From Thiomonas intermedia (GTDB taxonomy: Bacteria; Pseudomonadota; Gammaproteobacteria; Burkholderiales; Burkholderiaceae_C): 64,000 nt of DNA. Made by a program: the position numbers and the translations under genes. The DNA lies in the NCBI GenBank assembly GCA_020722545.1, contig DYKQ01000002.1, positions 1 through 64,000 of the forward strand, read 5' to 3'. Numbering within the stretch: position 1 is the stretch's first letter; every line of letters begins with the position of its first letter. The notes under the pieces were generated by a model. It ran no database searches. It saw nothing but the letters and a program-made list of their open reading frames with translations, and was not told the DNA's origin. Of the stretch, positions 1 through 64,000 are shown piece after piece.

Positions 1-39
1 CTGGTTTTCGCCACAGGCATCCTGATCGGCAGCGCGTAA
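1..39 (+). CDS. C-terminal end of an upstream gene cut by the window edge (…LVFATGILIGSA*)
   Basis: Open frame from base 1 to TAA at 37-39; hydrophobic tail. Very short, so weak. Confidence 0.3.
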   Translation: MVFATGILIGSA

Positions 40-52
40 TCACGGCGAACGT

Positions 53-1183
53 TTAGGCTCTGTCAACGCCCTTGGTCTTAATCCACGCGCCGATTTGCGG
101 CCACGCCTCGTCGAGCGTGCGCTTGCCCATGAACAGGCCCACATGTCCGCCAGGCACGATGCGCTTCTCGATCTGGCTGGCGGGCGTGCCGCAGAGGGTT
201 TCAGCGGCGAAGACTTGCTCGTGCGGCGTAATGTCGTCGCTCTCGCCAGCAAGCAGATACAGCGGGCAGGTGATGTCTTTGAGGTGCAGCGCACGGCCCT
301 GGCCGATGAACTCGCCTTTGGCCAGCAGATTGCGCCTGAACAGCTGGTCGATGACCTGCAGATACCAGCGCCCGGGCAGATTCAGCGGATTTTCATACCA
401 GCGCTCGAAGGCTTCGGTCTTGCTCAGCCAGACCGGATCGTCGATGTGTTCGTACAGGTCGATGTGCTCCTGCACATAGTGCTGCTCGGGGTGCATGTTC
501 TTCCAGCCGGCCAGCATGTATTTGCCCAGCATCAGCCCGCCGCCGCTTTCCACCAGCTCTTCATAGAAGCTCATCGGCGTTTGCTTGACCATTTTCAGCA
601 GCGGGCCGTGGCCGGCGTGGGTGTCGATGGGCGAACCCGCCAGCACCAGGCTGGCGACCTTGTCGGGAAAGCGCGCGGCCAGCATCGCCGCCATCCAGCC
701 GCCCTGACACAGGCCGACGAGGTTGACGCGGCCGCCGAGGTCGTCGATGCAGGCGAGAAAGTCGCCGAGGTATTGATCGACTTCGAGGTCTTTCATGTCC
801 GGCGTGGCGCTGTGCCAGTCGGTGAGAAACAGCGGGCCGACGCCATTGTTTTTCAAGGTCTGCATCAGGCTCTGGCCCTTGTGATAGTCGGCGATCATCG
901 AGGTATGGCCGGCATAGGGCGCATTGACCAGGGTGGGAATGCCCTTGGCGCCGGGCGCGGAGTAATCGCACAGATCGAGGGTGCGCAGCTTCAGCCGCAC
1001 CGTGTGCTCGGTGGCGAGTCTGGGTTTGATGCCGCCGTGCAGGCGCAGTTCCTCATCGAGAAACTTCACATTGCGCGCGGCCAGTTCCATGCCCGCCTCG
1101 GCCATGCTGGCGGCAAGCTGTATGGGCCAGAAAAACGGCACGTTGATATTGGGTGAGATCGGGGCGGGTTGGGGCGTGGACAT
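53..1183 (-). CDS. PhaC-like alpha/beta hydrolase (polyhydroxyalkanoate synthase/depolymerase-related)
   Basis: Long ORF with nucleophile elbow GLCQGG (PhaC-type Cys box); start chosen at MSTPQP. Confidence 0.75.
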   Translation of the reverse strand: MSTPQPAPISPNINVPFFWPIQLAASMAEAGMELAARNVKFLDEELRLHGGIKPRLATEHTVRLKLRTLDLCDYSAPGAKGIPTLVNAPYAGHTSMIADYHKGQSLMQTLKNNGVGPLFLTDWHSATPDMKDLEVDQYLGDFLACIDDLGGRVNLVGLCQGGWMAAMLAARFPDKVASLVLAGSPIDTHAGHGPLLKMVKQTPMSFYEELVESGGGLMLGKYMLAGWKNMHPEQHYVQEHIDLYEHIDDPVWLSKTEAFERWYENPLNLPGRWYLQVIDQLFRRNLLAKGEFIGQGRALHLKDITCPLYLLAGESDDITPHEQVFAAETLCGTPASQIEKRIVPGGHVGLFMGKRTLDEAWPQIGAWIKTKGVDRA

Positions 1184-1193
1184 GAGGACTCCT

Positions 1194-3581
1194 TCAGGCA
1201 ATGGAAAAACGGTGAAATAGCGGGCGCTTGAGCAGCGTGTCCAGCAACAGGGTGAAGACCACCGTGGCCAGCAGAATCACGCACACGACCAGCCAGGGCA
1301 GGGCGGCCATCAGCACGCCGAAGGCCGCCAGCAGACAAACGATGACCACGTCGCCGATGCTGGCTGCCGCCATCCAGCGCGACGGGGCGAGCGACCATAG
1401 CGGGCCGTTGCTGCGCAGCAGATAGATGCCAGCCTGATTGCCGAACACCAGGATGAGAAACACCACGGTCTGCAACTGCGCCAGGCTCAGCCCCTGCGCC
1501 TGCGCCCAGACATACATGCCAAGGGCGAACAGCAGGCTCAAGGCCGCCAGCACGATGGACGCGCCCATGAGTCGGCGCACATGCCAGTGCTGCGGCTGGG
1601 GCGATGGGTGGACGCGGTCGGTGGCGATGCTCATGGTGGCGAAGTCGTTGGCGAACAGCATCAGCACGATGAGCAGCGGCGAGATGACGAAATGCCCGGT
1701 CAGCAGCAGGCCGAAAGTGAGGAACACCACGATTTCCAGCGTGCGCAGCACCTTGTTGAGGGTGTAGGTGAGCATGCGCCGGTGCACCTGCCGCCCGGCG
1801 CGCACCACGGTGAGCACCCCGCCCAGCCCCGGGTCGGTGAGCACCACCCCGGCGGCCGCCTTGGCCACGTCGGTGGCGCTGGCCACGGCGATGCCCATCT
1901 CGGCCTGGCGCAGCGCCGGCGCGTCGTTGACACCATCGCCGGTCATGCCGGTGACATGCCCGGCCTTTTGCAGCGCGGCGACGATGTGGTGCTTGTCCTC
2001 GGGTAGCACGCGCGCGTAGAGATCGCACTGCGAGGGGTCGAGCGCCACGTCTTTCTGAATGTGGCACACGCGGGTGCCAAGGCCCAGATCGCCGCCGACG
2101 GCGCGCGCGGTTTCTTCGGCATCTCCGGTGGCCATGCACACGCGCACGCCGAGCTGCGCGATCTGGGTGATGAGGTTGGCAGCGTCTGCCCGGGGTGGAT
2201 CGGACAAGCCCACCACGCCGAGCAACTGCAGCGCATCATTCGCGCCCGCCGCCACCGCGAGCACGCGCGCGCCGCTGGCGGCGAGCTGTTTCTCCGCCGC
2301 ATCCAGCGCAGCCTGCTGCGCAGCGTCGAGATGACACAGCGGACCAATGACCGTGGCGGCGCCCTTCATCGCGCGCCAGGGCTGGCCGTCCACGGTGTAG
2401 AGCCCTTCGCTGCGCCGCGTCGCGGGGTCGAAGGGGCGAAAGGCGCTGCGCACAGGCGCATCGGCCAGCAGCCTGCGTTCGCGTGCGGGGGCAAGGAGGG
2501 CCAGATCGAGCGGATCTTGCGTGGCATCGTCGCTGGCCAGCGCGGCAGCGCGCAGCACGGCGTTTTCATCCGCGCCCTGCACGAGCGCCGTGGCGCCCGC
2601 ATAGCGCAGGCTGTTCTGCGTGAGCGTGCCCGTCTTGTCGGACACCAGCGTGTCCATCGCCGCGGCTTCCTCCACTGCGGGCAGCCGCGTGACCAGCACG
2701 CCCTGATGCGCCAGCAACTGGCTGCTCACGGCCGTCGCCAGGGTGTAGGTGGCGGGCAGCGCCACCGGCACCGAGGCCACCAGCAGCATGAGCGCGAACA
2801 CCGCCGTGTCGAGCAGGGGCAGGTGATGCCACAGCGCAAAGCCGATGACGATGGCCACGAGCACGAGGTCGAATACCACCAGCCGTTTGACGATGGCGAA
2901 GATGGTGCGCTGCATGTGGCTGGGCGCATTGGAGGTGCGCACCAGTTCGGCGGTGTGGCCGAAGAAGGTGCGTGCGCCGGTCGCGGTGACGACGCCCGTG
3001 GCTTCGCCCTGCCGCACGATGGCGCCGGTGTAGGCCGGTTTGCCGACGCCCGCATCCACCGGCAGCGATTCGCCGGTGAGCGCCGACTCATCGAGCGACA
3101 CGGCGCCATCGAGCAGCCGCAGATCGGCCGGCACGATATCGCCCGCGCGGATGTGCACCACATCGCCCGGCGCCACCTGCTCGGCGGCAATCTGCCGCCA
3201 CTGCGCGTCGCGCAGCACGCGCGCGTTGACGTGCAACTGCTTGCGCAATAGCGCCAGCGCATCCTTGGCGCGCTGTTCCTGCACGAACGCCACCACGGCG
3301 TTGAACACCAGCAGCACGGCGATGACCAGCGATTCCAGCCCGCGCCCGAGCAGCACCTGCAGCACGATGACGGCTTCGAGCATCCACGGCACCGGCGCCC
3401 AGAACTTCGCCAGCAGTTGCCGCCACGGCGCCACCGTTTGCTCGGCGATGGCATTGGGCCCAACACGGGCCAGCCGTGCGGCGGCCTCGCTCGCGCTCAG
3501 CCCCTTGCCTGGATCTGTCTCTGGCCAGTCGCCCGGCTGCACGGGCTCGGTTTCAGCTTGGGCAGGGGTCGTTGCGGCCAT
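1194..3581 (-). CDS. Plasma-membrane proton-efflux type P-type ATPase
   Basis: DKTGTLTQN phosphorylation motif, TGES, TGDGVNDAPAL; P-type IIIA-like size (795 aa). Confidence 0.88.
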   Translation of the reverse strand: MAATTPAQAETEPVQPGDWPETDPGKGLSASEAAARLARVGPNAIAEQTVAPWRQLLAKFWAPVPWMLEAVIVLQVLLGRGLESLVIAVLLVFNAVVAFVQEQRAKDALALLRKQLHVNARVLRDAQWRQIAAEQVAPGDVVHIRAGDIVPADLRLLDGAVSLDESALTGESLPVDAGVGKPAYTGAIVRQGEATGVVTATGARTFFGHTAELVRTSNAPSHMQRTIFAIVKRLVVFDLVLVAIVIGFALWHHLPLLDTAVFALMLLVASVPVALPATYTLATAVSSQLLAHQGVLVTRLPAVEEAAAMDTLVSDKTGTLTQNSLRYAGATALVQGADENAVLRAAALASDDATQDPLDLALLAPARERRLLADAPVRSAFRPFDPATRRSEGLYTVDGQPWRAMKGAATVIGPLCHLDAAQQAALDAAEKQLAASGARVLAVAAGANDALQLLGVVGLSDPPRADAANLITQIAQLGVRVCMATGDAEETARAVGGDLGLGTRVCHIQKDVALDPSQCDLYARVLPEDKHHIVAALQKAGHVTGMTGDGVNDAPALRQAEMGIAVASATDVAKAAAGVVLTDPGLGGVLTVVRAGRQVHRRMLTYTLNKVLRTLEIVVFLTFGLLLTGHFVISPLLIVLMLFANDFATMSIATDRVHPSPQPQHWHVRRLMGASIVLAALSLLFALGMYVWAQAQGLSLAQLQTVVFLILVFGNQAGIYLLRSNGPLWSLAPSRWMAAASIGDVVIVCLLAAFGVLMAALPWLVVCVILLATVVFTLLLDTLLKRPLFHRFSIA

Positions 3582-3590
3582 CGTGGGTTC

Positions 3591-5018
3591 CTATAGCTTG
3601 AAGGCGCGTGCGGCCTTGTTGATGCCTTCGCTGAGCATGGGATGCGGAAACACCGTATCGGCCAGGGCCTTGGCGCCGAGCCCTTGTTCGAGCGCCAGCG
3701 CCAGCGGGGCGATCAGTTGCGCGGCGTCCATGCCCGCGATCTGTGCGCCCAGCAGGCGGGCGTCCTGGCGATTGAACACCAGTTTGATGAAGCCTTGCGT
3801 CTCGGCATAGATCTGCGCCCGCGAGTCTTCGGCGTAGTCGTAGCGCATCACGGCCACGGCGTCGGCGCCGAGCGCCGCTTCGGCCTGCGCTGCGGTCTGT
3901 CCTGCGTGCGCCAGTTCGGGCTCGGTGAACACCGTCATGGGCACGGCGTGGAAGGGCATGCGATCCACCGCCTGCCCGCCAGCGGCGATGCAGCGCGCAG
4001 CCACCAGGCTTTGCCGCACGGCGGAATGGAACAGCATGCTGCGTCCATTGACATCACCCGGCGCCCACACCTGCGGGTTGGACGTGCGCAGGGTGTCGTC
4101 CACTTTGACATGCCCGCGCTCCATCGCCAGACCGAGGTGCTCCACGCCTTCGGGCAGCACAGCCACGCGGCCGGTGGCCATGAGTACGGCGTCGCCCTGC
4201 ATGCTGCGCTCGCCGCCGTCCTGCTTGTAGCGCACGTGATAGCCATCGCCCTCGCGCGCGATGCTCAGCACCTGCGCGGAGCGTTCGATGCGCACGCGCT
4301 GCGACAGACTGGCGTGCAGAAAAGACGCCAGCTCGGCGTCGAAACCCGGCAGGATCTGCGGCGCATATTCGAGAATGCTGCACTGGGCGCCGAGGGCCTG
4401 CAGCATCGACGCCGTCTCCACCCCGATGTAGCCGCCGCCGATGATGACAAGATGTTGCGGCAGCGGCAGATCGGCGCCGAGACGAAACAGATCGTGCGAA
4501 GTCAGTGCCAGATCGGCCCCGAGTATGGGCAGGCGCGCGGGCGCCGAGCCGGTGCCGAGTATCAATTGGCGAAAGCGGACTTCGCGCGAACCGCTGCCAT
4601 CGCCGGCATCGATGCGCACGCGATCCGGCGCGACGATCACGCCGCGCCCCTGCACGAAGGCGACGCCGCCCGCGGCGATCTCGCGCGCATGCTGCGCGTA
4701 GCGGGTGTTCTGCACGCGATCCTTGTGCGCCAGCACCGCGCCCCAGTCCACCGCGGGCTTGCCGCCGCGCAGACCGAAGCCGTCGAATTTGTCCGCCAGA
4801 CCGCGCACCAGCGCCGCCTCGCGCACGGCCTTCGAAGGCACGCAACCTTCGGCCAGACAGTCGCCGCCGAGATTGCCGATGGGATCGACCATCAGCACCG
4901 ACAGCCCGGCCTGGGCGAGAAAAAAGGCCCCTGGATAGCCAGCGCCACCGGCGCCGAGCACGAGCACATCCACGTCGTGGCTCAGGCTGGTGAGCGGGGT
5001 TAGAAATTCGAGTGCCAT
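3591..5018 (-). CDS. Dihydrolipoamide dehydrogenase-like FAD/NAD disulfide oxidoreductase
   Basis: VLGAGGAGYPGA dinucleotide fold; GGDCLAEGCVPSKA redox Cys pair; C-terminal dimerisation domain with HPMLSE. Start at MALEFL. Confidence 0.85.
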   Translation of the reverse strand: MALEFLTPLTSLSHDVDVLVLGAGGAGYPGAFFLAQAGLSVLMVDPIGNLGGDCLAEGCVPSKAVREAALVRGLADKFDGFGLRGGKPAVDWGAVLAHKDRVQNTRYAQHAREIAAGGVAFVQGRGVIVAPDRVRIDAGDGSGSREVRFRQLILGTGSAPARLPILGADLALTSHDLFRLGADLPLPQHLVIIGGGYIGVETASMLQALGAQCSILEYAPQILPGFDAELASFLHASLSQRVRIERSAQVLSIAREGDGYHVRYKQDGGERSMQGDAVLMATGRVAVLPEGVEHLGLAMERGHVKVDDTLRTSNPQVWAPGDVNGRSMLFHSAVRQSLVAARCIAAGGQAVDRMPFHAVPMTVFTEPELAHAGQTAAQAEAALGADAVAVMRYDYAEDSRAQIYAETQGFIKLVFNRQDARLLGAQIAGMDAAQLIAPLALALEQGLGAKALADTVFPHPMLSEGINKAARAFKL

Positions 5019-5079
5019 TGCATCCTCCAGACTCCATGCAGAATGCAAAGCATTGGATTGCGGCGGCGCAACATGGCGG

Positions 5080-5093
5080 TTGATGTGCATCAA
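5080..5093. promoter_or_regulatory. Perfect FNR/Anr box TTGATGTGCATCAA
   Basis: Exact match to TTGAT-N4-ATCAA, 62 bp upstream of the start codon at 5018. Confidence 0.7.
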
Positions 5094-5140
5094 TCTCGCC
5101 AGACCTGCGAATGTCAGACACGCTCCAAAATGCAACGTCG

Positions 5141-5476
5141 TTAATCGTTGCCCGGCGGCATGTTTTCAGGCTGTTCCAGGCCCAATGCGGCGCGGCGGCG
5201 CAATGCCAGCCAGGCCAGAACACAGCCAATGATCCATGCCACTGCGCGCGCGGCCAGCAGCATGCCCGGCGAAAACCCGGTCAGCGAGTCGCCACCGAAA
5301 TCCTGAACCAAATGCGGATCGACCACGCCCGAGGTCAGTGCGCTGATCAATGCGATCAGCAGCAGGCTGATGCCCCACACGACCCAGGTTCGGCTGATAA
5401 AGGCATACAGCAGGCGAAACGCCACCGCGCCAAACGCGGCAAACAACAGGCATTCGATGATCAGCACGCGCAACAT
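5141..5476 (-). CDS. Small multi-TM membrane protein
   Basis: 111-aa ORF with several hydrophobic segments, directly downstream of ABC permease genes. Confidence 0.6.
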   Translation of the reverse strand: MLRVLIIECLLFAAFGAVAFRLLYAFISRTWVVWGISLLLIALISALTSGVVDPHLVQDFGGDSLTGFSPGMLLAARAVAWIIGCVLAWLALRRRAALGLEQPENMPPGND

Positions 5477-5500
5477 GATGACGTCTCCTTGTCTTGTGGC

Positions 5501-6610
5501 TCAGTCCATGCGGTGACGGAACAGCCAGGCGGCAAACGCCATGCTGACGACGCCGATCAGCGCCAGCGGCCAGTACTGCGACAGCAGGTCGCTCACGCCA
5601 TAGCCTTCGAGATAGACCCCGCGGGTGATGATGAGGAAATACCGCATGGGGTTGATGTAGGTGAGCAACTGCACCGCCTCGGGCATATTGGCAATGGGCG
5701 TGGCAAAGCCGGAAAGAATGATGGACGGCACCAGGAACATGAACACGCCCAGCAAACCCTGCTGCTGGGTCACGGCGATGGACGAGATCATCAGCCCGAT
5801 GCCGGTGGCGGCGAGCAGGAAGAAAAACAGCCCGACTCCCAATGCCAGCACGCTGCCCACGAACGGCACCCCGAACCAGAGTATGGCGACGATGGCGATG
5901 AAGGCGGCCTCCAGCCCGCCGATGATGAACCCCGGCAAAGCCTTGCCCAGCAGGATTTCCACCGGCCGCAAAGGCGTGACCAGCAACTGATCGAAGGTGC
6001 CCATCTCGCGTTCGCGCGCCACCGACAGACCCGTAACCAGCAAGGTGACCACCAAGGTGAGCAAGGCGACGATGCCTGGAAGAATGAACCAGCGCGACAG
6101 CAGATTGGGGTTGAACCAGGAGCGAATTTCCAGCCTCGCCGGCGGGCCGCGCCAGCCGTGTTGCGCAGCCCATTGCTCATTGAAACCGAGCAGCACGCTG
6201 TTGGCGTCGTTCAGCGCCAGCGATGCAGTGTTGGAATCGCGGCCATCGACCAGCAATTGCACTTTGGCCGGCTGATGTCGCAGCAGATCGCGGGTGAAGT
6301 GCGGACCGATGTGCAGCACCAGCAGCGCATCCTTGTTGTCGATCAGCGGGGCGATCTGCGCATCGTGGGTGATGGCGGCCACCTGGCGAAAGGTGTCCGT
6401 GCCGGAAAAGCGCGCGATCAGTTCCCGCGAGGCGTAGCCCGAGTCTTCGTTGTAAACCGCATAAGGAATGTGGTTGAGGTCGAAGCTGGCGGCATAGCCG
6501 AACACCAGCAGCTGAATGAGGGGCGGGCCGATCAGAACCGCGCGGCTGGCCTTGTCGCGCAGCAGCATGAGCAGTTCCTTGATGACGAGTGCAACAACTC
6601 TGGCGAACAT
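5501..6610 (-). CDS. ABC-2 type transporter permease
   Basis: Large periplasmic loop plus 5-6 C-terminal TMs; EREMGTFDQLLVTPL motif. Confidence 0.85.
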   Translation of the reverse strand: MFARVVALVIKELLMLLRDKASRAVLIGPPLIQLLVFGYAASFDLNHIPYAVYNEDSGYASRELIARFSGTDTFRQVAAITHDAQIAPLIDNKDALLVLHIGPHFTRDLLRHQPAKVQLLVDGRDSNTASLALNDANSVLLGFNEQWAAQHGWRGPPARLEIRSWFNPNLLSRWFILPGIVALLTLVVTLLVTGLSVAREREMGTFDQLLVTPLRPVEILLGKALPGFIIGGLEAAFIAIVAILWFGVPFVGSVLALGVGLFFFLLAATGIGLMISSIAVTQQQGLLGVFMFLVPSIILSGFATPIANMPEAVQLLTYINPMRYFLIITRGVYLEGYGVSDLLSQYWPLALIGVVSMAFAAWLFRHRMD

Positions 6611-6614
6611 GTTT

Positions 6615-7730
6615 TCAGTCCAGCCTCTTGTGCGATTTGCGCCAGGCGATGCCCATGAAAATCACCCCCATCAGGGCCAGCGCGGCGCTGTTGGTCAAAA
6701 TCACCGGCCAGACATCGCCGGCCAGAAAAACCGTCTGCAGGATGGCCACGAAATAGCGGGCAGCCACCAGATGCGTGAGGAACTGCACCACCGCCGGCAT
6801 GGAGTCGATATCGAAAATGAACCCGGACAGAATGAAGGCCGGCAGAAACGTCACGATGACCGCCACCAGCGCAGCGACGAACTGGCTGTTTGCCAGAGTG
6901 GAAATGAGCAGCCCCATCGCCAGCGCCACCAGCAGGAACAGCGCCGAACACAGCACCAGCAGCCACAGGCTGCCGACCAGCGGCACGGAGAACAGCCACA
7001 CCGCCATGGCCACCGACAGCGCCATGCCGCCCATGCCGAGCACGAAGTAGGGAATGAGCTTGCCCAGCAGGATTTCCGCCATGGTCACCGGGCTGGCCAT
7101 GAGCGCTTCCATGGTGCCGCGCTCGCGTTCACGCGCGATGACCAGCGCAGTGAGCAAGGCGCCGATCAGGGTCATGATGACGGCAATCAGCCCCGGCACC
7201 AGAAAGTCGCGGCTGCGCACCGCGGGGTTGAACCAGATGCGCGGCTGCACGCTGACGGGCATGAGCAAGGGCTTGCCCTGCTGCTCCGCTTCAAGCTGCA
7301 GCCAGTTTTTCCAGACGCCTTGCAGATAACCCTCCATGATGCGGGCGTTGTTGGCGTCCACGCCGTTCATCCACACCGCCACGGGAGCGGAGCGGCCGGT
7401 GAGCGCCAGCCGGGTGAAATCGCCCCGCAGCCAGACGATGCCGTCCACCTGACGGGTCATCAGCGCATGGCGGGCGGCGGCAATGTCGGGATAGGCCTTG
7501 GGCGCGAAAAACGCCGACTGCTGCAGCCCGCCGACAAAACTGCTGGTCTGCGCGCTGGGCTGATCGACCACCACCGCCAAGGGCACGTCGCGGGCGTTGA
7601 GCGACACGCCATAGCCGAACAGCAGCAGCAACAGCACCGGCAAGACAAAAGCAATGGCGATGGCGGAGGGGTCGCGGATGATCTGCAGAGATTCCTTGCG
7701 GACCAGGCCGCGCAGGCGTTGTCGGTTCAT
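6615..7730 (-). CDS. ABC-2 type transporter permease
   Basis: Paralogous architecture; ERERGTMEALMASPV motif; 4 bp from the previous gene. Confidence 0.85.
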   Translation of the reverse strand: MNRQRLRGLVRKESLQIIRDPSAIAIAFVLPVLLLLLFGYGVSLNARDVPLAVVVDQPSAQTSSFVGGLQQSAFFAPKAYPDIAAARHALMTRQVDGIVWLRGDFTRLALTGRSAPVAVWMNGVDANNARIMEGYLQGVWKNWLQLEAEQQGKPLLMPVSVQPRIWFNPAVRSRDFLVPGLIAVIMTLIGALLTALVIARERERGTMEALMASPVTMAEILLGKLIPYFVLGMGGMALSVAMAVWLFSVPLVGSLWLLVLCSALFLLVALAMGLLISTLANSQFVAALVAVIVTFLPAFILSGFIFDIDSMPAVVQFLTHLVAARYFVAILQTVFLAGDVWPVILTNSAALALMGVIFMGIAWRKSHKRLD

Positions 7731-7743
7731 CGGCCGGGTCTCC

Positions 7744-9537
7744 TCATGCGGCGCGGCGAATCTGCGCCTCGTGCGACTGGATCAGGGCGATGAAGGCGTC
7801 TTCCATCGTCGGATCGGGCAGCGCGTCGGTGCGAATGCGCCCGCGAATCTCACGGGGCGTGCCAAAAGCCAGAATCTCGCCCAGCGACATCAGCACCAGA
7901 TGATCGCAATACTCGGCCTCGTCCATGAAGTGGGTGGTGATCATGACGGTCACCCCCGATTCGGCCAGATGGTTGATGCGCTGCCAGAACTCGCGCCGCG
8001 CCAGCGGATCGACGCCGGAGGTCGGCTCATCGAGAAACAGAATGGACGGCTCGTGCATCAACGCGCAGGCCAGCGCCAGGCGCTGCTTGTAGCCCAGCGG
8101 CAGGTCCATGGCCTCGGCATCGGCATACTCGCTCAGGTCGAACTCATCAAAGGCCCAGGCCAGCCGCTGTTTGCGCCGTGCGCCACGCAGACCATAGGCC
8201 GAGGCGAAGAAATTCAGGTTCTGCCGCGCACTGAGATTGCCGTAGAGCGCAAACTTCTGCGACACATAGCCGATGCGCTCGCGCGCGTCCGCGCGAGCCG
8301 TGCGCAGGTCGGCGCCCGCAACGCGCAGCGTGCCGGAAGACGCCGGCAGCAGGCCGCAGAGCATGCGAAAAGTCGTGCTCTTGCCCGCGCCATTGGCGCC
8401 GAGCAAACCGAAAATCTCGCCCTTCCCCACGTTGAAGCTGATGCCCTTGACCGCCTGAAACGCCCCAAAAAAGCGGCGCAGCTCCTTCACTTCGATCACG
8501 GTTGGCGCCGCTTCATCGGGCTTGGCTGCGATGGCAACAGCCGCCTCGGCCCTGGGCGCTGCCTGTGCCTGCGCGGCAGGCGTCCCCGTGCGCAACAGAC
8601 TGACGAAGGCATCCTCGAAACGCGGCTCGACGGCCTGCCAATCTTCACCGGGCTGCTGCAGGGGCAGGGTGTCCTGCAACACCACCCGCACCCCTTCGGC
8701 CTGCACCAGCGCATCGACCACTCCGGCGCGCGCATGCAGCGATTCCTGCAAAGTGCGGCGATGCCATTGCGCATGCCGCACCAGAAACACATGGCCTTTC
8801 AAGGGCGCACGAAAAGCCAGGGGCGGCTGATGCGCCAGCACATTGCCCTCATGCAGCAGCACGATGTCATCGCACTGCTCGGCCTCATCGAGATAGGCGG
8901 TGCTCACCAGCACGGCGACATTCTGGCTGCGCAACAGTTTGATGATGCTCCAGAGCTCACGCCGCGAAATGGGATCGACCCCGACGGTCGGCTCATCGAG
9001 CAGCAGCAGGCGCGGCGCGCGCAGCAGGGTGCAGGCCAGCCCCAGCTTTTGCTTCATGCCGCCGGAAAGCGCCCCCGCCCGTCGATGCGAAAACGGGCCG
9101 AGCGCGGTGAGTTTGAGCAACTCGTCGAAGCGCTGTTGCCGCTCGGTGGCTTTCAAGCCCTGCAGATCGGCATAGAGGTCGAGATTTTCCTGGACGGTGA
9201 GATCTTCATAAAGACCGAAGCGCTGCGGCATGTAGCCGATCATCTGCTGAATGGCCGAGGCTGACTGCCGCACGTCCAAGCCCAGCACCCGCACCTCTCC
9301 AGAACTGGGCAGCAGCAAGGCGGCGGCAAGACGGATCAGGGTGGTCTTGCCCGCGCCGTCCGGCCCGAGCAGGCCGGTGATGCACCCCTGCTGAATGCGC
9401 ACATCGACGCCCTTGAGCGCATCGATCACACTGCTGCCCTGCCTGAACTGCTTATGTACCGCCGCCAATTCAAGCGCCACATCAGCTGGTATTTCAGCCG
9501 ACTGTTTCTGAGGCGTTGTCTCAGTTTTGGCAGACAT
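7744..9537 (-). CDS. ABC transporter with two fused ATPase domains
   Basis: Two Walker A sites (GPDGAGKTT, GANGAGKST) and two Walker B/LLLDEPT-type motifs. Confidence 0.9.
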   Translation of the reverse strand: MSAKTETTPQKQSAEIPADVALELAAVHKQFRQGSSVIDALKGVDVRIQQGCITGLLGPDGAGKTTLIRLAAALLLPSSGEVRVLGLDVRQSASAIQQMIGYMPQRFGLYEDLTVQENLDLYADLQGLKATERQQRFDELLKLTALGPFSHRRAGALSGGMKQKLGLACTLLRAPRLLLLDEPTVGVDPISRRELWSIIKLLRSQNVAVLVSTAYLDEAEQCDDIVLLHEGNVLAHQPPLAFRAPLKGHVFLVRHAQWHRRTLQESLHARAGVVDALVQAEGVRVVLQDTLPLQQPGEDWQAVEPRFEDAFVSLLRTGTPAAQAQAAPRAEAAVAIAAKPDEAAPTVIEVKELRRFFGAFQAVKGISFNVGKGEIFGLLGANGAGKSTTFRMLCGLLPASSGTLRVAGADLRTARADARERIGYVSQKFALYGNLSARQNLNFFASAYGLRGARRKQRLAWAFDEFDLSEYADAEAMDLPLGYKQRLALACALMHEPSILFLDEPTSGVDPLARREFWQRINHLAESGVTVMITTHFMDEAEYCDHLVLMSLGEILAFGTPREIRGRIRTDALPDPTMEDAFIALIQSHEAQIRRAA

Positions 9538-10558
9538 GCTCGGGAACCGATTGCGGCGCGTTGTTCAACAAAGGCACCTGCACGGTAACCGGCATGCCCA
9601 GGCGCAGTTTCTGATCGGGATTGCAGGCATACACCCGCACCCGATACACCAGTTGCGCACGCAACTCGGTGGTCTGAACCGACTTGGGCGTGAACTCCGC
9701 CGTGGGGGAGATATTGCCGATCCAGCCCTTGAACGGCTGGCCGGGAAAGCTGTCGCTCAGAATGTCGGCGCGCATGCCCGGCGCGATTTTGCCCAGATCT
9801 GTTTCCGGCACATAGGCGCGCACCCAGACCGGGTTGTTCACCGCGATAGTCATCACCGGAGTTTGCGGTGAGGCCATGTCGCCCACTTCCAGAATGCGGT
9901 TTTCCACCACCCCATTCTCGGGCGAATGCAGCACCGCATCGGTCAGTTGGCGCCGGGCCAGCGCGAGCGCAGATTCATCGGCCTTGACCATCGCCTCAGC
10001 CGCGGCGATGTCTTCCTTGCGCGGGCCTTGCAGCGCCAGGCTCAGCGCCTGGCGCGCGCGCTGCACGCCGGCGGCTGCCGTGTCGAGCTGCTGGGTGACG
10101 TTGTCCAGACTTTGCCGGGGCAGGAAACCCGATTCCACCAGCGTCTTTTGCCGCGCATAAGTGGCCTTGGCGTTGGCCTGCGCGGCCAGCGCCGCGTCCA
10201 CCCCGGCGCGCGCCTCGGCAATTTCCTGCGGACGGCTGCCCGCCTTGAGCTTGGCCAGCACACTCTGCTGCGCGAGCAATGCCGCCTGCGCACGGTTGAC
10301 CGCATCCTGGTAGCGCACCGCGTCGATGCGGGCCACCACCTGGCCCTTGCGCACGGCATCGCCTTCCTGCACCAGCAGTTCAGACACCCGCCCGGCATCG
10401 TTGAACGCGAGCTGCACCTGCCGAATGTCGATATTGCCGTAGAGAGTGAGCGTGTTCGCAACCGGTTTCTCCCTCTGGCTCCACCAGTAAGCCCCGCCGA
10501 CTGCGAGCACGACGATGAGCAACACCACGACGATGAAGGGCCGTTTTTTGTTTTTCAT
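9521..10558 (-). CDS. HlyD/EmrA-like membrane fusion protein
   Basis: N-terminal TM, coiled coil, beta-barrel; overlaps the ABC ATPase gene. Start uncertain (10558, 10618 or 10645). Confidence 0.85.
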   Translation of the reverse strand: MKNKKRPFIVVVLLIVVLAVGGAYWWSQREKPVANTLTLYGNIDIRQVQLAFNDAGRVSELLVQEGDAVRKGQVVARIDAVRYQDAVNRAQAALLAQQSVLAKLKAGSRPQEIAEARAGVDAALAAQANAKATYARQKTLVESGFLPRQSLDNVTQQLDTAAAGVQRARQALSLALQGPRKEDIAAAEAMVKADESALALARRQLTDAVLHSPENGVVENRILEVGDMASPQTPVMTIAVNNPVWVRAYVPETDLGKIAPGMRADILSDSFPGQPFKGWIGNISPTAEFTPKSVQTTELRAQLVYRVRVYACNPDQKLRLGMPVTVQVPLLNNAPQSVPEHVCQN

Positions 10559-10643
10559 GGGAGTGCGAATGCCTGGGTTGAAGCTGGGTTGAGACGGGCG
10601 AGCGGACTGTTTTTTCATTGTCGCGCCAGCTTGCCGCGCGGCC

Positions 10644-10657
10644 ATGATTTACATCAA
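10644..10657. promoter_or_regulatory. FNR/Anr-like box ATGATTTACATCAA (one mismatch)
   Basis: Reverse complement TTGATGTAAATCAT, between divergent hlyD-like and tolC-like genes. Confidence 0.45.
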
Positions 10658-10726
10658 TCATGCCTGTGCTGCGGGGCGTAGCATCCACCGCAACATTCCA
10701 CAACATTCCACTCCTCAACCGTCCCG

Positions 10727-12139
10727 ATGGCAACGTCTGTTTTCACTGCCCGCCGCTGCGCGCGGCGCCTGCGTCACCTTCGGCTCCTGCGCGTCGTCTG
10801 TTTCATCGGCGGCGTGGTCGGCGTCGGCCTGGCCTTTTCGGGAGCGTCCAGCGCAGAAACTCTGGCGCAGGTCTTCACGCTGGCGCAACAGCACAACCCG
10901 GCGCTGCGCAGTGCGCAGGCGAACTATCAAGCCGCCTTGTCCGGCGTGCCGCTGGCGCGGTCGAAGCTGTTGCCGCAACTGGTGGCGGGCGCCAATTTGA
11001 GCGCCAACGCGCAGGACAACAGCGACAACCCGCTGCTGCAGAAATTCGGCCTGCCCACGCAGTGGAACTACACCTCGCGCGATGTCAATCTGGTGGCCAC
11101 GCAGGCGCTCTATCAACCCGCCGATCATCTCGGGGTCGAACAGGCGGATGTCGCCGCACGCATCGCCTACCTGAAATTCGTGCAGCAAGACCAGGATCTG
11201 ATGCTGCAAGTCGCTGCGCGCTACTTCGACGTGCTCGCCGCGCAAGACAGCCTGCATTCGCTCAAGGAACAGCAAAAAGCGGTGACCCAACAGGTCAAAT
11301 CGGCACAGGCCAATTTCGACGCGGGCAACGGCACCATTGTCGATGTGCGCGATGCTCAGGCGCGCGTCGATCTCACCGCCGCGCAAGTGCTGGCGGCTGA
11401 GAACCAGCTTCAACTCGCGCGCAACAGCCTGCAACAGTTAGTGGGCGCTGCCGTGCACACGCTCGCGCCTCTGCCCAGCAGCACGGCACTGCAGGCGCCG
11501 CTCGGCGACATGCACGCGTGGAGCCGCAAGGCCGAAGAGCACAACCTCGGGGTCGATGAGGCGCTATTGGGCGTGAAACTGGCGCAGCTCAGCGCGAAAA
11601 AGGCCGATGCCGGCTACCGGCCCACCGTCTCCGCCTATGCCCGCGTCGACCACAACGCGACGACGGGCGGCAGCCCGCTGTTTCCCTTCAGCAACCGCGC
11701 CAATGTCGCCAGCGTGGGCGTGCAGATGCGCTGGCCGTTGTTCACCGGCTATGCGGTGCAAAGCGATGTCGAACAGACGGCGCATCTGCTCGAAAAATCG
11801 CAATCCGATCTGGATTCGGCCCGTCTCGCCGCCGCGCAGGAAGCGCGCGCCGCCTACCTCAGCGTGCAATCCGGGCTGGCGCAGGTGAAGGCGCTCGACG
11901 CGGCCATTGCCTCCAGCCGCAGTTCACTGCAGGCGAACGAAACCGGGTTCAAAGTGGGAATGCGGGTCAACATCGACGTGCTCAACGCCCTGTCCCAACT
12001 CTACGAAACCCAGCGTCAGGCCGACAAGGCGCGTTATGACGTGCTGGTCAACACCCTGCGGCTGAAAAACGCGGCAGGTCAGCTCGATCGTCGGGACATC
12101 GACGCGCTGAGCGCCCTGCTCGAACAAAGCGGGCAGTAA
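10727..12139 (+). CDS. TolC-family outer membrane efflux protein
   Basis: Signal-like N-terminus, two OEP repeats (LAQVFTLAQQHNPALRSAQANYQAAL…). Confidence 0.88.
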   Translation: MATSVFTARRCARRLRHLRLLRVVCFIGGVVGVGLAFSGASSAETLAQVFTLAQQHNPALRSAQANYQAALSGVPLARSKLLPQLVAGANLSANAQDNSDNPLLQKFGLPTQWNYTSRDVNLVATQALYQPADHLGVEQADVAARIAYLKFVQQDQDLMLQVAARYFDVLAAQDSLHSLKEQQKAVTQQVKSAQANFDAGNGTIVDVRDAQARVDLTAAQVLAAENQLQLARNSLQQLVGAAVHTLAPLPSSTALQAPLGDMHAWSRKAEEHNLGVDEALLGVKLAQLSAKKADAGYRPTVSAYARVDHNATTGGSPLFPFSNRANVASVGVQMRWPLFTGYAVQSDVEQTAHLLEKSQSDLDSARLAAAQEARAAYLSVQSGLAQVKALDAAIASSRSSLQANETGFKVGMRVNIDVLNALSQLYETQRQADKARYDVLVNTLRLKNAAGQLDRRDIDALSALLEQSGQ

Positions 12140-12157
12140 AACAGGGCTTGACCGGGA

Positions 12158-12937
12158 TCACACCAGCTTGAGCGCGGCACGTTTGGCTGCGGGCTTGCGG
12201 CGAGACGATGTGGGCAGAGTCACTGTCCCGTCGAGCCAGACGCGCAATTCATCCTCTCGCACGATCTCGACATGACGTTTGTCCACCCGCACCACACCCT
12301 GCTCTTGCAGGTGCGACAGAAGACGACTGATGGTTTCCATACTCAGACCGAGGTAGCTGCCGAGTTCTTCTCGGGTCATCAGCAATTCGAACCGGTCGGA
12401 CTCTTCTCCGGCCTGACGCAATTGTTCCTGCCTGCGCAGCAGAAAGCTGGCGATTTTTTGCGTGGCGCTCATGCTGCCGAGCCTGAACTGGTCATGCTCG
12501 GCCCGAGCGAGGCTCTCGGACACATAGGTCAGCAGATGTTCGAGCAAGCTGCGGTCAGCGCCAACGATGGACTCCACCGCAGCCATCGAAAACTCGCAGA
12601 TCGTCGAAGGGGCCAGCGCGACCAGATCGGTCGTGTAGCGTTGCTGTGCAAACCCGCTCAGGCCCATCAATTCGCGTGCATAGTGAAAGCTGACGATCTG
12701 CGATTGCCCGTCTTCGCCAATCTCTACCGCCTTGAACCCCCCGCTCACCACCAGGTAGAGATGTTTGAAGGGCATGCCGCTGTGCACCAGGGTTTCACCC
12801 CTGCTCAATTCCAGCGTTGCGTCGGCGGCTTCGGTCACGCGCTGCCGCAAGACTGCGTTCAGGTCTGCAGGCAGATTGCCGTCGCAGGGATGCGGATGGC
12901 ATGAGCGGAACTGAGCCGGAATGGAATGGCGTTTCAT
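12158..12937 (-). CDS. Crp/Fnr-family transcriptional regulator
   Basis: cNMP-binding-like domain plus HTH (TREELGSYLGLSMETISRLLSHLQEQG). Start chosen at MKRHSIP. Confidence 0.9.
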   Translation of the reverse strand: MKRHSIPAQFRSCHPHPCDGNLPADLNAVLRQRVTEAADATLELSRGETLVHSGMPFKHLYLVVSGGFKAVEIGEDGQSQIVSFHYARELMGLSGFAQQRYTTDLVALAPSTICEFSMAAVESIVGADRSLLEHLLTYVSESLARAEHDQFRLGSMSATQKIASFLLRRQEQLRQAGEESDRFELLMTREELGSYLGLSMETISRLLSHLQEQGVVRVDKRHVEIVREDELRVWLDGTVTLPTSSRRKPAAKRAALKLV

Positions 12938-12939
12938 GT

Positions 12940-12958
12940 GCGAATTCAGTGAATTCGC
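12940..12958. promoter_or_regulatory. 19-bp perfect palindrome GCGAATTCA-G-TGAATTCGC just upstream of the crp/fnr start codon
   Basis: Read directly; 9-bp arms, 1-bp centre, ends 2 bp upstream of ATG at 12937. Confidence 0.5.
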
Positions 12959-13018
12959 GCATGCTAACAAGCCCTTTGCGAAAGGTTGTGAGCAAAGGTG
13001 CGCCGCGTGTTGGTCAAC

Positions 13019-13471
13019 TCAAACCTTGGGCTCTTCTCCAGCATGCACGATCAATACCGGAACCGTGCTGCGCTGTGCCACGCCTTCGGCCACGCTGCCC
13101 AGAATCAGGCGGCGCACGCCGCTGCGGCCATGGCTGCCGATGACAATCAGATCGGCGCCCCAGCGATGCCCTTCCGCCAGGATGGCATCGGCCACTCGCG
13201 GCAAGGCCTGCGTGGTTTCCACCACGGCGGAACTGACATCCATGCCCGGAGCACGCGCTTCATTGACCCAGCGGTCGAGCAATAGCCGGGCGTCGTTGCC
13301 CAGGACGCTGAGGAATTCTGGCGAGGAACTCAGCAGTCCGTTCGCCTCCACGACCACGACGAAACGAATCGCAGCCATTTGGTCCCGCGCCAAGGCTGCG
13401 GCCTGGGCGGCGGCGGATTGAGCGGTCCGACTGGCGTCTATGGGAACCAGGATTTTTTTGTAGGTGGACAT
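13019..13471 (-). CDS. Universal stress protein (UspA family)
   Basis: KKILVPIDAS N-terminus and GSHGRSGVRRLILGSVAEGVAQRSTVPVLIVH. Confidence 0.93.
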   Translation of the reverse strand: MSTYKKILVPIDASRTAQSAAAQAAALARDQMAAIRFVVVVEANGLLSSSPEFLSVLGNDARLLLDRWVNEARAPGMDVSSAVVETTQALPRVADAILAEGHRWGADLIVIGSHGRSGVRRLILGSVAEGVAQRSTVPVLIVHAGEEPKV

Positions 13472-13522
13472 GATGCCTCGTCGGGTGAATAGAACAGGAA
13501 TACAAAAAGAAAGGAAACCCCA

Positions 13523-13909
13523 TCAAATGCCGAGCATCTGGTCTTTGGCTTTGAAGTAATGCCGGGCGTGGGCGACGAGCTGAGCGTCGGTCGGATGATC
13601 GGCCGACTCCATACCCAGCACATGCTCGGCCACAGCGGGGTCATGATGCTGCAGATGCTTGAACAAAGCCAGCTTGGCCTGCCCAGGGCCGGTGATGAGC
13701 ACCTCGGGAATGCCGACCAGGGCTTGCGCCACCTTGTGATAGAAGTGCTGATCTTCAGGCGCCTTGCCGCTGCCGATGACGCCGCTCATGACGTGCAGAT
13801 GCGGATGCTCCTTGGGCATGATGATGGATTTTTCGATATCCGCCGGATCGATGAACAGCACGCGAGCCTGAGCATGATCGACCCAGACGACTGCATGACG
13901 ATGTGCCAT
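13523..13909 (-). CDS. Host-attachment/eRF1-like small protein (translational machinery-like)
   Basis: MAHRHAVVWVDHAQARVLFID…; compact 128-aa ORF next to uspA. Confidence 0.6.
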   Translation of the reverse strand: MAHRHAVVWVDHAQARVLFIDPADIEKSIIMPKEHPHLHVMSGVIGSGKAPEDQHFYHKVAQALVGIPEVLITGPGQAKLALFKHLQHHDPAVAEHVLGMESADHPTDAQLVAHARHYFKAKDQMLGI

Positions 13910-13988
13910 GATGAAACTCCCTTTGAAAGCGAATACACAAGAACAACGTTAGCAGCGCCCACCCGTCATTTCATTGACCTGGCTTGAA

Positions 13989-14239
13989 CCAGATTGTCCA
14001 TTAGGCGGGGCTACGCCCCTACACGGGCGCTGGCGGGCGCCTTGGGGCGTCTTTGCCCCCGCGCTTCGCGCCCATAGCGACGGCTATGGGCGCGAAGCGC
14101 AGGGCCAAATCCATCCCCACCCCAACCCTCCCCACTCGTGGGGAGGGAGTGATCTCACCTCCCCCACGCCGTGGGGGAGGTCGGGAGGGGGATGCCCAAG
14201 GCGCCGCGCCCTCATCCCGTGTCCTAATGAACAATCTGG
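13989..14239. mobile_element. MITE-like hairpin-rich miniature element
   Basis: TIRs CCAGATTGTCCATTAGG (13989-14005) and CCTAATGAACAATCTGG (14223-14239), 16/17 complementary; flanking direct repeat TTGAA (13984-13988 and 14240-14244); perfect hairpins at 14061-14100, 14126-14147 and 14158-14180. Confidence 0.6.
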
Positions 14240-16731
14240 TTGAATGTGCGCTGTTTGAGCAGATGCAAAAAGCTGCGGTGCCGCGGCGTGCTGCGATCGA
14301 AGTGGCGATAGACCGCGAGCTTGGCCTGGTCTTCGACGAAGGCCCAGAACACGCAATACACCCAGATCAACCCCACCGCCGACCAACTGATCGGCGCGAT
14401 CAGGCCCATGGGAAACACCACGAACAGCGTCGCCAGCGCCTTGGTGAGAATGGCTGACCACAGCAAAGCGGGCGACGGCCAGGGTTTTTTCCAGAAGGCA
14501 TTTTTGCTGCGCGCGACAAATAGCGTGAGATGGCCGGAGACGGCCAGTTTGAGGAAGATGAAGGTCTGGATGCTGCCCATGTCGAGCTTCATGTAATCGT
14601 GCGCAAAACTCAGCAGCAGCAGGGTTTCGCCCACGCCGATCAGACCCAGCACGGTGGACACGGTGATGACGCGCCGCATGTCCCAGCGCACCGGTTGCGG
14701 ATCGACGGCAGTGCGGTCGTAGGCGATGGTCATGATGGGCACATCGTTGAAGAAGGCCAGCAAGATGATCATCACCGCGGTGATGGGGTAGAAGTTGTAG
14801 GCGAGCATGGCCGCCACCACGAACACCATGATGCGGATGGTTTCGGTGATGCGGTAGATGGCGTAGCTGTTCATGCGCTCGAAAATGCGCCGCGCCTCTT
14901 CCACCGCCTTGACGATGGTGGACAGCCCCGGCGCGGTGAGGATGAGCGCGGCGGCCGCGCGCGCCGCGTCGGTGGCGCCGGATACGGCGATGCCCACATC
15001 GGCCTGTTTGAGCGCGGGGGCATCGTTGACGCCGTCGCCGGTCATGGCCACGCGGCGCCCGGCGTCCTGCAGGGCCTTGACGATGCCGTATTTGTGTTCG
15101 GGGAAGACCTGGGCGAAGCCGTCGGCGGTATCGATCCGGTCGGCCAGGCTCACTCCAGGCTGCTGCTTGCCCGCATCGAACACATCGCCCGCGGCCACGA
15201 TCTGCGTGCCGATACCGAGCTGCCCGCCGATTTCGCGGGCAATCGCCACGTTGTCGCCAGTGACCATCTTCACCGCCAGGCCGTGGCTGCGGGCGTCGGC
15301 GATGGTTTGTTTCGAGTCGCTGCGCGGCGGGTCGAACAGCGAGAGCAGCCCATCGAGTTGCCACGCGCCATCACCGCGCCTGCTGGCCACGCCGAGGGTG
15401 CGCAGCCCTTTGACGGCCTGGGCGTCGATCCAGGCAGTGGCCTTGCTGCGGGTGGCGTCATCCAGTTTGCACAGATCGAGAATGACCTGCGGCGCGCCCT
15501 TGGTGGCGGCGAGCGGCGTGCCCTGCGCGTCGGTCCAGCGGCCTTCGCTGCGCTTGCCCACCGGGTCGAAGGGGGTGAAACCGGCGGCGGTGTAGCCGGC
15601 GGGCGTGGCGGTTTGCACGGGCTGCGCGGCGTACACCGCCTGATCGATGGCGTCGCCGTTGTCGGGCTGGCTGGCCAGCGCAGCGTGCAGGTTCAGCGTG
15701 GCGGCATCGGGCGCGGCCAGCAGCAGCGGGTCGCCCAGGGTGAGCTTGTTCTGCGTGAGCGTGCCGGTTTTGTCGGAGCACAGCACATCCACCGCGGCCA
15801 GTTCCTCGATGGATTCCAGCCGCGAGACGATGGCCTTTTCTTTGGAGAGCGCCAGCGCGCCCAGCGCCATGGTCACCGACAGCACCGCGGGCATGGCCAC
15901 GGGAATCGAGGCCACGGTGAGGATGAGGGCGAATTGCAGCAGATCGATCCACGGCAGACCGCGCTGCAGTTCGACCAGCACCAGAATCGCCACCAGCCCG
16001 AGGCTGACATAGATGAGGTAGTCGCCGATATTGAGCACGGCCTTCTGGAAGTGCGACACCGCGCCGGCTTTCTGCACCAGTTGCGCGGTCTTGCCCAGAT
16101 AGGTGTTGACCCCGGTGGCATAGACCACGCCGACCATCTCGCCCTGCTTGGCAATGGAGCCGGAATACACCACCTCGCCCAGCTTGCGGCTGACCGGCAG
16201 CGACTCGCCAGTGAGCGCCGACTGATCGACGCTGAGATAGTCGCCCTCGATCAGCTTGAGGTCGGCCGGAAGAATGTCGCCCAGACGCACGCGCACCACA
16301 TCGCCGGGCACGAGCTGCGCGGTGTCGATCTGCGCCCACTGGCCGTCGCGCTTGACGCGGCACTTGAGCGCGAGCTGCTTTTTCAGCGCATCGAGCGCGC
16401 TGCTGGCCTTGAACTCCTGCCAGAAGCCGATGCCCGCGTTGAACAGCAGCAACAGCACGATGATGATGAAATCCGGCCAGTGCCGCACCAGCGCCGAGAG
16501 CAGCGCGGCGACTTCGATCATCCACGGAATCGGCCCCCAGAAATAGCGCAGCAGGCGCATGAGCAGGCTGACATGCTGCTCCGGCAGGCTGTTGGCGCCG
16601 CCCTGCGCCAGCCGCCGCGCGGCTTCGGCCTGGGTGAGGCCATCCGCGGTGCTGCCCAGCGATTGCAGCAGCGCCTCGGCCGACATCGCGGCAACGGCCT
16701 TGGCATCGAGTGTTGGATTCGTCGGATTCAT
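14224..16731 (-). CDS. Plasma-membrane proton-efflux type P-type ATPase (second copy)
   Basis: DKTGTLTQNKLTLG, TGES, TGDGVNDAPALKQADVGIA; start at MNPTNPTL. Confidence 0.9.
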   Translation of the reverse strand: MNPTNPTLDAKAVAAMSAEALLQSLGSTADGLTQAEAARRLAQGGANSLPEQHVSLLMRLLRYFWGPIPWMIEVAALLSALVRHWPDFIIIVLLLLFNAGIGFWQEFKASSALDALKKQLALKCRVKRDGQWAQIDTAQLVPGDVVRVRLGDILPADLKLIEGDYLSVDQSALTGESLPVSRKLGEVVYSGSIAKQGEMVGVVYATGVNTYLGKTAQLVQKAGAVSHFQKAVLNIGDYLIYVSLGLVAILVLVELQRGLPWIDLLQFALILTVASIPVAMPAVLSVTMALGALALSKEKAIVSRLESIEELAAVDVLCSDKTGTLTQNKLTLGDPLLLAAPDAATLNLHAALASQPDNGDAIDQAVYAAQPVQTATPAGYTAAGFTPFDPVGKRSEGRWTDAQGTPLAATKGAPQVILDLCKLDDATRSKATAWIDAQAVKGLRTLGVASRRGDGAWQLDGLLSLFDPPRSDSKQTIADARSHGLAVKMVTGDNVAIAREIGGQLGIGTQIVAAGDVFDAGKQQPGVSLADRIDTADGFAQVFPEHKYGIVKALQDAGRRVAMTGDGVNDAPALKQADVGIAVSGATDAARAAAALILTAPGLSTIVKAVEEARRIFERMNSYAIYRITETIRIMVFVVAAMLAYNFYPITAVMIILLAFFNDVPIMTIAYDRTAVDPQPVRWDMRRVITVSTVLGLIGVGETLLLLSFAHDYMKLDMGSIQTFIFLKLAVSGHLTLFVARSKNAFWKKPWPSPALLWSAILTKALATLFVVFPMGLIAPISWSAVGLIWVYCVFWAFVEDQAKLAVYRHFDRSTPRHRSFLHLLKQRTFNQIVH

Positions 16732-18254
16732 GTTCCACCTTCCGTAAGAGATGCGGGCAGTGCAGCCTTGGGGCGGCGCCTCGGCAAAGTTTGAGTTTGA
16801 TGCTGTTCCAGCGTGAGCCCGTGGCCGTACATGCTGAACGCCCAGGTGCTGAGCAGCCCGAGCAGGCTCACCCCCGCCATCATCGCCAGCACCGTCGGCA
16901 CGCCCAGAGAAGACTTGATCAGCGGCAAGGTGAACACCCCGAGCGTGGCGCCCACCTTGGCGACCGAAGCGGCAAAGCCCGCGCCCGTGGCGCGCAACTG
17001 CGTGGGGTACAGCTCGGTCGGCAGGATGTAGGTGGTGCTGTTCGGCCCCATATTCATGAACAGGTTGAACACCACAAAACCGAAGAACACCAGCCCCGCG
17101 TGCGCCGCATCGCCCCCGGCGAGCACCGTGCTCAACCACAGCGCCGCCATGCCGAAGGCCATGCCGCCAAAGCCGATGAGCTGCATGCGAATGCGCCCGA
17201 ACTTCGCCACCGCCCACAGGCCGATGACAAAGCCGAGCAGCAAGAACACATCGATCAGCCCCGTGCCGCGCGCCAGTGCTGCCACATGCGGCGCCAGGGA
17301 CAGCCCCTCGCCCGCCACATGCATCTGCGCCAGCAGCACGGCGGTGAACAGCCCCACGCCATAAGTCGCAATATCCATCAAAAACCAGGGAACGGTGCTC
17401 AGCAGCGTGCTGCGCAGATAAGCCGGGTGAAACAGCAGGCCGTAGCCCTGCGTCTTGGCCGACTGCGGCACGCGCGCGACGTAATGCACCGTATCACCCA
17501 GGCGCGAGGCCATGCGTTCGAGCTGGCGGCGGTCCGAGGGCACGAAGCGTTCGAGCATGTGTACCGCTTCGCGGTTGCGGCCCTGCCCGATCAGCCAGCG
17601 CGGGCTTTCCGGCAGATTCAGCCGCCCCAGCAGAAACAGCAGCGCAAGCAGCATTTCCGTGGCAAAGAACCAGCGCCAGACTCCCGGCTCAGGCACAAGA
17701 TGCAGCAGCGCCAAGGACAGCAGCGCCGCGACGATGAGCCCGACCGACTGGCAGGCGATGGTGGCCACCATCATGCTGCTGCGTTTTTGATGCGGCATGC
17801 ATTCGGCGACATAGCTGCCGCTCACCGGAAAATCCATGCCGATGCCCACGCCGACCACGAACTGCGCGGCAATCAGCCCCCAGGCATTCCAGGTCAGCGC
17901 GCTGAAAGCCGCGGCCGCCGCCAGAATCGCCATGTCGAGCAGAAACACCGATTTGCGGCCAAAGCGGTCGGCCAAGCGCCCGCCCCAAACCGCGCCGCCG
18001 ATGGCCCCGGCCACCAGCGCCGCGCCCAGCAGCCCGGTTTGCAAGGCCGACAGACCCAGACCCGGAGTCAGCAGCGGAATGGCCATGCCCAGCATGAACA
18101 CCGACAGCCCGTCGATCAGCGTGCCGCCGCTGGCCAGCGCCCAGGCCAGATCGTGCGGCAGGCGCATCGGCGCCGCATCGAGCAGGGCGATGATCTGCGC
18201 GTGATCAGGGTGAACGGCAGCGCCCTGCGACTCGGCCTGGATGGTGGTTGCCAT
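16728..18254 (-). CDS. MFS transporter (sugar-porter-like)
   Basis: 12-TM pattern; GGRLADRFGRKSVFLLD loop motif. Confidence 0.88.
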   Translation of the reverse strand: MATTIQAESQGAAVHPDHAQIIALLDAAPMRLPHDLAWALASGGTLIDGLSVFMLGMAIPLLTPGLGLSALQTGLLGAALVAGAIGGAVWGGRLADRFGRKSVFLLDMAILAAAAAFSALTWNAWGLIAAQFVVGVGIGMDFPVSGSYVAECMPHQKRSSMMVATIACQSVGLIVAALLSLALLHLVPEPGVWRWFFATEMLLALLFLLGRLNLPESPRWLIGQGRNREAVHMLERFVPSDRRQLERMASRLGDTVHYVARVPQSAKTQGYGLLFHPAYLRSTLLSTVPWFLMDIATYGVGLFTAVLLAQMHVAGEGLSLAPHVAALARGTGLIDVFLLLGFVIGLWAVAKFGRIRMQLIGFGGMAFGMAALWLSTVLAGGDAAHAGLVFFGFVVFNLFMNMGPNSTTYILPTELYPTQLRATGAGFAASVAKVGATLGVFTLPLIKSSLGVPTVLAMMAGVSLLGLLSTWAFSMYGHGLTLEQHQTQTLPRRRPKAALPASLTEGGT

Positions 18255-18265
18255 GCGCCCCGCCC

Positions 18266-19087
18266 TCAGGCCGCCACGCGCCCTTGCGCCACCACGTCGT
18301 GGGTGTAGTTGAACACCACGTCGGGATCGGGGCAGAGCAGGGCGTGATCCTTGTCGGCGTAATCCAGCCGGGTGAGCAGATCCATGATGAGGTTGAGCCG
18401 CGCCTGCTTCTTGTCATTGGCGCGCACGATGGTCCAGGGGGCCGTGGGCGTGTGCGTGCGGGCGAACATGGCGTTGCGCGCGGTGCTGTAGTCTTTCCAG
18501 TGCTTTTGTGCGACGGCGTCGATCGGGCTCATCTTCCACTGCTTGAGCGGATCGGTGAGCCGATCCTTGAGGCGCCGCTTCTGTTCAGCCTTGTCGATGT
18601 CGAGGTAGTACTTGAACAGTTGAATGCCCGAACGCACCAGCATCTGCTCGAACGTCGGCACCGTCTCCATGAATTCCTCGTACTGCGCCTCGGTGCAAAA
18701 GCCCATCACCCACTCCACCCCGGCGCGGTTGTACCAACTGCGGTTGAACAGCACGAATTCCTCGGCCGCCGGCAGATGCGGCACATAGCGCTGGAAGTAC
18801 CACTCCGACTCATCGCGGGTGGACGGTTTGCCCAGCGCCACCACGCGGGTGTCGCGCGGCGAGAGGTGCTCGATGACGCGCTTGATGGCGCCGTCCTTGC
18901 CCGCGCTGTCGCGCCCTTCGAGCAGGATGAGAATGCGGTCGCCCTTGGCGATGAGGTGCTTCTGGAATTTGACCAGCTCGATCTGCAGGGCTTCGAGGGT
19001 TTTGCCATAGCCGTGATCGGGATCGACAGCCTGTTTTTTGGAAGCGTTTTTCTGTCTCATTTCAATCTCCTTGATTCGGGATCTCAC
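18266..19087 (-). CDS. ppk2: Polyphosphate kinase 2
   Basis: LEGRDSAGKDGAIKRVIEHLSPR Walker A-like and FNRSWYNRAGVEWVMGFC motifs. Confidence 0.92.
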   Translation of the reverse strand: MRSRIKEIEMRQKNASKKQAVDPDHGYGKTLEALQIELVKFQKHLIAKGDRILILLEGRDSAGKDGAIKRVIEHLSPRDTRVVALGKPSTRDESEWYFQRYVPHLPAAEEFVLFNRSWYNRAGVEWVMGFCTEAQYEEFMETVPTFEQMLVRSGIQLFKYYLDIDKAEQKRRLKDRLTDPLKQWKMSPIDAVAQKHWKDYSTARNAMFARTHTPTAPWTIVRANDKKQARLNLIMDLLTRLDYADKDHALLCPDPDVVFNYTHDVVAQGRVAA

Positions 19088-19092
19088 CGCCC

Positions 19093-19455
19093 CTAAACCT
19101 GCACCGCGTCTGGAAGAACAAACTCATCAATGGCCTCGAGCAAGGGCGTCATGTACATCATTGCGGGGCCGCCGTGCATCAGCACCGCCAGGAACCCGGC
19201 CTCGATCAGTTCGTCGCGTTTCGCCCCGGCACGCGCTGCCTGCTTGACGTGAAACGCGATGCACCACTCGCATTGCGCCGCGACAGACAGCGCCACATTG
19301 ACCAGTTCTTTCTGCTTGCCCGACAGCGCTGGGCCGGATTCCGCCTTGCCCATGAAGTTCATGAAGGCCTGCACTTCGTTGGGATGACTTTTGCCGAGCG
19401 TGGACAGCAACGACTCGATCTCGTGCAGACGCTCGCGCATGGAGCCTTCGGTCAT
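19093..19455 (-). CDS. Carboxymuconolactone decarboxylase/AhpD-like protein
   Basis: CEWCIAFHVKQAARAGAKRDELIEAG motif with CxxC…H. Confidence 0.85.
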   Translation of the reverse strand: MTEGSMRERLHEIESLLSTLGKSHPNEVQAFMNFMGKAESGPALSGKQKELVNVALSVAAQCEWCIAFHVKQAARAGAKRDELIEAGFLAVLMHGGPAMMYMTPLLEAIDEFVLPDAVQV

Positions 19456-19486
19456 GATTCTTCCTTTCGTTTCAAGGGAGTGATGC

Positions 19487-20050
19487 TCACTTGCGGCGCG
19501 CAGCCGATGCCGCCGAAGCCCGGCTGGCTGCGGCGGTTGGCTTGGGCGCTTGGGCGCTCATCAACCTGGCGGCCTGCTGCTGCGTGTCTTGCAGGGTGTT
19601 GAGCGCCTGGGTGGTCCAGTTCATGGCGCTTTGCAGCAAGGCCTGCATCGGCTCAACTCCGGCGGGCGCTGCTGCGCTCGCGTTCTGCCCGAGGCTGTCG
19701 TGCAGGCTGTTTTGCAGGCGCTCAAGTCTGGACTGCAGAATCTCGGTCATTTCGGCCTGGGTCGCAGAGGCGATCTGCCCGAATTTCTCGACGTAGCTCA
19801 TCACGTTTTCGCCCCCTGCGCGCGCGGCATTCGCCCACTCAGCGCCGGGCGCAGATCGGGTTTCTTGCCCGCCGACCGCCGATTGCAGCGTCTGCGCCGC
19901 TTGCTGCGCCATCAGACGCATGGTTTGCATCTGCAACTGGGTCAGTTGCTCATAGCCGCGAAAAAGCACCTGATTCAAGGCCACGGCGGCTGCCAGCTCG
20001 GCCTTCTGCAAGTCTTTCAGCGATTCGGTCGGATTCATGGCAACTCCCAA
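19487..20050 (-). CDS. Phasin-family protein
   Basis: Amphipathic helical 187-aa protein with low-complexity Ala/Lys tail. Confidence 0.75.
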   Translation of the reverse strand: MGVAMNPTESLKDLQKAELAAAVALNQVLFRGYEQLTQLQMQTMRLMAQQAAQTLQSAVGGQETRSAPGAEWANAARAGGENVMSYVEKFGQIASATQAEMTEILQSRLERLQNSLHDSLGQNASAAAPAGVEPMQALLQSAMNWTTQALNTLQDTQQQAARLMSAQAPKPTAAASRASAASAARRK

Positions 20051-20229
20051 ATGTGAATGTGAGTTTGCAGTGTGCTACAGAACAGCAGCGGGAGCTTGAC
20101 TTGCATCATGTTGGTGCGACCCGACTTGCCACACCTGTAAGCAGATTTTGCTGCGACGCACACTGCGCAGAGACAGCCGCCCGCCAAGCTCGCATGGCCC
20201 CAAAAAGGCACTTGCCTTAATTTCAACAG

Positions 20230-20253
20230 TTCCATAAACTTCGAAATATGGAA
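20230..20253. promoter_or_regulatory. Inverted repeat TTCCATA-N10-TATGGAA over the arsR start; candidate ArsR operator
   Basis: Perfect 7-bp arms; right arm contains the ATG at 20248. Confidence 0.45.
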
Positions 20254-20601
20254 ACAAAAGCCGCGCTGCTTGTTCTCGCCGCCCTGTCGCAAGACTCGCG
20301 TCTGCGCGTGTTTCGCGTCTTGGTGCAGGCGGGCCCCGAAGGGCTGGCTGCGGGCAAAATTGCCGAGCTCACCGCCATTGCGCCCTCGTCGCTCTCGTTT
20401 CATCTGAAGGAGCTCGCCCACGCCGATCTGGTCGAGTCTCGCCAGGCGGGGCGCTTTGTGATCTACACCGCGCGCTTTTCCACCATGAATGATCTGATCG
20501 GCTACCTCACCGACAACTGCTGCGGCGGCAATCCCTGCGGCCCGGTCGAGGCGAACTGCACCACCCCCGTGCGCTCAACTGTTGAGGAGACCCGCCCATG
20601 A
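20248..20601 (+). CDS. arsR: ArsR-family As(III)-responsive repressor
   Basis: wHTH ArsR fold; C-terminal Cys cluster DNCCGGNPCGPVEANC; first gene of the ars run. Confidence 0.9.
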   Translation: METKAALLVLAALSQDSRLRVFRVLVQAGPEGLAAGKIAELTAIAPSSLSFHLKELAHADLVESRQAGRFVIYTARFSTMNDLIGYLTDNCCGGNPCGPVEANCTTPVRSTVEETRP

Positions 20602-21092
20602 AACGCTTCCATGTTCACGTCAGCGTGCCCGCGCTGGACGACGCCATTCGCTTCTACTCCGGCCTGTTCGCCGCCGAGCCCACGGTGCGCAAGGCCGACT
20701 ACGCCAAGTGGATGCTCGACGACCCGCGGGTGAACTTCGCCATTTCGCAGCGCGGCGCCGAGCCCGGTTTGAACCACCTGGGCATTCAGGTGGAAAGCGA
20801 TGCAGAACTGCTGGAGATGCAACAACGGCTCGAATCCACCGAGGCTGGCTTCATCGAAGAAACCGGCGCCGCCTGCTGCTATGCCCGCTCCGACAAATAC
20901 TGGGCCAACGACCCAGTCGGCATCGCCTGGGAGACCTATCACACCCTGGACACAATCCCCATGTTCAATGATTCGCCCGATGCCGGCGCTTGCTGCGTAC
21001 CTACAGAAGTGGTTGCCGTTCCGTCACCGGCGCCGCGCCCTGCGACCTCGTGCTGTGGCGGCGCCTCCACTTCCAAATCATCCTGCTGCTGA
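20598..21092 (+). CDS. ArsI/CadI-like VOC protein (putative C-As lyase)
   Basis: VOC fold N-terminus (FHVHVSVPALDDAIRFYSGLF), GAACCYARSDKYW Cys pair, Cys-rich C-terminus. Confidence 0.82.
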   Translation: MKRFHVHVSVPALDDAIRFYSGLFAAEPTVRKADYAKWMLDDPRVNFAISQRGAEPGLNHLGIQVESDAELLEMQQRLESTEAGFIEETGAACCYARSDKYWANDPVGIAWETYHTLDTIPMFNDSPDAGACCVPTEVVAVPSPAPRPATSCCGGASTSKSSCC

Positions 21093-21104
21093 TCTTTTAC
21101 CCAC

Positions 21105-21665
21105 TTGGAGATGTTCATGGACAAGGTTTACAACGTACTGGTGCTGTGCACCGGCAATTCCGCCCGCTCGATCATGGGCGAGGGGCTGATCAACACGCTG
21201 GGCAAGGGCCGCTTCAAGGCCTATAGCGCGGGCAGCCATCCGGGCGGGGTGGTCAACCCCTACGCCATCGAGCAGCTCAAAAGCATCGGCTACCCGACGG
21301 ACACCCTGCGCAGCAAGAGCTGGGATGAATTCGCCACGCCCGATGCGCCGCAGATGGACTTTGTTTTCACCGTCTGCGACAAGGCCGCGGGCGAGACCTG
21401 CCCCATCTGGCCTGGACACCCGATGACTGCGCACTGGGGCTTTGAAGACCCGGCCGCCGTGGAGGGCAGCGACGAAGAGAAGCGGCGCGCCTTCCAGACC
21501 ATCTTCCGCCAGATCATGTGCCGGGTGCGTGCCTTCGTCAGCCTGCCGCTGGATCGGCTGGACGCAGCCGCGATCAAGCGGGAAATCGTGGACATCGGCA
21601 AGACCCAGGTCATGCCGTTGCCGGAATCCTGCGCCAAAGACGATCTCGACCCGGTCGTTCAATAA
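21105..21665 (+). CDS. arsC: Arsenate reductase, LMW-PTPase type
   Basis: [18 protein letters not shown]-loop. Confidence 0.88.
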
Positions 21666-21682
21666 TCGGTTTGCACACGCCC

Positions 21683-21708
21683 AACGGCAGGCAGAACGGC
21701 CTGCCGTT
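21683..21708 (+). terminator. 10-bp perfect stem-loop followed by T-rich sequence, between arsC and arsB
   Basis: AACGGCAGGC-AGAACG-GCCTGCCGTT then TGCGTTTCGTTT. Confidence 0.5.
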
Positions 21709-21751
21709 TGCGTTTCGTTTGCGTTCATTTCCCAACAAAAATTCCACGCCC

Positions 21752-23053
21752 ATGATCGCCGCCCTGCTCATCTTCATCCTCACCCTGGTGTTCGTCATCT
21801 GGCAGCCGCGCGGTCTTGGCATTGGCTATAGCGCCCTGGGCGGCGCGGCGATCGCGCTGATGTTCGGCGTGATCAACTGGGGCGACATTCCGGTGGTGTG
21901 GCACATCGTCTGGGATGCCACCTTCACCTTCGTCGGGCTGATCATCATCTCGCTCATCCTCGACGACGCCGGGGTGTTTCACTGGGCCGCGCTGCATGTG
22001 GCGCGCTGGGGCGGCGGGCGCGGGCGGCGTCTGTTTCCGCTGATCGTGGTGCTGGGCGCGGTGATTGCGGCGTTCTTCGCCAACGACGGCGCGGCGCTCA
22101 TCCTCACGCCCATCGTGCTGGCCATGCTGCTGGCGCTGGGCTTCGGTCCGGCGGCGGCGCTGGCGTTCGTCATGGCCTGCGGTTTCGTCGCCGACACCAC
22201 CTCGCTGCCGCTGGTGATTTCCAATCTGGTCAACATCGTCACCGCGGGCTATTTCAACATTCCCTTCGACCGCTACGCCGCGGTGATGGCGCCGGTCGAT
22301 CTGGCCGCGCTGGCCGCGACGCTGGTCGTGCTGATGCTGTTTTTCCGCCGCGACATTCCCGCGGGCTACGACCTCGCCCGGCTCGACGCGCCAGCCAGCG
22401 CCATCAAGGATGCGCTGGTGTTCCGCTGGACCTGGCCGGTGATGGCCGCGCTGCTGGTGGCGTATTTCGTCACCGCCGCGTGGCAGGCGCCGGTGTCGCT
22501 GGTCACCGGCGTCGCCGCGCTGCTGATGCTGGCCTTGGCCGGGCGCTGGTGGCGCGGCGGGCGCGGCGCGGTCATCGATCTTCGTCACGTCATCAAGGGC
22601 GCGCCGTGGCAGATCGTGCTGTTCTCGCTGGGCATGTACCTCGTGGTCTATGGCCTGCGCAATGCCGGGCTGACCGACTACCTGGCGCTGGCGCTCGAAG
22701 CGCTGGCCCGCCACGGCGCCGTGGTCGCTGTGGTGGGCACGGGCTTCATCAGCGCGGTGCTGTCCTCGGTGATGAACAACATGCCCATGACCCTGGTGGG
22801 CGCCCTGGGCATCCACCACGCGCAAGGCATAGCCCCGGCGGTGCGCGAAGCCATGATCTACGCCCACGTCATCGGCTGCGATCTCGGCCCCAAGTTCACC
22901 CCCATCGGCAGCCTGGCCACGCTGCTATGGCTGCACGTGCTCGACCGCAAGGGCGTGCACATCGGCTGGGGTTACTACATGCGCATCGGGCTGGTGCTGA
23001 CCACGCCGGTGTTGCTGTTCACCTTGCTGGCGCTGGCCTGGCGTTTGGGCTGA
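21752..23053 (+). CDS. arsB: ArsB-type arsenite efflux permease
   Basis: 12-TM ion-transporter pattern; [23 protein letters not shown]; in ars run. Confidence 0.85.
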
Positions 23054-23055
23054 CC

Positions 23056-23622
23056 ATGACCGCCCCCCAAGCCGCCCCCTGCATGCTGCAAGCCTGGCAA
23101 TCCGCCGAGGCCGAGTTGCGCGGTTTTCTGCGCCACCAGCTGCATGACGCCGACGCGGCGGATGACCTGCTGCACGAGGTGTTTCTCAAGGCCATGCGGC
23201 AGGGCGGGCGTTTCTGCCAGATCGACAACGCCCGCGCCTGGCTGTTTCAGGTGGCGCGCAATGCGCTGGTCGATCTGCAACGCGCTGCGCGCCCGCACGA
23301 CCCCCTGCCCGACGATCTGCCCGCGATCAACGACGATCCGGCTCCGGTCGAAGCGCTGGCCGACTGTCTTCCGCTCGCGCTGGCGAGCCTGTCGGCCGAA
23401 GATCGCGACGCCATCGAGCAATGCGAGCTCGGGGGGCTGTCTCAGCTCGAATACGCCGAGCTGCGCGCGCTGAAGTTGCCCACGGCGAAGTCGCGCGTGC
23501 AACGTGCCCGCACCCGGCTGCGCGCCGCCCTGGTGGCGCATTGCGGCGTGCGTTTCGACGCGCAGACCGGCGCCGTGTGCTGCCACGTACCGCGCGACTG
23601 CTGCGGAAAACCGCAAGACTGA
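23056..23622 (+). CDS. SigZ-like sigma-70/ECF sigma factor
   Basis: Sigma2 region (HDADAADDLLHEVFLKAM…NARAWLFQVARNALVD) and sigma4; Cys-rich tail AVCCHVPRDCCGKPQD. Confidence 0.85.
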   Translation: MTAPQAAPCMLQAWQSAEAELRGFLRHQLHDADAADDLLHEVFLKAMRQGGRFCQIDNARAWLFQVARNALVDLQRAARPHDPLPDDLPAINDDPAPVEALADCLPLALASLSAEDRDAIEQCELGGLSQLEYAELRALKLPTAKSRVQRARTRLRAALVAHCGVRFDAQTGAVCCHVPRDCCGKPQD

Positions 23623-23759
23623 CTTCGGCTGGCGAGTCTCGCTGCGAGTCGCATCTCCGGACAAACCCGTAGAAATCGCAAAAACGGCCCCTCCGCCTGC
23701 ATCCTTTTCGGCCCCCTTGCGTCTTCAAGGCGAGTTCCCCATTTTCAGTCCCCGTCGCC

Positions 23760-24827
23760 ATGAACACTCAAGTTCATTCCACCCCTGCCGCCGCACCCAA
23801 GCTCGCCCCCGCCTGGCGGGCCTGGGTCGTACCCGTGCTGTATGTCGTGGGCTGGTTTGTGCTCTACAGCCAGTTAGAGCCCGCCACCGACGCCTTCATG
23901 CGCTGGCTCTCCGCCGCCACCAGCCTGGCCGCCACCAGCCATCTCTACGGCGCGGTGAGCTTTTTCGCCTTCGAAGTGCCCAAGGTGTTGATGCTGCTGG
24001 CGCTCATCGTCTTTCTGGTCGGCGTCATTCAGACCTTTTTCACCCCGGAGAAAACCCGCGCCATCCTCGCGGGCAAACGTCAGGGCGTGGGCAATGTGCT
24101 GGCGGCGAGTCTGGGCATCGTCACGCCGTTCTGCTCGTGCTCGGCGGTGCCGCTGTTCATCGGTTTTCTCACCGCGGGTGTGCCGCTGGGCGTGACCTTC
24201 TCGTTTCTGGTATCAGCGCCCATGGTCAACGAGGTGGCGCTGGCGCTGCTGTTTGGCCTGTTCGGCTGGAAGATCGCCGCAATCTACCTCGGCCTGGGGC
24301 TCACCGTGGCCATCGTCGCCGGGCTGGTGATCGGCCGCATGAACCCGGTGAAACTGGTCGAGCCTTGGGTGTTCGACATTCCCGCCGTCAGCAACGAAGA
24401 GGGCGCGCTGGGCTGGGACGCCCGCTTCGCTCAGGGCTGGAAGCATGTGCGCGAGATCGTGCTCAAAGTCGCGCCCTACATCATCGCCGGCGTGGGCGTG
24501 GGCGCGTGGATCCACGGCTACGTGCCGCAGGACTTCATGGCGCATCTCATGGGCAAGGGCAACTGGTGGTCGGTGCCGCTGGCGGTGTTGATCGGCGTGC
24601 CGATGTATTCCAACGCGGCCGGCATCATCCCCGTGGTGCAGGCGCTGCTGGGCAAGGGCGCCGCATTGGGCACGACGCTCGCATTCATGATGGCCGTCAC
24701 CGCGCTGTCCCTCCCCGAATTCATGATTCTCAAGAAGGTGATGAAACCCAGGCTGATCGCGCTGTTCGCCGGTGTGGTCGCGGTGGGCATCATCGTTGTG
24801 GGCTATGTGTTCAACGCGGTGATGTGA
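23760..24827 (+). CDS. ArsP-like permease (PF03773-type)
   Basis: TPFCSCSAVPLFIGFLTAGVPLG and duplicated TM repeat. Confidence 0.85.
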   Translation: MNTQVHSTPAAAPKLAPAWRAWVVPVLYVVGWFVLYSQLEPATDAFMRWLSAATSLAATSHLYGAVSFFAFEVPKVLMLLALIVFLVGVIQTFFTPEKTRAILAGKRQGVGNVLAASLGIVTPFCSCSAVPLFIGFLTAGVPLGVTFSFLVSAPMVNEVALALLFGLFGWKIAAIYLGLGLTVAIVAGLVIGRMNPVKLVEPWVFDIPAVSNEEGALGWDARFAQGWKHVREIVLKVAPYIIAGVGVGAWIHGYVPQDFMAHLMGKGNWWSVPLAVLIGVPMYSNAAGIIPVVQALLGKGAALGTTLAFMMAVTALSLPEFMILKKVMKPRLIALFAGVVAVGIIVVGYVFNAVM

Positions 24828-24874
24828 CGCGCTCTCACATTCATTTCTCACATCTTTTTTGATCGAGGAGCACC

Positions 24875-25111
24875 ATGATCCATATAAAAATTCTCGGCAC
24901 AGGCTGTGCCAGTTGCAAGTCCACGCAAAGGCTCGTTGAAGAGGTGGTTGCCGCCAAAGGCGTGCAGGCGCAGGTGGAAAAAGTCGAAGACATCCCTTCG
25001 ATCATGCAATACGGCGTGATGCGCACCCCCGGCGTGGTGATCGACGGCAAGGTGGTGCATGCGGGCGGCGTTCCCAGCCGCGCGATGGTCGAGAGCTGGA
25101 TCAGCGCCTGA
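24875..25111 (+). CDS. Small thioredoxin-like redox-active disulfide protein
   Basis: IKILGTGCASCKSTQRLVEE CxxC; TPGVVIDGKVVHAGGVPS. Confidence 0.88.
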   Translation: MIHIKILGTGCASCKSTQRLVEEVVAAKGVQAQVEKVEDIPSIMQYGVMRTPGVVIDGKVVHAGGVPSRAMVESWISA

Positions 25112-25151
25112 GCCTTTTTCAACCTTTCTCTTTTCATAGACCCACAATCCC

Positions 25152-25655
25152 ATGAACAAAACCCTCATTGCTTTGACCCTGGCCGCGGCCAGCACCCTTG
25201 CCGCCAACGCCCAGGCCGAATCGGCTACCTGGACGCAGAAAATCATCACGCCGGAAACGGCGCTCAAGGCCGCCGAAGCCGCCAAGGCCGAATGCGTCAA
25301 GCGCGGCTGGCAGGTGGCGGTGGCCGTGACCGACCCGTCGGGGCTGCCGTTGGTGATGCTGCGCGACCGCTTCGCCGGCTGGCACACCGTGGCAGCGGCG
25401 GAAGGCAAGGCGCGCACGGCGGCGAGCTGGCGGGAGTCCACCAGCTCGCTGGCGGAGCGGGTGAACAAACCCGGCTCTGCCGAGCAAGCCATCAAGAACC
25501 TGCCCGGCGTGGTGATGATCGGCGGCGGCATGCCGATTGACGCGGCCGGACAGATGGTGGGCGCCATCGGCGTATCGGGCGCGCCGGGCGGCGCCAACGA
25601 TGACCTCTGCGCCAAAGCCGGGTTGAATGCCGTCGAGGGCGATCTGGCGTTTTGA
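25152..25655 (+). CDS. GlcG/HbpS-like (DUF336) protein with signal peptide
   Basis: ALKAAEAAKAECVKRGWQVAVAVTDPSGLPLVMLRDRFAG and GGGMPIDAAGQMVGAIGVSGAPGG. Confidence 0.88.
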   Translation: MNKTLIALTLAAASTLAANAQAESATWTQKIITPETALKAAEAAKAECVKRGWQVAVAVTDPSGLPLVMLRDRFAGWHTVAAAEGKARTAASWRESTSSLAERVNKPGSAEQAIKNLPGVVMIGGGMPIDAAGQMVGAIGVSGAPGGANDDLCAKAGLNAVEGDLAF

Positions 25656-25727
25656 GCCGTTTTTGACTCTTTTTAACTGACTCAGCGCGCCGCCAGTGGC
25701 GGCTCTGCATTTCCTTGAGGTTCGGCG

Positions 25728-26453
25728 ATGTCCATCGACCTGCTGCAAGACCTACCCAACCTCGATACCGCGCTGCTGCCCTCAAACAGCGCGCGGGCGT
25801 TTGAGACCATCGGGCAAAGCACCCACCCGCCGCGTATCGGTCTGCTGTACGGCTCGGTACGCGAGCGCTCCTACAGCCGCCTTGCCCTGCTTGAGGCGCA
25901 GCGCATCCTGCACCATCTGGGCGCGCAGACGCGGCTGTTTCATCCGCACGGCCTGCCGCTGCCCGACGACGCATCGCCCGATCACCCCAAGGTGCAAGAG
26001 TTGCGCGAACTGGTGCAGTGGTCAGAAGGGATGGTGTGGTCGTCGCCCGAGCGGCACGGCGCCATGACGGGCATCATGAAAGCGCAGATCGACTGGATTC
26101 CGCTGTCCATCGGGGCGGTGCGCCCGACCCAGGGGAAAACGCTTGCAGTGATGCAGGTCTGCGGCGGATCGCAGTCTTTCAACGCGGTCAATCAGATGCG
26201 CATTCTCGGCCGCTGGATGCGCATGATCACCATCCCCAATCAGTCCTCGGTCGCCAAGGCTTACCAGGAGTTCGACGAGGCGGGGCGCATGAAGCCTTCG
26301 GCGTATTACGACCGCATCGTCGATGTCATGGAGGAACTGGTGAAATTCATCCTGCTCACCCGCGACATCTCCGACCTCCTGGTCGACCGCTACAGCGAGC
26401 GCAAGGAAAATGCCGCCGCCCTGAGCGCCCGAGTCGACCAGGGCCGGATTTGA
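25728..26453 (+). CDS. arsH: ArsH NADPH-dependent FMN reductase
   Basis: [49 protein letters not shown]. Confidence 0.92.
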
Positions 26454-26585
26454 TCGGCGCCAAAATCGCCAGACACAATTTGCGACACCTTGCCCAGCAT
26501 CTTTTTGGCTCCTGATGCGTCAACTTCCATGAGGCGCCGATCTACGGCGCCCAGATCCACCCAACCCCAACACAGGAGCTTCGAA

Positions 26586-26963
26586 ATGACCACCCCGACC
26601 CAACCCTCTGCCCAAGAACTGCTGGCCAAAATGCGCGCCGGCATGGGCCGTGTGCCTGCCGCGATCGAAAAATCCACCGTGGTCGATGACGGCCTGATTC
26701 AGGAGCACATGCGCTCGCGCATGTACGCCATGCCGGCAGAAGGCGCACTCGACGAACAGACCCGCACCCTCATCTACCTGGCCGCGGCGCTGGCCGGCTC
26801 CAGCCCGGCCTGCGTGCGCGCCATGGCCGACAAAGTGGTGCAGCAGGGCATCCCCAAGGCCAAAGTGCTGGAAACCGTGCACATCGCCCGCTTTGCCATG
26901 GCCACCAAGATGATCGGCGATGCCGAGCCGGTGTTCGACGCGCTGGTTGGCGCGCAGAAGTAA
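26586..26963 (+). CDS. Carboxymuconolactone decarboxylase-family protein
   Basis: All-alpha CMD-like ORF (TLIYLAAALAGSSPACVRAMADKVVQQG). Confidence 0.75.
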   Translation: MTTPTQPSAQELLAKMRAGMGRVPAAIEKSTVVDDGLIQEHMRSRMYAMPAEGALDEQTRTLIYLAAALAGSSPACVRAMADKVVQQGIPKAKVLETVHIARFAMATKMIGDAEPVFDALVGAQK

Positions 26964-26984
26964 TCCGCTTCCAGGAGATCCAGC

Positions 26985-27920
26985 ATGAACACCCTTTCAA
27001 GTCCCACGGCCCCCATGCACGGCTATACGCTTGCGCATCCCTGGTCTGCCGATGCCCTGCGCGGGCTCGACGGCGCCGTCACCCTGTACGCCGAGCTGCG
27101 TGTGATCGGCGCGCAGCACAGCGCCCTGCTCGCCGCCATCGATGCCCTGGGCGCGGCGCTGCGCGACAAGCCGGGCTTCGTGCAGCTCGCGCTCAAGCAG
27201 ATGAGCGGCGACTCCACCATGGTGAAGAACTATCCCGAGACCTACAAAGGCGTGTTGGCGACGGCCTATCTCGACGGCGCCGAAGCGGGCGTGCAGCCCT
27301 ACTTTTATAGCCTGTTCATCCGCTTCGCCGACGCGGCCAGCGCCGCGGCTGCCGATCTCGAAGCCGACTTCGCCACGCGCCTGCAACCCCTGCTGCATGC
27401 CGGTGCCGCGCCGCAGTCGCCCGAGATGGCGGCCTACCGCGCGGTGTATCAGACCGTGGGCGCAGGCGACCGCAAAGGCATCTACACCACGGCGCAGCAG
27501 ATCGAAGCCTTTTTGCGCGCTCCGCTCGACCGACCCGAGCGCAACACCGTCACCGTGGAAAACCATGTGATGATCAACGATACCGACCGTGCGGCATGGG
27601 AACCCAAGGTCATGGCTCTGCTCGAAGTGGCGCAAAACACCTTCGAGCCGCAGAGCGACCCGGCGGGCGTGGGCCAGCCCGGCACGCGCGACAACCGCCT
27701 CTATCGCAAAGCGCTGTCCACCGAGATCCTGCGCAACGCGCATGCCGATGGCGGCCTGCGCGCGTACATCATGCACGGGCTATGGGAGTCGGTGTGGGAT
27801 CACGAAAACTCGCACCTCGACGCCCGTTTCATTGCGGCCGCCGGACCGGTGGGCGCCGCGGCCGTGGTCGGCCCGGTGGAGCCCTTCTACCTCACTCGCC
27901 GCCTCGTGCTGGCTGACTGA
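26985..27920 (+). CDS. Uncharacterised 311-aa protein in the ars run, possibly tandem ABM-like ferredoxin fold
   Basis: Clear ORF with RBS-like [30 protein letters not shown] and [13 protein letters not shown]…VVGPVEPF segments resemble dimeric alpha/beta-barrel domains. Confidence 0.6.
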
Positions 27921-28652
27921 ATGAGCCCGCAGGCCGCCGTCGATTCCGCCCCGAGCGCCTGGGAGCGCCTGGGACGCCCCATGCTGGCGGAGTTTCTCGG
28001 CACCGCCGTGTTGCTCATCGCCGTGGTCGGCTCGGGCATCATGGCGGCGCAGCTCTCGCCGACCAACACCGGCGTGGCGCTGCTGGCCAACGCCATTGCC
28101 ACGGCCAGCGTGCTGTATGTGCTGATCACGGTCTTCGGGCCGCGCTCGGGCGCGCATTTCAACCCGGTGGTGACCGGCGTGTTCTGGCTGAAGCGCGACA
28201 TCAGGGGATCGCTCGCTCTGGGCTACATCCTGGCGCAACTGCTGGGCGCCGTGGTCGGGGTGTGGCTGGCCAATGCCATGTTCGATCTGCCCGTGCTGCA
28301 GGTCTCGACCCATCTGCGCGGCGGCAGCGGCCAGTGGCTGGGCGAAGTCATCGCCACATTCGGCCTCATCCTCACCATTCTCGGCGGCAAACGCCAGATG
28401 CCCGGACAAGTGCCGGTGCTGGTAGCCGCCTGGATTGCCGGAGCCTACTGGTTCACCTCGTCCACCAGCTTTGCCAACCCCGCAGTGACCTTGGCCCGCA
28501 CCCTCACCGACACCTTTGCCGGCATCGCCCCGGCCAGCGCGCCCGGCTTCATCGTGGCGCAGATCGTCGGCGCGCTGCTGGCCTTGCTCATCCTGCCACG
28601 TCTGTTTTACGGCACCTGGCTGGGCCTGGACAAACCGCCGCGCGAACCCTGA
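27921..28652 (+). CDS. MIP/aquaglyceroporin-family channel
   Basis: HFNPVVTG (NPV) and FANPAVTLARTLTDTFAGI (NPA) half-helix motifs; six TMs. Confidence 0.88.
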   Translation: MSPQAAVDSAPSAWERLGRPMLAEFLGTAVLLIAVVGSGIMAAQLSPTNTGVALLANAIATASVLYVLITVFGPRSGAHFNPVVTGVFWLKRDIRGSLALGYILAQLLGAVVGVWLANAMFDLPVLQVSTHLRGGSGQWLGEVIATFGLILTILGGKRQMPGQVPVLVAAWIAGAYWFTSSTSFANPAVTLARTLTDTFAGIAPASAPGFIVAQIVGALLALLILPRLFYGTWLGLDKPPREP

Positions 28653-28695
28653 TCGCAGCGCTCACCTACTTCACTCGTTCACTGGAAAGACCACC

Positions 28696-29148
28696 ATGAC
28701 TTCCGCCCCCGCATTTCCTGCCGCCCATGAGTTCCACATGAGCCTGCGCGTCGCCGATCTGGAGCGCAGCACGGCGTTCTACACCGCGTTTTTCGGCCTG
28801 CCGCCCAAAGACCGCACCGCCCGCTACAGCACCTTCATCGTGCCGCATCTGCACCTCAATCTGGTTCTGCTGGTCAACGACCGTGGCGAGACGCTCGACA
28901 CCTACAGCCTCTACCACCTCGGTCTGGGTGTGGCGGGCAAGGCCGAGGTCATCGCCGCCCACCATGCCGCCGTGGCCGCGGGCGCAGAAATCGTCAAGCC
29001 CCCGCGCACCACCTGGCGCGGCACGCCGCTGCACGAACTGTGGCTGCGCGACCCCAGCGGCTATCTGCTTGAGGTCTATGCCCGGCTCACCGATGCCGAA
29101 CTGGCGCAGATGCCCGCCGATCAAGAGCCTGTGTTTCTGCTCGACTGA
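28696..29148 (+). CDS. VOC/glyoxalase-family protein
   Basis: FHMSLRVADLERSTAFYTAFFGLPP…; LWLRDPSGYLLEVY. Confidence 0.85.
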   Translation: MTSAPAFPAAHEFHMSLRVADLERSTAFYTAFFGLPPKDRTARYSTFIVPHLHLNLVLLVNDRGETLDTYSLYHLGLGVAGKAEVIAAHHAAVAAGAEIVKPPRTTWRGTPLHELWLRDPSGYLLEVYARLTDAELAQMPADQEPVFLLD

Positions 29149-29185
29149 CGCCCTCGTCCGAGCTTGATCGCGATAAGATCAGTTC

Positions 29186-29473
29186 ATGACCTGTGCCATC
29201 GGCTCCCACGACTGCCCCATCCGGTTCGAGATTCTCGGCTCCGGCCTCGATGCGGAAAAACTCAAACGCCGTCTGTCCTGCGCACTCGGCGGCCTGGGGT
29301 GGCGAGCGCAGATTCGGCTGCAAGCGGATGCGCATCGGGCCCTTGACCTGGGCGCCACCCGCGACCCGGTTCTGCTGGCCGACGGGGTTCTGTTTGCGCA
29401 GGGGCTGCCGCGCACAGAAGAACTCGAAGCGCTGCTGCGAGCGCGCATCGGCGTGCCCCCCGATCTCACCTGA
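29186..29473 (+). CDS. Small thioredoxin-like protein lacking CxxC
   Basis: Aligns by eye to the 24875 protein (FEILGSGL…VLLADGVLFAQGLPRTEELEALLRA). Confidence 0.65.
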   Translation: MTCAIGSHDCPIRFEILGSGLDAEKLKRRLSCALGGLGWRAQIRLQADAHRALDLGATRDPVLLADGVLFAQGLPRTEELEALLRARIGVPPDLT

Positions 29474-29479
29474 ACGACC

Positions 29480-30427
29480 ATGAGTCACGACCACGCTCAC
29501 GCGCATCACGACCTGCCGCAGGACTTCGGCGCCCGATTCGCTCTGGGCATCGGCCTGAACATCGCCTTCGTCGTGATCGAGGCGTTCTATGGCTGGCGCG
29601 CGGGATCGCTGGCGCTGCTGGCCGATGCGGGGCACAACCTGGGCGATGTCGGCGGACTGGCGCTGGGCTGGGCCGGACTGGCCGCGGGTCGGCTGCACGC
29701 CAGCGACCGCCACACCTACGGCTGGCAGCGTGCGTCCATCCTGGCCAGCTTCCTCAATGCCGTCCTGCTGCTGGTGCTCATGGGCGGGCTGGCGCTCGAA
29801 GCGTTCCAGCGCCTGGCGCACCCCGGCGGGGTCGATGAATGGCCGGTGCTGATCGTTGCGGCGGTCGGGATTCTGATCAACGGCGCCACGGCCTGGCTGT
29901 TCGCTTCGGGCGCCCGAAGCGATCTGAACATCCGTGGCGCCTTCCTGCATATGGCGGCGGACGCGCTGGTGTCGCTGGGCGTGGTCATCAGCGCGGTCGT
30001 GGTTCTGGCAACGGGCTGGATGTGGCTGGACCCGGCCATTTCCCTGGTCATCGTCGCCGTGGTGGTGTGGGGAACCTGGTCGCTGTTCTCGCAATCGCTG
30101 CACCTGATGTTCGACGGCGTGCCGCGGGAAGTCGATCTGCCGACGGTGCGCGGTCGACTCCTCGGGCTGGAAGGCGTCTTGGCGCTGCACGATCTGCATG
30201 TCTGGGCGCTGTCCACCTCGAAGGTCAGCCTGACCGCGCATCTCGTGGTACGCCAAGGGGTCGATTCCGCCGCGCTGCTCGAACACGCCGAACACATGCT
30301 GCATGACGCGTTCGACATCACCCATGTCACGCTGCAACTGGAAACCGAGGATTTCGCAGCGCGTTGCGCGCTTGCCGCCGCAGCCGCAGCCTGCCCGGGA
30401 AGCGCCGCGCCGAGCCCAGCCCGATGA
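29480..30427 (+). CDS. Cation diffusion facilitator (CzcD/ZitB-like)
   Basis: His-rich N-terminus MSHDHAHAHHD; ALLADAGHNLGDVGGLALGW; C-terminal cytoplasmic domain. Confidence 0.92.
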   Translation: MSHDHAHAHHDLPQDFGARFALGIGLNIAFVVIEAFYGWRAGSLALLADAGHNLGDVGGLALGWAGLAAGRLHASDRHTYGWQRASILASFLNAVLLLVLMGGLALEAFQRLAHPGGVDEWPVLIVAAVGILINGATAWLFASGARSDLNIRGAFLHMAADALVSLGVVISAVVVLATGWMWLDPAISLVIVAVVVWGTWSLFSQSLHLMFDGVPREVDLPTVRGRLLGLEGVLALHDLHVWALSTSKVSLTAHLVVRQGVDSAALLEHAEHMLHDAFDITHVTLQLETEDFAARCALAAAAAACPGSAAPSPAR

Positions 30428-30519
30428 ACCGCCTGGCGACGGCAGCTCGGTCGTCCGATGCTGCGGTGGATGCGGAACTGAGCCTGCCCGGCTTCGCGCT
30501 GCTGTTTTCCACCTCCCTG

Positions 30520-30620
30520 CTGCCTGGCGTCGCGCCCGCGACCTGCTGGTGCTGCATGAAGGCGACCGCATTCCGGCCGATGCCCAGCCTGGCTGCATCC
30601 TTTCACCCCGTGCATCGTCT
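30520..30620 (+). pseudogene. Possible remnant of a P-type ATPase actuator domain
   Basis: Frame encodes RDLLVLHEGDRIPADAQPG, typical of cation P-type ATPases, with no intact ORF around it. Confidence 0.35.
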
Positions 30621-30658
30621 TCTCTGCACAAGACAAACCAAAACCCCTGGAGGTTTCC

Positions 30659-31096
30659 ATGCTCACCTATGACGTGACGCTCGACCGCCTCGATGCGCAC
30701 GGCGCGCAGGCGCGTTGCAAAGACGCATGCATCGCCATCGATTCGGCGCTCGACGGCCGCTTGGACGCGTTCAATCCCGCCGAGTTGCTGCTCGCCGCGG
30801 TGGGCGCGTGCATGCTCAAGAACATCGAGCGCGTTGCGCCCATTCTCAAATTCCGCTTTCGCGGAGTGCACATCGCCGTGCACGGCGAGCGACAAGATGC
30901 GCCGCCGAAAATGGCGCGAATCACTTACCGCATCGTCATCGATACCGACGAAGACGACCACCGCCTCGCCTTGTTGCATCGCAATGTGCAGCAGTTCGGC
31001 ACGGTGTACAACACGGTCGCGGGATGTACCTCTCTCGAAGGCCGCATCGAACGCGGCAGTCTGCCCTCGCCCCAGCCCTGTGCCGATCCATCATGA
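30659..31096 (+). CDS. OsmC-family protein
   Basis: NPAELLLAAVGACMLKNIERVAPILKF; stop overlaps next start (ATGA). Confidence 0.85.
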   Translation: MLTYDVTLDRLDAHGAQARCKDACIAIDSALDGRLDAFNPAELLLAAVGACMLKNIERVAPILKFRFRGVHIAVHGERQDAPPKMARITYRIVIDTDEDDHRLALLHRNVQQFGTVYNTVAGCTSLEGRIERGSLPSPQPCADPS

Positions 31097-32508
31097 AGCG
31101 AAATTTTCCGCACCAGCCCACGCGGCTGCGCGCTCTTGCAGCGCTCGTTTTCCTTTCTGCGGCCCAGGCATCGCTGGCGCAGCAGCCTCCTGCGACGCAG
31201 GCGCCAAGCCCAGCCGTTGCGCTAACGGGCGCCGCCGCTGCCGCAGCCTCGGCGCCCGCGGCCGATCTGGCTGCGGTGTTGCAGACCATCGCCGCACGCT
31301 CCCCCGACGTGCTCGCCGCCCAGTCCGCCAAAGCGCAGGCCGATGCGCAGGTACGGCAGGCGCGCGCGGCGTGGTTCGGCAAGGTCGATGCCTACGCCAC
31401 GAGCCAGCACTACAACGACCCGCGGCTGACTCGCGCGATCACCCTGCCGCCCAATGTGGCGGCTTACCCCTTTTCGGCAGATCAGTTCGGCTACGGCCTG
31501 AACGCGCAACTCCCCATCGACCTCAGCGGCCAGATCGCCGCCGAGGTCGATGCCGCGCGCGCTCGCGCCGCCGGCGCGCAGTGGAGCGCCGAGGACGTGC
31601 GGCTGCGCGCGCTGCTGCAAGGCGCCACCCTCTACCGCAATCTGCAGGCGCTGGCGGGACAGCGGCAGGCGCTCGACAAGCAGTTGCAGTCGCTGCAAGT
31701 CAGCGAGCGCGTGGCCGAGGCGGGACTGAAGGTGGGCAATATCGCCCGCGTCGATCTGCTGCGGGTGCAGGCGGCGGTGGCCGCGGTGCAGGCGCAGATC
31801 GCCGGCGTGGACGGGCAGGAGCGCAAGATGCGCGCGCAGCTCGCCGCGCTCATGGGCGTGCCGCGTGTCGATGCCGCCGTGCCGACGCCCGACGCCGGGC
31901 CGACGCACTTCCCGGCCAACGGGAATGTGCTGCCCCCGTCGATCCAGGCGGCGCAAAGCGCGCTCAAGGCCAGCCAGGACAAGGTGCGCGCGGCGCAGCG
32001 CGCCATGTTGCCGCAGTTCGCCGCCACCGGCGGCTGGAACCGCAACGCGGTGCATTGGGACCATCGTCCTGTGGACACTTGGCAGTTCAACCTCGGCGTA
32101 ACCTTCAATCTCTGGTCGGGCGGGGCGCAGACCGCCGCCGTGGATGCCGCGCAGGCCGCAGCCAACCAGGCGCAGCAACAACTTCAGGCCGCGCAAGACA
32201 ATCTGCGCGCCGCGCGTGACGGCGCGGTAGCGCTGTGGAACGCGCAGGATCAGTCGTGGCGTGCCGCCGAATCGGGCTTGCGCGCTGCAGCCGAGAGTGC
32301 CCGCATCGAGCAAGACCGTTTCAAGCACGGCCTGGGTTCGGCCACCGATCTGATCGCCGCCGAGGCCGCGCTGGCTTCGGCCCGCGCCAGTGTCGCCAGC
32401 GCCCTGGCCGGCTGGTGGCAGGCCGATGACGCCCTGCGCTACGCCTATGGCGAGCCGCCCGCCGCACTGCAAGCCGTCGATTCCACCTCTTCGAGCACTC
32501 AGCCATGA
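31093..32508 (+). CDS. TolC/CzcC-family outer membrane efflux protein
   Basis: Signal-like MKRNFPHQPTRLRALAALVFLSAAQASLA; OEP repeats. Confidence 0.87.
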   Translation: MKRNFPHQPTRLRALAALVFLSAAQASLAQQPPATQAPSPAVALTGAAAAAASAPAADLAAVLQTIAARSPDVLAAQSAKAQADAQVRQARAAWFGKVDAYATSQHYNDPRLTRAITLPPNVAAYPFSADQFGYGLNAQLPIDLSGQIAAEVDAARARAAGAQWSAEDVRLRALLQGATLYRNLQALAGQRQALDKQLQSLQVSERVAEAGLKVGNIARVDLLRVQAAVAAVQAQIAGVDGQERKMRAQLAALMGVPRVDAAVPTPDAGPTHFPANGNVLPPSIQAAQSALKASQDKVRAAQRAMLPQFAATGGWNRNAVHWDHRPVDTWQFNLGVTFNLWSGGAQTAAVDAAQAAANQAQQQLQAAQDNLRAARDGAVALWNAQDQSWRAAESGLRAAAESARIEQDRFKHGLGSATDLIAAEAALASARASVASALAGWWQADDALRYAYGEPPAALQAVDSTSSSTQP

Positions 32509-33683
32509 ACACACCCGTCAAATCCTCCGCCGTCAAACCTAAGCGCAAACCCTGGTACTTGCTGCCCATCCCCATCCTGCTGATTGCGGGCGGGTTGTGG
32601 CTGCACTTTCACCGCCTGCATCAGGCCGATGCCAGCCCGCCCGCAGTCGCCACGCCTTGGGCGGTGCAAACCGGCACGGTGCAGCGCGGCGCCGTAGCCG
32701 CGAGCATGCAGAGCGTGGCCACCGTTGAAGCGCCCAACACCATCACGCTGGCGCCGCAGATCCAAGGCACGGTGACCTATGTCGGCCCGCGCGCCGGGGT
32801 GGCGGTCAAACGCGGAGCGCTCTTGGTGCGCATCGACGCGCGGCAGATCGCGAGCAATATCGAGGCGCTCTCGCAACAACGCATCGCCGCACGCGCCAAT
32901 GCCGACTATGCCGCCAAACAGCAGGCACGCATCGACGCGGTGCTGGCCGAAGGCGGGGTGAGCCAGGCGCAGGCCGATCAGGCGCGCACTGCCACCGACG
33001 CCGCTCGCGCTTCGGTGCAGGCGCTGTCCGATCAGATCACCGCGCTGCAAGTGCAACTCGGCTATGGCGAGATGCGTGCACCGCAGGACGCGGTGGTGGC
33101 GCAGCGGCTGGTCGAGGTGGGCGACACCGCCGCGCCCGGCAAGCCGGTGTATCAACTCACCGCCGGCAAGGGCGCCATCGTGCGCGTGAGCCTGCCGTCC
33201 GACCAGCTCGCGCAGGTGAAGGTGGGCGACACCCTGCGCCTCACCCAGGGCGGGCAGACGCTGGATCTACCCATCACCCGCATCGCCCCGGCGGTTAACG
33301 CCGCAGGGCTCGGCACGGTCGAGGCCGATGCGCCCAGCAGCCCCTTCGGCCTGCCCAGCGGCAGCAGCGTGGCCGCGAGCATCGAGTTGCGGTCGCAGAC
33401 GGCCGCGACGCTGACCGTGCCGGTCGCCGCGGTAATCGGCAGCGGCGAACAGGCGCATGTGCTGGCGTTCACGCCGGGCGCCAAGGCGAGCGAGCCCGGG
33501 CGGTTGCGCATCGTGCCGGTCAAGGTCTTGCAGGAAGGCGCGAACCGCGCCGCAGTCAGCGGGTCGCTCAAGCCCGGTGAGTCGGTGGTGGTCGGCCAGA
33601 CGGCCGTGCTGGCGCAAATGCGCGACGGCGACGCGGCGGTAACGACTGCGGCGTCCACGGCGGCAGCAGGAGCGGCGCAATGA
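32505..33683 (+). CDS. RND efflux periplasmic adaptor
   Basis: HlyD_D23/biotinyl-lipoyl-like; operon overlap. Confidence 0.88.
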   Translation: MNTPVKSSAVKPKRKPWYLLPIPILLIAGGLWLHFHRLHQADASPPAVATPWAVQTGTVQRGAVAASMQSVATVEAPNTITLAPQIQGTVTYVGPRAGVAVKRGALLVRIDARQIASNIEALSQQRIAARANADYAAKQQARIDAVLAEGGVSQAQADQARTATDAARASVQALSDQITALQVQLGYGEMRAPQDAVVAQRLVEVGDTAAPGKPVYQLTAGKGAIVRVSLPSDQLAQVKVGDTLRLTQGGQTLDLPITRIAPAVNAAGLGTVEADAPSSPFGLPSGSSVAASIELRSQTAATLTVPVAAVIGSGEQAHVLAFTPGAKASEPGRLRIVPVKVLQEGANRAAVSGSLKPGESVVVGQTAVLAQMRDGDAAVTTAASTAAAGAAQ

Positions 33684-36600
33684 ACTTCATGCAACGCCTG
33701 CTCGGCAGGCCGCACGCCATCATCGCCATCGCCCTGCTGGTGGTGGTGGCGGGCATCGCGGCGTACTTCACCATGCCGATGAACCTGTTCCCGGACAGCA
33801 ACCGGCCGATGATCACCGTGGTCACGCAATGGCCGGGCGCCGAGGCCAGCGATGTGGAACAGGACGTCACCCACCCGATCGAAACCCAACTCTCGGCCAT
33901 CGACGGCGTGCGTCGCGTCACCTCCGTGTCGCGCGACCAGGTCTCAGCGGTGACGGTGGAATTCGAATACGGCAACGACATCAACATCGCCGCCACCAAG
34001 GTGCTCACCGAGCTCAAACGGGTCGAGTCCAGCCTGCCCGCAGGCACGCGCGCGCCGGTAATCTTCCGCATCACCAATGCCGCGCAGCCGGTGACGGTGC
34101 TGGCGCTCACCCCGGCACCGCAGTCCAACCTCGATTTGAGCGAAGTGCGACGCATTGCCGAAAACCAATTACGCGACCGGCTGCTGCGCATTCCCGGTGT
34201 GGCCGAGGTCGAGGTGTTCGGCGGGCATGAACGGCAGGCGCAGATCGATCTCAACCGCAGTGCGCTCGCTTCGCATCACCTGAATGTGGCGCAAGTGGCT
34301 GCGGCGCTGGCGGCGAGCAATATCACCGCGCCCGAAGGCCTGGTGCACCGCGACGGCTATCGGTTCCTGCTCACGCTCAACAGCCTGGCGCACAACCCGC
34401 AGCAACTGGCCGACGTACAAGTGCCGCTACCCGGCGGCGGCTTCGTGCGCGTGGGCGATCTGGGAAAGGTGGGCTGGGGCGATGCCGACCCGACCTCCAT
34501 CTACCGCGGCAACGGCAAGGAGGCCATCGCCGTGTCGCTGCTGCGCGGAGAAAACGGCTATGCCGCAACCACCGCGCGCGCCATCGACGCGGCACTGCCC
34601 GCCGTCCGCGCCGAGTTCCCGATGCTCCACATCGCCCAGGCCGACGGCCAGTTGCGGCTGATCGACCTCACCGTGAACAACATGCTCGGCGCGCTGCGCG
34701 ACGCGCTGATCATGACGGTGTTCGTGATTCTGCTGTTCCTCGCCGACACCCGCGCGGCCTTCATCACCGCCTTGTCGCTGCCCTTCACCTATCTGCTCAC
34801 CTTTCTGGTGATGAAGCTGATCGGCTACGAGTTCGACATGATCACGCTGACGGCCATCATCATCGCGGTAGGGCTGCTGGCAGACGACGCCATCGTGGTG
34901 ATCGAGAACATCGAGCGGCGCATGCGCGAGCACGGCGAATCGGGGTTGGCGGTGGCGGCAGGCGGCACGCAGGAGGTGATGCTGGCGGTGCTCTCCGGCA
35001 CCCTCGCCAACGCCGTGGTGCTGCTGCCCATCGTGTTCATCGGCGGCTATGTGCAGACGGTGTTGCGGCCGCTGTCGGTGTCGTTGATGGTGGCGTTGGC
35101 CGCATCGTTCATCGTCGCCGTCACCATCATTCCGCTGCTCACGCCCTGGCTGCTCAAGCCCGGCGCGCGCGATCCGCTACGCAAGCCGCTGTCCTACTTC
35201 GACCGCTGGGTCATCCAACCGCTCAAGCGCTTTTATGCCGCCACGGTGGGCTGGGCACTGGAACACCCCAAGCGCGTGCTGTTCATTGCCCTGGTGCTCA
35301 CGGTCGTTTCGCTGCGGCAGTTGCCGGTGGTCGGCCGCGAACTCATGCCGCTGATGGACTCCGGCATTAGCCAGATCAGCTTCGAGGCGCAGCCCGACAC
35401 GGACGCCGCGCAAATGCAACGCATCGCCCAACAGGTGGATGCCGCGATTCGCGACTCGGTCAAACCGGACTGGCTGATTTCCACCTCGACCGTGGTCGGC
35501 GCCGAGCCGCAGGACAAATCCTTCGGTGCGGCGCGCATTTTTTCGCAAGGCATGACCACAGTGAACCTGGTCGACCGCTTCCACCGCAACGAGACCATTT
35601 TTCAGATCAACAAGGTCATTCAAGACAAGGTGCGCGCCATTCCCGGCGTGATCGACGCCAACGCCGTGGTCTATGGCGCCACGCCCTTGTCGTCGATTCG
35701 CGGCACGGTGGATCTGATGGTCAGCGGCCCCGACTGGCGAGTGCTCAACCAGATCGCCGACGAGATCGAACAGCGGCTGGCCAAGGTCGGCGGGCTGACC
35801 GGCTTCGAGCGCTCCTGGCAAGGCGATTCCAAACGCCTGCAGCTCGACGTGGATGCGGCCAAGGCGTCGAGCTATGGCCTGACGCCCGGCGCGATTGCGC
35901 AGCAGGTCGCCGCGCAGGTCAACGGCATCCCCGGCGGCAGCCTGCAGGTCGAAGGCGAAAACAGCATTCCGGTGTGGGTACGGCTGCGGGCTGACGAACG
36001 CTCCAGTCCGGCGGCGGTCGCGGCGCTCAACCTCACCACACCGAATGGCGCCATCGTGCCGCTGGCGCAGGTGGCCACGGTCAAGACCGTCTATGCGCCC
36101 ACGTCCTATACCCACCAGAACCTGATGCGCACGGTGGATGTGATCGGTTACCGCCGCAATATCGCGGTGACCGCACTCGACCAGCATGTGACCGAAGCGC
36201 TCAAGGGTCTGCAACTGCCGCGCGGCTACACAATCTCGGACGAAGGTGAGATGAAGGAAATGAACGCCTCGTTCGATCGGCTGGGCAAGTCGCTGGCTTT
36301 TGGCATCGTGCTGCTGGCCGTGGTGCTGGTGATTGCGTTCCGCTCCTTCATCACGCCAATCGCCATTCTGGTCACCCTGCCGCTGTCGGTGATCGGCGCC
36401 GCCTGGGCCATGCTCATCGCCGACAAGCACGGCTGCATGCCCTCCTTCATGGGGCTCATTCTGCTCATGGGCATCATCGTTAAAAACGGCATTCTGCTGG
36501 TGGACTTCGCGCAAGAGGCGCTGAGCCGGGGAGTGCCGCTCAAGCAGGCCATTTTGCAGGCGGTCGATCTGCGCACCCGCCCGATTCTGATGACCGCCAC

Positions 36601-36784
36601 TGCTGCCGCGGTGGGCATGGTGCCTGTGGCCTTCGAGTGGGCGGTGGGGCTGGAACGGCTGTCACCGCTGGCCGTGGTGGCCATCGGCGGGCTGATCGTC
36701 GGCACCTTCCTCACCCTGCTGATCGTGCCGGTGTTGCTGTTCCTGTTGCTCAGGCGGCGTTACCCCGAAGAGACGACACCCTGA
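33680..36784 (+). CDS. RND (AcrB/MMPL-type) inner membrane pump
   Basis: 1034 aa; GLLADDAIVVIENIERR; GIIVKNGILLVDFAQEA. Confidence 0.93.
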   Translation: MNFMQRLLGRPHAIIAIALLVVVAGIAAYFTMPMNLFPDSNRPMITVVTQWPGAEASDVEQDVTHPIETQLSAIDGVRRVTSVSRDQVSAVTVEFEYGNDINIAATKVLTELKRVESSLPAGTRAPVIFRITNAAQPVTVLALTPAPQSNLDLSEVRRIAENQLRDRLLRIPGVAEVEVFGGHERQAQIDLNRSALASHHLNVAQVAAALAASNITAPEGLVHRDGYRFLLTLNSLAHNPQQLADVQVPLPGGGFVRVGDLGKVGWGDADPTSIYRGNGKEAIAVSLLRGENGYAATTARAIDAALPAVRAEFPMLHIAQADGQLRLIDLTVNNMLGALRDALIMTVFVILLFLADTRAAFITALSLPFTYLLTFLVMKLIGYEFDMITLTAIIIAVGLLADDAIVVIENIERRMREHGESGLAVAAGGTQEVMLAVLSGTLANAVVLLPIVFIGGYVQTVLRPLSVSLMVALAASFIVAVTIIPLLTPWLLKPGARDPLRKPLSYFDRWVIQPLKRFYAATVGWALEHPKRVLFIALVLTVVSLRQLPVVGRELMPLMDSGISQISFEAQPDTDAAQMQRIAQQVDAAIRDSVKPDWLISTSTVVGAEPQDKSFGAARIFSQGMTTVNLVDRFHRNETIFQINKVIQDKVRAIPGVIDANAVVYGATPLSSIRGTVDLMVSGPDWRVLNQIADEIEQRLAKVGGLTGFERSWQGDSKRLQLDVDAAKASSYGLTPGAIAQQVAAQVNGIPGGSLQVEGENSIPVWVRLRADERSSPAAVAALNLTTPNGAIVPLAQVATVKTVYAPTSYTHQNLMRTVDVIGYRRNIAVTALDQHVTEALKGLQLPRGYTISDEGEMKEMNASFDRLGKSLAFGIVLLAVVLVIAFRSFITPIAILVTLPLSVIGAAWAMLIADKHGCMPSFMGLILLMGIIVKNGILLVDFAQEALSRGVPLKQAILQAVDLRTRPILMTATAAAVGMVPVAFEWAVGLERLSPLAVVAIGGLIVGTFLTLLIVPVLLFLLLRRRYPEETTP

Positions 36785-36793
36785 AATGTTCTG

Positions 36794-37386
36794 ATGCACG
36801 CCTACCTCTCCGGTTTCGCGCTCGGTCTGTCACTCATTGTCGCCATCGGCGCGCAGAACGCCTTCGTCCTCAAACAAGGGTTGAAGGGGGAACACATCTT
36901 CTGGGTGGTGCTGGTGTGCGCGCTGTCCGATGCGCTGCTCATCGGCGTCGGCGTGTCCGGGTTTCATGTGCTGGTGGCGCGGGCGCCCTGGCTGATCACG
37001 CTCAGCCGTTACGCGGGAGCCGCGTTCCTGCTCTGGTATGGGGCGCGCAGTTTCCGGGCGGCCCTGCGCTCGTCAGCGGTGCTGGCGCCGGCCGGTGGCG
37101 GCGCCTGCCCGCTCGGCAAGACGCTCGCCACCGTGCTGGCGTTCACGTTTCTGAACCCGCATGTCTATCTCGACACCGTGGTCTTGCTCGACTCGGTGTC
37201 CGCCCAGTTTCCGGGACGTTCGGCGCGGGTGCGGCGTCGGCCTCGTTGGTGTTCTTTTTCGCTCTGGGTTATGGCGCGCGGCTGTTGCGGCCGGTGTTTG
37301 CGCGCCCTTTCACCTGGAAAGTGCTCGACGTGCTGATCGGATTGACGATGGGCGCGCTGGCCCTCAAGCTGTTGCTCGGCGGGTAA
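36794..37386 (+). pseudogene. LysE/ArgO-family amino-acid exporter, frameshifted
   Basis: Frame 1: MHAYLSGFALGLSLIVAIGAQNAFVLKQGL…SVSAQFPG; continues in another frame as FGAGAASASLVFFFALGYGARLLRPVFARPFTWKVLDVLIGLTMGALALKLLLGG*. Switch at ~37211-37225. Confidence 0.8.
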
Positions 37387-37398
37387 TCGCAGTCCACA

Positions 37399-38745
37399 TC
37401 AGGATCCGTCGATCGGCGAGACCGACGGCGCTGGGGCGGCGAGCAGATCGTCGGCGCGGCAGGTGCGATTGCGACCGCTTTCCTTGGCCCGATACAGCGC
37501 CAGATCGGCCTGATCGAGCAGCTTGTGCAACAGCGGCTGATCCTGCGGATAGCTCGCCAGCCCGATGCTGACGGTCACGTCGGGTACGCCGAGATCCCCT
37601 TCCCAGTCTTTGGCCTCGAAGGCCGCGTGAATATCGGCGGCGATCACGTCAGCGGTCTCGCGCCCGGTTGCGGGCAAAACCAGCACGAACTCTTCGCCAC
37701 CGGAGCGGTACACCAAATCACTCGGGCGCAAGGTCTGGCGCAGCAGCATGGCCACCTGATAGAGCACTTCATCCCCCACGGCATGACCGAAGCGGTCGTT
37801 GACCGATTTGAAGGTATCGATGTCGAGCACGCCGACACTCAGCGCGCCGCCGCTGCGCTCGCTCAAGGCGATCTGCTGGGCCAGCGCAGCCATGCCCGCG
37901 CGGCGATTGGGAATCTGGGTGAGATCGTCGATGCTGGCCATTTTTTCCAGCCGCAACTCCAGCAGCTTGCGGTCGGTGATGTTCTGCACCATGCCGACCA
38001 CCCGGGTTGGACGGCCCTGGTCGTCGCGCTCGCAGACCTGTCCGCGATCATGCACCCAGATGTCGTGACCGTTGCGGTTGCGCAAGCGGTATTCCGCCTC
38101 GAAACGCATCAACCGTCCGCGCAAATGCTGGCCGATCAGGGACATGACCTGATCGCGGTCATCCGGGTGGACATTGTGTTTCCAGGTCTCGACATGCGGC
38201 GTCATTTCATCCGGGCCGTATCCCAGCATGCGCTTGAGCTGCGGGCTGAAATAGACCTCGTCGGTGAGCAGGTTCCAGTCCCACAGCCCGTCCATGGCCT
38301 GTTCCAGGGCAAAGCGCAGCCGCTCATCGCGCGTGCTGCTTGCCCCATCCAGGCTCAGCCGCTTGCTGATATTGCGGGCGACGGACAGAAAGTAGTCGCG
38401 TCCCTGATGGCTGAAGTGCGTGGTGTTGACCTCGACCGGAATTTCGCCGCCGTCCTGGTGGCGATGGCGCCCGACGAAGGTGTAGCAGTCGGCCGCGCGG
38501 ATGACTTGGGCGATTTCGGCCCACTGCGGCAATCCCTGCACGTCCTTCTGCAGGCTGAGCACCGAGTGATGCAGCACCTCGCTGGCTTGCAGTCCGAGAT
38601 CGGCGTAGGCCGCGCGGTTGCACCAGAGGATGTTGGACGTCACCGGGTCGAGCAGATACACCGCATCGGCCATGTGCCCAAACAGAATCTCCAGCGACGG
38701 CAGGCCGCCTTGCTCCGCAAACGCCATGATGTATCGCCCAGCCAA
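37399..38745 (-). CDS. PAS-containing diguanylate cyclase
   Basis: Two PAS-like domains; GGDEF domain with RSGGEEFVLVLPATG. Confidence 0.92.
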   Translation of the reverse strand: MAGRYIMAFAEQGGLPSLEILFGHMADAVYLLDPVTSNILWCNRAAYADLGLQASEVLHHSVLSLQKDVQGLPQWAEIAQVIRAADCYTFVGRHRHQDGGEIPVEVNTTHFSHQGRDYFLSVARNISKRLSLDGASSTRDERLRFALEQAMDGLWDWNLLTDEVYFSPQLKRMLGYGPDEMTPHVETWKHNVHPDDRDQVMSLIGQHLRGRLMRFEAEYRLRNRNGHDIWVHDRGQVCERDDQGRPTRVVGMVQNITDRKLLELRLEKMASIDDLTQIPNRRAGMAALAQQIALSERSGGALSVGVLDIDTFKSVNDRFGHAVGDEVLYQVAMLLRQTLRPSDLVYRSGGEEFVLVLPATGRETADVIAADIHAAFEAKDWEGDLGVPDVTVSIGLASYPQDQPLLHKLLDQADLALYRAKESGRNRTCRADDLLAAPAPSVSPIDGS

Positions 38746-38889
38746 GACATCCCGGAGAATTGCGTTGCGCAGGCCCGGGATGACCTGACGCTCGCTTTGC
38801 CGTGCGGCTTCCGTGCAGCTTCACTGCGCAGCAAAAAAGACTGATTTTAGCGATTTGTCAAAGCGCGAAGCAATCGTGCCGCAGGCGCA

Positions 38890-40002
38890 TCACCCGTGGC
38901 GATGTCGATGATGCGCGTCGGGAAAGTGCGCGTGCGCATGCCGCAGCGGCGCATGGCCATGCGGGTGGCTGTGCTGCGTGCCCACCGGCACGGGCGGCTC
39001 ATGCACATGATCGTGATGGCCGTCGTCTTTCGGCCCGCCGTGGACATGGCGATGCGTATGGTGCATCGCCTCGTGATCGTGCGCATGCGCATGGCGTTCG
39101 CTGACGTGCAGCCAGACGCCCAGCGCCATCAGTCCGCCCGCCAGCGCCAGTCCCGGCGTGAGGGCTTCGCCGAGCAAGAGCACGGCCAGCGCGGCGCCGA
39201 AAAACGGCGCCACGGCGAAATACGCCCCTGTGCGCGCCGTGCCCAGATGCCGCAGCGCGAGCACGAACAGCACCAGACTGAGGCCGTAGCTGGCGAAACC
39301 GAGCGCGCCTGCCGCCAGCACGACGGGCAAAGTCGGCCATTGCGCGCCGACCAGCATCGCCAGCAGCAGGTTCACAGTCCCGGCGATGAGCCCCTTGCTC
39401 ATGGCGATAAAACCGGCATCGGACAAGGCGACCTTGCGCGTGAAGTTATTGTCGAGCGCCCAGCCCAGGCAGGCGCCGATCACCGCCAGCCCCGGCCACA
39501 GACTGCTCCAGTCCAGCCTCACCCCCTGGCCGGGCCAGTTCAGCACCACGCTGCCCAGAACAATGGCCCCCATGCCCAGGGCGATGCGGCGATCAAAGTT
39601 TTCGCGGAACACAAACCAGGCCAGCAAGGCCGTGAGCACGCTCTCCAGATTGAGCAGCAGCGAGGCCCCCGCGGCCGACATGTGCGAGAGGCCGAACATC
39701 AGCAGCACCGGCGCCGCCACACCGCCGCTGAAAATCGCGGCGGCCAGCCAGGGCCACTCACCGGCTTGCAAATGGGATGTAGCCCTCTCGCCACTCAGCA
39801 CGGCGCGCAGCGCCCGCCAGGCGGCCAGGCCGACGCCCGAGCCCAGATACAGCAAGGCCGCCAACAACCACGGGCTGGTGTCGGCCAGCAGCAGCTTGGC
39901 CAGCGGCGTGCTCGCGCCAAACAACAAGGCGGCGGCCAGCGCCAGGGTGATGCCCTGATGGAGCGAAGCGTTCTGCGAAGAGGGTGTTGGAGAAGGGGTC
40001 AT
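38890..40002 (-). CDS. EamA/DMT-family transporter with His-rich C-terminal tail
   Basis: 10-TM EamA pattern; tail SERHAHAHDHEAMHHTHRHVHGG…HHRHRHG. Confidence 0.88.
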   Translation of the reverse strand: MTPSPTPSSQNASLHQGITLALAAALLFGASTPLAKLLLADTSPWLLAALLYLGSGVGLAAWRALRAVLSGERATSHLQAGEWPWLAAAIFSGGVAAPVLLMFGLSHMSAAGASLLLNLESVLTALLAWFVFRENFDRRIALGMGAIVLGSVVLNWPGQGVRLDWSSLWPGLAVIGACLGWALDNNFTRKVALSDAGFIAMSKGLIAGTVNLLLAMLVGAQWPTLPVVLAAGALGFASYGLSLVLFVLALRHLGTARTGAYFAVAPFFGAALAVLLLGEALTPGLALAGGLMALGVWLHVSERHAHAHDHEAMHHTHRHVHGGPKDDGHHDHVHEPPVPVGTQHSHPHGHAPLRHAHAHFPDAHHRHRHG

Positions 40003-40171
40003 GAGAGGCTTACGAAAAGTACGCCGCCCTGTCGGGACGTATGGCTTGTGACGTTTGGTGAACCGGGCTTGCCTGCGGCGATTGGAGGGCTAATCTTCAA
40101 ACAACATCAGTTTGTGCGAATGCCCGCATGGACCTCGCCAGCCCTCTTCTTCTCCTTCTATCTGACGCATC

Positions 40172-40345
40172 ATGGGAACCAAAATCTATCTCACCGCGCT
40201 TGGCATTCTGTTCATCGTCTGTCTGTCGATTGGCTTTTATGTGGCCTACAGCCATGTTTTCGCGCCCAACGCGTACAGCGTGCCTGACCAGGACATTGCA
40301 CAGACTCCGGCGCTGTCGGCAAGCGCCGCCGCGCCGCAAAGCTGA
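40172..40345 (+). CDS. Small single-TM protein (57 aa)
   Basis: MGTKIYLTALGILFIVCLSIGFYVAYSHVFAPNAYSVPDQDIAQTPALSASAAAPQS*; below the ORF-track length cutoff. Confidence 0.5.
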   Translation: MGTKIYLTALGILFIVCLSIGFYVAYSHVFAPNAYSVPDQDIAQTPALSASAAAPQS

Positions 40346-40348
40346 GCG

Positions 40349-41251
40349 TCAAGCCGGAAACACCCCGGTGCTCAGATAGCGGTCGCCCCGGTCGCAGACG
40401 ATGAACACGATGGTGGCGTTTTCCACTTCGCGGGCGATGCGCAGCGCCACTTCGCAGGCGCCAGCCGCGCTGATGCCGCAGAACAGCCCCTCCTCGCGGG
40501 CGAGCTTGCGCGCCATGTTCTCCGCTGCGGTCTGGCTGACATACTCCAGCCGGTCCACCCGCTGCGGTTCGTAGATCTTGGGCAGGTATTCCTGCGGCCA
40601 TTTGCGGATGCCGGGAATGCGCGAACCTTCCTCCGGCTGCGCGCCGATGATCTGCACCGCGGGGTTCTGCTCCTTGAGAAAGTGCGACACCCCGGTGATG
40701 GTGCCAGTCGTGCCCATGGCGCTGACGAAGTGGGTGATGCGCCCTTCTGTGTCGCGCCAGATCTCTGGGCCGGTGGTCTCGAAGTGCGCCCGCGGATTGT
40801 CGGCATTGGCGAACTGATCGAGCATCAGACCCTTGCCATCGCGCTGCATCTGCTCGGCCAGATCGCGCGCATATTCCATGCCGCCGCTTTTGGGGGTGAG
40901 CAACAGCTCGGCGCCAAAGGCTTTCATGGTCTGGGCGCGCTCGATGCTGAGGTCTTCGGGCATGATGAGCACCATGCGATAGCCCAGAATGGCGGCGGCC
41001 ATCGCCAGGGCGATGCCGGTATTGCCCGAGGTGGCCTCGATCAGCGTGTCGCCGGGTTTGATGGCGCCGCGCTCCTGCGCGTGGCGAATCATGGAAATCG
41101 CCGCCCGGTCTTTCACCGATCCGGCCGGGTTGTTGCCTTCGAGCTTGCCCAGGATCACGTTGCCGCGCCGCGCATTGTCGGCGCCGGGGATGCGCTGCAA
41201 CTGCACCAGCGGGGTGTTGCCGATCACCTGGTCGATGGTGAGGTAGGACAT
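40349..41251 (-). CDS. cysM: Cysteine synthase B
   Basis: GNTPLVQLQRIPG; EGNNPAGSVKDRAA; EATSGNTGIALA. Confidence 0.93.
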   Translation of the reverse strand: MSYLTIDQVIGNTPLVQLQRIPGADNARRGNVILGKLEGNNPAGSVKDRAAISMIRHAQERGAIKPGDTLIEATSGNTGIALAMAAAILGYRMVLIMPEDLSIERAQTMKAFGAELLLTPKSGGMEYARDLAEQMQRDGKGLMLDQFANADNPRAHFETTGPEIWRDTEGRITHFVSAMGTTGTITGVSHFLKEQNPAVQIIGAQPEEGSRIPGIRKWPQEYLPKIYEPQRVDRLEYVSQTAAENMARKLAREEGLFCGISAAGACEVALRIAREVENATIVFIVCDRGDRYLSTGVFPA

Positions 41252-41304
41252 GGAAGTCTCCTGAAAGTGTCAGCGGAAATCAGCGGCGGGCAGCTTGGGC
41301 CGCT

Positions 41305-42528
41305 TCAGATCCGCTCGTTGGCCTTGCCCGGCAGATCGAGGGCGGAGAGATCCATCGCCGCCTCGCGCCAATGGCGCTGTGCTTGGTCTTCGCGCTCGAT
41401 GCCTTCGAGCAGTTGCGCCAGCGCGGCATGAATCTGCCCGCGCAAACGCCTTTCGTCGTCACTGCAAGACTGGATGGCCTTTTGCAGATGCTGCTGCGCC
41501 TTGCCCCAGAGCTGCATTTCGGCACAGGCCGCGCCCGCAGTGAAATACGCCTGCGCCTCTTGCGGCCAGCGGCCCAGCCACTGCTCGGTCTGGGCGACAA
41601 AACCGGCGTCAATGCCCGGCAACATGGCGCGCAGGCTGGGCATGAACAGACCCGGCTCAGCCTGCGGGCGGTTGAGCGCGTCGATGAGCAGTTGCCGCGC
41701 CTCGCCCACTTCACCGGCCGCAGCGAAGCCCCGGGCGGCCGCAATCACGAGGGTGGGGTCGGTGCGCTCCTGCGCGGTCAGCCGACGCCATGTCGTGCGC
41801 AGGGCCTGCGGGTCGTCGCCCGCCTGTCGCAACAGCCCGGTGGCTGCGGTATGCAGCATGGCCTGCGCGGCTGCGGGATGCAGCGCGCCATGTTTGAGCA
41901 GAGTGCGCGCCAGCCGCAGCACGGCAGCGTGATCGCCCACCTTGCGCGCGGCCTGCAGCTCGATGCGCAGCGCGTGGGTGCGCCGCTGCACCCCGGCGGG
42001 CAGCGCGCGCAGTTGGGCCAGCGCTTCGCGCGGCTGCTTGGCGTCGAGCTGCCACTGCGCCTTCAGCAGCGCGCCAGCGTCGCGGGCCGGTTGCGGCAGT
42101 TGTTCGAGGTAGGCGTCGCGCCGGTCATAGGCCTGGAGTTGCTGTGCCGACTGCGCCGCGGTCATCAGCGCTGCGGGGGCGAAATCGGTGAACTCGGCCG
42201 CGCGCTGCGCCGCCCGTTCGGCCCTGCGAAAGCGGCCGCCGAAATAGTCGAACATGCCGTTGTGCAGGGCCTGCGCGGCCAGTCGCATCCGCCGCCGCGC
42301 CCGGAACTCGGCCGCCGCCTGCGGCATGCCCAGCAGCAGTGACAGACCGCGCAGCACCAGGTAGAAAACCACAAAAGCCAGCAGCAGCAACAAAACCGCG
42401 AAGTTGAGCGATACATCCACCCGCCAGGGGGGCAGCAGCACGGCGACGTTGCCGGTATTGAGGGTCGTGCCCAGCGCCAGCAGCACGGCGGCCGCGGCCA
42501 GAATCAGCACCCAGATGAGCCAGCGCAT
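41305..42528 (-). CDS. hemY: HemY-like protein
   Basis: Two N-terminal TMs plus TPR-like repeats; adjacent to hemX-hemD-hemC. Confidence 0.85.
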   Translation of the reverse strand: MRWLIWVLILAAAAVLLALGTTLNTGNVAVLLPPWRVDVSLNFAVLLLLLAFVVFYLVLRGLSLLLGMPQAAAEFRARRRMRLAAQALHNGMFDYFGGRFRRAERAAQRAAEFTDFAPAALMTAAQSAQQLQAYDRRDAYLEQLPQPARDAGALLKAQWQLDAKQPREALAQLRALPAGVQRRTHALRIELQAARKVGDHAAVLRLARTLLKHGALHPAAAQAMLHTAATGLLRQAGDDPQALRTTWRRLTAQERTDPTLVIAAARGFAAAGEVGEARQLLIDALNRPQAEPGLFMPSLRAMLPGIDAGFVAQTEQWLGRWPQEAQAYFTAGAACAEMQLWGKAQQHLQKAIQSCSDDERRLRGQIHAALAQLLEGIEREDQAQRHWREAAMDLSALDLPGKANERI

Positions 42529-43679
42529 CAGGGGGCTCCGCTATCCAGCGTGGAAAGCACGGCCAGCGACTCCAGATTGGCTGCGGGATTGGCCGAGAGG
42601 TCGAGCTGGGCGGCCTGACGGGCGAGCGACAGCGCCTGCACCATGCGCGGCTGGCGCTTGTCGAAATAGGTTTTCAGCGCTTCATTGATGCCGCGCATAT
42701 CGCTGCGATACGCCACCGCGTTGCGCGAAAGCAGATCGAGCCGGGCATTGAGGATGCGCAGTTTGAGGTTCTCGCGCAGGAATTCGCCCTGCTGCGGCGA
42801 AGCCAGCAAAGCGTCGCGCGAGCCCACGCGGGTGATGCCGAACAACTGCACCAGCGAGGCGCGAAAGCGTTCGAACCAGTCGCCCAGCCACGGCGCCCAG
42901 CGCGGGCCTGCGGCCGACGCCGCGGCCACGGGCGGCGTACTCGATGCGCTGGCGCCGTGGGCCGGTCCCGCCGCCGAAACCAGCCGCAAACTATCCACCA
43001 GCGCGGCCAGATCGTTGAGCTTGTGCGCGGCTGCGGCGATGTCGGGCGTGACGGCGCTGCGCAGCCGCGTCAGGTCGGACTGCACCGCGCGGCGCAGGAT
43101 TTGCGCCTTGGGGTTGGGCGAGCGCGCCAGTCGCGCATCGGCGCTTTGCAGGGTGGCGATGAGCGGCTGCACATTGCCGATCAGCTGGGCCTGCTGCTGG
43201 GCCAGGGCGATGAGCTGGCCGGTTTCAGACAAGCGGGCCTGATCGCGGGTTTTGGCAAAGTCTGCATACAGCGTTTCCAGCGCCTGACGCTGCGCCGCGA
43301 AGTCTTGCTGGCGCGATTCGAGCACGGCGAGCCGTGCCGTGAGATCGCGCACCGAATCGCTGGCCTGCTTGGTCAGGGTCTTGGCCTCGATGGCATCGGT
43401 CGTCGCGGTTTGCAGGCGCTGCGCAATTTCCGCCTGAGTGGCATACAGGCGGTTGTTCAGCCACCACGCCATCGCCACCAGAGCGACGACGAGCGCAACG
43501 AGAACCGGCCAGACCCAGCGCGCGCCCGGCAGACCGACAGGCGCCGGTTTCGTCAGTTCCGCCGATGGCGGCGTGGCCGCAGGCTCAGGAGAAGTAGCCG
43601 CCGAAGCAGCAACCTGCGCAGCCGCAGGCGCTTGCGCCGGAGAAGGCTCTGCCTCGGGAAGGGTGCTGGGCTCAGTCAT
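42528..43679 (-). CDS. hemX: HemX-like uroporphyrinogen-III C-methyltransferase homologue
   Basis: Single TM, coiled coil; position between hemD and hemY. Confidence 0.82.
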   Translation of the reverse strand: MTEPSTLPEAEPSPAQAPAAAQVAASAATSPEPAATPPSAELTKPAPVGLPGARWVWPVLVALVVALVAMAWWLNNRLYATQAEIAQRLQTATTDAIEAKTLTKQASDSVRDLTARLAVLESRQQDFAAQRQALETLYADFAKTRDQARLSETGQLIALAQQQAQLIGNVQPLIATLQSADARLARSPNPKAQILRRAVQSDLTRLRSAVTPDIAAAAHKLNDLAALVDSLRLVSAAGPAHGASASSTPPVAAASAAGPRWAPWLGDWFERFRASLVQLFGITRVGSRDALLASPQQGEFLRENLKLRILNARLDLLSRNAVAYRSDMRGINEALKTYFDKRQPRMVQALSLARQAAQLDLSANPAANLESLAVLSTLDSGAP

Positions 43680-44614
43680 GCGGGCATTCTAGGAGTTGAA
43701 TCACCTGGGGCGCAGACGAGGCGATGCAAAGTGGACAGCACCTCTTCAAGCGGCGCGCGGGTCAGTTCCACCCGCCCGAAACCTGCCGCGCGCAGGGCGC
43801 TGGCGATGCGCGGGTGGATGGCCAGCGCTCGCTGCGGGCGCAGCACGGCGGCGTCCAGCCCAGCCGGTTCGAGCAAGCGCTGCAGGTTATGCACGGCCTC
43901 AGTCGAGGAAAACAGCCACCAGCCGCCGCTACCCAGCGCCGACTGCAGCAACGCCGCGGTCTGCGCGTTGTATTCGGGCGCCAGTCGGCTGTAGGCCTCG
44001 ATGACTTTGACCTTGGCGCCCGCCGCTTCGAGCTTGCGCTGCAGCAGGTCGCGCCCCGGCCCGCCCCGGAAGATCAGCGCATGGCGTCCGGCCCACGGAA
44101 AAGACGCCACCGGCCCCGGGGCGAAAGCGAGTTGAAGCGCGTTCCACAAAGCCTCGGAATCGCCCTCGCCGCCCGGCTCATCGCCTCTCAAGAAAACGCC
44201 GGGCCGCCCCAAGTTTTCTTGACCCCCCCGGGGGGCGGGCTGGGCGAAGCCCGGCCCTGGGGGCGCCGAGCCCGGTGCGATGAGCCGCGGCCATGGAACG
44301 TCGTCGGGCTGCGCCGTCAAAGCCCGGCGCACCGCGCGCAGACTGCCCTCGCCGACGACGCCGATGGCGCAACGCGCGGGCCAGGGCTGGCGCAGCGCCG
44401 CGAACACGGCAGCCACCGCCGTGGGGCTGACGGGAATGGCCAGATCGGTCTGCGGCAAAGCGGCCAAGGCGGCATGAAAACGGGGCAGATCGACTGGCGG
44501 GCCGATGTGTTGCAGCGGAAAGTCGAGCATCTGCACACCGGCCGCGGCCAAAAGCTCGTGCGCTCCTCCGGTCTGCGAGGAGGCCCGTGTGGAGATCAGC
44601 GTGGTGTTGAGCAT
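43676..44614 (-). CDS. hemD: Uroporphyrinogen-III synthase
   Basis: HemD-like sequence next to hemC; WWLFSSTEAVHNLQRLL. Contains an unusual Gly/Pro-rich insertion. Confidence 0.8.
   Translation of the reverse strand: MLNTTLISTRASSQTGGAHELLAAAGVQMLDFPLQHIGPPVDLPRFHAALAALPQTDLAIPVSPTAVAAVFAALRQPWPARCAIGVVGEGSLRAVRRALTAQPDDVPWPRLIAPGSAPPGPGFAQPAPRGGQENLGRPGVFLRGDEPGGEGDSEALWNALQLAFAPGPVASFPWAGRHALIFRGGPGRDLLQRKLEAAGAKVKVIEAYSRLAPEYNAQTAALLQSALGSGGWWLFSSTEAVHNLQRLLEPAGLDAAVLRPQRALAIHPRIASALRAAGFGRVELTRAPLEEVLSTLHRLVCAPGDSTPRMPA
44188..44275. repeat. REP-like palindromic repeat inside hemD
   Basis: TCAAGAAAAC(44188-44197)/GTTTTCTTGA(44213-44222) perfect IR, then CCCCCCGGGGGG and GGGCT-GGGCGA-AGCCC palindromes. 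Confidence 0.6.
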
Positions 44615-44653
44615 CCTCGCCCCGCTTTGCATGGAGCCAGCAAACGGGAGAAC

Positions 44654-45610
44654 TCAATGCGAACCGAGTTGCGCCAGCAGCGCGTCGGCGCCCTGTTCGC
44701 GCAGCTGCCGGGCCACCTGCCGCCCCAGCGCCTCGGCCTGCGCCAGATCGGTGACGCGCCCGCGCTGCTGCGCGTGCAGCGCCTGGCTGCCGTCGGGCAG
44801 CCCCAACACGGCGCGCAGATGCATTGCCTCGCCCTCCAACGTGGCATAGGCGCCCATCGGCGTGGTGCAGCTGCCGCCCAGCCCCCGCGACACCGCGCGC
44901 TCCGCATGGGTGCACAAGGCCGTGGGCGGATGGTTGAGCACAGCCAGCGCCTGCGCCAGATCGGGCCGGTCGGCGCGAATTTCGATGCCCAGCGCCGCCT
45001 GCCCGACGGCCGGGAGCATGTCTTCAGGTTCGATGACGGTGCGCACGCGCTCGCCCAGACCCAGCCGCTTGAGCCCCGCTGCCGCCAGCAGGATGCCGGC
45101 GTACTGCCCTTCGTCGAGCTTGCGCAGCCGGGTGTCGAGGTTGCCGCGCAGCGCCTGGACTTTCAGATGCGGATAGCGTGCGCGCAGTTGCGATTCGCGC
45201 CGCAAACTGGAGGTGCCGACCACCGCGCCTGCGGGCAGATCGGCCAGATTGGCGTAATGCGGGCTGACCCAGGCGTCTCGCGGATCTTCACGCTCCATCA
45301 CCGCGGTGAGCGCAAATCCGGTCGGCAGCACCATGGGCACGTCCTTGAGCGAATGCACGGCGAGGTCGGCGCGCCCTTGCTCCATGGCCACTTCGAGTTC
45401 CTTGACGAACAACCCCTTGCCGCCGATCTTGGACAGCGATTTGTCGAGAATCTGATCGCCCTGCGTGGTCATGCCGAAAATCCGCACATCGCACTGCGGA
45501 TACAGCCCCTTGAGCAGATCGCGCACATGCTCGGCCTGCCAAAGCGCCAGACGGCTTTCGCGGGTGGCAATGACGAGGGACGGGGGGGGAGTGAAGGAAG
45601 TGGAGGTCAT
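44654..45610 (-). CDS. hemC: Porphobilinogen deaminase
   Basis: [47 protein letters not shown]. Confidence 0.95.
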
Positions 45611-45807
45611 GCGCGGATTCTAAGATCGCCCATCCATTGCCCTGCCGTGCAAAACCCCATTGCATTGCGCATGGCGAAAAATCATTTCATCGGCGCTGCG
45701 GCAGCGCAAATCCTGCGGCGATGCGGGCGCGCATCTTGCTTAAATTTGGCACGGCGCTGATAGCATCAGCCCGCCCTGTTTTCGTGCCCCTCACAACACG
45801 CCACGCC

Positions 45808-48618
<2,811 letters not shown>

Positions 48619-48624
48619 GGGCAG

Positions 48625-49611
48625 TTACGGCTTCCAGCCGCGCAGCGCCTGCATCGCCGCGTCATAGCCGATCTGGATCGATTCTTCGGCGCGACCGAAT
48701 TCGAGAAAGCGGATATCGCCCAGCGGCGGGCGGATGAGCAAATCGGGCGGCTCGATGCGCAGACGGCTTTCGGTGATGTGCATTTCCATCACATTCACCG
48801 AAGCCAGCAAGACCTCGAACACATTGGGCAGCGGCTCCTCGCGGTCGGCCCAGCGCTCGAACTGATCCTTGGCCGGGGCGCTCGGAGCTTGCAGGCGCTG
48901 CCTGAGATCGGCCATCACCCGCCGATAGTCGGCCGCCCAGCGGCCTGCCAGTTCTTCCACCGGAGTTTCGCTGCGCCGGGGTTTGGGCCGCGCCCGTCGC
49001 TTGAGCCGACTGTCCACCACGCCATGATTGAGATCGACCGCAATCACCTGGTCCGCCCCCATGGCGCGCACCACGCTGACCGGCACCGGGTTGCTCAAGC
49101 CCCCGTCCACCAACACCCGCCCATTCACGCGCACCGGGGTGAACACGCCCGGCACCGCAATGCTGGCGCGCACCGCTTCGATCACATCGCCCGAGCGCAG
49201 CACCACCTCGGCGCCGCTGTGCAGATCGGTGGCAATCGCGGCAAAAGGAATGGACAGCGCCTCGATCTGCGTCGCCGGCAGATGCTCACGCACCAGTTCG
49301 GTGACCTTGGCGCCGTCGATCAGCCCCGAGCGAGGAAACACCACGTCGAAAAACGACAGGGTCTTGCGCCAGTCGAAGGTCTTGAACGTGGCCTCCAGTC
49401 CGTCGGTGCGCCCTGCTGCGGCAATGGCGCCAACCAGCGCGCCGATGCTGCACCCGGCGATGAAATCGATCCGCACTCCGGCGTCGGCCAAGGCCCGCAG
49501 CACGCCCAGGTGCGCCATGCCGCGCGCGGCGCCGCCGCCCAGCGCCAGGCCGAGCCGGGGTCTTGGCGTTGCGGTTGAAGAGGTGGAGAGAGGCGCTGCT
49601 TGCATGACCAA
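48625..49611 (-). CDS. Patatin-like phospholipase (RssA-like)
   Basis: LALGGGAARGMAHLGVLRAL; GCSIGALVGA; DGGLSNPVPV. Confidence 0.92.
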   Translation of the reverse strand: MVMQAAPLSTSSTATPRPRLGLALGGGAARGMAHLGVLRALADAGVRIDFIAGCSIGALVGAIAAAGRTDGLEATFKTFDWRKTLSFFDVVFPRSGLIDGAKVTELVREHLPATQIEALSIPFAAIATDLHSGAEVVLRSGDVIEAVRASIAVPGVFTPVRVNGRVLVDGGLSNPVPVSVVRAMGADQVIAVDLNHGVVDSRLKRRARPKPRRSETPVEELAGRWAADYRRVMADLRQRLQAPSAPAKDQFERWADREEPLPNVFEVLLASVNVMEMHITESRLRIEPPDLLIRPPLGDIRFLEFGRAEESIQIGYDAAMQALRGWKP

Positions 49612-49650
49612 AGGATAAGCCTGCCCCGTGCTATGTGTGCGCTAAGACGG

Positions 49651-49709
49651 GCTCCCTAAAGTTCTTCTCACGCCAAGTCGGCGTTTGTTCAACTTCTTCT
49701 TTAGGGAGC
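49651..49709 (+). promoter_or_regulatory. 5'-UTR stem sequestering the Shine-Dalgarno of the PepSY gene
   Basis: GCTCCCTAAAG (49651-49661) is perfectly complementary to CTTTAGGGAGC (49699-49709), which contains AGGGAG 7 nt before ATG 49716. Confidence 0.55.
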
Positions 49710-49715
49710 TTCATC

Positions 49716-50051
49716 ATGAAAATTCGCCAATCCATCCTCATCGCCACGCTCGCACTCGCTTCGGCCGCCGCCGGGGTCAGCGCATTCGCATCAAGCGCTT
49801 CGGGCAACGACGCCCGCATCATCCCCAACGCCAAGATCAGCCTGAGCCAGGCTGTCATCGCGGCCGAACAGCATGTGGGCGGCACGGCCTCCAAGGCCGA
49901 AGTCGAGCAGCACGCGGGCAAGGCGGTGTATGACGTGGAAGTGGTCAAAGGCCCGCAGGTGTTCGACGTGAAGATCAGCCCGGATCAAGGCACGGTCATC
50001 GCCTCGACCGAAGACCGCAACGATCACGACGACCACGATCAGCAGGACTGA
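49716..50051 (+). CDS. PepSY-domain periplasmic protein
   Basis: Signal peptide MKIRQSILIATLALASAAAGVSAFA; PNAKISLSQAVIAAEQHVGGTASKAEVEQHAGKAVYDVEVV. Confidence 0.88.
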   Translation: MKIRQSILIATLALASAAAGVSAFASSASGNDARIIPNAKISLSQAVIAAEQHVGGTASKAEVEQHAGKAVYDVEVVKGPQVFDVKISPDQGTVIASTEDRNDHDDHDQQD

Positions 50052-50140
50052 TCGCTTCAACCGCCCCCGCGCCGCCGGAAATCAACCGGGTTGCGCAGGG
50101 GCGATCTCGTTTTGCAAAACCACAAGAACACCGCCACGCC

Positions 50141-50758
50141 ATGCTGCATTTCCCCGCTTTTTGGAACGCCCTCAATCTGGGGCTCTACACCCATTGGGCC
50201 GCCCACGGCACGGCGTCACAAGCCAGCATCGACGTAGCGCTGTTCTTTGCCGAATACGCCATCTACGCCGCGCCCCTGCTGTTGATCTGGGGCTGGTTGC
50301 GCCACCCGGACGCGCTGCGCCCGCCGCTGCTGCAAGCCGCAGTGGCGGCCCTCGTGGCGCTAGGCATCAATCAGCTCATCGGGCTGGCGGTGTTCGAGCC
50401 GCGCCCCTTCGCCATCGGCCTCGGCCCTGCGCTGCTGGCGCATGCGCCCGACAGCGGCTTTCCCAGCGATCACCTCACCGTAATCGCTTCGGTCGCGGCG
50501 AGCCTGCTCCTCACGCCGACATGGCGCCGGGCCGGTCTGCTGCTGGCGCTGCTGGGTCTGCCTGTGGCCTGGGCGCGGGTGTATCTCGGCGTGCATTGGC
50601 CGCTGGACATGGCGGGCGCCGCGCTGGTGGGATTGATGGCCGCGCTCGTCGTCCATCCGGCGCGGCATCGTCTGCTGGAGCCCGCCATGCCCATACTCAC
50701 TGGCCTCTATCGCAAACTGTTCGCACCGGCCATTCGTCAAGGTTGGGTTTTACGATGA
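50141..50758 (+). CDS. PAP2-family phosphatase (undecaprenyl-diphosphatase BcrC-like)
   Basis: SGFPSDHLTVIASVA and RVYLGVHWPLDMAGA PAP2 motifs. Confidence 0.88.
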   Translation: MLHFPAFWNALNLGLYTHWAAHGTASQASIDVALFFAEYAIYAAPLLLIWGWLRHPDALRPPLLQAAVAALVALGINQLIGLAVFEPRPFAIGLGPALLAHAPDSGFPSDHLTVIASVAASLLLTPTWRRAGLLLALLGLPVAWARVYLGVHWPLDMAGAALVGLMAALVVHPARHRLLEPAMPILTGLYRKLFAPAIRQGWVLR

Positions 50759-52182
50759 AACAAATTGTCACCCCACAGCCCACTGCCATGACGGTTCCCC
50801 ATTTATCCCGCAGCATTCTGCTCGCCGCTCTGCTTCTAGGCGGTTGCGCCAGCTATCACCCCGAGCCGCTGCCGACTTCCGCCGATCTGGCCGCATCGAC
50901 GAACCGTCTGGATGTGGCGCGCGGCAAGATCGCGCTGCCCGCACTGGCGCATTACAACTTCGATACCGCCAAGCCGCTGGACGCCACCGGGCTGGCCATC
51001 CTCGCCGTGCTCAACAACCCGCAGCTCAAGGCCGAGCGCGCAAGGCTGGGCGTGGCCCGCGCGCAAGCCTTCGACGCCGGGCTGCTGCCCGATCCGCAAC
51101 TCGGCCTGTCGCAAGACTTCCCCGGAAACAGCGCGGGAGCAACGACTTCGGCGTACAACCTCGGGCTGTCTTACGACATTGCCGCGCTCATCACCCACCA
51201 CGCCGCGCAAAGCGCCGCACAGCACGCCGCAACCCAGGTCAACCTGCAAGTGCTGTGGGCCGAATGGCAGACCGTGGCGCAAGCCCGCCTGCTCTACACC
51301 CAGATCACCGGCAACGCTGCACGGCTGAAACTGCTGGAGCAGGAGCGCGCCTTGTTCGCGCAGCGCCTGCAGCGCAGCCAGACCGCGCTGGCGCAGGGCA
51401 ATGTCACCCGGCTCGACGTGGACGCCCAGCTCGTCCCGCTGCAAGCCCTCACCCAGACCATTCAGCAGATCGAACGCCAGCAGCTCGGCCTGCAGTCTCA
51501 GCTCCATGCCCTGCTCGGGCTGCAGGCCGATGTACCGCTGCCACTGGCCGCGCCCTCTGAACAAGCCGCGCCCGCCGCCGCGCAGGTGGCCGCAGCGCTC
51601 AAGCAACTGCCGCGCATCCGCCCCGATCTGATGGCGCTGCAGGCTGGCTATGCCGCGCAGGAGCAGAAAGTCTGGCAGGCCGTGCTCGGGCAGTTTCCGG
51701 CGTTCAATCTGGGCTTCACCCGCGCGCGCGACACCGCCGGAGTGAACACCGTGGGCTTTGGCGTGAGCATCAGCCTGCCGCTGTTCAACCGCAATCAGGG
51801 CGTGATTGCTACGCAGCGCGCCACTCGTGCGCAACTGCTGGCCGACTATCAGGCCCGGCTCGATCAGGCTGATGCCGATGTACGGCAGGCGCAGGCCGAC
51901 ATCGCGCTCCTGCAGCAGCAGCGTCAGACTCTGCTGAAGGCCCTGCCCGCGCTGGAATCGGCAGATGCCGCCGCACAACAGGCGCTGCAGCAGGGCGGCA
52001 TGAGCCTGCTGGAATTCATCAACCAGCGCACCGCCCTGCTCGACCAGCGCTTGGCGCTGCAAGCCAACGCGCAACAGCGCGCCGAGCAAATTCTGGCCTT
52101 GCAACTACTCACCGGTCTTGGCCCCTACCGTCAGACCGCCGCCCTAGTTTCCCCGTCCAAATCCAACGCCGCACCGCTATGA
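50755..52182 (+). CDS. TolC-family outer membrane lipoprotein
   Basis: Lipobox LLLGGCASY; OEP repeats. Confidence 0.88.
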   Translation: MKQIVTPQPTAMTVPHLSRSILLAALLLGGCASYHPEPLPTSADLAASTNRLDVARGKIALPALAHYNFDTAKPLDATGLAILAVLNNPQLKAERARLGVARAQAFDAGLLPDPQLGLSQDFPGNSAGATTSAYNLGLSYDIAALITHHAAQSAAQHAATQVNLQVLWAEWQTVAQARLLYTQITGNAARLKLLEQERALFAQRLQRSQTALAQGNVTRLDVDAQLVPLQALTQTIQQIERQQLGLQSQLHALLGLQADVPLPLAAPSEQAAPAAAQVAAALKQLPRIRPDLMALQAGYAAQEQKVWQAVLGQFPAFNLGFTRARDTAGVNTVGFGVSISLPLFNRNQGVIATQRATRAQLLADYQARLDQADADVRQAQADIALLQQQRQTLLKALPALESADAAAQQALQQGGMSLLEFINQRTALLDQRLALQANAQQRAEQILALQLLTGLGPYRQTAALVSPSKSNAAPL

Positions 52183-53249
52183 CCCTGCCCACTCGTGCCC
52201 GCATCGCTCTTCTCGCCGCGCTGAGTCTGCCCTCGCTTTTCCTGACCCTTGGCCGCCTGCCGAGTGCGTTCGCTGCAGACAGCCCCATCTCCGCACAGGT
52301 ACAGACCGCGCCGCTGCAACGCGGAGAACTGCTGCATACCCTGCGCGCCTATGCCGTGGTGCAGGTGCCTGCCAGCCAGACTCAGGCCATCACCTTTCAG
52401 CATGCCATGCAGGTGCAAACCGTGGACGTGCATGTCGGCCAGGCCGTGCGCAAGGGCGCGGTGCTGGCCACGCTGCACAGCGATGCCAGCACCGCGCTGG
52501 CCTACAGCCAGGCGCAGACCGCCGTTTCTTTTGCGCAGGGCGAGTTGGGCCGCCTGACCGCGCTCAAGGCGCAACAACTCGCGACGCAGGCGCAGGTCGA
52601 TGCCGCGCGCAAGGCCCTGACCGACGCGCAGGCGCAACTGCACAGCCTGCAGCAACAAGGCGCGGGACAGGCGGCAACGCGGGTGCTGGCGCCGCAAGAC
52701 GGCATCGTGCTGGCGGTGAACGCCGCGCCGGGTGATCTGCTGGCCGCAGGCAGCCCGTTGCTGCAACTCGGGCGCAGCGGCAGCCTGCAAGCGCTGGCCG
52801 GCGTGCCTCCGGAAGACGCGCCGCGCCTGCAGCCCGGGCAACCCGTGCGGCTGACCTCGGTGTTCGACCCGGCGCAGCACTGGCAGGGCACCATCCGCAG
52901 CGTTGGAGCGGCCATCAACCCCAAGACCCAGCGCCTGGACGTGCAGATCGCCCTGCCTGCTCAGGCCGGTCTTCCTCCGGCCGGAGCCAGCGTGCAGGCC
53001 GACATGGTGCTCGGCCGCTGGCGCGGCTGGGTCGTGCCGCGCGACGCCGTGCTGCAGGACGAGCGCGGCGCCTTCGTGTTTCAGGACGACCACGGCAAGG
53101 CGCTACGCATCCCCGTGCAGATCGCCATTGAAAGCGGCCTGCAAACCGGCATCACCGGCGCCTTGAACCCGGCCATGCCGCTGGTCGTCGCCGGCAACTA
53201 TGAACTTCGCCCCGGCATGGCGCTGCGTGTGACAGGAGCCCAGCGATGA
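52179..53249 (+). CDS. RND efflux periplasmic adaptor
   Basis: HlyD-like; overlaps neighbours by 4 bp. Confidence 0.88.
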   Translation: MTLPTRARIALLAALSLPSLFLTLGRLPSAFAADSPISAQVQTAPLQRGELLHTLRAYAVVQVPASQTQAITFQHAMQVQTVDVHVGQAVRKGAVLATLHSDASTALAYSQAQTAVSFAQGELGRLTALKAQQLATQAQVDAARKALTDAQAQLHSLQQQGAGQAATRVLAPQDGIVLAVNAAPGDLLAAGSPLLQLGRSGSLQALAGVPPEDAPRLQPGQPVRLTSVFDPAQHWQGTIRSVGAAINPKTQRLDVQIALPAQAGLPPAGASVQADMVLGRWRGWVVPRDAVLQDERGAFVFQDDHGKALRIPVQIAIESGLQTGITGALNPAMPLVVAGNYELRPGMALRVTGAQR

Positions 53250-56200
53250 GCGGCGCCTCGGTCTGGCTGCAACGCCATCGACGCTCCATCCTGTTTCTGC
53301 TCGCGCTGCTGGCAGTCGGCGGGGTGTTTGCCGCGTTCAAGCTGCCGGTGGGACTGTTTCCCAATGTGGACTTCCCCCGCGTGGTGGTCAGCGCCGATGC
53401 GGGCGACCGCCCCGCCAGCCAGATGATGTTGCAAGTCACGCAGCCGCTGGAGCAGGCGGTACGCCGCGTGCCCGGCGTGGTGGATGTGAGATCCACCACC
53501 AGCCGCGGCACCGCCGATATTTCGGTGAGCTTCAACTGGGGCACGCCCATGGCGCTGGCCGCGGTGCAGGTCAACGAAGCGGTCACGCAGATGCTGCCGC
53601 AACTGCCGCCCGGCACCCAGGTGTCGAGCAAGCGCATGGACCCCACGGTCGATCCGGTCATCGCCTACAGTCTGACCTCCAAAACGCTCACCCCGACTCA
53701 ACTCTACGACCTGGCCGAATTCCAGTTGCGGCCGCTGCTCTCCAGCATCGGCGGGGTGGCGCGGGTGCAGATTCAGGGGGGTGCGCAGGAGGAATATCAC
53801 GTCACTCTCGATCCGCTGAAACTTCAGGCGCTGGGTCTGGCGCTGCAGGACGTGAGCAATGCGGTCAGCGCCGCCAACGGCGTGCAGGCCGTGGGCCATC
53901 TGCAAGACCGCTACAAGCTCCTGCTCGCCCTGGCCGACTCGCGCCTGCATGATGCCGCGCAAATCGGTGACATTGTGCTGCGGGCCGGGCCGGACGGCGT
54001 CATTCGGCTCAAAGACGTGGCGCGCATCTCGCGCAGCACCGTGCCGCAATGGGTGCGCATCACCGCGAACGGGCAAGACGCCGTGCTGCTCAACATCTAC
54101 CAGCAGCCGGGCGGCAACACCGTGCAGATCGCCCGCCATGTGCGCGAACTGCTCGCCAAAACCCCGCTGCCGCCCGGCGCGCACCTAGCCAGTTGGTATG
54201 ACCAGAGCACCCTGGTGGTGGACAGCGCCGCCAGCGTGCGCGACGCCATTCTGATCGGCGTGGCGCTGGCCGGGCTGGTGCTGCTGCTGTTTTTGCGCAG
54301 CCTGAAAATCACCCTCATCGCCATGATCACCGTGCCCGCCGTGCTGGCCGCCACCGTGGTGCTGCTCTACGCCCTGGGTATGAGTTTCAACATCATGACC
54401 CTGGGCGGCATGGCGGCCGCTGTGGGCCTGGTGATCGACGACGCCATCGTGATGAGCGAGCACATCGTGCGGCGATTGAGTGAAGCGCGCCATCGCGGCG
54501 AAGCGCAAGCGCGGCACAGCGGCATCCTGCATGCGGCGATGGAGTATTTGCGGCCGCTGGCCGGGTCGAGTGCGTCCACCGTGGTCATCTTCCTGCCGCT
54601 GGCCTTCCTCTCCGGCGTCACCGGCGCTTTTTTCAAGGCGCTGTCGCTGACCATGGCCGCCGCCCTCGTCATCTCCTTTTTCGTCGCCTGGCTGGCCGTG
54701 CCGCTGCTGGCCGACAAGCTGCTCTCGCCCAAGGACATCGCGCGCGAAGCGCAGCGTGAAAACGGCCGCTGGCTCTCCGCAGTGCAACGCGGCTATGCGC
54801 GGGTGCTGGGCGCTAGCCTGCGCCGCCCGTGGCTGGCCGCGCTGGGACTGGCGCCGCTGCTGCTCGCGGGCTGGCTGGCTTACGGGCAAGTGGGCAGCGG
54901 CTTCATGCCGCATATGGACGAAGGCGGTTTTATTCTCGACTACCGCACCCCGCCCGGCACCTCGCTGACCGAGACCGACCGCATCCTCGCGCAAGTGGAG
55001 CAGATTCTGCGCACCACGCCCGAGGTGCAAACCTGGTCGCGCCGCACCGGGGCGCAGCTCGGCGGCGGCGTGACCGAAGCCAACGAGGGCGACTTTTTCG
55101 TGCGGTTGAAGCCCCCGCCCCGCAAGTCGATCGATGTGGTGATGGAGGAGGTGCGCCAGCGCATCGAAACCCAGGTTCCCGGCGTGAAAATCGAAATGGC
55201 GCAGTTGATGGAAGACCTGATCGGCGACCTCACCGCCGTGCCGCAGCCCGTGGAGATCAAAATTTTCGACGACAACCCGAAGCAGCTCGCCCAGCTTGCG
55301 CACCGCACCGCGGCGGCCATCGGCAAGATTGCCGGCATCGTCGATGTGCGCAGCGGCATCAAGCCCGCGGGCGACGCGCTCGACATCCATATCGACCCCA
55401 CCCGCGCGGCACTCGAAGGCGTCGATCCGCAGCAGGTGCAGCAACAGTTGCAAACCCTGATCGGCGGCAGCGTGGTGACGCAAATCCAGCAAGGCCCGAA
55501 GATGGTCGGCGTGCGGCTGTGGACCCCGCTGGCGCTGCGCCAAACCACTGACGACATCGCCCGCCTGCCGCTGCGCGCGCCCGACGGCCATGTGTTCACC
55601 CTGGGGCGCATCGCCAGAATCAAGGTGCTCACCGGCCAACCAGAAATCAACCGCGAGAACTTCAAGACAATGGCCGCGGTCACCGCGCGCATCAGCGGTC
55701 GAGACCTGGGTTCGACCATTGCCGACGTCAAAAAAATCATCGACGCGCCCGGCTACTTTCCGCCCGGCGTCTATGCCCAACTCGGCGGGCTGTACAAGCA
55801 GCAGCAAATCGCGTTTCAGGGCCTGATCAGCGTGCTCGGCGCGGCGGTGCTGCTGGTGTTTTTGCTGCTGCTTTTTTTGTACGAGCGCTTCAAGGTGGCG
55901 ATCAGCATCCTGGCCATGCCGCTGCTCGCGCTGCCCGCCGTGTTCATTGGCCTGTGGGCGGCAGGCATCGAGCTCAACATCTCGGCCATGATGGGCATGA
56001 CCATGATCGTGGGCATCGTCACCGAGGTCGCGATTTTCTACTTCAGCGAAGTGCAGTCCTTGCTGCACGAGCACCCTGAGCAGGGCCTGGATGCCGCACT
56101 GGTGTCCGCCGGGCAGAACCGCATGCGCCCAATCGCCATGACCACGCTGGCGGCCATGCTGACGCTTGCGCCGCTGGCCCTCGCGCTGGGGCAAGGCTCG

Positions 56201-56368
56201 GCCATGCAACAGCCGCTGGCCGTGGCCATCATCGCGGGGCTGGCGGTACAGATGCCGCTGGTGCTGCTGGTCATGCCCGTGCTGTTCAAGCTGATGCGAG
56301 GCAAGCTGGATGACGCCGAGGCCGACGACAATCTTCCGCTGTCTGCAGTCTCCCCCCCTACCGAGTGA
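53246..56368 (+). CDS. RND (CzcA/AcrB-like) inner membrane pump
   Basis: 1040 aa; GLVIDDAIVMSEHIVRR; SGFMPHMDEGGFILDY. Confidence 0.92.
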   Translation: MSGASVWLQRHRRSILFLLALLAVGGVFAAFKLPVGLFPNVDFPRVVVSADAGDRPASQMMLQVTQPLEQAVRRVPGVVDVRSTTSRGTADISVSFNWGTPMALAAVQVNEAVTQMLPQLPPGTQVSSKRMDPTVDPVIAYSLTSKTLTPTQLYDLAEFQLRPLLSSIGGVARVQIQGGAQEEYHVTLDPLKLQALGLALQDVSNAVSAANGVQAVGHLQDRYKLLLALADSRLHDAAQIGDIVLRAGPDGVIRLKDVARISRSTVPQWVRITANGQDAVLLNIYQQPGGNTVQIARHVRELLAKTPLPPGAHLASWYDQSTLVVDSAASVRDAILIGVALAGLVLLLFLRSLKITLIAMITVPAVLAATVVLLYALGMSFNIMTLGGMAAAVGLVIDDAIVMSEHIVRRLSEARHRGEAQARHSGILHAAMEYLRPLAGSSASTVVIFLPLAFLSGVTGAFFKALSLTMAAALVISFFVAWLAVPLLADKLLSPKDIAREAQRENGRWLSAVQRGYARVLGASLRRPWLAALGLAPLLLAGWLAYGQVGSGFMPHMDEGGFILDYRTPPGTSLTETDRILAQVEQILRTTPEVQTWSRRTGAQLGGGVTEANEGDFFVRLKPPPRKSIDVVMEEVRQRIETQVPGVKIEMAQLMEDLIGDLTAVPQPVEIKIFDDNPKQLAQLAHRTAAAIGKIAGIVDVRSGIKPAGDALDIHIDPTRAALEGVDPQQVQQQLQTLIGGSVVTQIQQGPKMVGVRLWTPLALRQTTDDIARLPLRAPDGHVFTLGRIARIKVLTGQPEINRENFKTMAAVTARISGRDLGSTIADVKKIIDAPGYFPPGVYAQLGGLYKQQQIAFQGLISVLGAAVLLVFLLLLFLYERFKVAISILAMPLLALPAVFIGLWAAGIELNISAMMGMTMIVGIVTEVAIFYFSEVQSLLHEHPEQGLDAALVSAGQNRMRPIAMTTLAAMLTLAPLALALGQGSAMQQPLAVAIIAGLAVQMPLVLLVMPVLFKLMRGKLDDAEADDNLPLSAVSPPTE

Positions 56369-56371
56369 ACC

Positions 56372-57049
56372 ATGCGCATTCTCCTGGTTGAAGACGATCA
56401 CATGCTGGGCGCCGCCACGCGCGAAGCGCTGCGCGACGCCACCCACGCGGTGGACTGGGTGCTCGACGGCGCGTCGGCGCTGAGCGCGGCGCAAGGCGGC
56501 GAATACGAGCTGATGCTGCTCGATCTTGGCCTGCCCAAGCGCGATGGCCTTTCGGTGCTGCAGGCGCTGCGGCAGTCAGGCAGCAACCTGCCCATCCTCA
56601 TCCTCACTGCGCGCGACGCGCTCGAAGACCGGGTGCGCGGCCTCGACCTGGGCGCAGACGACTATCTGGTCAAACCCTTCGAGAGCGCCGAGCTGCTGGC
56701 GCGCATCCGCGCGGTGGCGCGGCGCCAGGGCGGACAGGCGCAGCCAGTGCTGTCCAACGGTGTGCTCGAACTTGACCCCGTTTCCCGCGAGGTGCGGTTT
56801 CAGGGGCAGACGCAGCGTCTGACCGCGCGCGAATACGCCCTGCTCCACGCGCTATTGCTGCGCCCCGGCGCCATTCTGTCGCGCAGCGAACTTGAAGACC
56901 GCATCTACGGCTGGAACGAAGAAGTGGAAAGCAACGCGGTGGAGTTTCTCATTCACAGCCTGCGCAAAAAACTCGCACCCGAAGTCATCAAGAACGTGCG
57001 CGGCGTGGGCTGGCTGGCGCCGCGCGGCGATACGGACAAGACGCCATGA
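56372..57049 (+). CDS. OmpR-family response regulator
   Basis: MRILLVEDDHMLG, LLDLGLPKRDG, winged helix. Confidence 0.94.
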   Translation: MRILLVEDDHMLGAATREALRDATHAVDWVLDGASALSAAQGGEYELMLLDLGLPKRDGLSVLQALRQSGSNLPILILTARDALEDRVRGLDLGADDYLVKPFESAELLARIRAVARRQGGQAQPVLSNGVLELDPVSREVRFQGQTQRLTAREYALLHALLLRPGAILSRSELEDRIYGWNEEVESNAVEFLIHSLRKKLAPEVIKNVRGVGWLAPRGDTDKTP

Positions 57050-58386
57050 ATCCCCTGGCCGCACTGCGCCATTGGGGCGCGCAATCGCTGCTGCGTCGGC
57101 TATGGCTGTGGATGACAGTGAGTGTGGTTGTCGTCGGTCTGGGCACGGCGGCGCTGTCCTACTTTTTCGGCTATCAGGAAGCCAACGAACTACAGGACGC
57201 GCAACTGCGCCAAATCGCTAGCCTGGTGCACCGCTGGGGCCATCTTCCCGACAGCGCACTCAACCCCGCCGGGGCCGATGTCGACAAAGACGCCCGCATC
57301 GTGGTGCAGCGGCTGGGAGCGCCCGTGGGCGCGCACGGGCTGCAGCTTGCGGCCGATCTGAGCGACGGCATGCATGTGGTGCAAAGCGGCGACCATGCCT
57401 GGCGCGTGTTCGTGCAGCAGGGCGACAAAGGCCGCATCGCCGTGGCGCAGCGCACCGATGTGCGCACCGACGCCGCCATTGACAGCGCGCAGCGCACCCT
57501 ATTTCCGCTGCTCGCGCTCATTCCGCTGCTGGCCCTGCTGTCAGCTTGGGTGGTGCGGCGGGCGCTGCGACCGCTGCGGCAAATGGCGCAGGGCGTGGAC
57601 GCGCGCAGCGAAGCCGATCTGCAGCCCCTGCCGCAAACCGATGTGCCGCAGGAAATCCTGCCCTTCGTGCACTCCATCAACCGCCTGCTGCAACGTTTGA
57701 ATGCCTCGATGGAACAGCAGCGCCGCTTCGTCGCCGACGCCGCGCACGAACTGCGCACGCCCATCGCCGTGCTCAGCATGCAGGTGGACAATCTCAAGCC
57801 GCTGCAGCTCGAACCGCAGGCGCGGCAGCGCATCGGCGCGCTGCAAGACGGCCTGCGCCGCGCCCGCACGGTGGTGGAACAGTTGCTCAGCCTCGCCCGA
57901 TCGCAGGGCGAGCAGACGACGCAGCGGCAGACGCTCGACCCGGCCAGCGTGATGCGCGAAGTGATCACCGATCTGCTGCCGCTGGCCGAGAGCCGCGGCA
58001 TCGACCTGGGCATCGACCGCGCCGAGAAATTAGAGATCGACACCGACCCCGCCCAGCTCTACACCCTGCTGCGCAACGCGGTGGACAACGCCCTGCGCTA
58101 CACCCCGGAAGGCGGACGGGTCGATCTGCGGGTGCGGGCCGAGGGCGAACGCGCGGTCATCGAAGTGCAGGACAGCGGCCCCGGCATTGCGCCCGAGCAG
58201 TTGCAGCGGGTGTTCGACCCCTTTGTGCGCCTGCCAGGCGCGCAAAGCGAAGGCAGCGGGCTGGGCCTGTCCATCATCCGCCAGATCGCGCTGCGCCTCG
58301 GCGGCGAGGTGACGCTGCGCAACGCCGCAGAAGGCGGGCTGATCCTGCGCTACAGCCAACGTCTCACTTCGGCCAGATCCGGCTGA
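57046..58386 (+). CDS. Sensor histidine kinase (QseC-like)
   Basis: FVADAAHELRTPIAVLSMQ H-box; NALRYTPEGG; GSGLGLSIIRQIA. Confidence 0.94.
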   Translation: MNPLAALRHWGAQSLLRRLWLWMTVSVVVVGLGTAALSYFFGYQEANELQDAQLRQIASLVHRWGHLPDSALNPAGADVDKDARIVVQRLGAPVGAHGLQLAADLSDGMHVVQSGDHAWRVFVQQGDKGRIAVAQRTDVRTDAAIDSAQRTLFPLLALIPLLALLSAWVVRRALRPLRQMAQGVDARSEADLQPLPQTDVPQEILPFVHSINRLLQRLNASMEQQRRFVADAAHELRTPIAVLSMQVDNLKPLQLEPQARQRIGALQDGLRRARTVVEQLLSLARSQGEQTTQRQTLDPASVMREVITDLLPLAESRGIDLGIDRAEKLEIDTDPAQLYTLLRNAVDNALRYTPEGGRVDLRVRAEGERAVIEVQDSGPGIAPEQLQRVFDPFVRLPGAQSEGSGLGLSIIRQIALRLGGEVTLRNAAEGGLILRYSQRLTSARSG

Positions 58387-58906
58387 AGTCGAAGGCGATG
58401 CGGCATTTTCCGAGGTCGAATTCCAGGGTTTCGTCCGCCGCATCGGCCAGCTTGATGTAGCGCCCCTGCTGCAGGTGAAAGACCTTGCAGACATGATCGT
58501 CCACGTTCACCAGGACGTAGTACCGCACGCCTTCGGTCTCGTAGATGGTGAACTTGGCATGCTGGTCTTTGCTCGCGGTGGACTTGGAGAGAATTTCAAA
58601 CACCAGTTCCGGCGCGCGGGTGATGTAGGCGCCCTCGACCGGATGGCAGACCACCAGATTGTCGGGCTGCACCACGGTATCGTCGCTGATGCGCCAGTCC
58701 ACGGGAAGCAGCGCGCGGCAATCGGCGCAATGTTCCAACGCGGCTTCCAGTTGCCAGGCAATCTTGTTGCTCACCGCCTGATGCGCAATCGACGGCGCGG
58801 GCGACATGGCGTAGGCCGTGCCGCCGATCAGCTCCCAGCGCCCTTCCCACAGTTTGTAGTCATCGTAGGTGTAATGCGGCGGGTCGAAGCCGTAGGCTCG
58901 GGACAT
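58364..58906 (-). CDS. Uma2-family (DUF820) nuclease-fold protein
   Basis: YTYDDYKLWEGRWELIGGTAYAMSPAPSIAHQAVSNKI; PDNLVVC; PELVFEILSKST. Confidence 0.88.
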   Translation of the reverse strand: MSRAYGFDPPHYTYDDYKLWEGRWELIGGTAYAMSPAPSIAHQAVSNKIAWQLEAALEHCADCRALLPVDWRISDDTVVQPDNLVVCHPVEGAYITRAPELVFEILSKSTASKDQHAKFTIYETEGVRYYVLVNVDDHVCKVFHLQQGRYIKLADAADETLEFDLGKCRIAFDFSRIWPK

Positions 58907-58955
58907 GGTTCGCTCCTGGGGTGAATGCGATCTTAACCCCGCTTCGAAGCCGCTT

Positions 58956-59750
58956 TCACACCGGCTGCAGCCGGTAAATCTTGGCCGACGCGCCGTCTGA
59001 AATCAGATAGATCGCGCCATCCGGCCCCTGGCGCGCGTCGCGGATGCGCTCGCCCAGATCGGTGAGCAGCGCCTCGCGCGACACCACCTTGTCGCCGTCG
59101 AGTTGCAGCCGCCACAGCGCCTGCCCGGCCAGCGCGCCGACGAACAGATTGCCGCGCCATTGCGGAAACACGCTGCCGGTATAGAACGCCATGCCGCAGG
59201 GCGCGATGGACGTCGGCGCCCAATAGGTCAGCGGCTGTTCCATGCCGGGCGCGCTGGCGGCCCCGCCCACGGGCGGGCAGTTGCCCACCGCGGCGCCGTT
59301 GCGCCCGGCCTCGGCTCCCGTACCCGCTTCGGCATAGCTCAGATACACGCGACGATTCGCCGCAAAGGCGTGATCGAGCGCCACGTCGAGCAGGCCGCCC
59401 TGCCCGCGCGCATCCACCGCGGGCACGCCGACAATCGGCGCTGCCGCCTTGCCGTCCAGACCGACGATGCGCAGCGCCCCGGTGCGCTCGGTCACCAGCA
59501 TGCGGCCATCGGGCAGGAACGTCAGCGCCCAAGGCCGCGACAGACCACTGGCCACAATCACCGCCGCCGCTTTGACCGCAGGCTGTGTATCGACCGGCAA
59601 CGGACTGGACGCCGCCGAGGCCGGCGTTTCGCCCCACACCAGCACCGTCCCGCCGCCGCAGGCGCCCAGCACGGTGCTGCCCAGACCTGCGCCCAGCCAG
59701 CGCAGGGCGTGGCGCCGCGTGGGCAAAGTCGGATGCGATGGCGTTTGCAT
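58956..59750 (-). pseudogene. PQQ-dependent sugar dehydrogenase-like protein with a large in-frame internal deletion
   Basis: N-term LSRPWALTFLPDGRMLVTERTGALRIV and C-term APGMEQPLTYWAPTSIAPCGMAFYTG…WRGNLFVGALAGQALWRL intact; the family's central part is missing. Confidence 0.65.
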
Positions 59751-59796
59751 GGTCAGCCTCCTGGGATCGCGATGGGGGTGCGGAACAAAAACAGAT

Positions 59797-61890
<2,094 letters not shown>

Positions 61891-62036
61891 GGGCGGAAGG
61901 TGGGAATCGGAAACGCCGTCTGCACGGCGTCACAGCGCGCCATCAAAGGGCGACGCGGGGCGTAAAATTGCGGTTTTTCTGCGGCGCTTATTGTCCCGCA
62001 AGCCCGCTTTTCTCGTCACATCACCTCCCTTCTCCC

Positions 62037-63242
62037 ATGACCCAGTCGCTTTTTTCCCGCGTGGAAATGGCCCCGCGCGATCCCATCCTCGGCCTGAACG
62101 AACAATTTGCCGCTGACCCCAACCCCAACAAGGTCAACCTGGGCATCGGCGTCTATACCGACGCCGACGGCAAGCTGCCGCTGCTGGCCTGCGTGAAAGC
62201 GGGAGAAGCGCAACTCATGCAGGCGCCCAAGCCGCGCGGCTATCTGCCCATCGACGGCATCGCCGCCTACGACAAAGCGGTGCAGGGGCTGGTGTTCGGC
62301 GCCGACCACGAGGCCGTGACCTCCGGCCGCATCGCCACGGTGCAGGGCCTGGGCGGCACCGGCGGGCTGAAAGTGGGCGCCGACTTCCTCAAGCGCCTCA
62401 ACCCCAACGCGCAAGTGCTGATCTCCGACCCCAGTTGGGAAAACCACCGCGCGATCTTTGAAGCTGCGGGCTTCAACGTGGGCGCCTATCCCTATTACGA
62501 CGCCGCCAAACAGGGCGTGAACTTCGACGCCATGCTCGCCGCGCTGAACGCCGCTGCCGCGGGAACCATCGTCGTGCTGCACGCCTGCTGCCACAACCCC
62601 ACCGGCTACGACATCAGCCCGGCGCAGTGGGAACAGGTGATTGCCGCCCTCAAGGCGCGCAACCTCGTACCCTTCCTCGACATGGCCTACCAGGGCTTCG
62701 GCGAAGGCATTGCCGAAGACGGCGCAGTCATCCAGCAATTCCTCGCCGCCGGGCTCGACTTTTTCGTCGCCACCTCCTTCTCCAAGAGCTTCTCGCTCTA
62801 CGGCGAGCGCGTGGGCGCCCTGAGCGTGGTGTGCGCCAGCAAAGAAGAAGCCGGGCGCGTGCTGTCGCAGATCAAGCGCGTCATCCGCAGCAACTACTCC
62901 AACCCGCCCACCCACGGTGCGCAGATCGTCGCCACCGTGCTGGGCTCGCCCGAACTGCGCGCCCAGTGGGAGCAAGAACTTGCCGGCATGCGCGAGCGCA
63001 TCCGCGCCATGCGCAGCACCCTGGTGGAAAAACTCGCCGCCGCCGGCGTGAAGGGCGATCTGTCCTACATCACGCGCCAGAAAGGCATGTTCAGCTATTC
63101 CGGCCTTTCCGCCGCCCAAATGGAGCGCCTTCGCACCGAATTCGGCGTGTACGGCGTCTCCACCGGCCGCATCTGCGTGGCCGCGATCAACCTGCACAAC
63201 GTGGATTACGTCGCCAAGTCCATCGCGGCGGTGATGCAGTAA
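62037..63242 (+). CDS. tyrB: Aromatic-amino-acid/aspartate aminotransferase
   Basis: NLGIGVYTDADGKLPLL; HNPTGYD; SFSKSFSLYGERVGAL. Confidence 0.93.
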   Translation: MTQSLFSRVEMAPRDPILGLNEQFAADPNPNKVNLGIGVYTDADGKLPLLACVKAGEAQLMQAPKPRGYLPIDGIAAYDKAVQGLVFGADHEAVTSGRIATVQGLGGTGGLKVGADFLKRLNPNAQVLISDPSWENHRAIFEAAGFNVGAYPYYDAAKQGVNFDAMLAALNAAAAGTIVVLHACCHNPTGYDISPAQWEQVIAALKARNLVPFLDMAYQGFGEGIAEDGAVIQQFLAAGLDFFVATSFSKSFSLYGERVGALSVVCASKEEAGRVLSQIKRVIRSNYSNPPTHGAQIVATVLGSPELRAQWEQELAGMRERIRAMRSTLVEKLAAAGVKGDLSYITRQKGMFSYSGLSAAQMERLRTEFGVYGVSTGRICVAAINLHNVDYVAKSIAAVMQ

Positions 63243-63410
63243 GAAAAACGAAGTGGCGCGCCACCTACACGAATCGGTGTTCCGCTTTGGGTTGTGTTTG
63301 GGGCAGGCGCTGCGTTTCTCGGTGTTCTATACGAGAAGATCACAGGAGAACACCTGGCTGAAAAAACGACATACCGGGTCATCGACGCAGAGCGTGAGGA
63401 AGGTAAGTGA
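63243..63410 (+). pseudogene. 3' fragment of a small membrane-protein ORF (…GVPLWVVFGAGAAFLGVLYEKITGEHLAEKTTYRVIDAEREEGK*)
   Basis: Open frame with no good start, protein-like composition, stop 4 nt before the attC-like site. Confidence 0.45.
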
Positions 63411-63412
63411 TG

Positions 63413-63477
63413 CCGAATAACTATTCGTCCAAGCGGACGCGCGAAAAGCCGCGCGCCGCCCAATTCCGGCGTTAGCA
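63413..63477 (+). repeat. attC-like site (integron cassette recombination site)
   Basis: GAATAAC…TTCGTCCAAGCGGACGCGCG-aaaa-GCCGCGCGCCGCCCAATTCCGGCGTTAGC; stem GCGG(A)CGCGCG/CGCGCGCCGC with one extrahelical A; terminal AAC/GTT. Confidence 0.6.
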
Positions 63478-63666
63478 GGCTGCTGAAACTTTCAGCAGGT
63501 GGTCAGGTCTGGCCTCGTAGCACTTGTTTCTGCACTTGTTTCGGGTTGCAGCGCACGCTGTTAGCTCGTTTGCGCCAAGAAGACGCGGTAGCAAAACCCC
63601 TGCTGCGCTGGCAGCCCTGCGCGAGTAAAATTTGTGCATCGCAACAAGAAAAGGTCGGAGTCCATC

Positions 63667-64000
63667 ATGGTGTATGACCTGTATGAAACCCAGCGCTCGC
63701 TGATGCGGCCGCTGGCTGATTTTGCCGAGGCTGCCGCCAAGTTTTACGCCCATCCGGTATGGCCTGCGGTGCCGCACAACGTCACCCAGCGTATCTCGGC
63801 CAGCTACGACCTGATGCACCGGCTGCTCAAGGACTACGAAAAACCCGAGTTCGGCATCAGCAGCGTGCAGATCGAGGGCAAGACTGTCGCAGTGCAGCAA
63901 CAGGTCGCGCTCGAAAAACCCTTCTGCCGTCTGCTGCGGTTCAAGCGGTTTTCCGACGATGTCAGCCTGCTGGGCAAGCTCAAGGATGACCCGACCGTGC
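63667..64000 (+). CDS. phaZ: Intracellular PHB depolymerase, N-terminal part (runs off window)
   Basis: MVYDLYETQRSLMRPLADFAEAAAKFY…YDLMHRLLKDYEKPEF…LEKPFCRLLRFKRF. Confidence 0.82.
   Translation, partial: MVYDLYETQRSLMRPLADFAEAAAKFYAHPVWPAVPHNVTQRISASYDLMHRLLKDYEKPEFGISSVQIEGKTVAVQQQVALEKPFCRLLRFKRFSDDVSLLGKLKDDPTV

Follow-up and report, generated by a model that had tools for sequence, protein, structure and literature searches.

A predicted two-component promoter of Thiomonas intermedia whose −10 region may double as a Shine-Dalgarno-masking arm before a PepSY gene

In the leader of a PepSY-domain gene of Thiomonas intermedia, a sequence overlapping the predicted −10 element pairs with the segment that holds the Shine-Dalgarno (SD) sequence. 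We give about even chances to the reading that this is a compound promoter-leader, in which the −10 region doubles as an anti-SD arm and masks the SD only in RNA that enters from upstream. The long stem, on our best reading, would then be a lock against leaky expression, not a temperature or ligand switch. Judged from aligned homologues, the deeply conserved part of the leader is a small hairpin at the predicted start of the message, not the long stem.

Results

Leader and locus

The leader lies in a 64,000-nucleotide stretch of contig DYKQ01000002.1 (hereafter the window), and the window features from the operator to the kinase gene are on the forward strand. A preliminary description of this DNA had proposed a perfect 11-bp pairing, an AGGGAG SD buried 7 nt before the ATG and a second hairpin within a 37-nt loop, and each was found as described. 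The left arm GCTCCCTAAAG (49651–49661) and the right arm CTTTAGGGAGC (49699–49709) are exact complements; the SD (49703–49708) lies within the right arm, 7 nt 5′ of the ATG at 49716; and ACGCC-AAGTC-GGCGT (49670–49684) forms a small hairpin inside the loop. With a computed folding energy of −34.7 kcal/mol, the leader is more stable than its dinucleotide shuffles (z = −2.33). When the upstream segment was randomised under an order-1 Markov model, a Watson-Crick helix of 11 bp involving the SD segment arose in 4 of 3,000 cases. Such a stem is thus improbable by chance at a gene chosen in advance, though not exceptional for 64 kb searched by eye. In silico, the probability that the SD is unpaired falls from ~0.2–0.27 without the left arm to ~0.02 or less with it. 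Rfam gave no match at the gathering score in the window and, for six loci with such leaders, nothing relevant up to E = 5, so a known RNA family was set aside.

The PepSY gene (49716–50051) encodes a periplasmic protein of 111 amino acids (Pfam PF03413, 7.7e-10) and, as previously proposed, stands at the head of an efflux and two-component locus whose genes all run in one direction. It is followed by genes for a PAP2-family phosphatase (50141–50758; PF01569, 1.5e-15), an outer-membrane efflux protein (50755–52182, start inferred; PF02321, 1.2e-22), an RND periplasmic adaptor (52179–53249; TIGR01730, 1.5e-46), an RND efflux permease (53246–56368; NF033617 and TIGR00914, each under its curated cut-off), an OmpR-family response regulator of PmrA/QseB-like type (56372–57049) and a QseC-like sensor histidine kinase (57046–58386; QseC model at 229 bits, below cut-off). 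PmrA/BasR and QseB, which use direct-repeat sites of similar spacing, provide the closest family models and solved structures for the encoded regulator: the best NCBIfam models are PmrA (220.9 bits) and QseB (201.2 bits), and the best solved relative is BasR/PmrA. We call it neither PmrA nor QseB because both scores fall below the curated equivalog cut-offs. On the other side of the leader, an RssA-like patatin phospholipase gene (48625–49611) is divergent, which leaves ~104 bp for both promoters. The same genome encodes a distant second PepSY protein (contig C59:111–404).

A predicted response-regulator promoter

Homologues were collected at the level of genus, family, order and class, as well as in named genome contigs, and 125 distinct leaders were read; an alignment of 72 leaders, made from sequence, was used for the −10 and hairpin counts. 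Nearly all close homologues have one common layout, in which a direct repeat is followed by a −10 element and then by the small hairpin. The repeat, CTnAn-N6-CTAA, occurs in 107 of the tabulated leaders (variants CTcAg, CTAAn or CTATG, then N6-CTAAg). In the window it reads CTATG (49631–49635), six nucleotides, then CTAAG (49642–49646), and conservation together with the geometry of the BqsR site marks it as the predicted response-regulator operator (49631–49646), with an 11-bp period.

The predicted −10 element, TAAAGT (49657–49662), begins 15 nt after the start of the second half-site and lies within the left arm, which overlaps both the spacer and the −10. TAnnnT occurs at this distance in 94 of the 107 leaders and at the expected place in 20 of 26 held-out leaders. 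Its T, A and T are conserved in 69, 72 and 71 of the 72 aligned leaders, respectively, and the neighbouring bases are variable. Gammaproteobacterial homologues have TAGTAT, TAATAT or TAATCT at this position, and COG4705-type membrane proteins, an unrelated family whose leaders share the repeat, mostly have nAnnnT. CTAAG was rejected as the −10, the T/A/T signature being in the TAnnnT 15 nt later. Transcription is predicted to start at A49670, the first base of the small hairpin and 7 nt after the −10, and here the aligned leaders have a pyrimidine (68/72) followed by a purine (71/72).

An 11-bp-period direct repeat that overlaps the −35 region, with a −10 at fixed distance, is the arrangement of an OmpR-family class II promoter of the PmrA/BqsR/PhoB-like kind, here a predicted two-component promoter of the metal type, and the geometry fits OmpR-family activators standing in for the −35 element. 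The predicted operator and −10 are thus well supported by sequence conservation. Because TAAAGT is inside the left arm, the predicted start at ~49670 falls downstream of that arm, and the regulated mRNA should lack it. The preliminary description had held that a start inside or downstream of the left arm would tell against its switch, and the start predicted here is so placed.

The small hairpin at the predicted 5′ end

In 91 of 112 rows the small hairpin starts 5–8 nt downstream of the −10, at the predicted +1. Across the 72 aligned leaders, five of its six pairs show changes on both sides. Such two-sided changes total 71 cells; shuffles average 26, and none of 500 reached 71. Slid versions of the hairpin fail. 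At pair 45/52, for example, AU is found 32 times, GC 28 times and CG 8 times. Most leaders have the loop AAUNYC, a conserved hexaloop. This pattern is well supported as the covariation of a genuine RNA structure. The likeliest role is 5′-end protection, the bringing together of the outer arms, or both. Stem-loops of the ompA type at the 5′ terminus stabilise mRNA, and the present hairpin resembles them in beginning at the predicted first nucleotide; it differs in that both its AAUNYC loop and the pairs of its inner stem remain conserved from genus to genus, beyond what end protection needs.

Conservation of the outer stem and co-evolution with the Shine-Dalgarno sequence

The 11-bp stem was rejected as a conserved feature, since the closest relatives (L003 and L004) lack the TTT at 49700–49702 and form only 7 bp; pairwise alignment with these two identifies the TTT as an insertion by which a 7-bp stem became one of 11 bp, and the full 11 bp is confined to this genome. 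The inserted bases complement AAA in the left arm; the change resembles a templated quasi-palindrome mutation and is possibly neutral. Among the other seven Thiomonas homologues the outer stem is mismatched in three, so that 3/8 are broken, and AGGGAG is invariant across all eight, which leaves the 11-bp stem itself without compensatory change in the genus. The covariation across leaders that the preliminary description named as a check was thus seen for the small hairpin and, in relatives, between arm and SD, but not for the 11-bp stem within Thiomonas.

Across leaders, the stretch that runs from the −10 to the hairpin pairs better with its own SD segment (14.25) than with swapped partners of the same class (12.68, s.d. 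0.21). When swaps were controlled for relatedness by using disjoint nearest-relative pairs, the own pairing was better in 24 and worse in 5 of 29 (Wilcoxon P ~5e-5); the same swap was flat for the spacer segment and at most weak for the operator segment. Scanning along the upstream DNA gave co-evolution z values of 6.3–7.8 over the −10 and discriminator, 4.5 just before and no more than 2.7 beyond that. These figures are strong but approximate, because class boundaries, window sizes and the scan were picked after seeing the data and the leaders are related. Held-out or remote leaders (n = 26) gave a marginal result (P = 0.03), and Thiomonas alone (class T) gave no swap signal. Thiomonas leaders have a shifted arm register (spacer plus −10), a few nucleotides upstream of the arm in relatives. 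In class B (Gallionella type) pairing in a fixed register is weak (65% versus 54–58% for partners slid 3′-wards), and support in this class therefore comes from the swap tests.

In silico, leaders of classes A and B have a median probability of an unpaired SD of 0.03 when the arm is included and 0.34–0.41 when folded from the predicted +1, and for the eight Thiomonas leaders it is 0.02–0.05 with the arm versus 0.30 without it. The sequence comparisons support an SD-masking stem around the small hairpin as a genuine recurrent feature, with an arm that co-evolves with the SD in relatives. In two remote homologues, L156 and L159, the −10 is complementary to the SD or to the bases just before it (TAGAGT/ACTCTA; TAATCTC/GAGATTG).

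A second Thiomonas locus and related leaders

A second Thiomonas leader has its operator 27 nt behind the rpoN stop codon and precedes a COG4705-like membrane protein gene (L206 1501–1594, which is contig C50:46837–46930 of the same genome as the window; also L202–L205, L208 and L214). It has the same operator, a −10 reading CAGAAT and the hairpin, together with a different pair of arms, 6–11 bp long, that spans the −10. In the best case, GAATGCCGTTG pairs with CAACGGCATTC, with up to 10–11 uninterrupted bp adjoining the SD. Orthologues of this gene in other genera mostly have short leaders, with no stem of such length.

COG4705-type genes of Burkholderiales (L213–L236) carry CTATG-N6-CTAAGTC-N8-CAGACT promoters, with nAnnnT at the −10, and often adjoin a PepSY gene; a gene of this type is likely a core member of the predicted regulon. 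Another Thiomonas PepSY gene (L201 (G010), ~1501–1609) has ACTCCTT...AAGGAGT arms around two hairpins, with CTAAG upstream. In L010, a sub-threshold Rfam match to the sX11 sRNA (1794–1881; 31.4 bits, E 0.019) lies downstream of the start of the PepSY gene. Three sequences titled as Bordetella parapertussis, Rhizobium and Deltaproteobacteria metagenome-assembled genomes (L033, L039 and L027) have Gallionella-type leaders, which may reflect wrong binning or labelling, or lateral gene transfer.

Discussion

Proposed promoter-dependent occlusion of the ribosome-binding site

Sequence that precedes +1 is absent from the regulated mRNA and cannot act there, yet here it co-evolves with the SD, and the simplest account is that it acts in another RNA. 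In the mechanism that we favour, a response regulator of the PmrA/BqsR type (probably that encoded 6.6 kb downstream) would bind CTATG-N6-CTAAG and activate the −10 TAAAGT, giving an mRNA from ~A49670; conservation makes this step well supported. The regulated mRNA would open with the small hairpin, a structure that is itself well supported, and its comparatively free SD would allow translation. Read-through or spurious RNA from upstream would carry the arm, form the long stem and hide the SD, as the co-evolution in relatives suggests. PepSY would thereby be translated only as its own promoter is used. The arm in this genome sits a few nucleotides further upstream, and the 3-nt insertion has brought the stem to 11 bp.

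Several observations fit this mechanism: the co-evolving arm lies at the −10 and discriminator, upstream of the predicted start; the modelled SD is masked with the arm and exposed without it; the fixed distance from operator to −10 recurs in the independent COG4705-type family; and the locus next to rpoN repeats the design with arms of another sequence. Others weigh against it. Outer-stem strength showed no association with the strand of the upstream gene, which removes a co-directional upstream gene as the cause of stem strength, and a simple read-through model might predict such a link; the gene upstream of the leader in the window runs divergently. The broken outer stems and missing swap signal within Thiomonas count against it too, as does the marginal held-out test, and quasi-palindrome template switching could also yield matched arms without selection.

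Alternative explanations

We see perhaps one chance in a handful that the small hairpin alone is functional, as RppH or RNase E protection or as a protein target, with the long stem a by-product formed when a templated TTT perfected an imperfect inverted repeat. The hairpin is the strongest signal in the data and begins at the predicted +1 with zero unpaired 5′ bases; the extra 4 bp in the window come from that one insertion, complementary to the left arm; and the three broken Thiomonas stems are as this account would have them. It leaves unexplained, however, the family-wide co-evolution at the −10 and discriminator and the second Thiomonas locus with its different long arms.

Somewhat less probable, and in our judgement unlikely, is that transcription starts upstream of 49651 and that the long stem acts in the regulated mRNA as a translational switch sensing temperature, a metal or other ligand, or a protein. 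Gating of translation by the SD stem, the central proposal of the preliminary description, survives in that the SD-masking arm co-evolves with the SD in relatives, and a conserved inner hairpin with an AAUNYC loop is expected of a recognised element; it falters in that the left arm holds the predicted −10. Such a switch calls for a −10 5′ of ~49645, where the operator sits, but TAnnnT at its fixed distance of 15 nt from the operator is near invariant. RNA thermometers such as ROSE and fourU likewise pair the SD in a leader stem, but this leader matches no Rfam family, its perfect stem is very stable and its arm is predicted to lie outside the regulated mRNA. A thermometer was rejected on that arm position and on modelled stability, the SD staying closed up to 70 °C (probability unpaired ≤0.024 at 70 °C). 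A ligand switch in the regulated mRNA is not supported either, given the conserved predicted −10 in the left arm and the lack of an Rfam match.

It is very improbable that the inverted repeats act as DNA, through a cruciform that removes the −10 or as the site of a second dimeric regulator: the arms do overlap the −10 itself, and at pair 41/56, close to the base of the hairpin, G.T is no more common than A.C (4 versus 9), but the arms are ~37 nt apart with an asymmetric interior, and the inner half-site sequences vary among relatives with pairing kept, unlike a conserved protein site.

Comparison with known systems

Occlusion of the ribosome-binding site in read-through or upstream-initiated transcripts is known from transposase genes of the IS10/IS50 type and from phage T4 gene e. 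As we propose here, an arm present only in outside transcripts pairs with the SD, and the proper promoter gives a translatable mRNA. The PepSY case, which is predicted, differs in that the arm is the −10 and discriminator of a chromosomal promoter under two-component control, with a conserved hairpin at +1. Literature searches for the PepSY leader and for read-through occlusion of the ribosome-binding site found nothing direct.

BqsRS/CarRS of Pseudomonas aeruginosa and DbfQRS of Vibrio cholerae (PMC4682146, PMC12714742) show a similar association of a small PepSY gene with an OmpR-family response regulator and sensor kinase, and the same 11-bp operator period, the BqsR site being TTAAG-N6-TTAAG (PMC4682146); autoactivation of dbfQRS has been suggested (PMC4682146, PMC12714742). 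The half-sites here are CTATG and CTAAG instead, and the locus includes PAP2 and an RND efflux set. The regulator and kinase genes are 5–6 genes from the PepSY gene, slightly beyond the four-gene PepSY-TCS criterion of PMC12714742. Neither account, in the portions available, describes a leader hairpin or SD masking (PMC4682146, PMC12714742). A Pfam search of control genomes for the Pseudomonas bqsP leader yielded none.

Implications

Tentatively, and with less confidence than for the window itself, these leaders may belong to a class of two-component promoters, undescribed but widespread in Beta- and Gammaproteobacteria, whose −10 and discriminator form the anti-SD arm, which would make translation depend on the promoter of origin, and whose mRNA begins with a conserved AAUNYC-loop hairpin read by some factor. 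For PepSY and two-component genes, the layout predicts operator, −10 and transcription start in a sharp and testable way, and the conserved 5′ hairpin, through its hexaloop, is a compact target in the search for a binding partner or an effect on decay. If the favoured reading is true, a stress and efflux regulon would gain a cheap second lock, by which RNA from the wrong promoter is untranslatable, and the case would show how promoter DNA and ribosome-site RNA can constrain one another.
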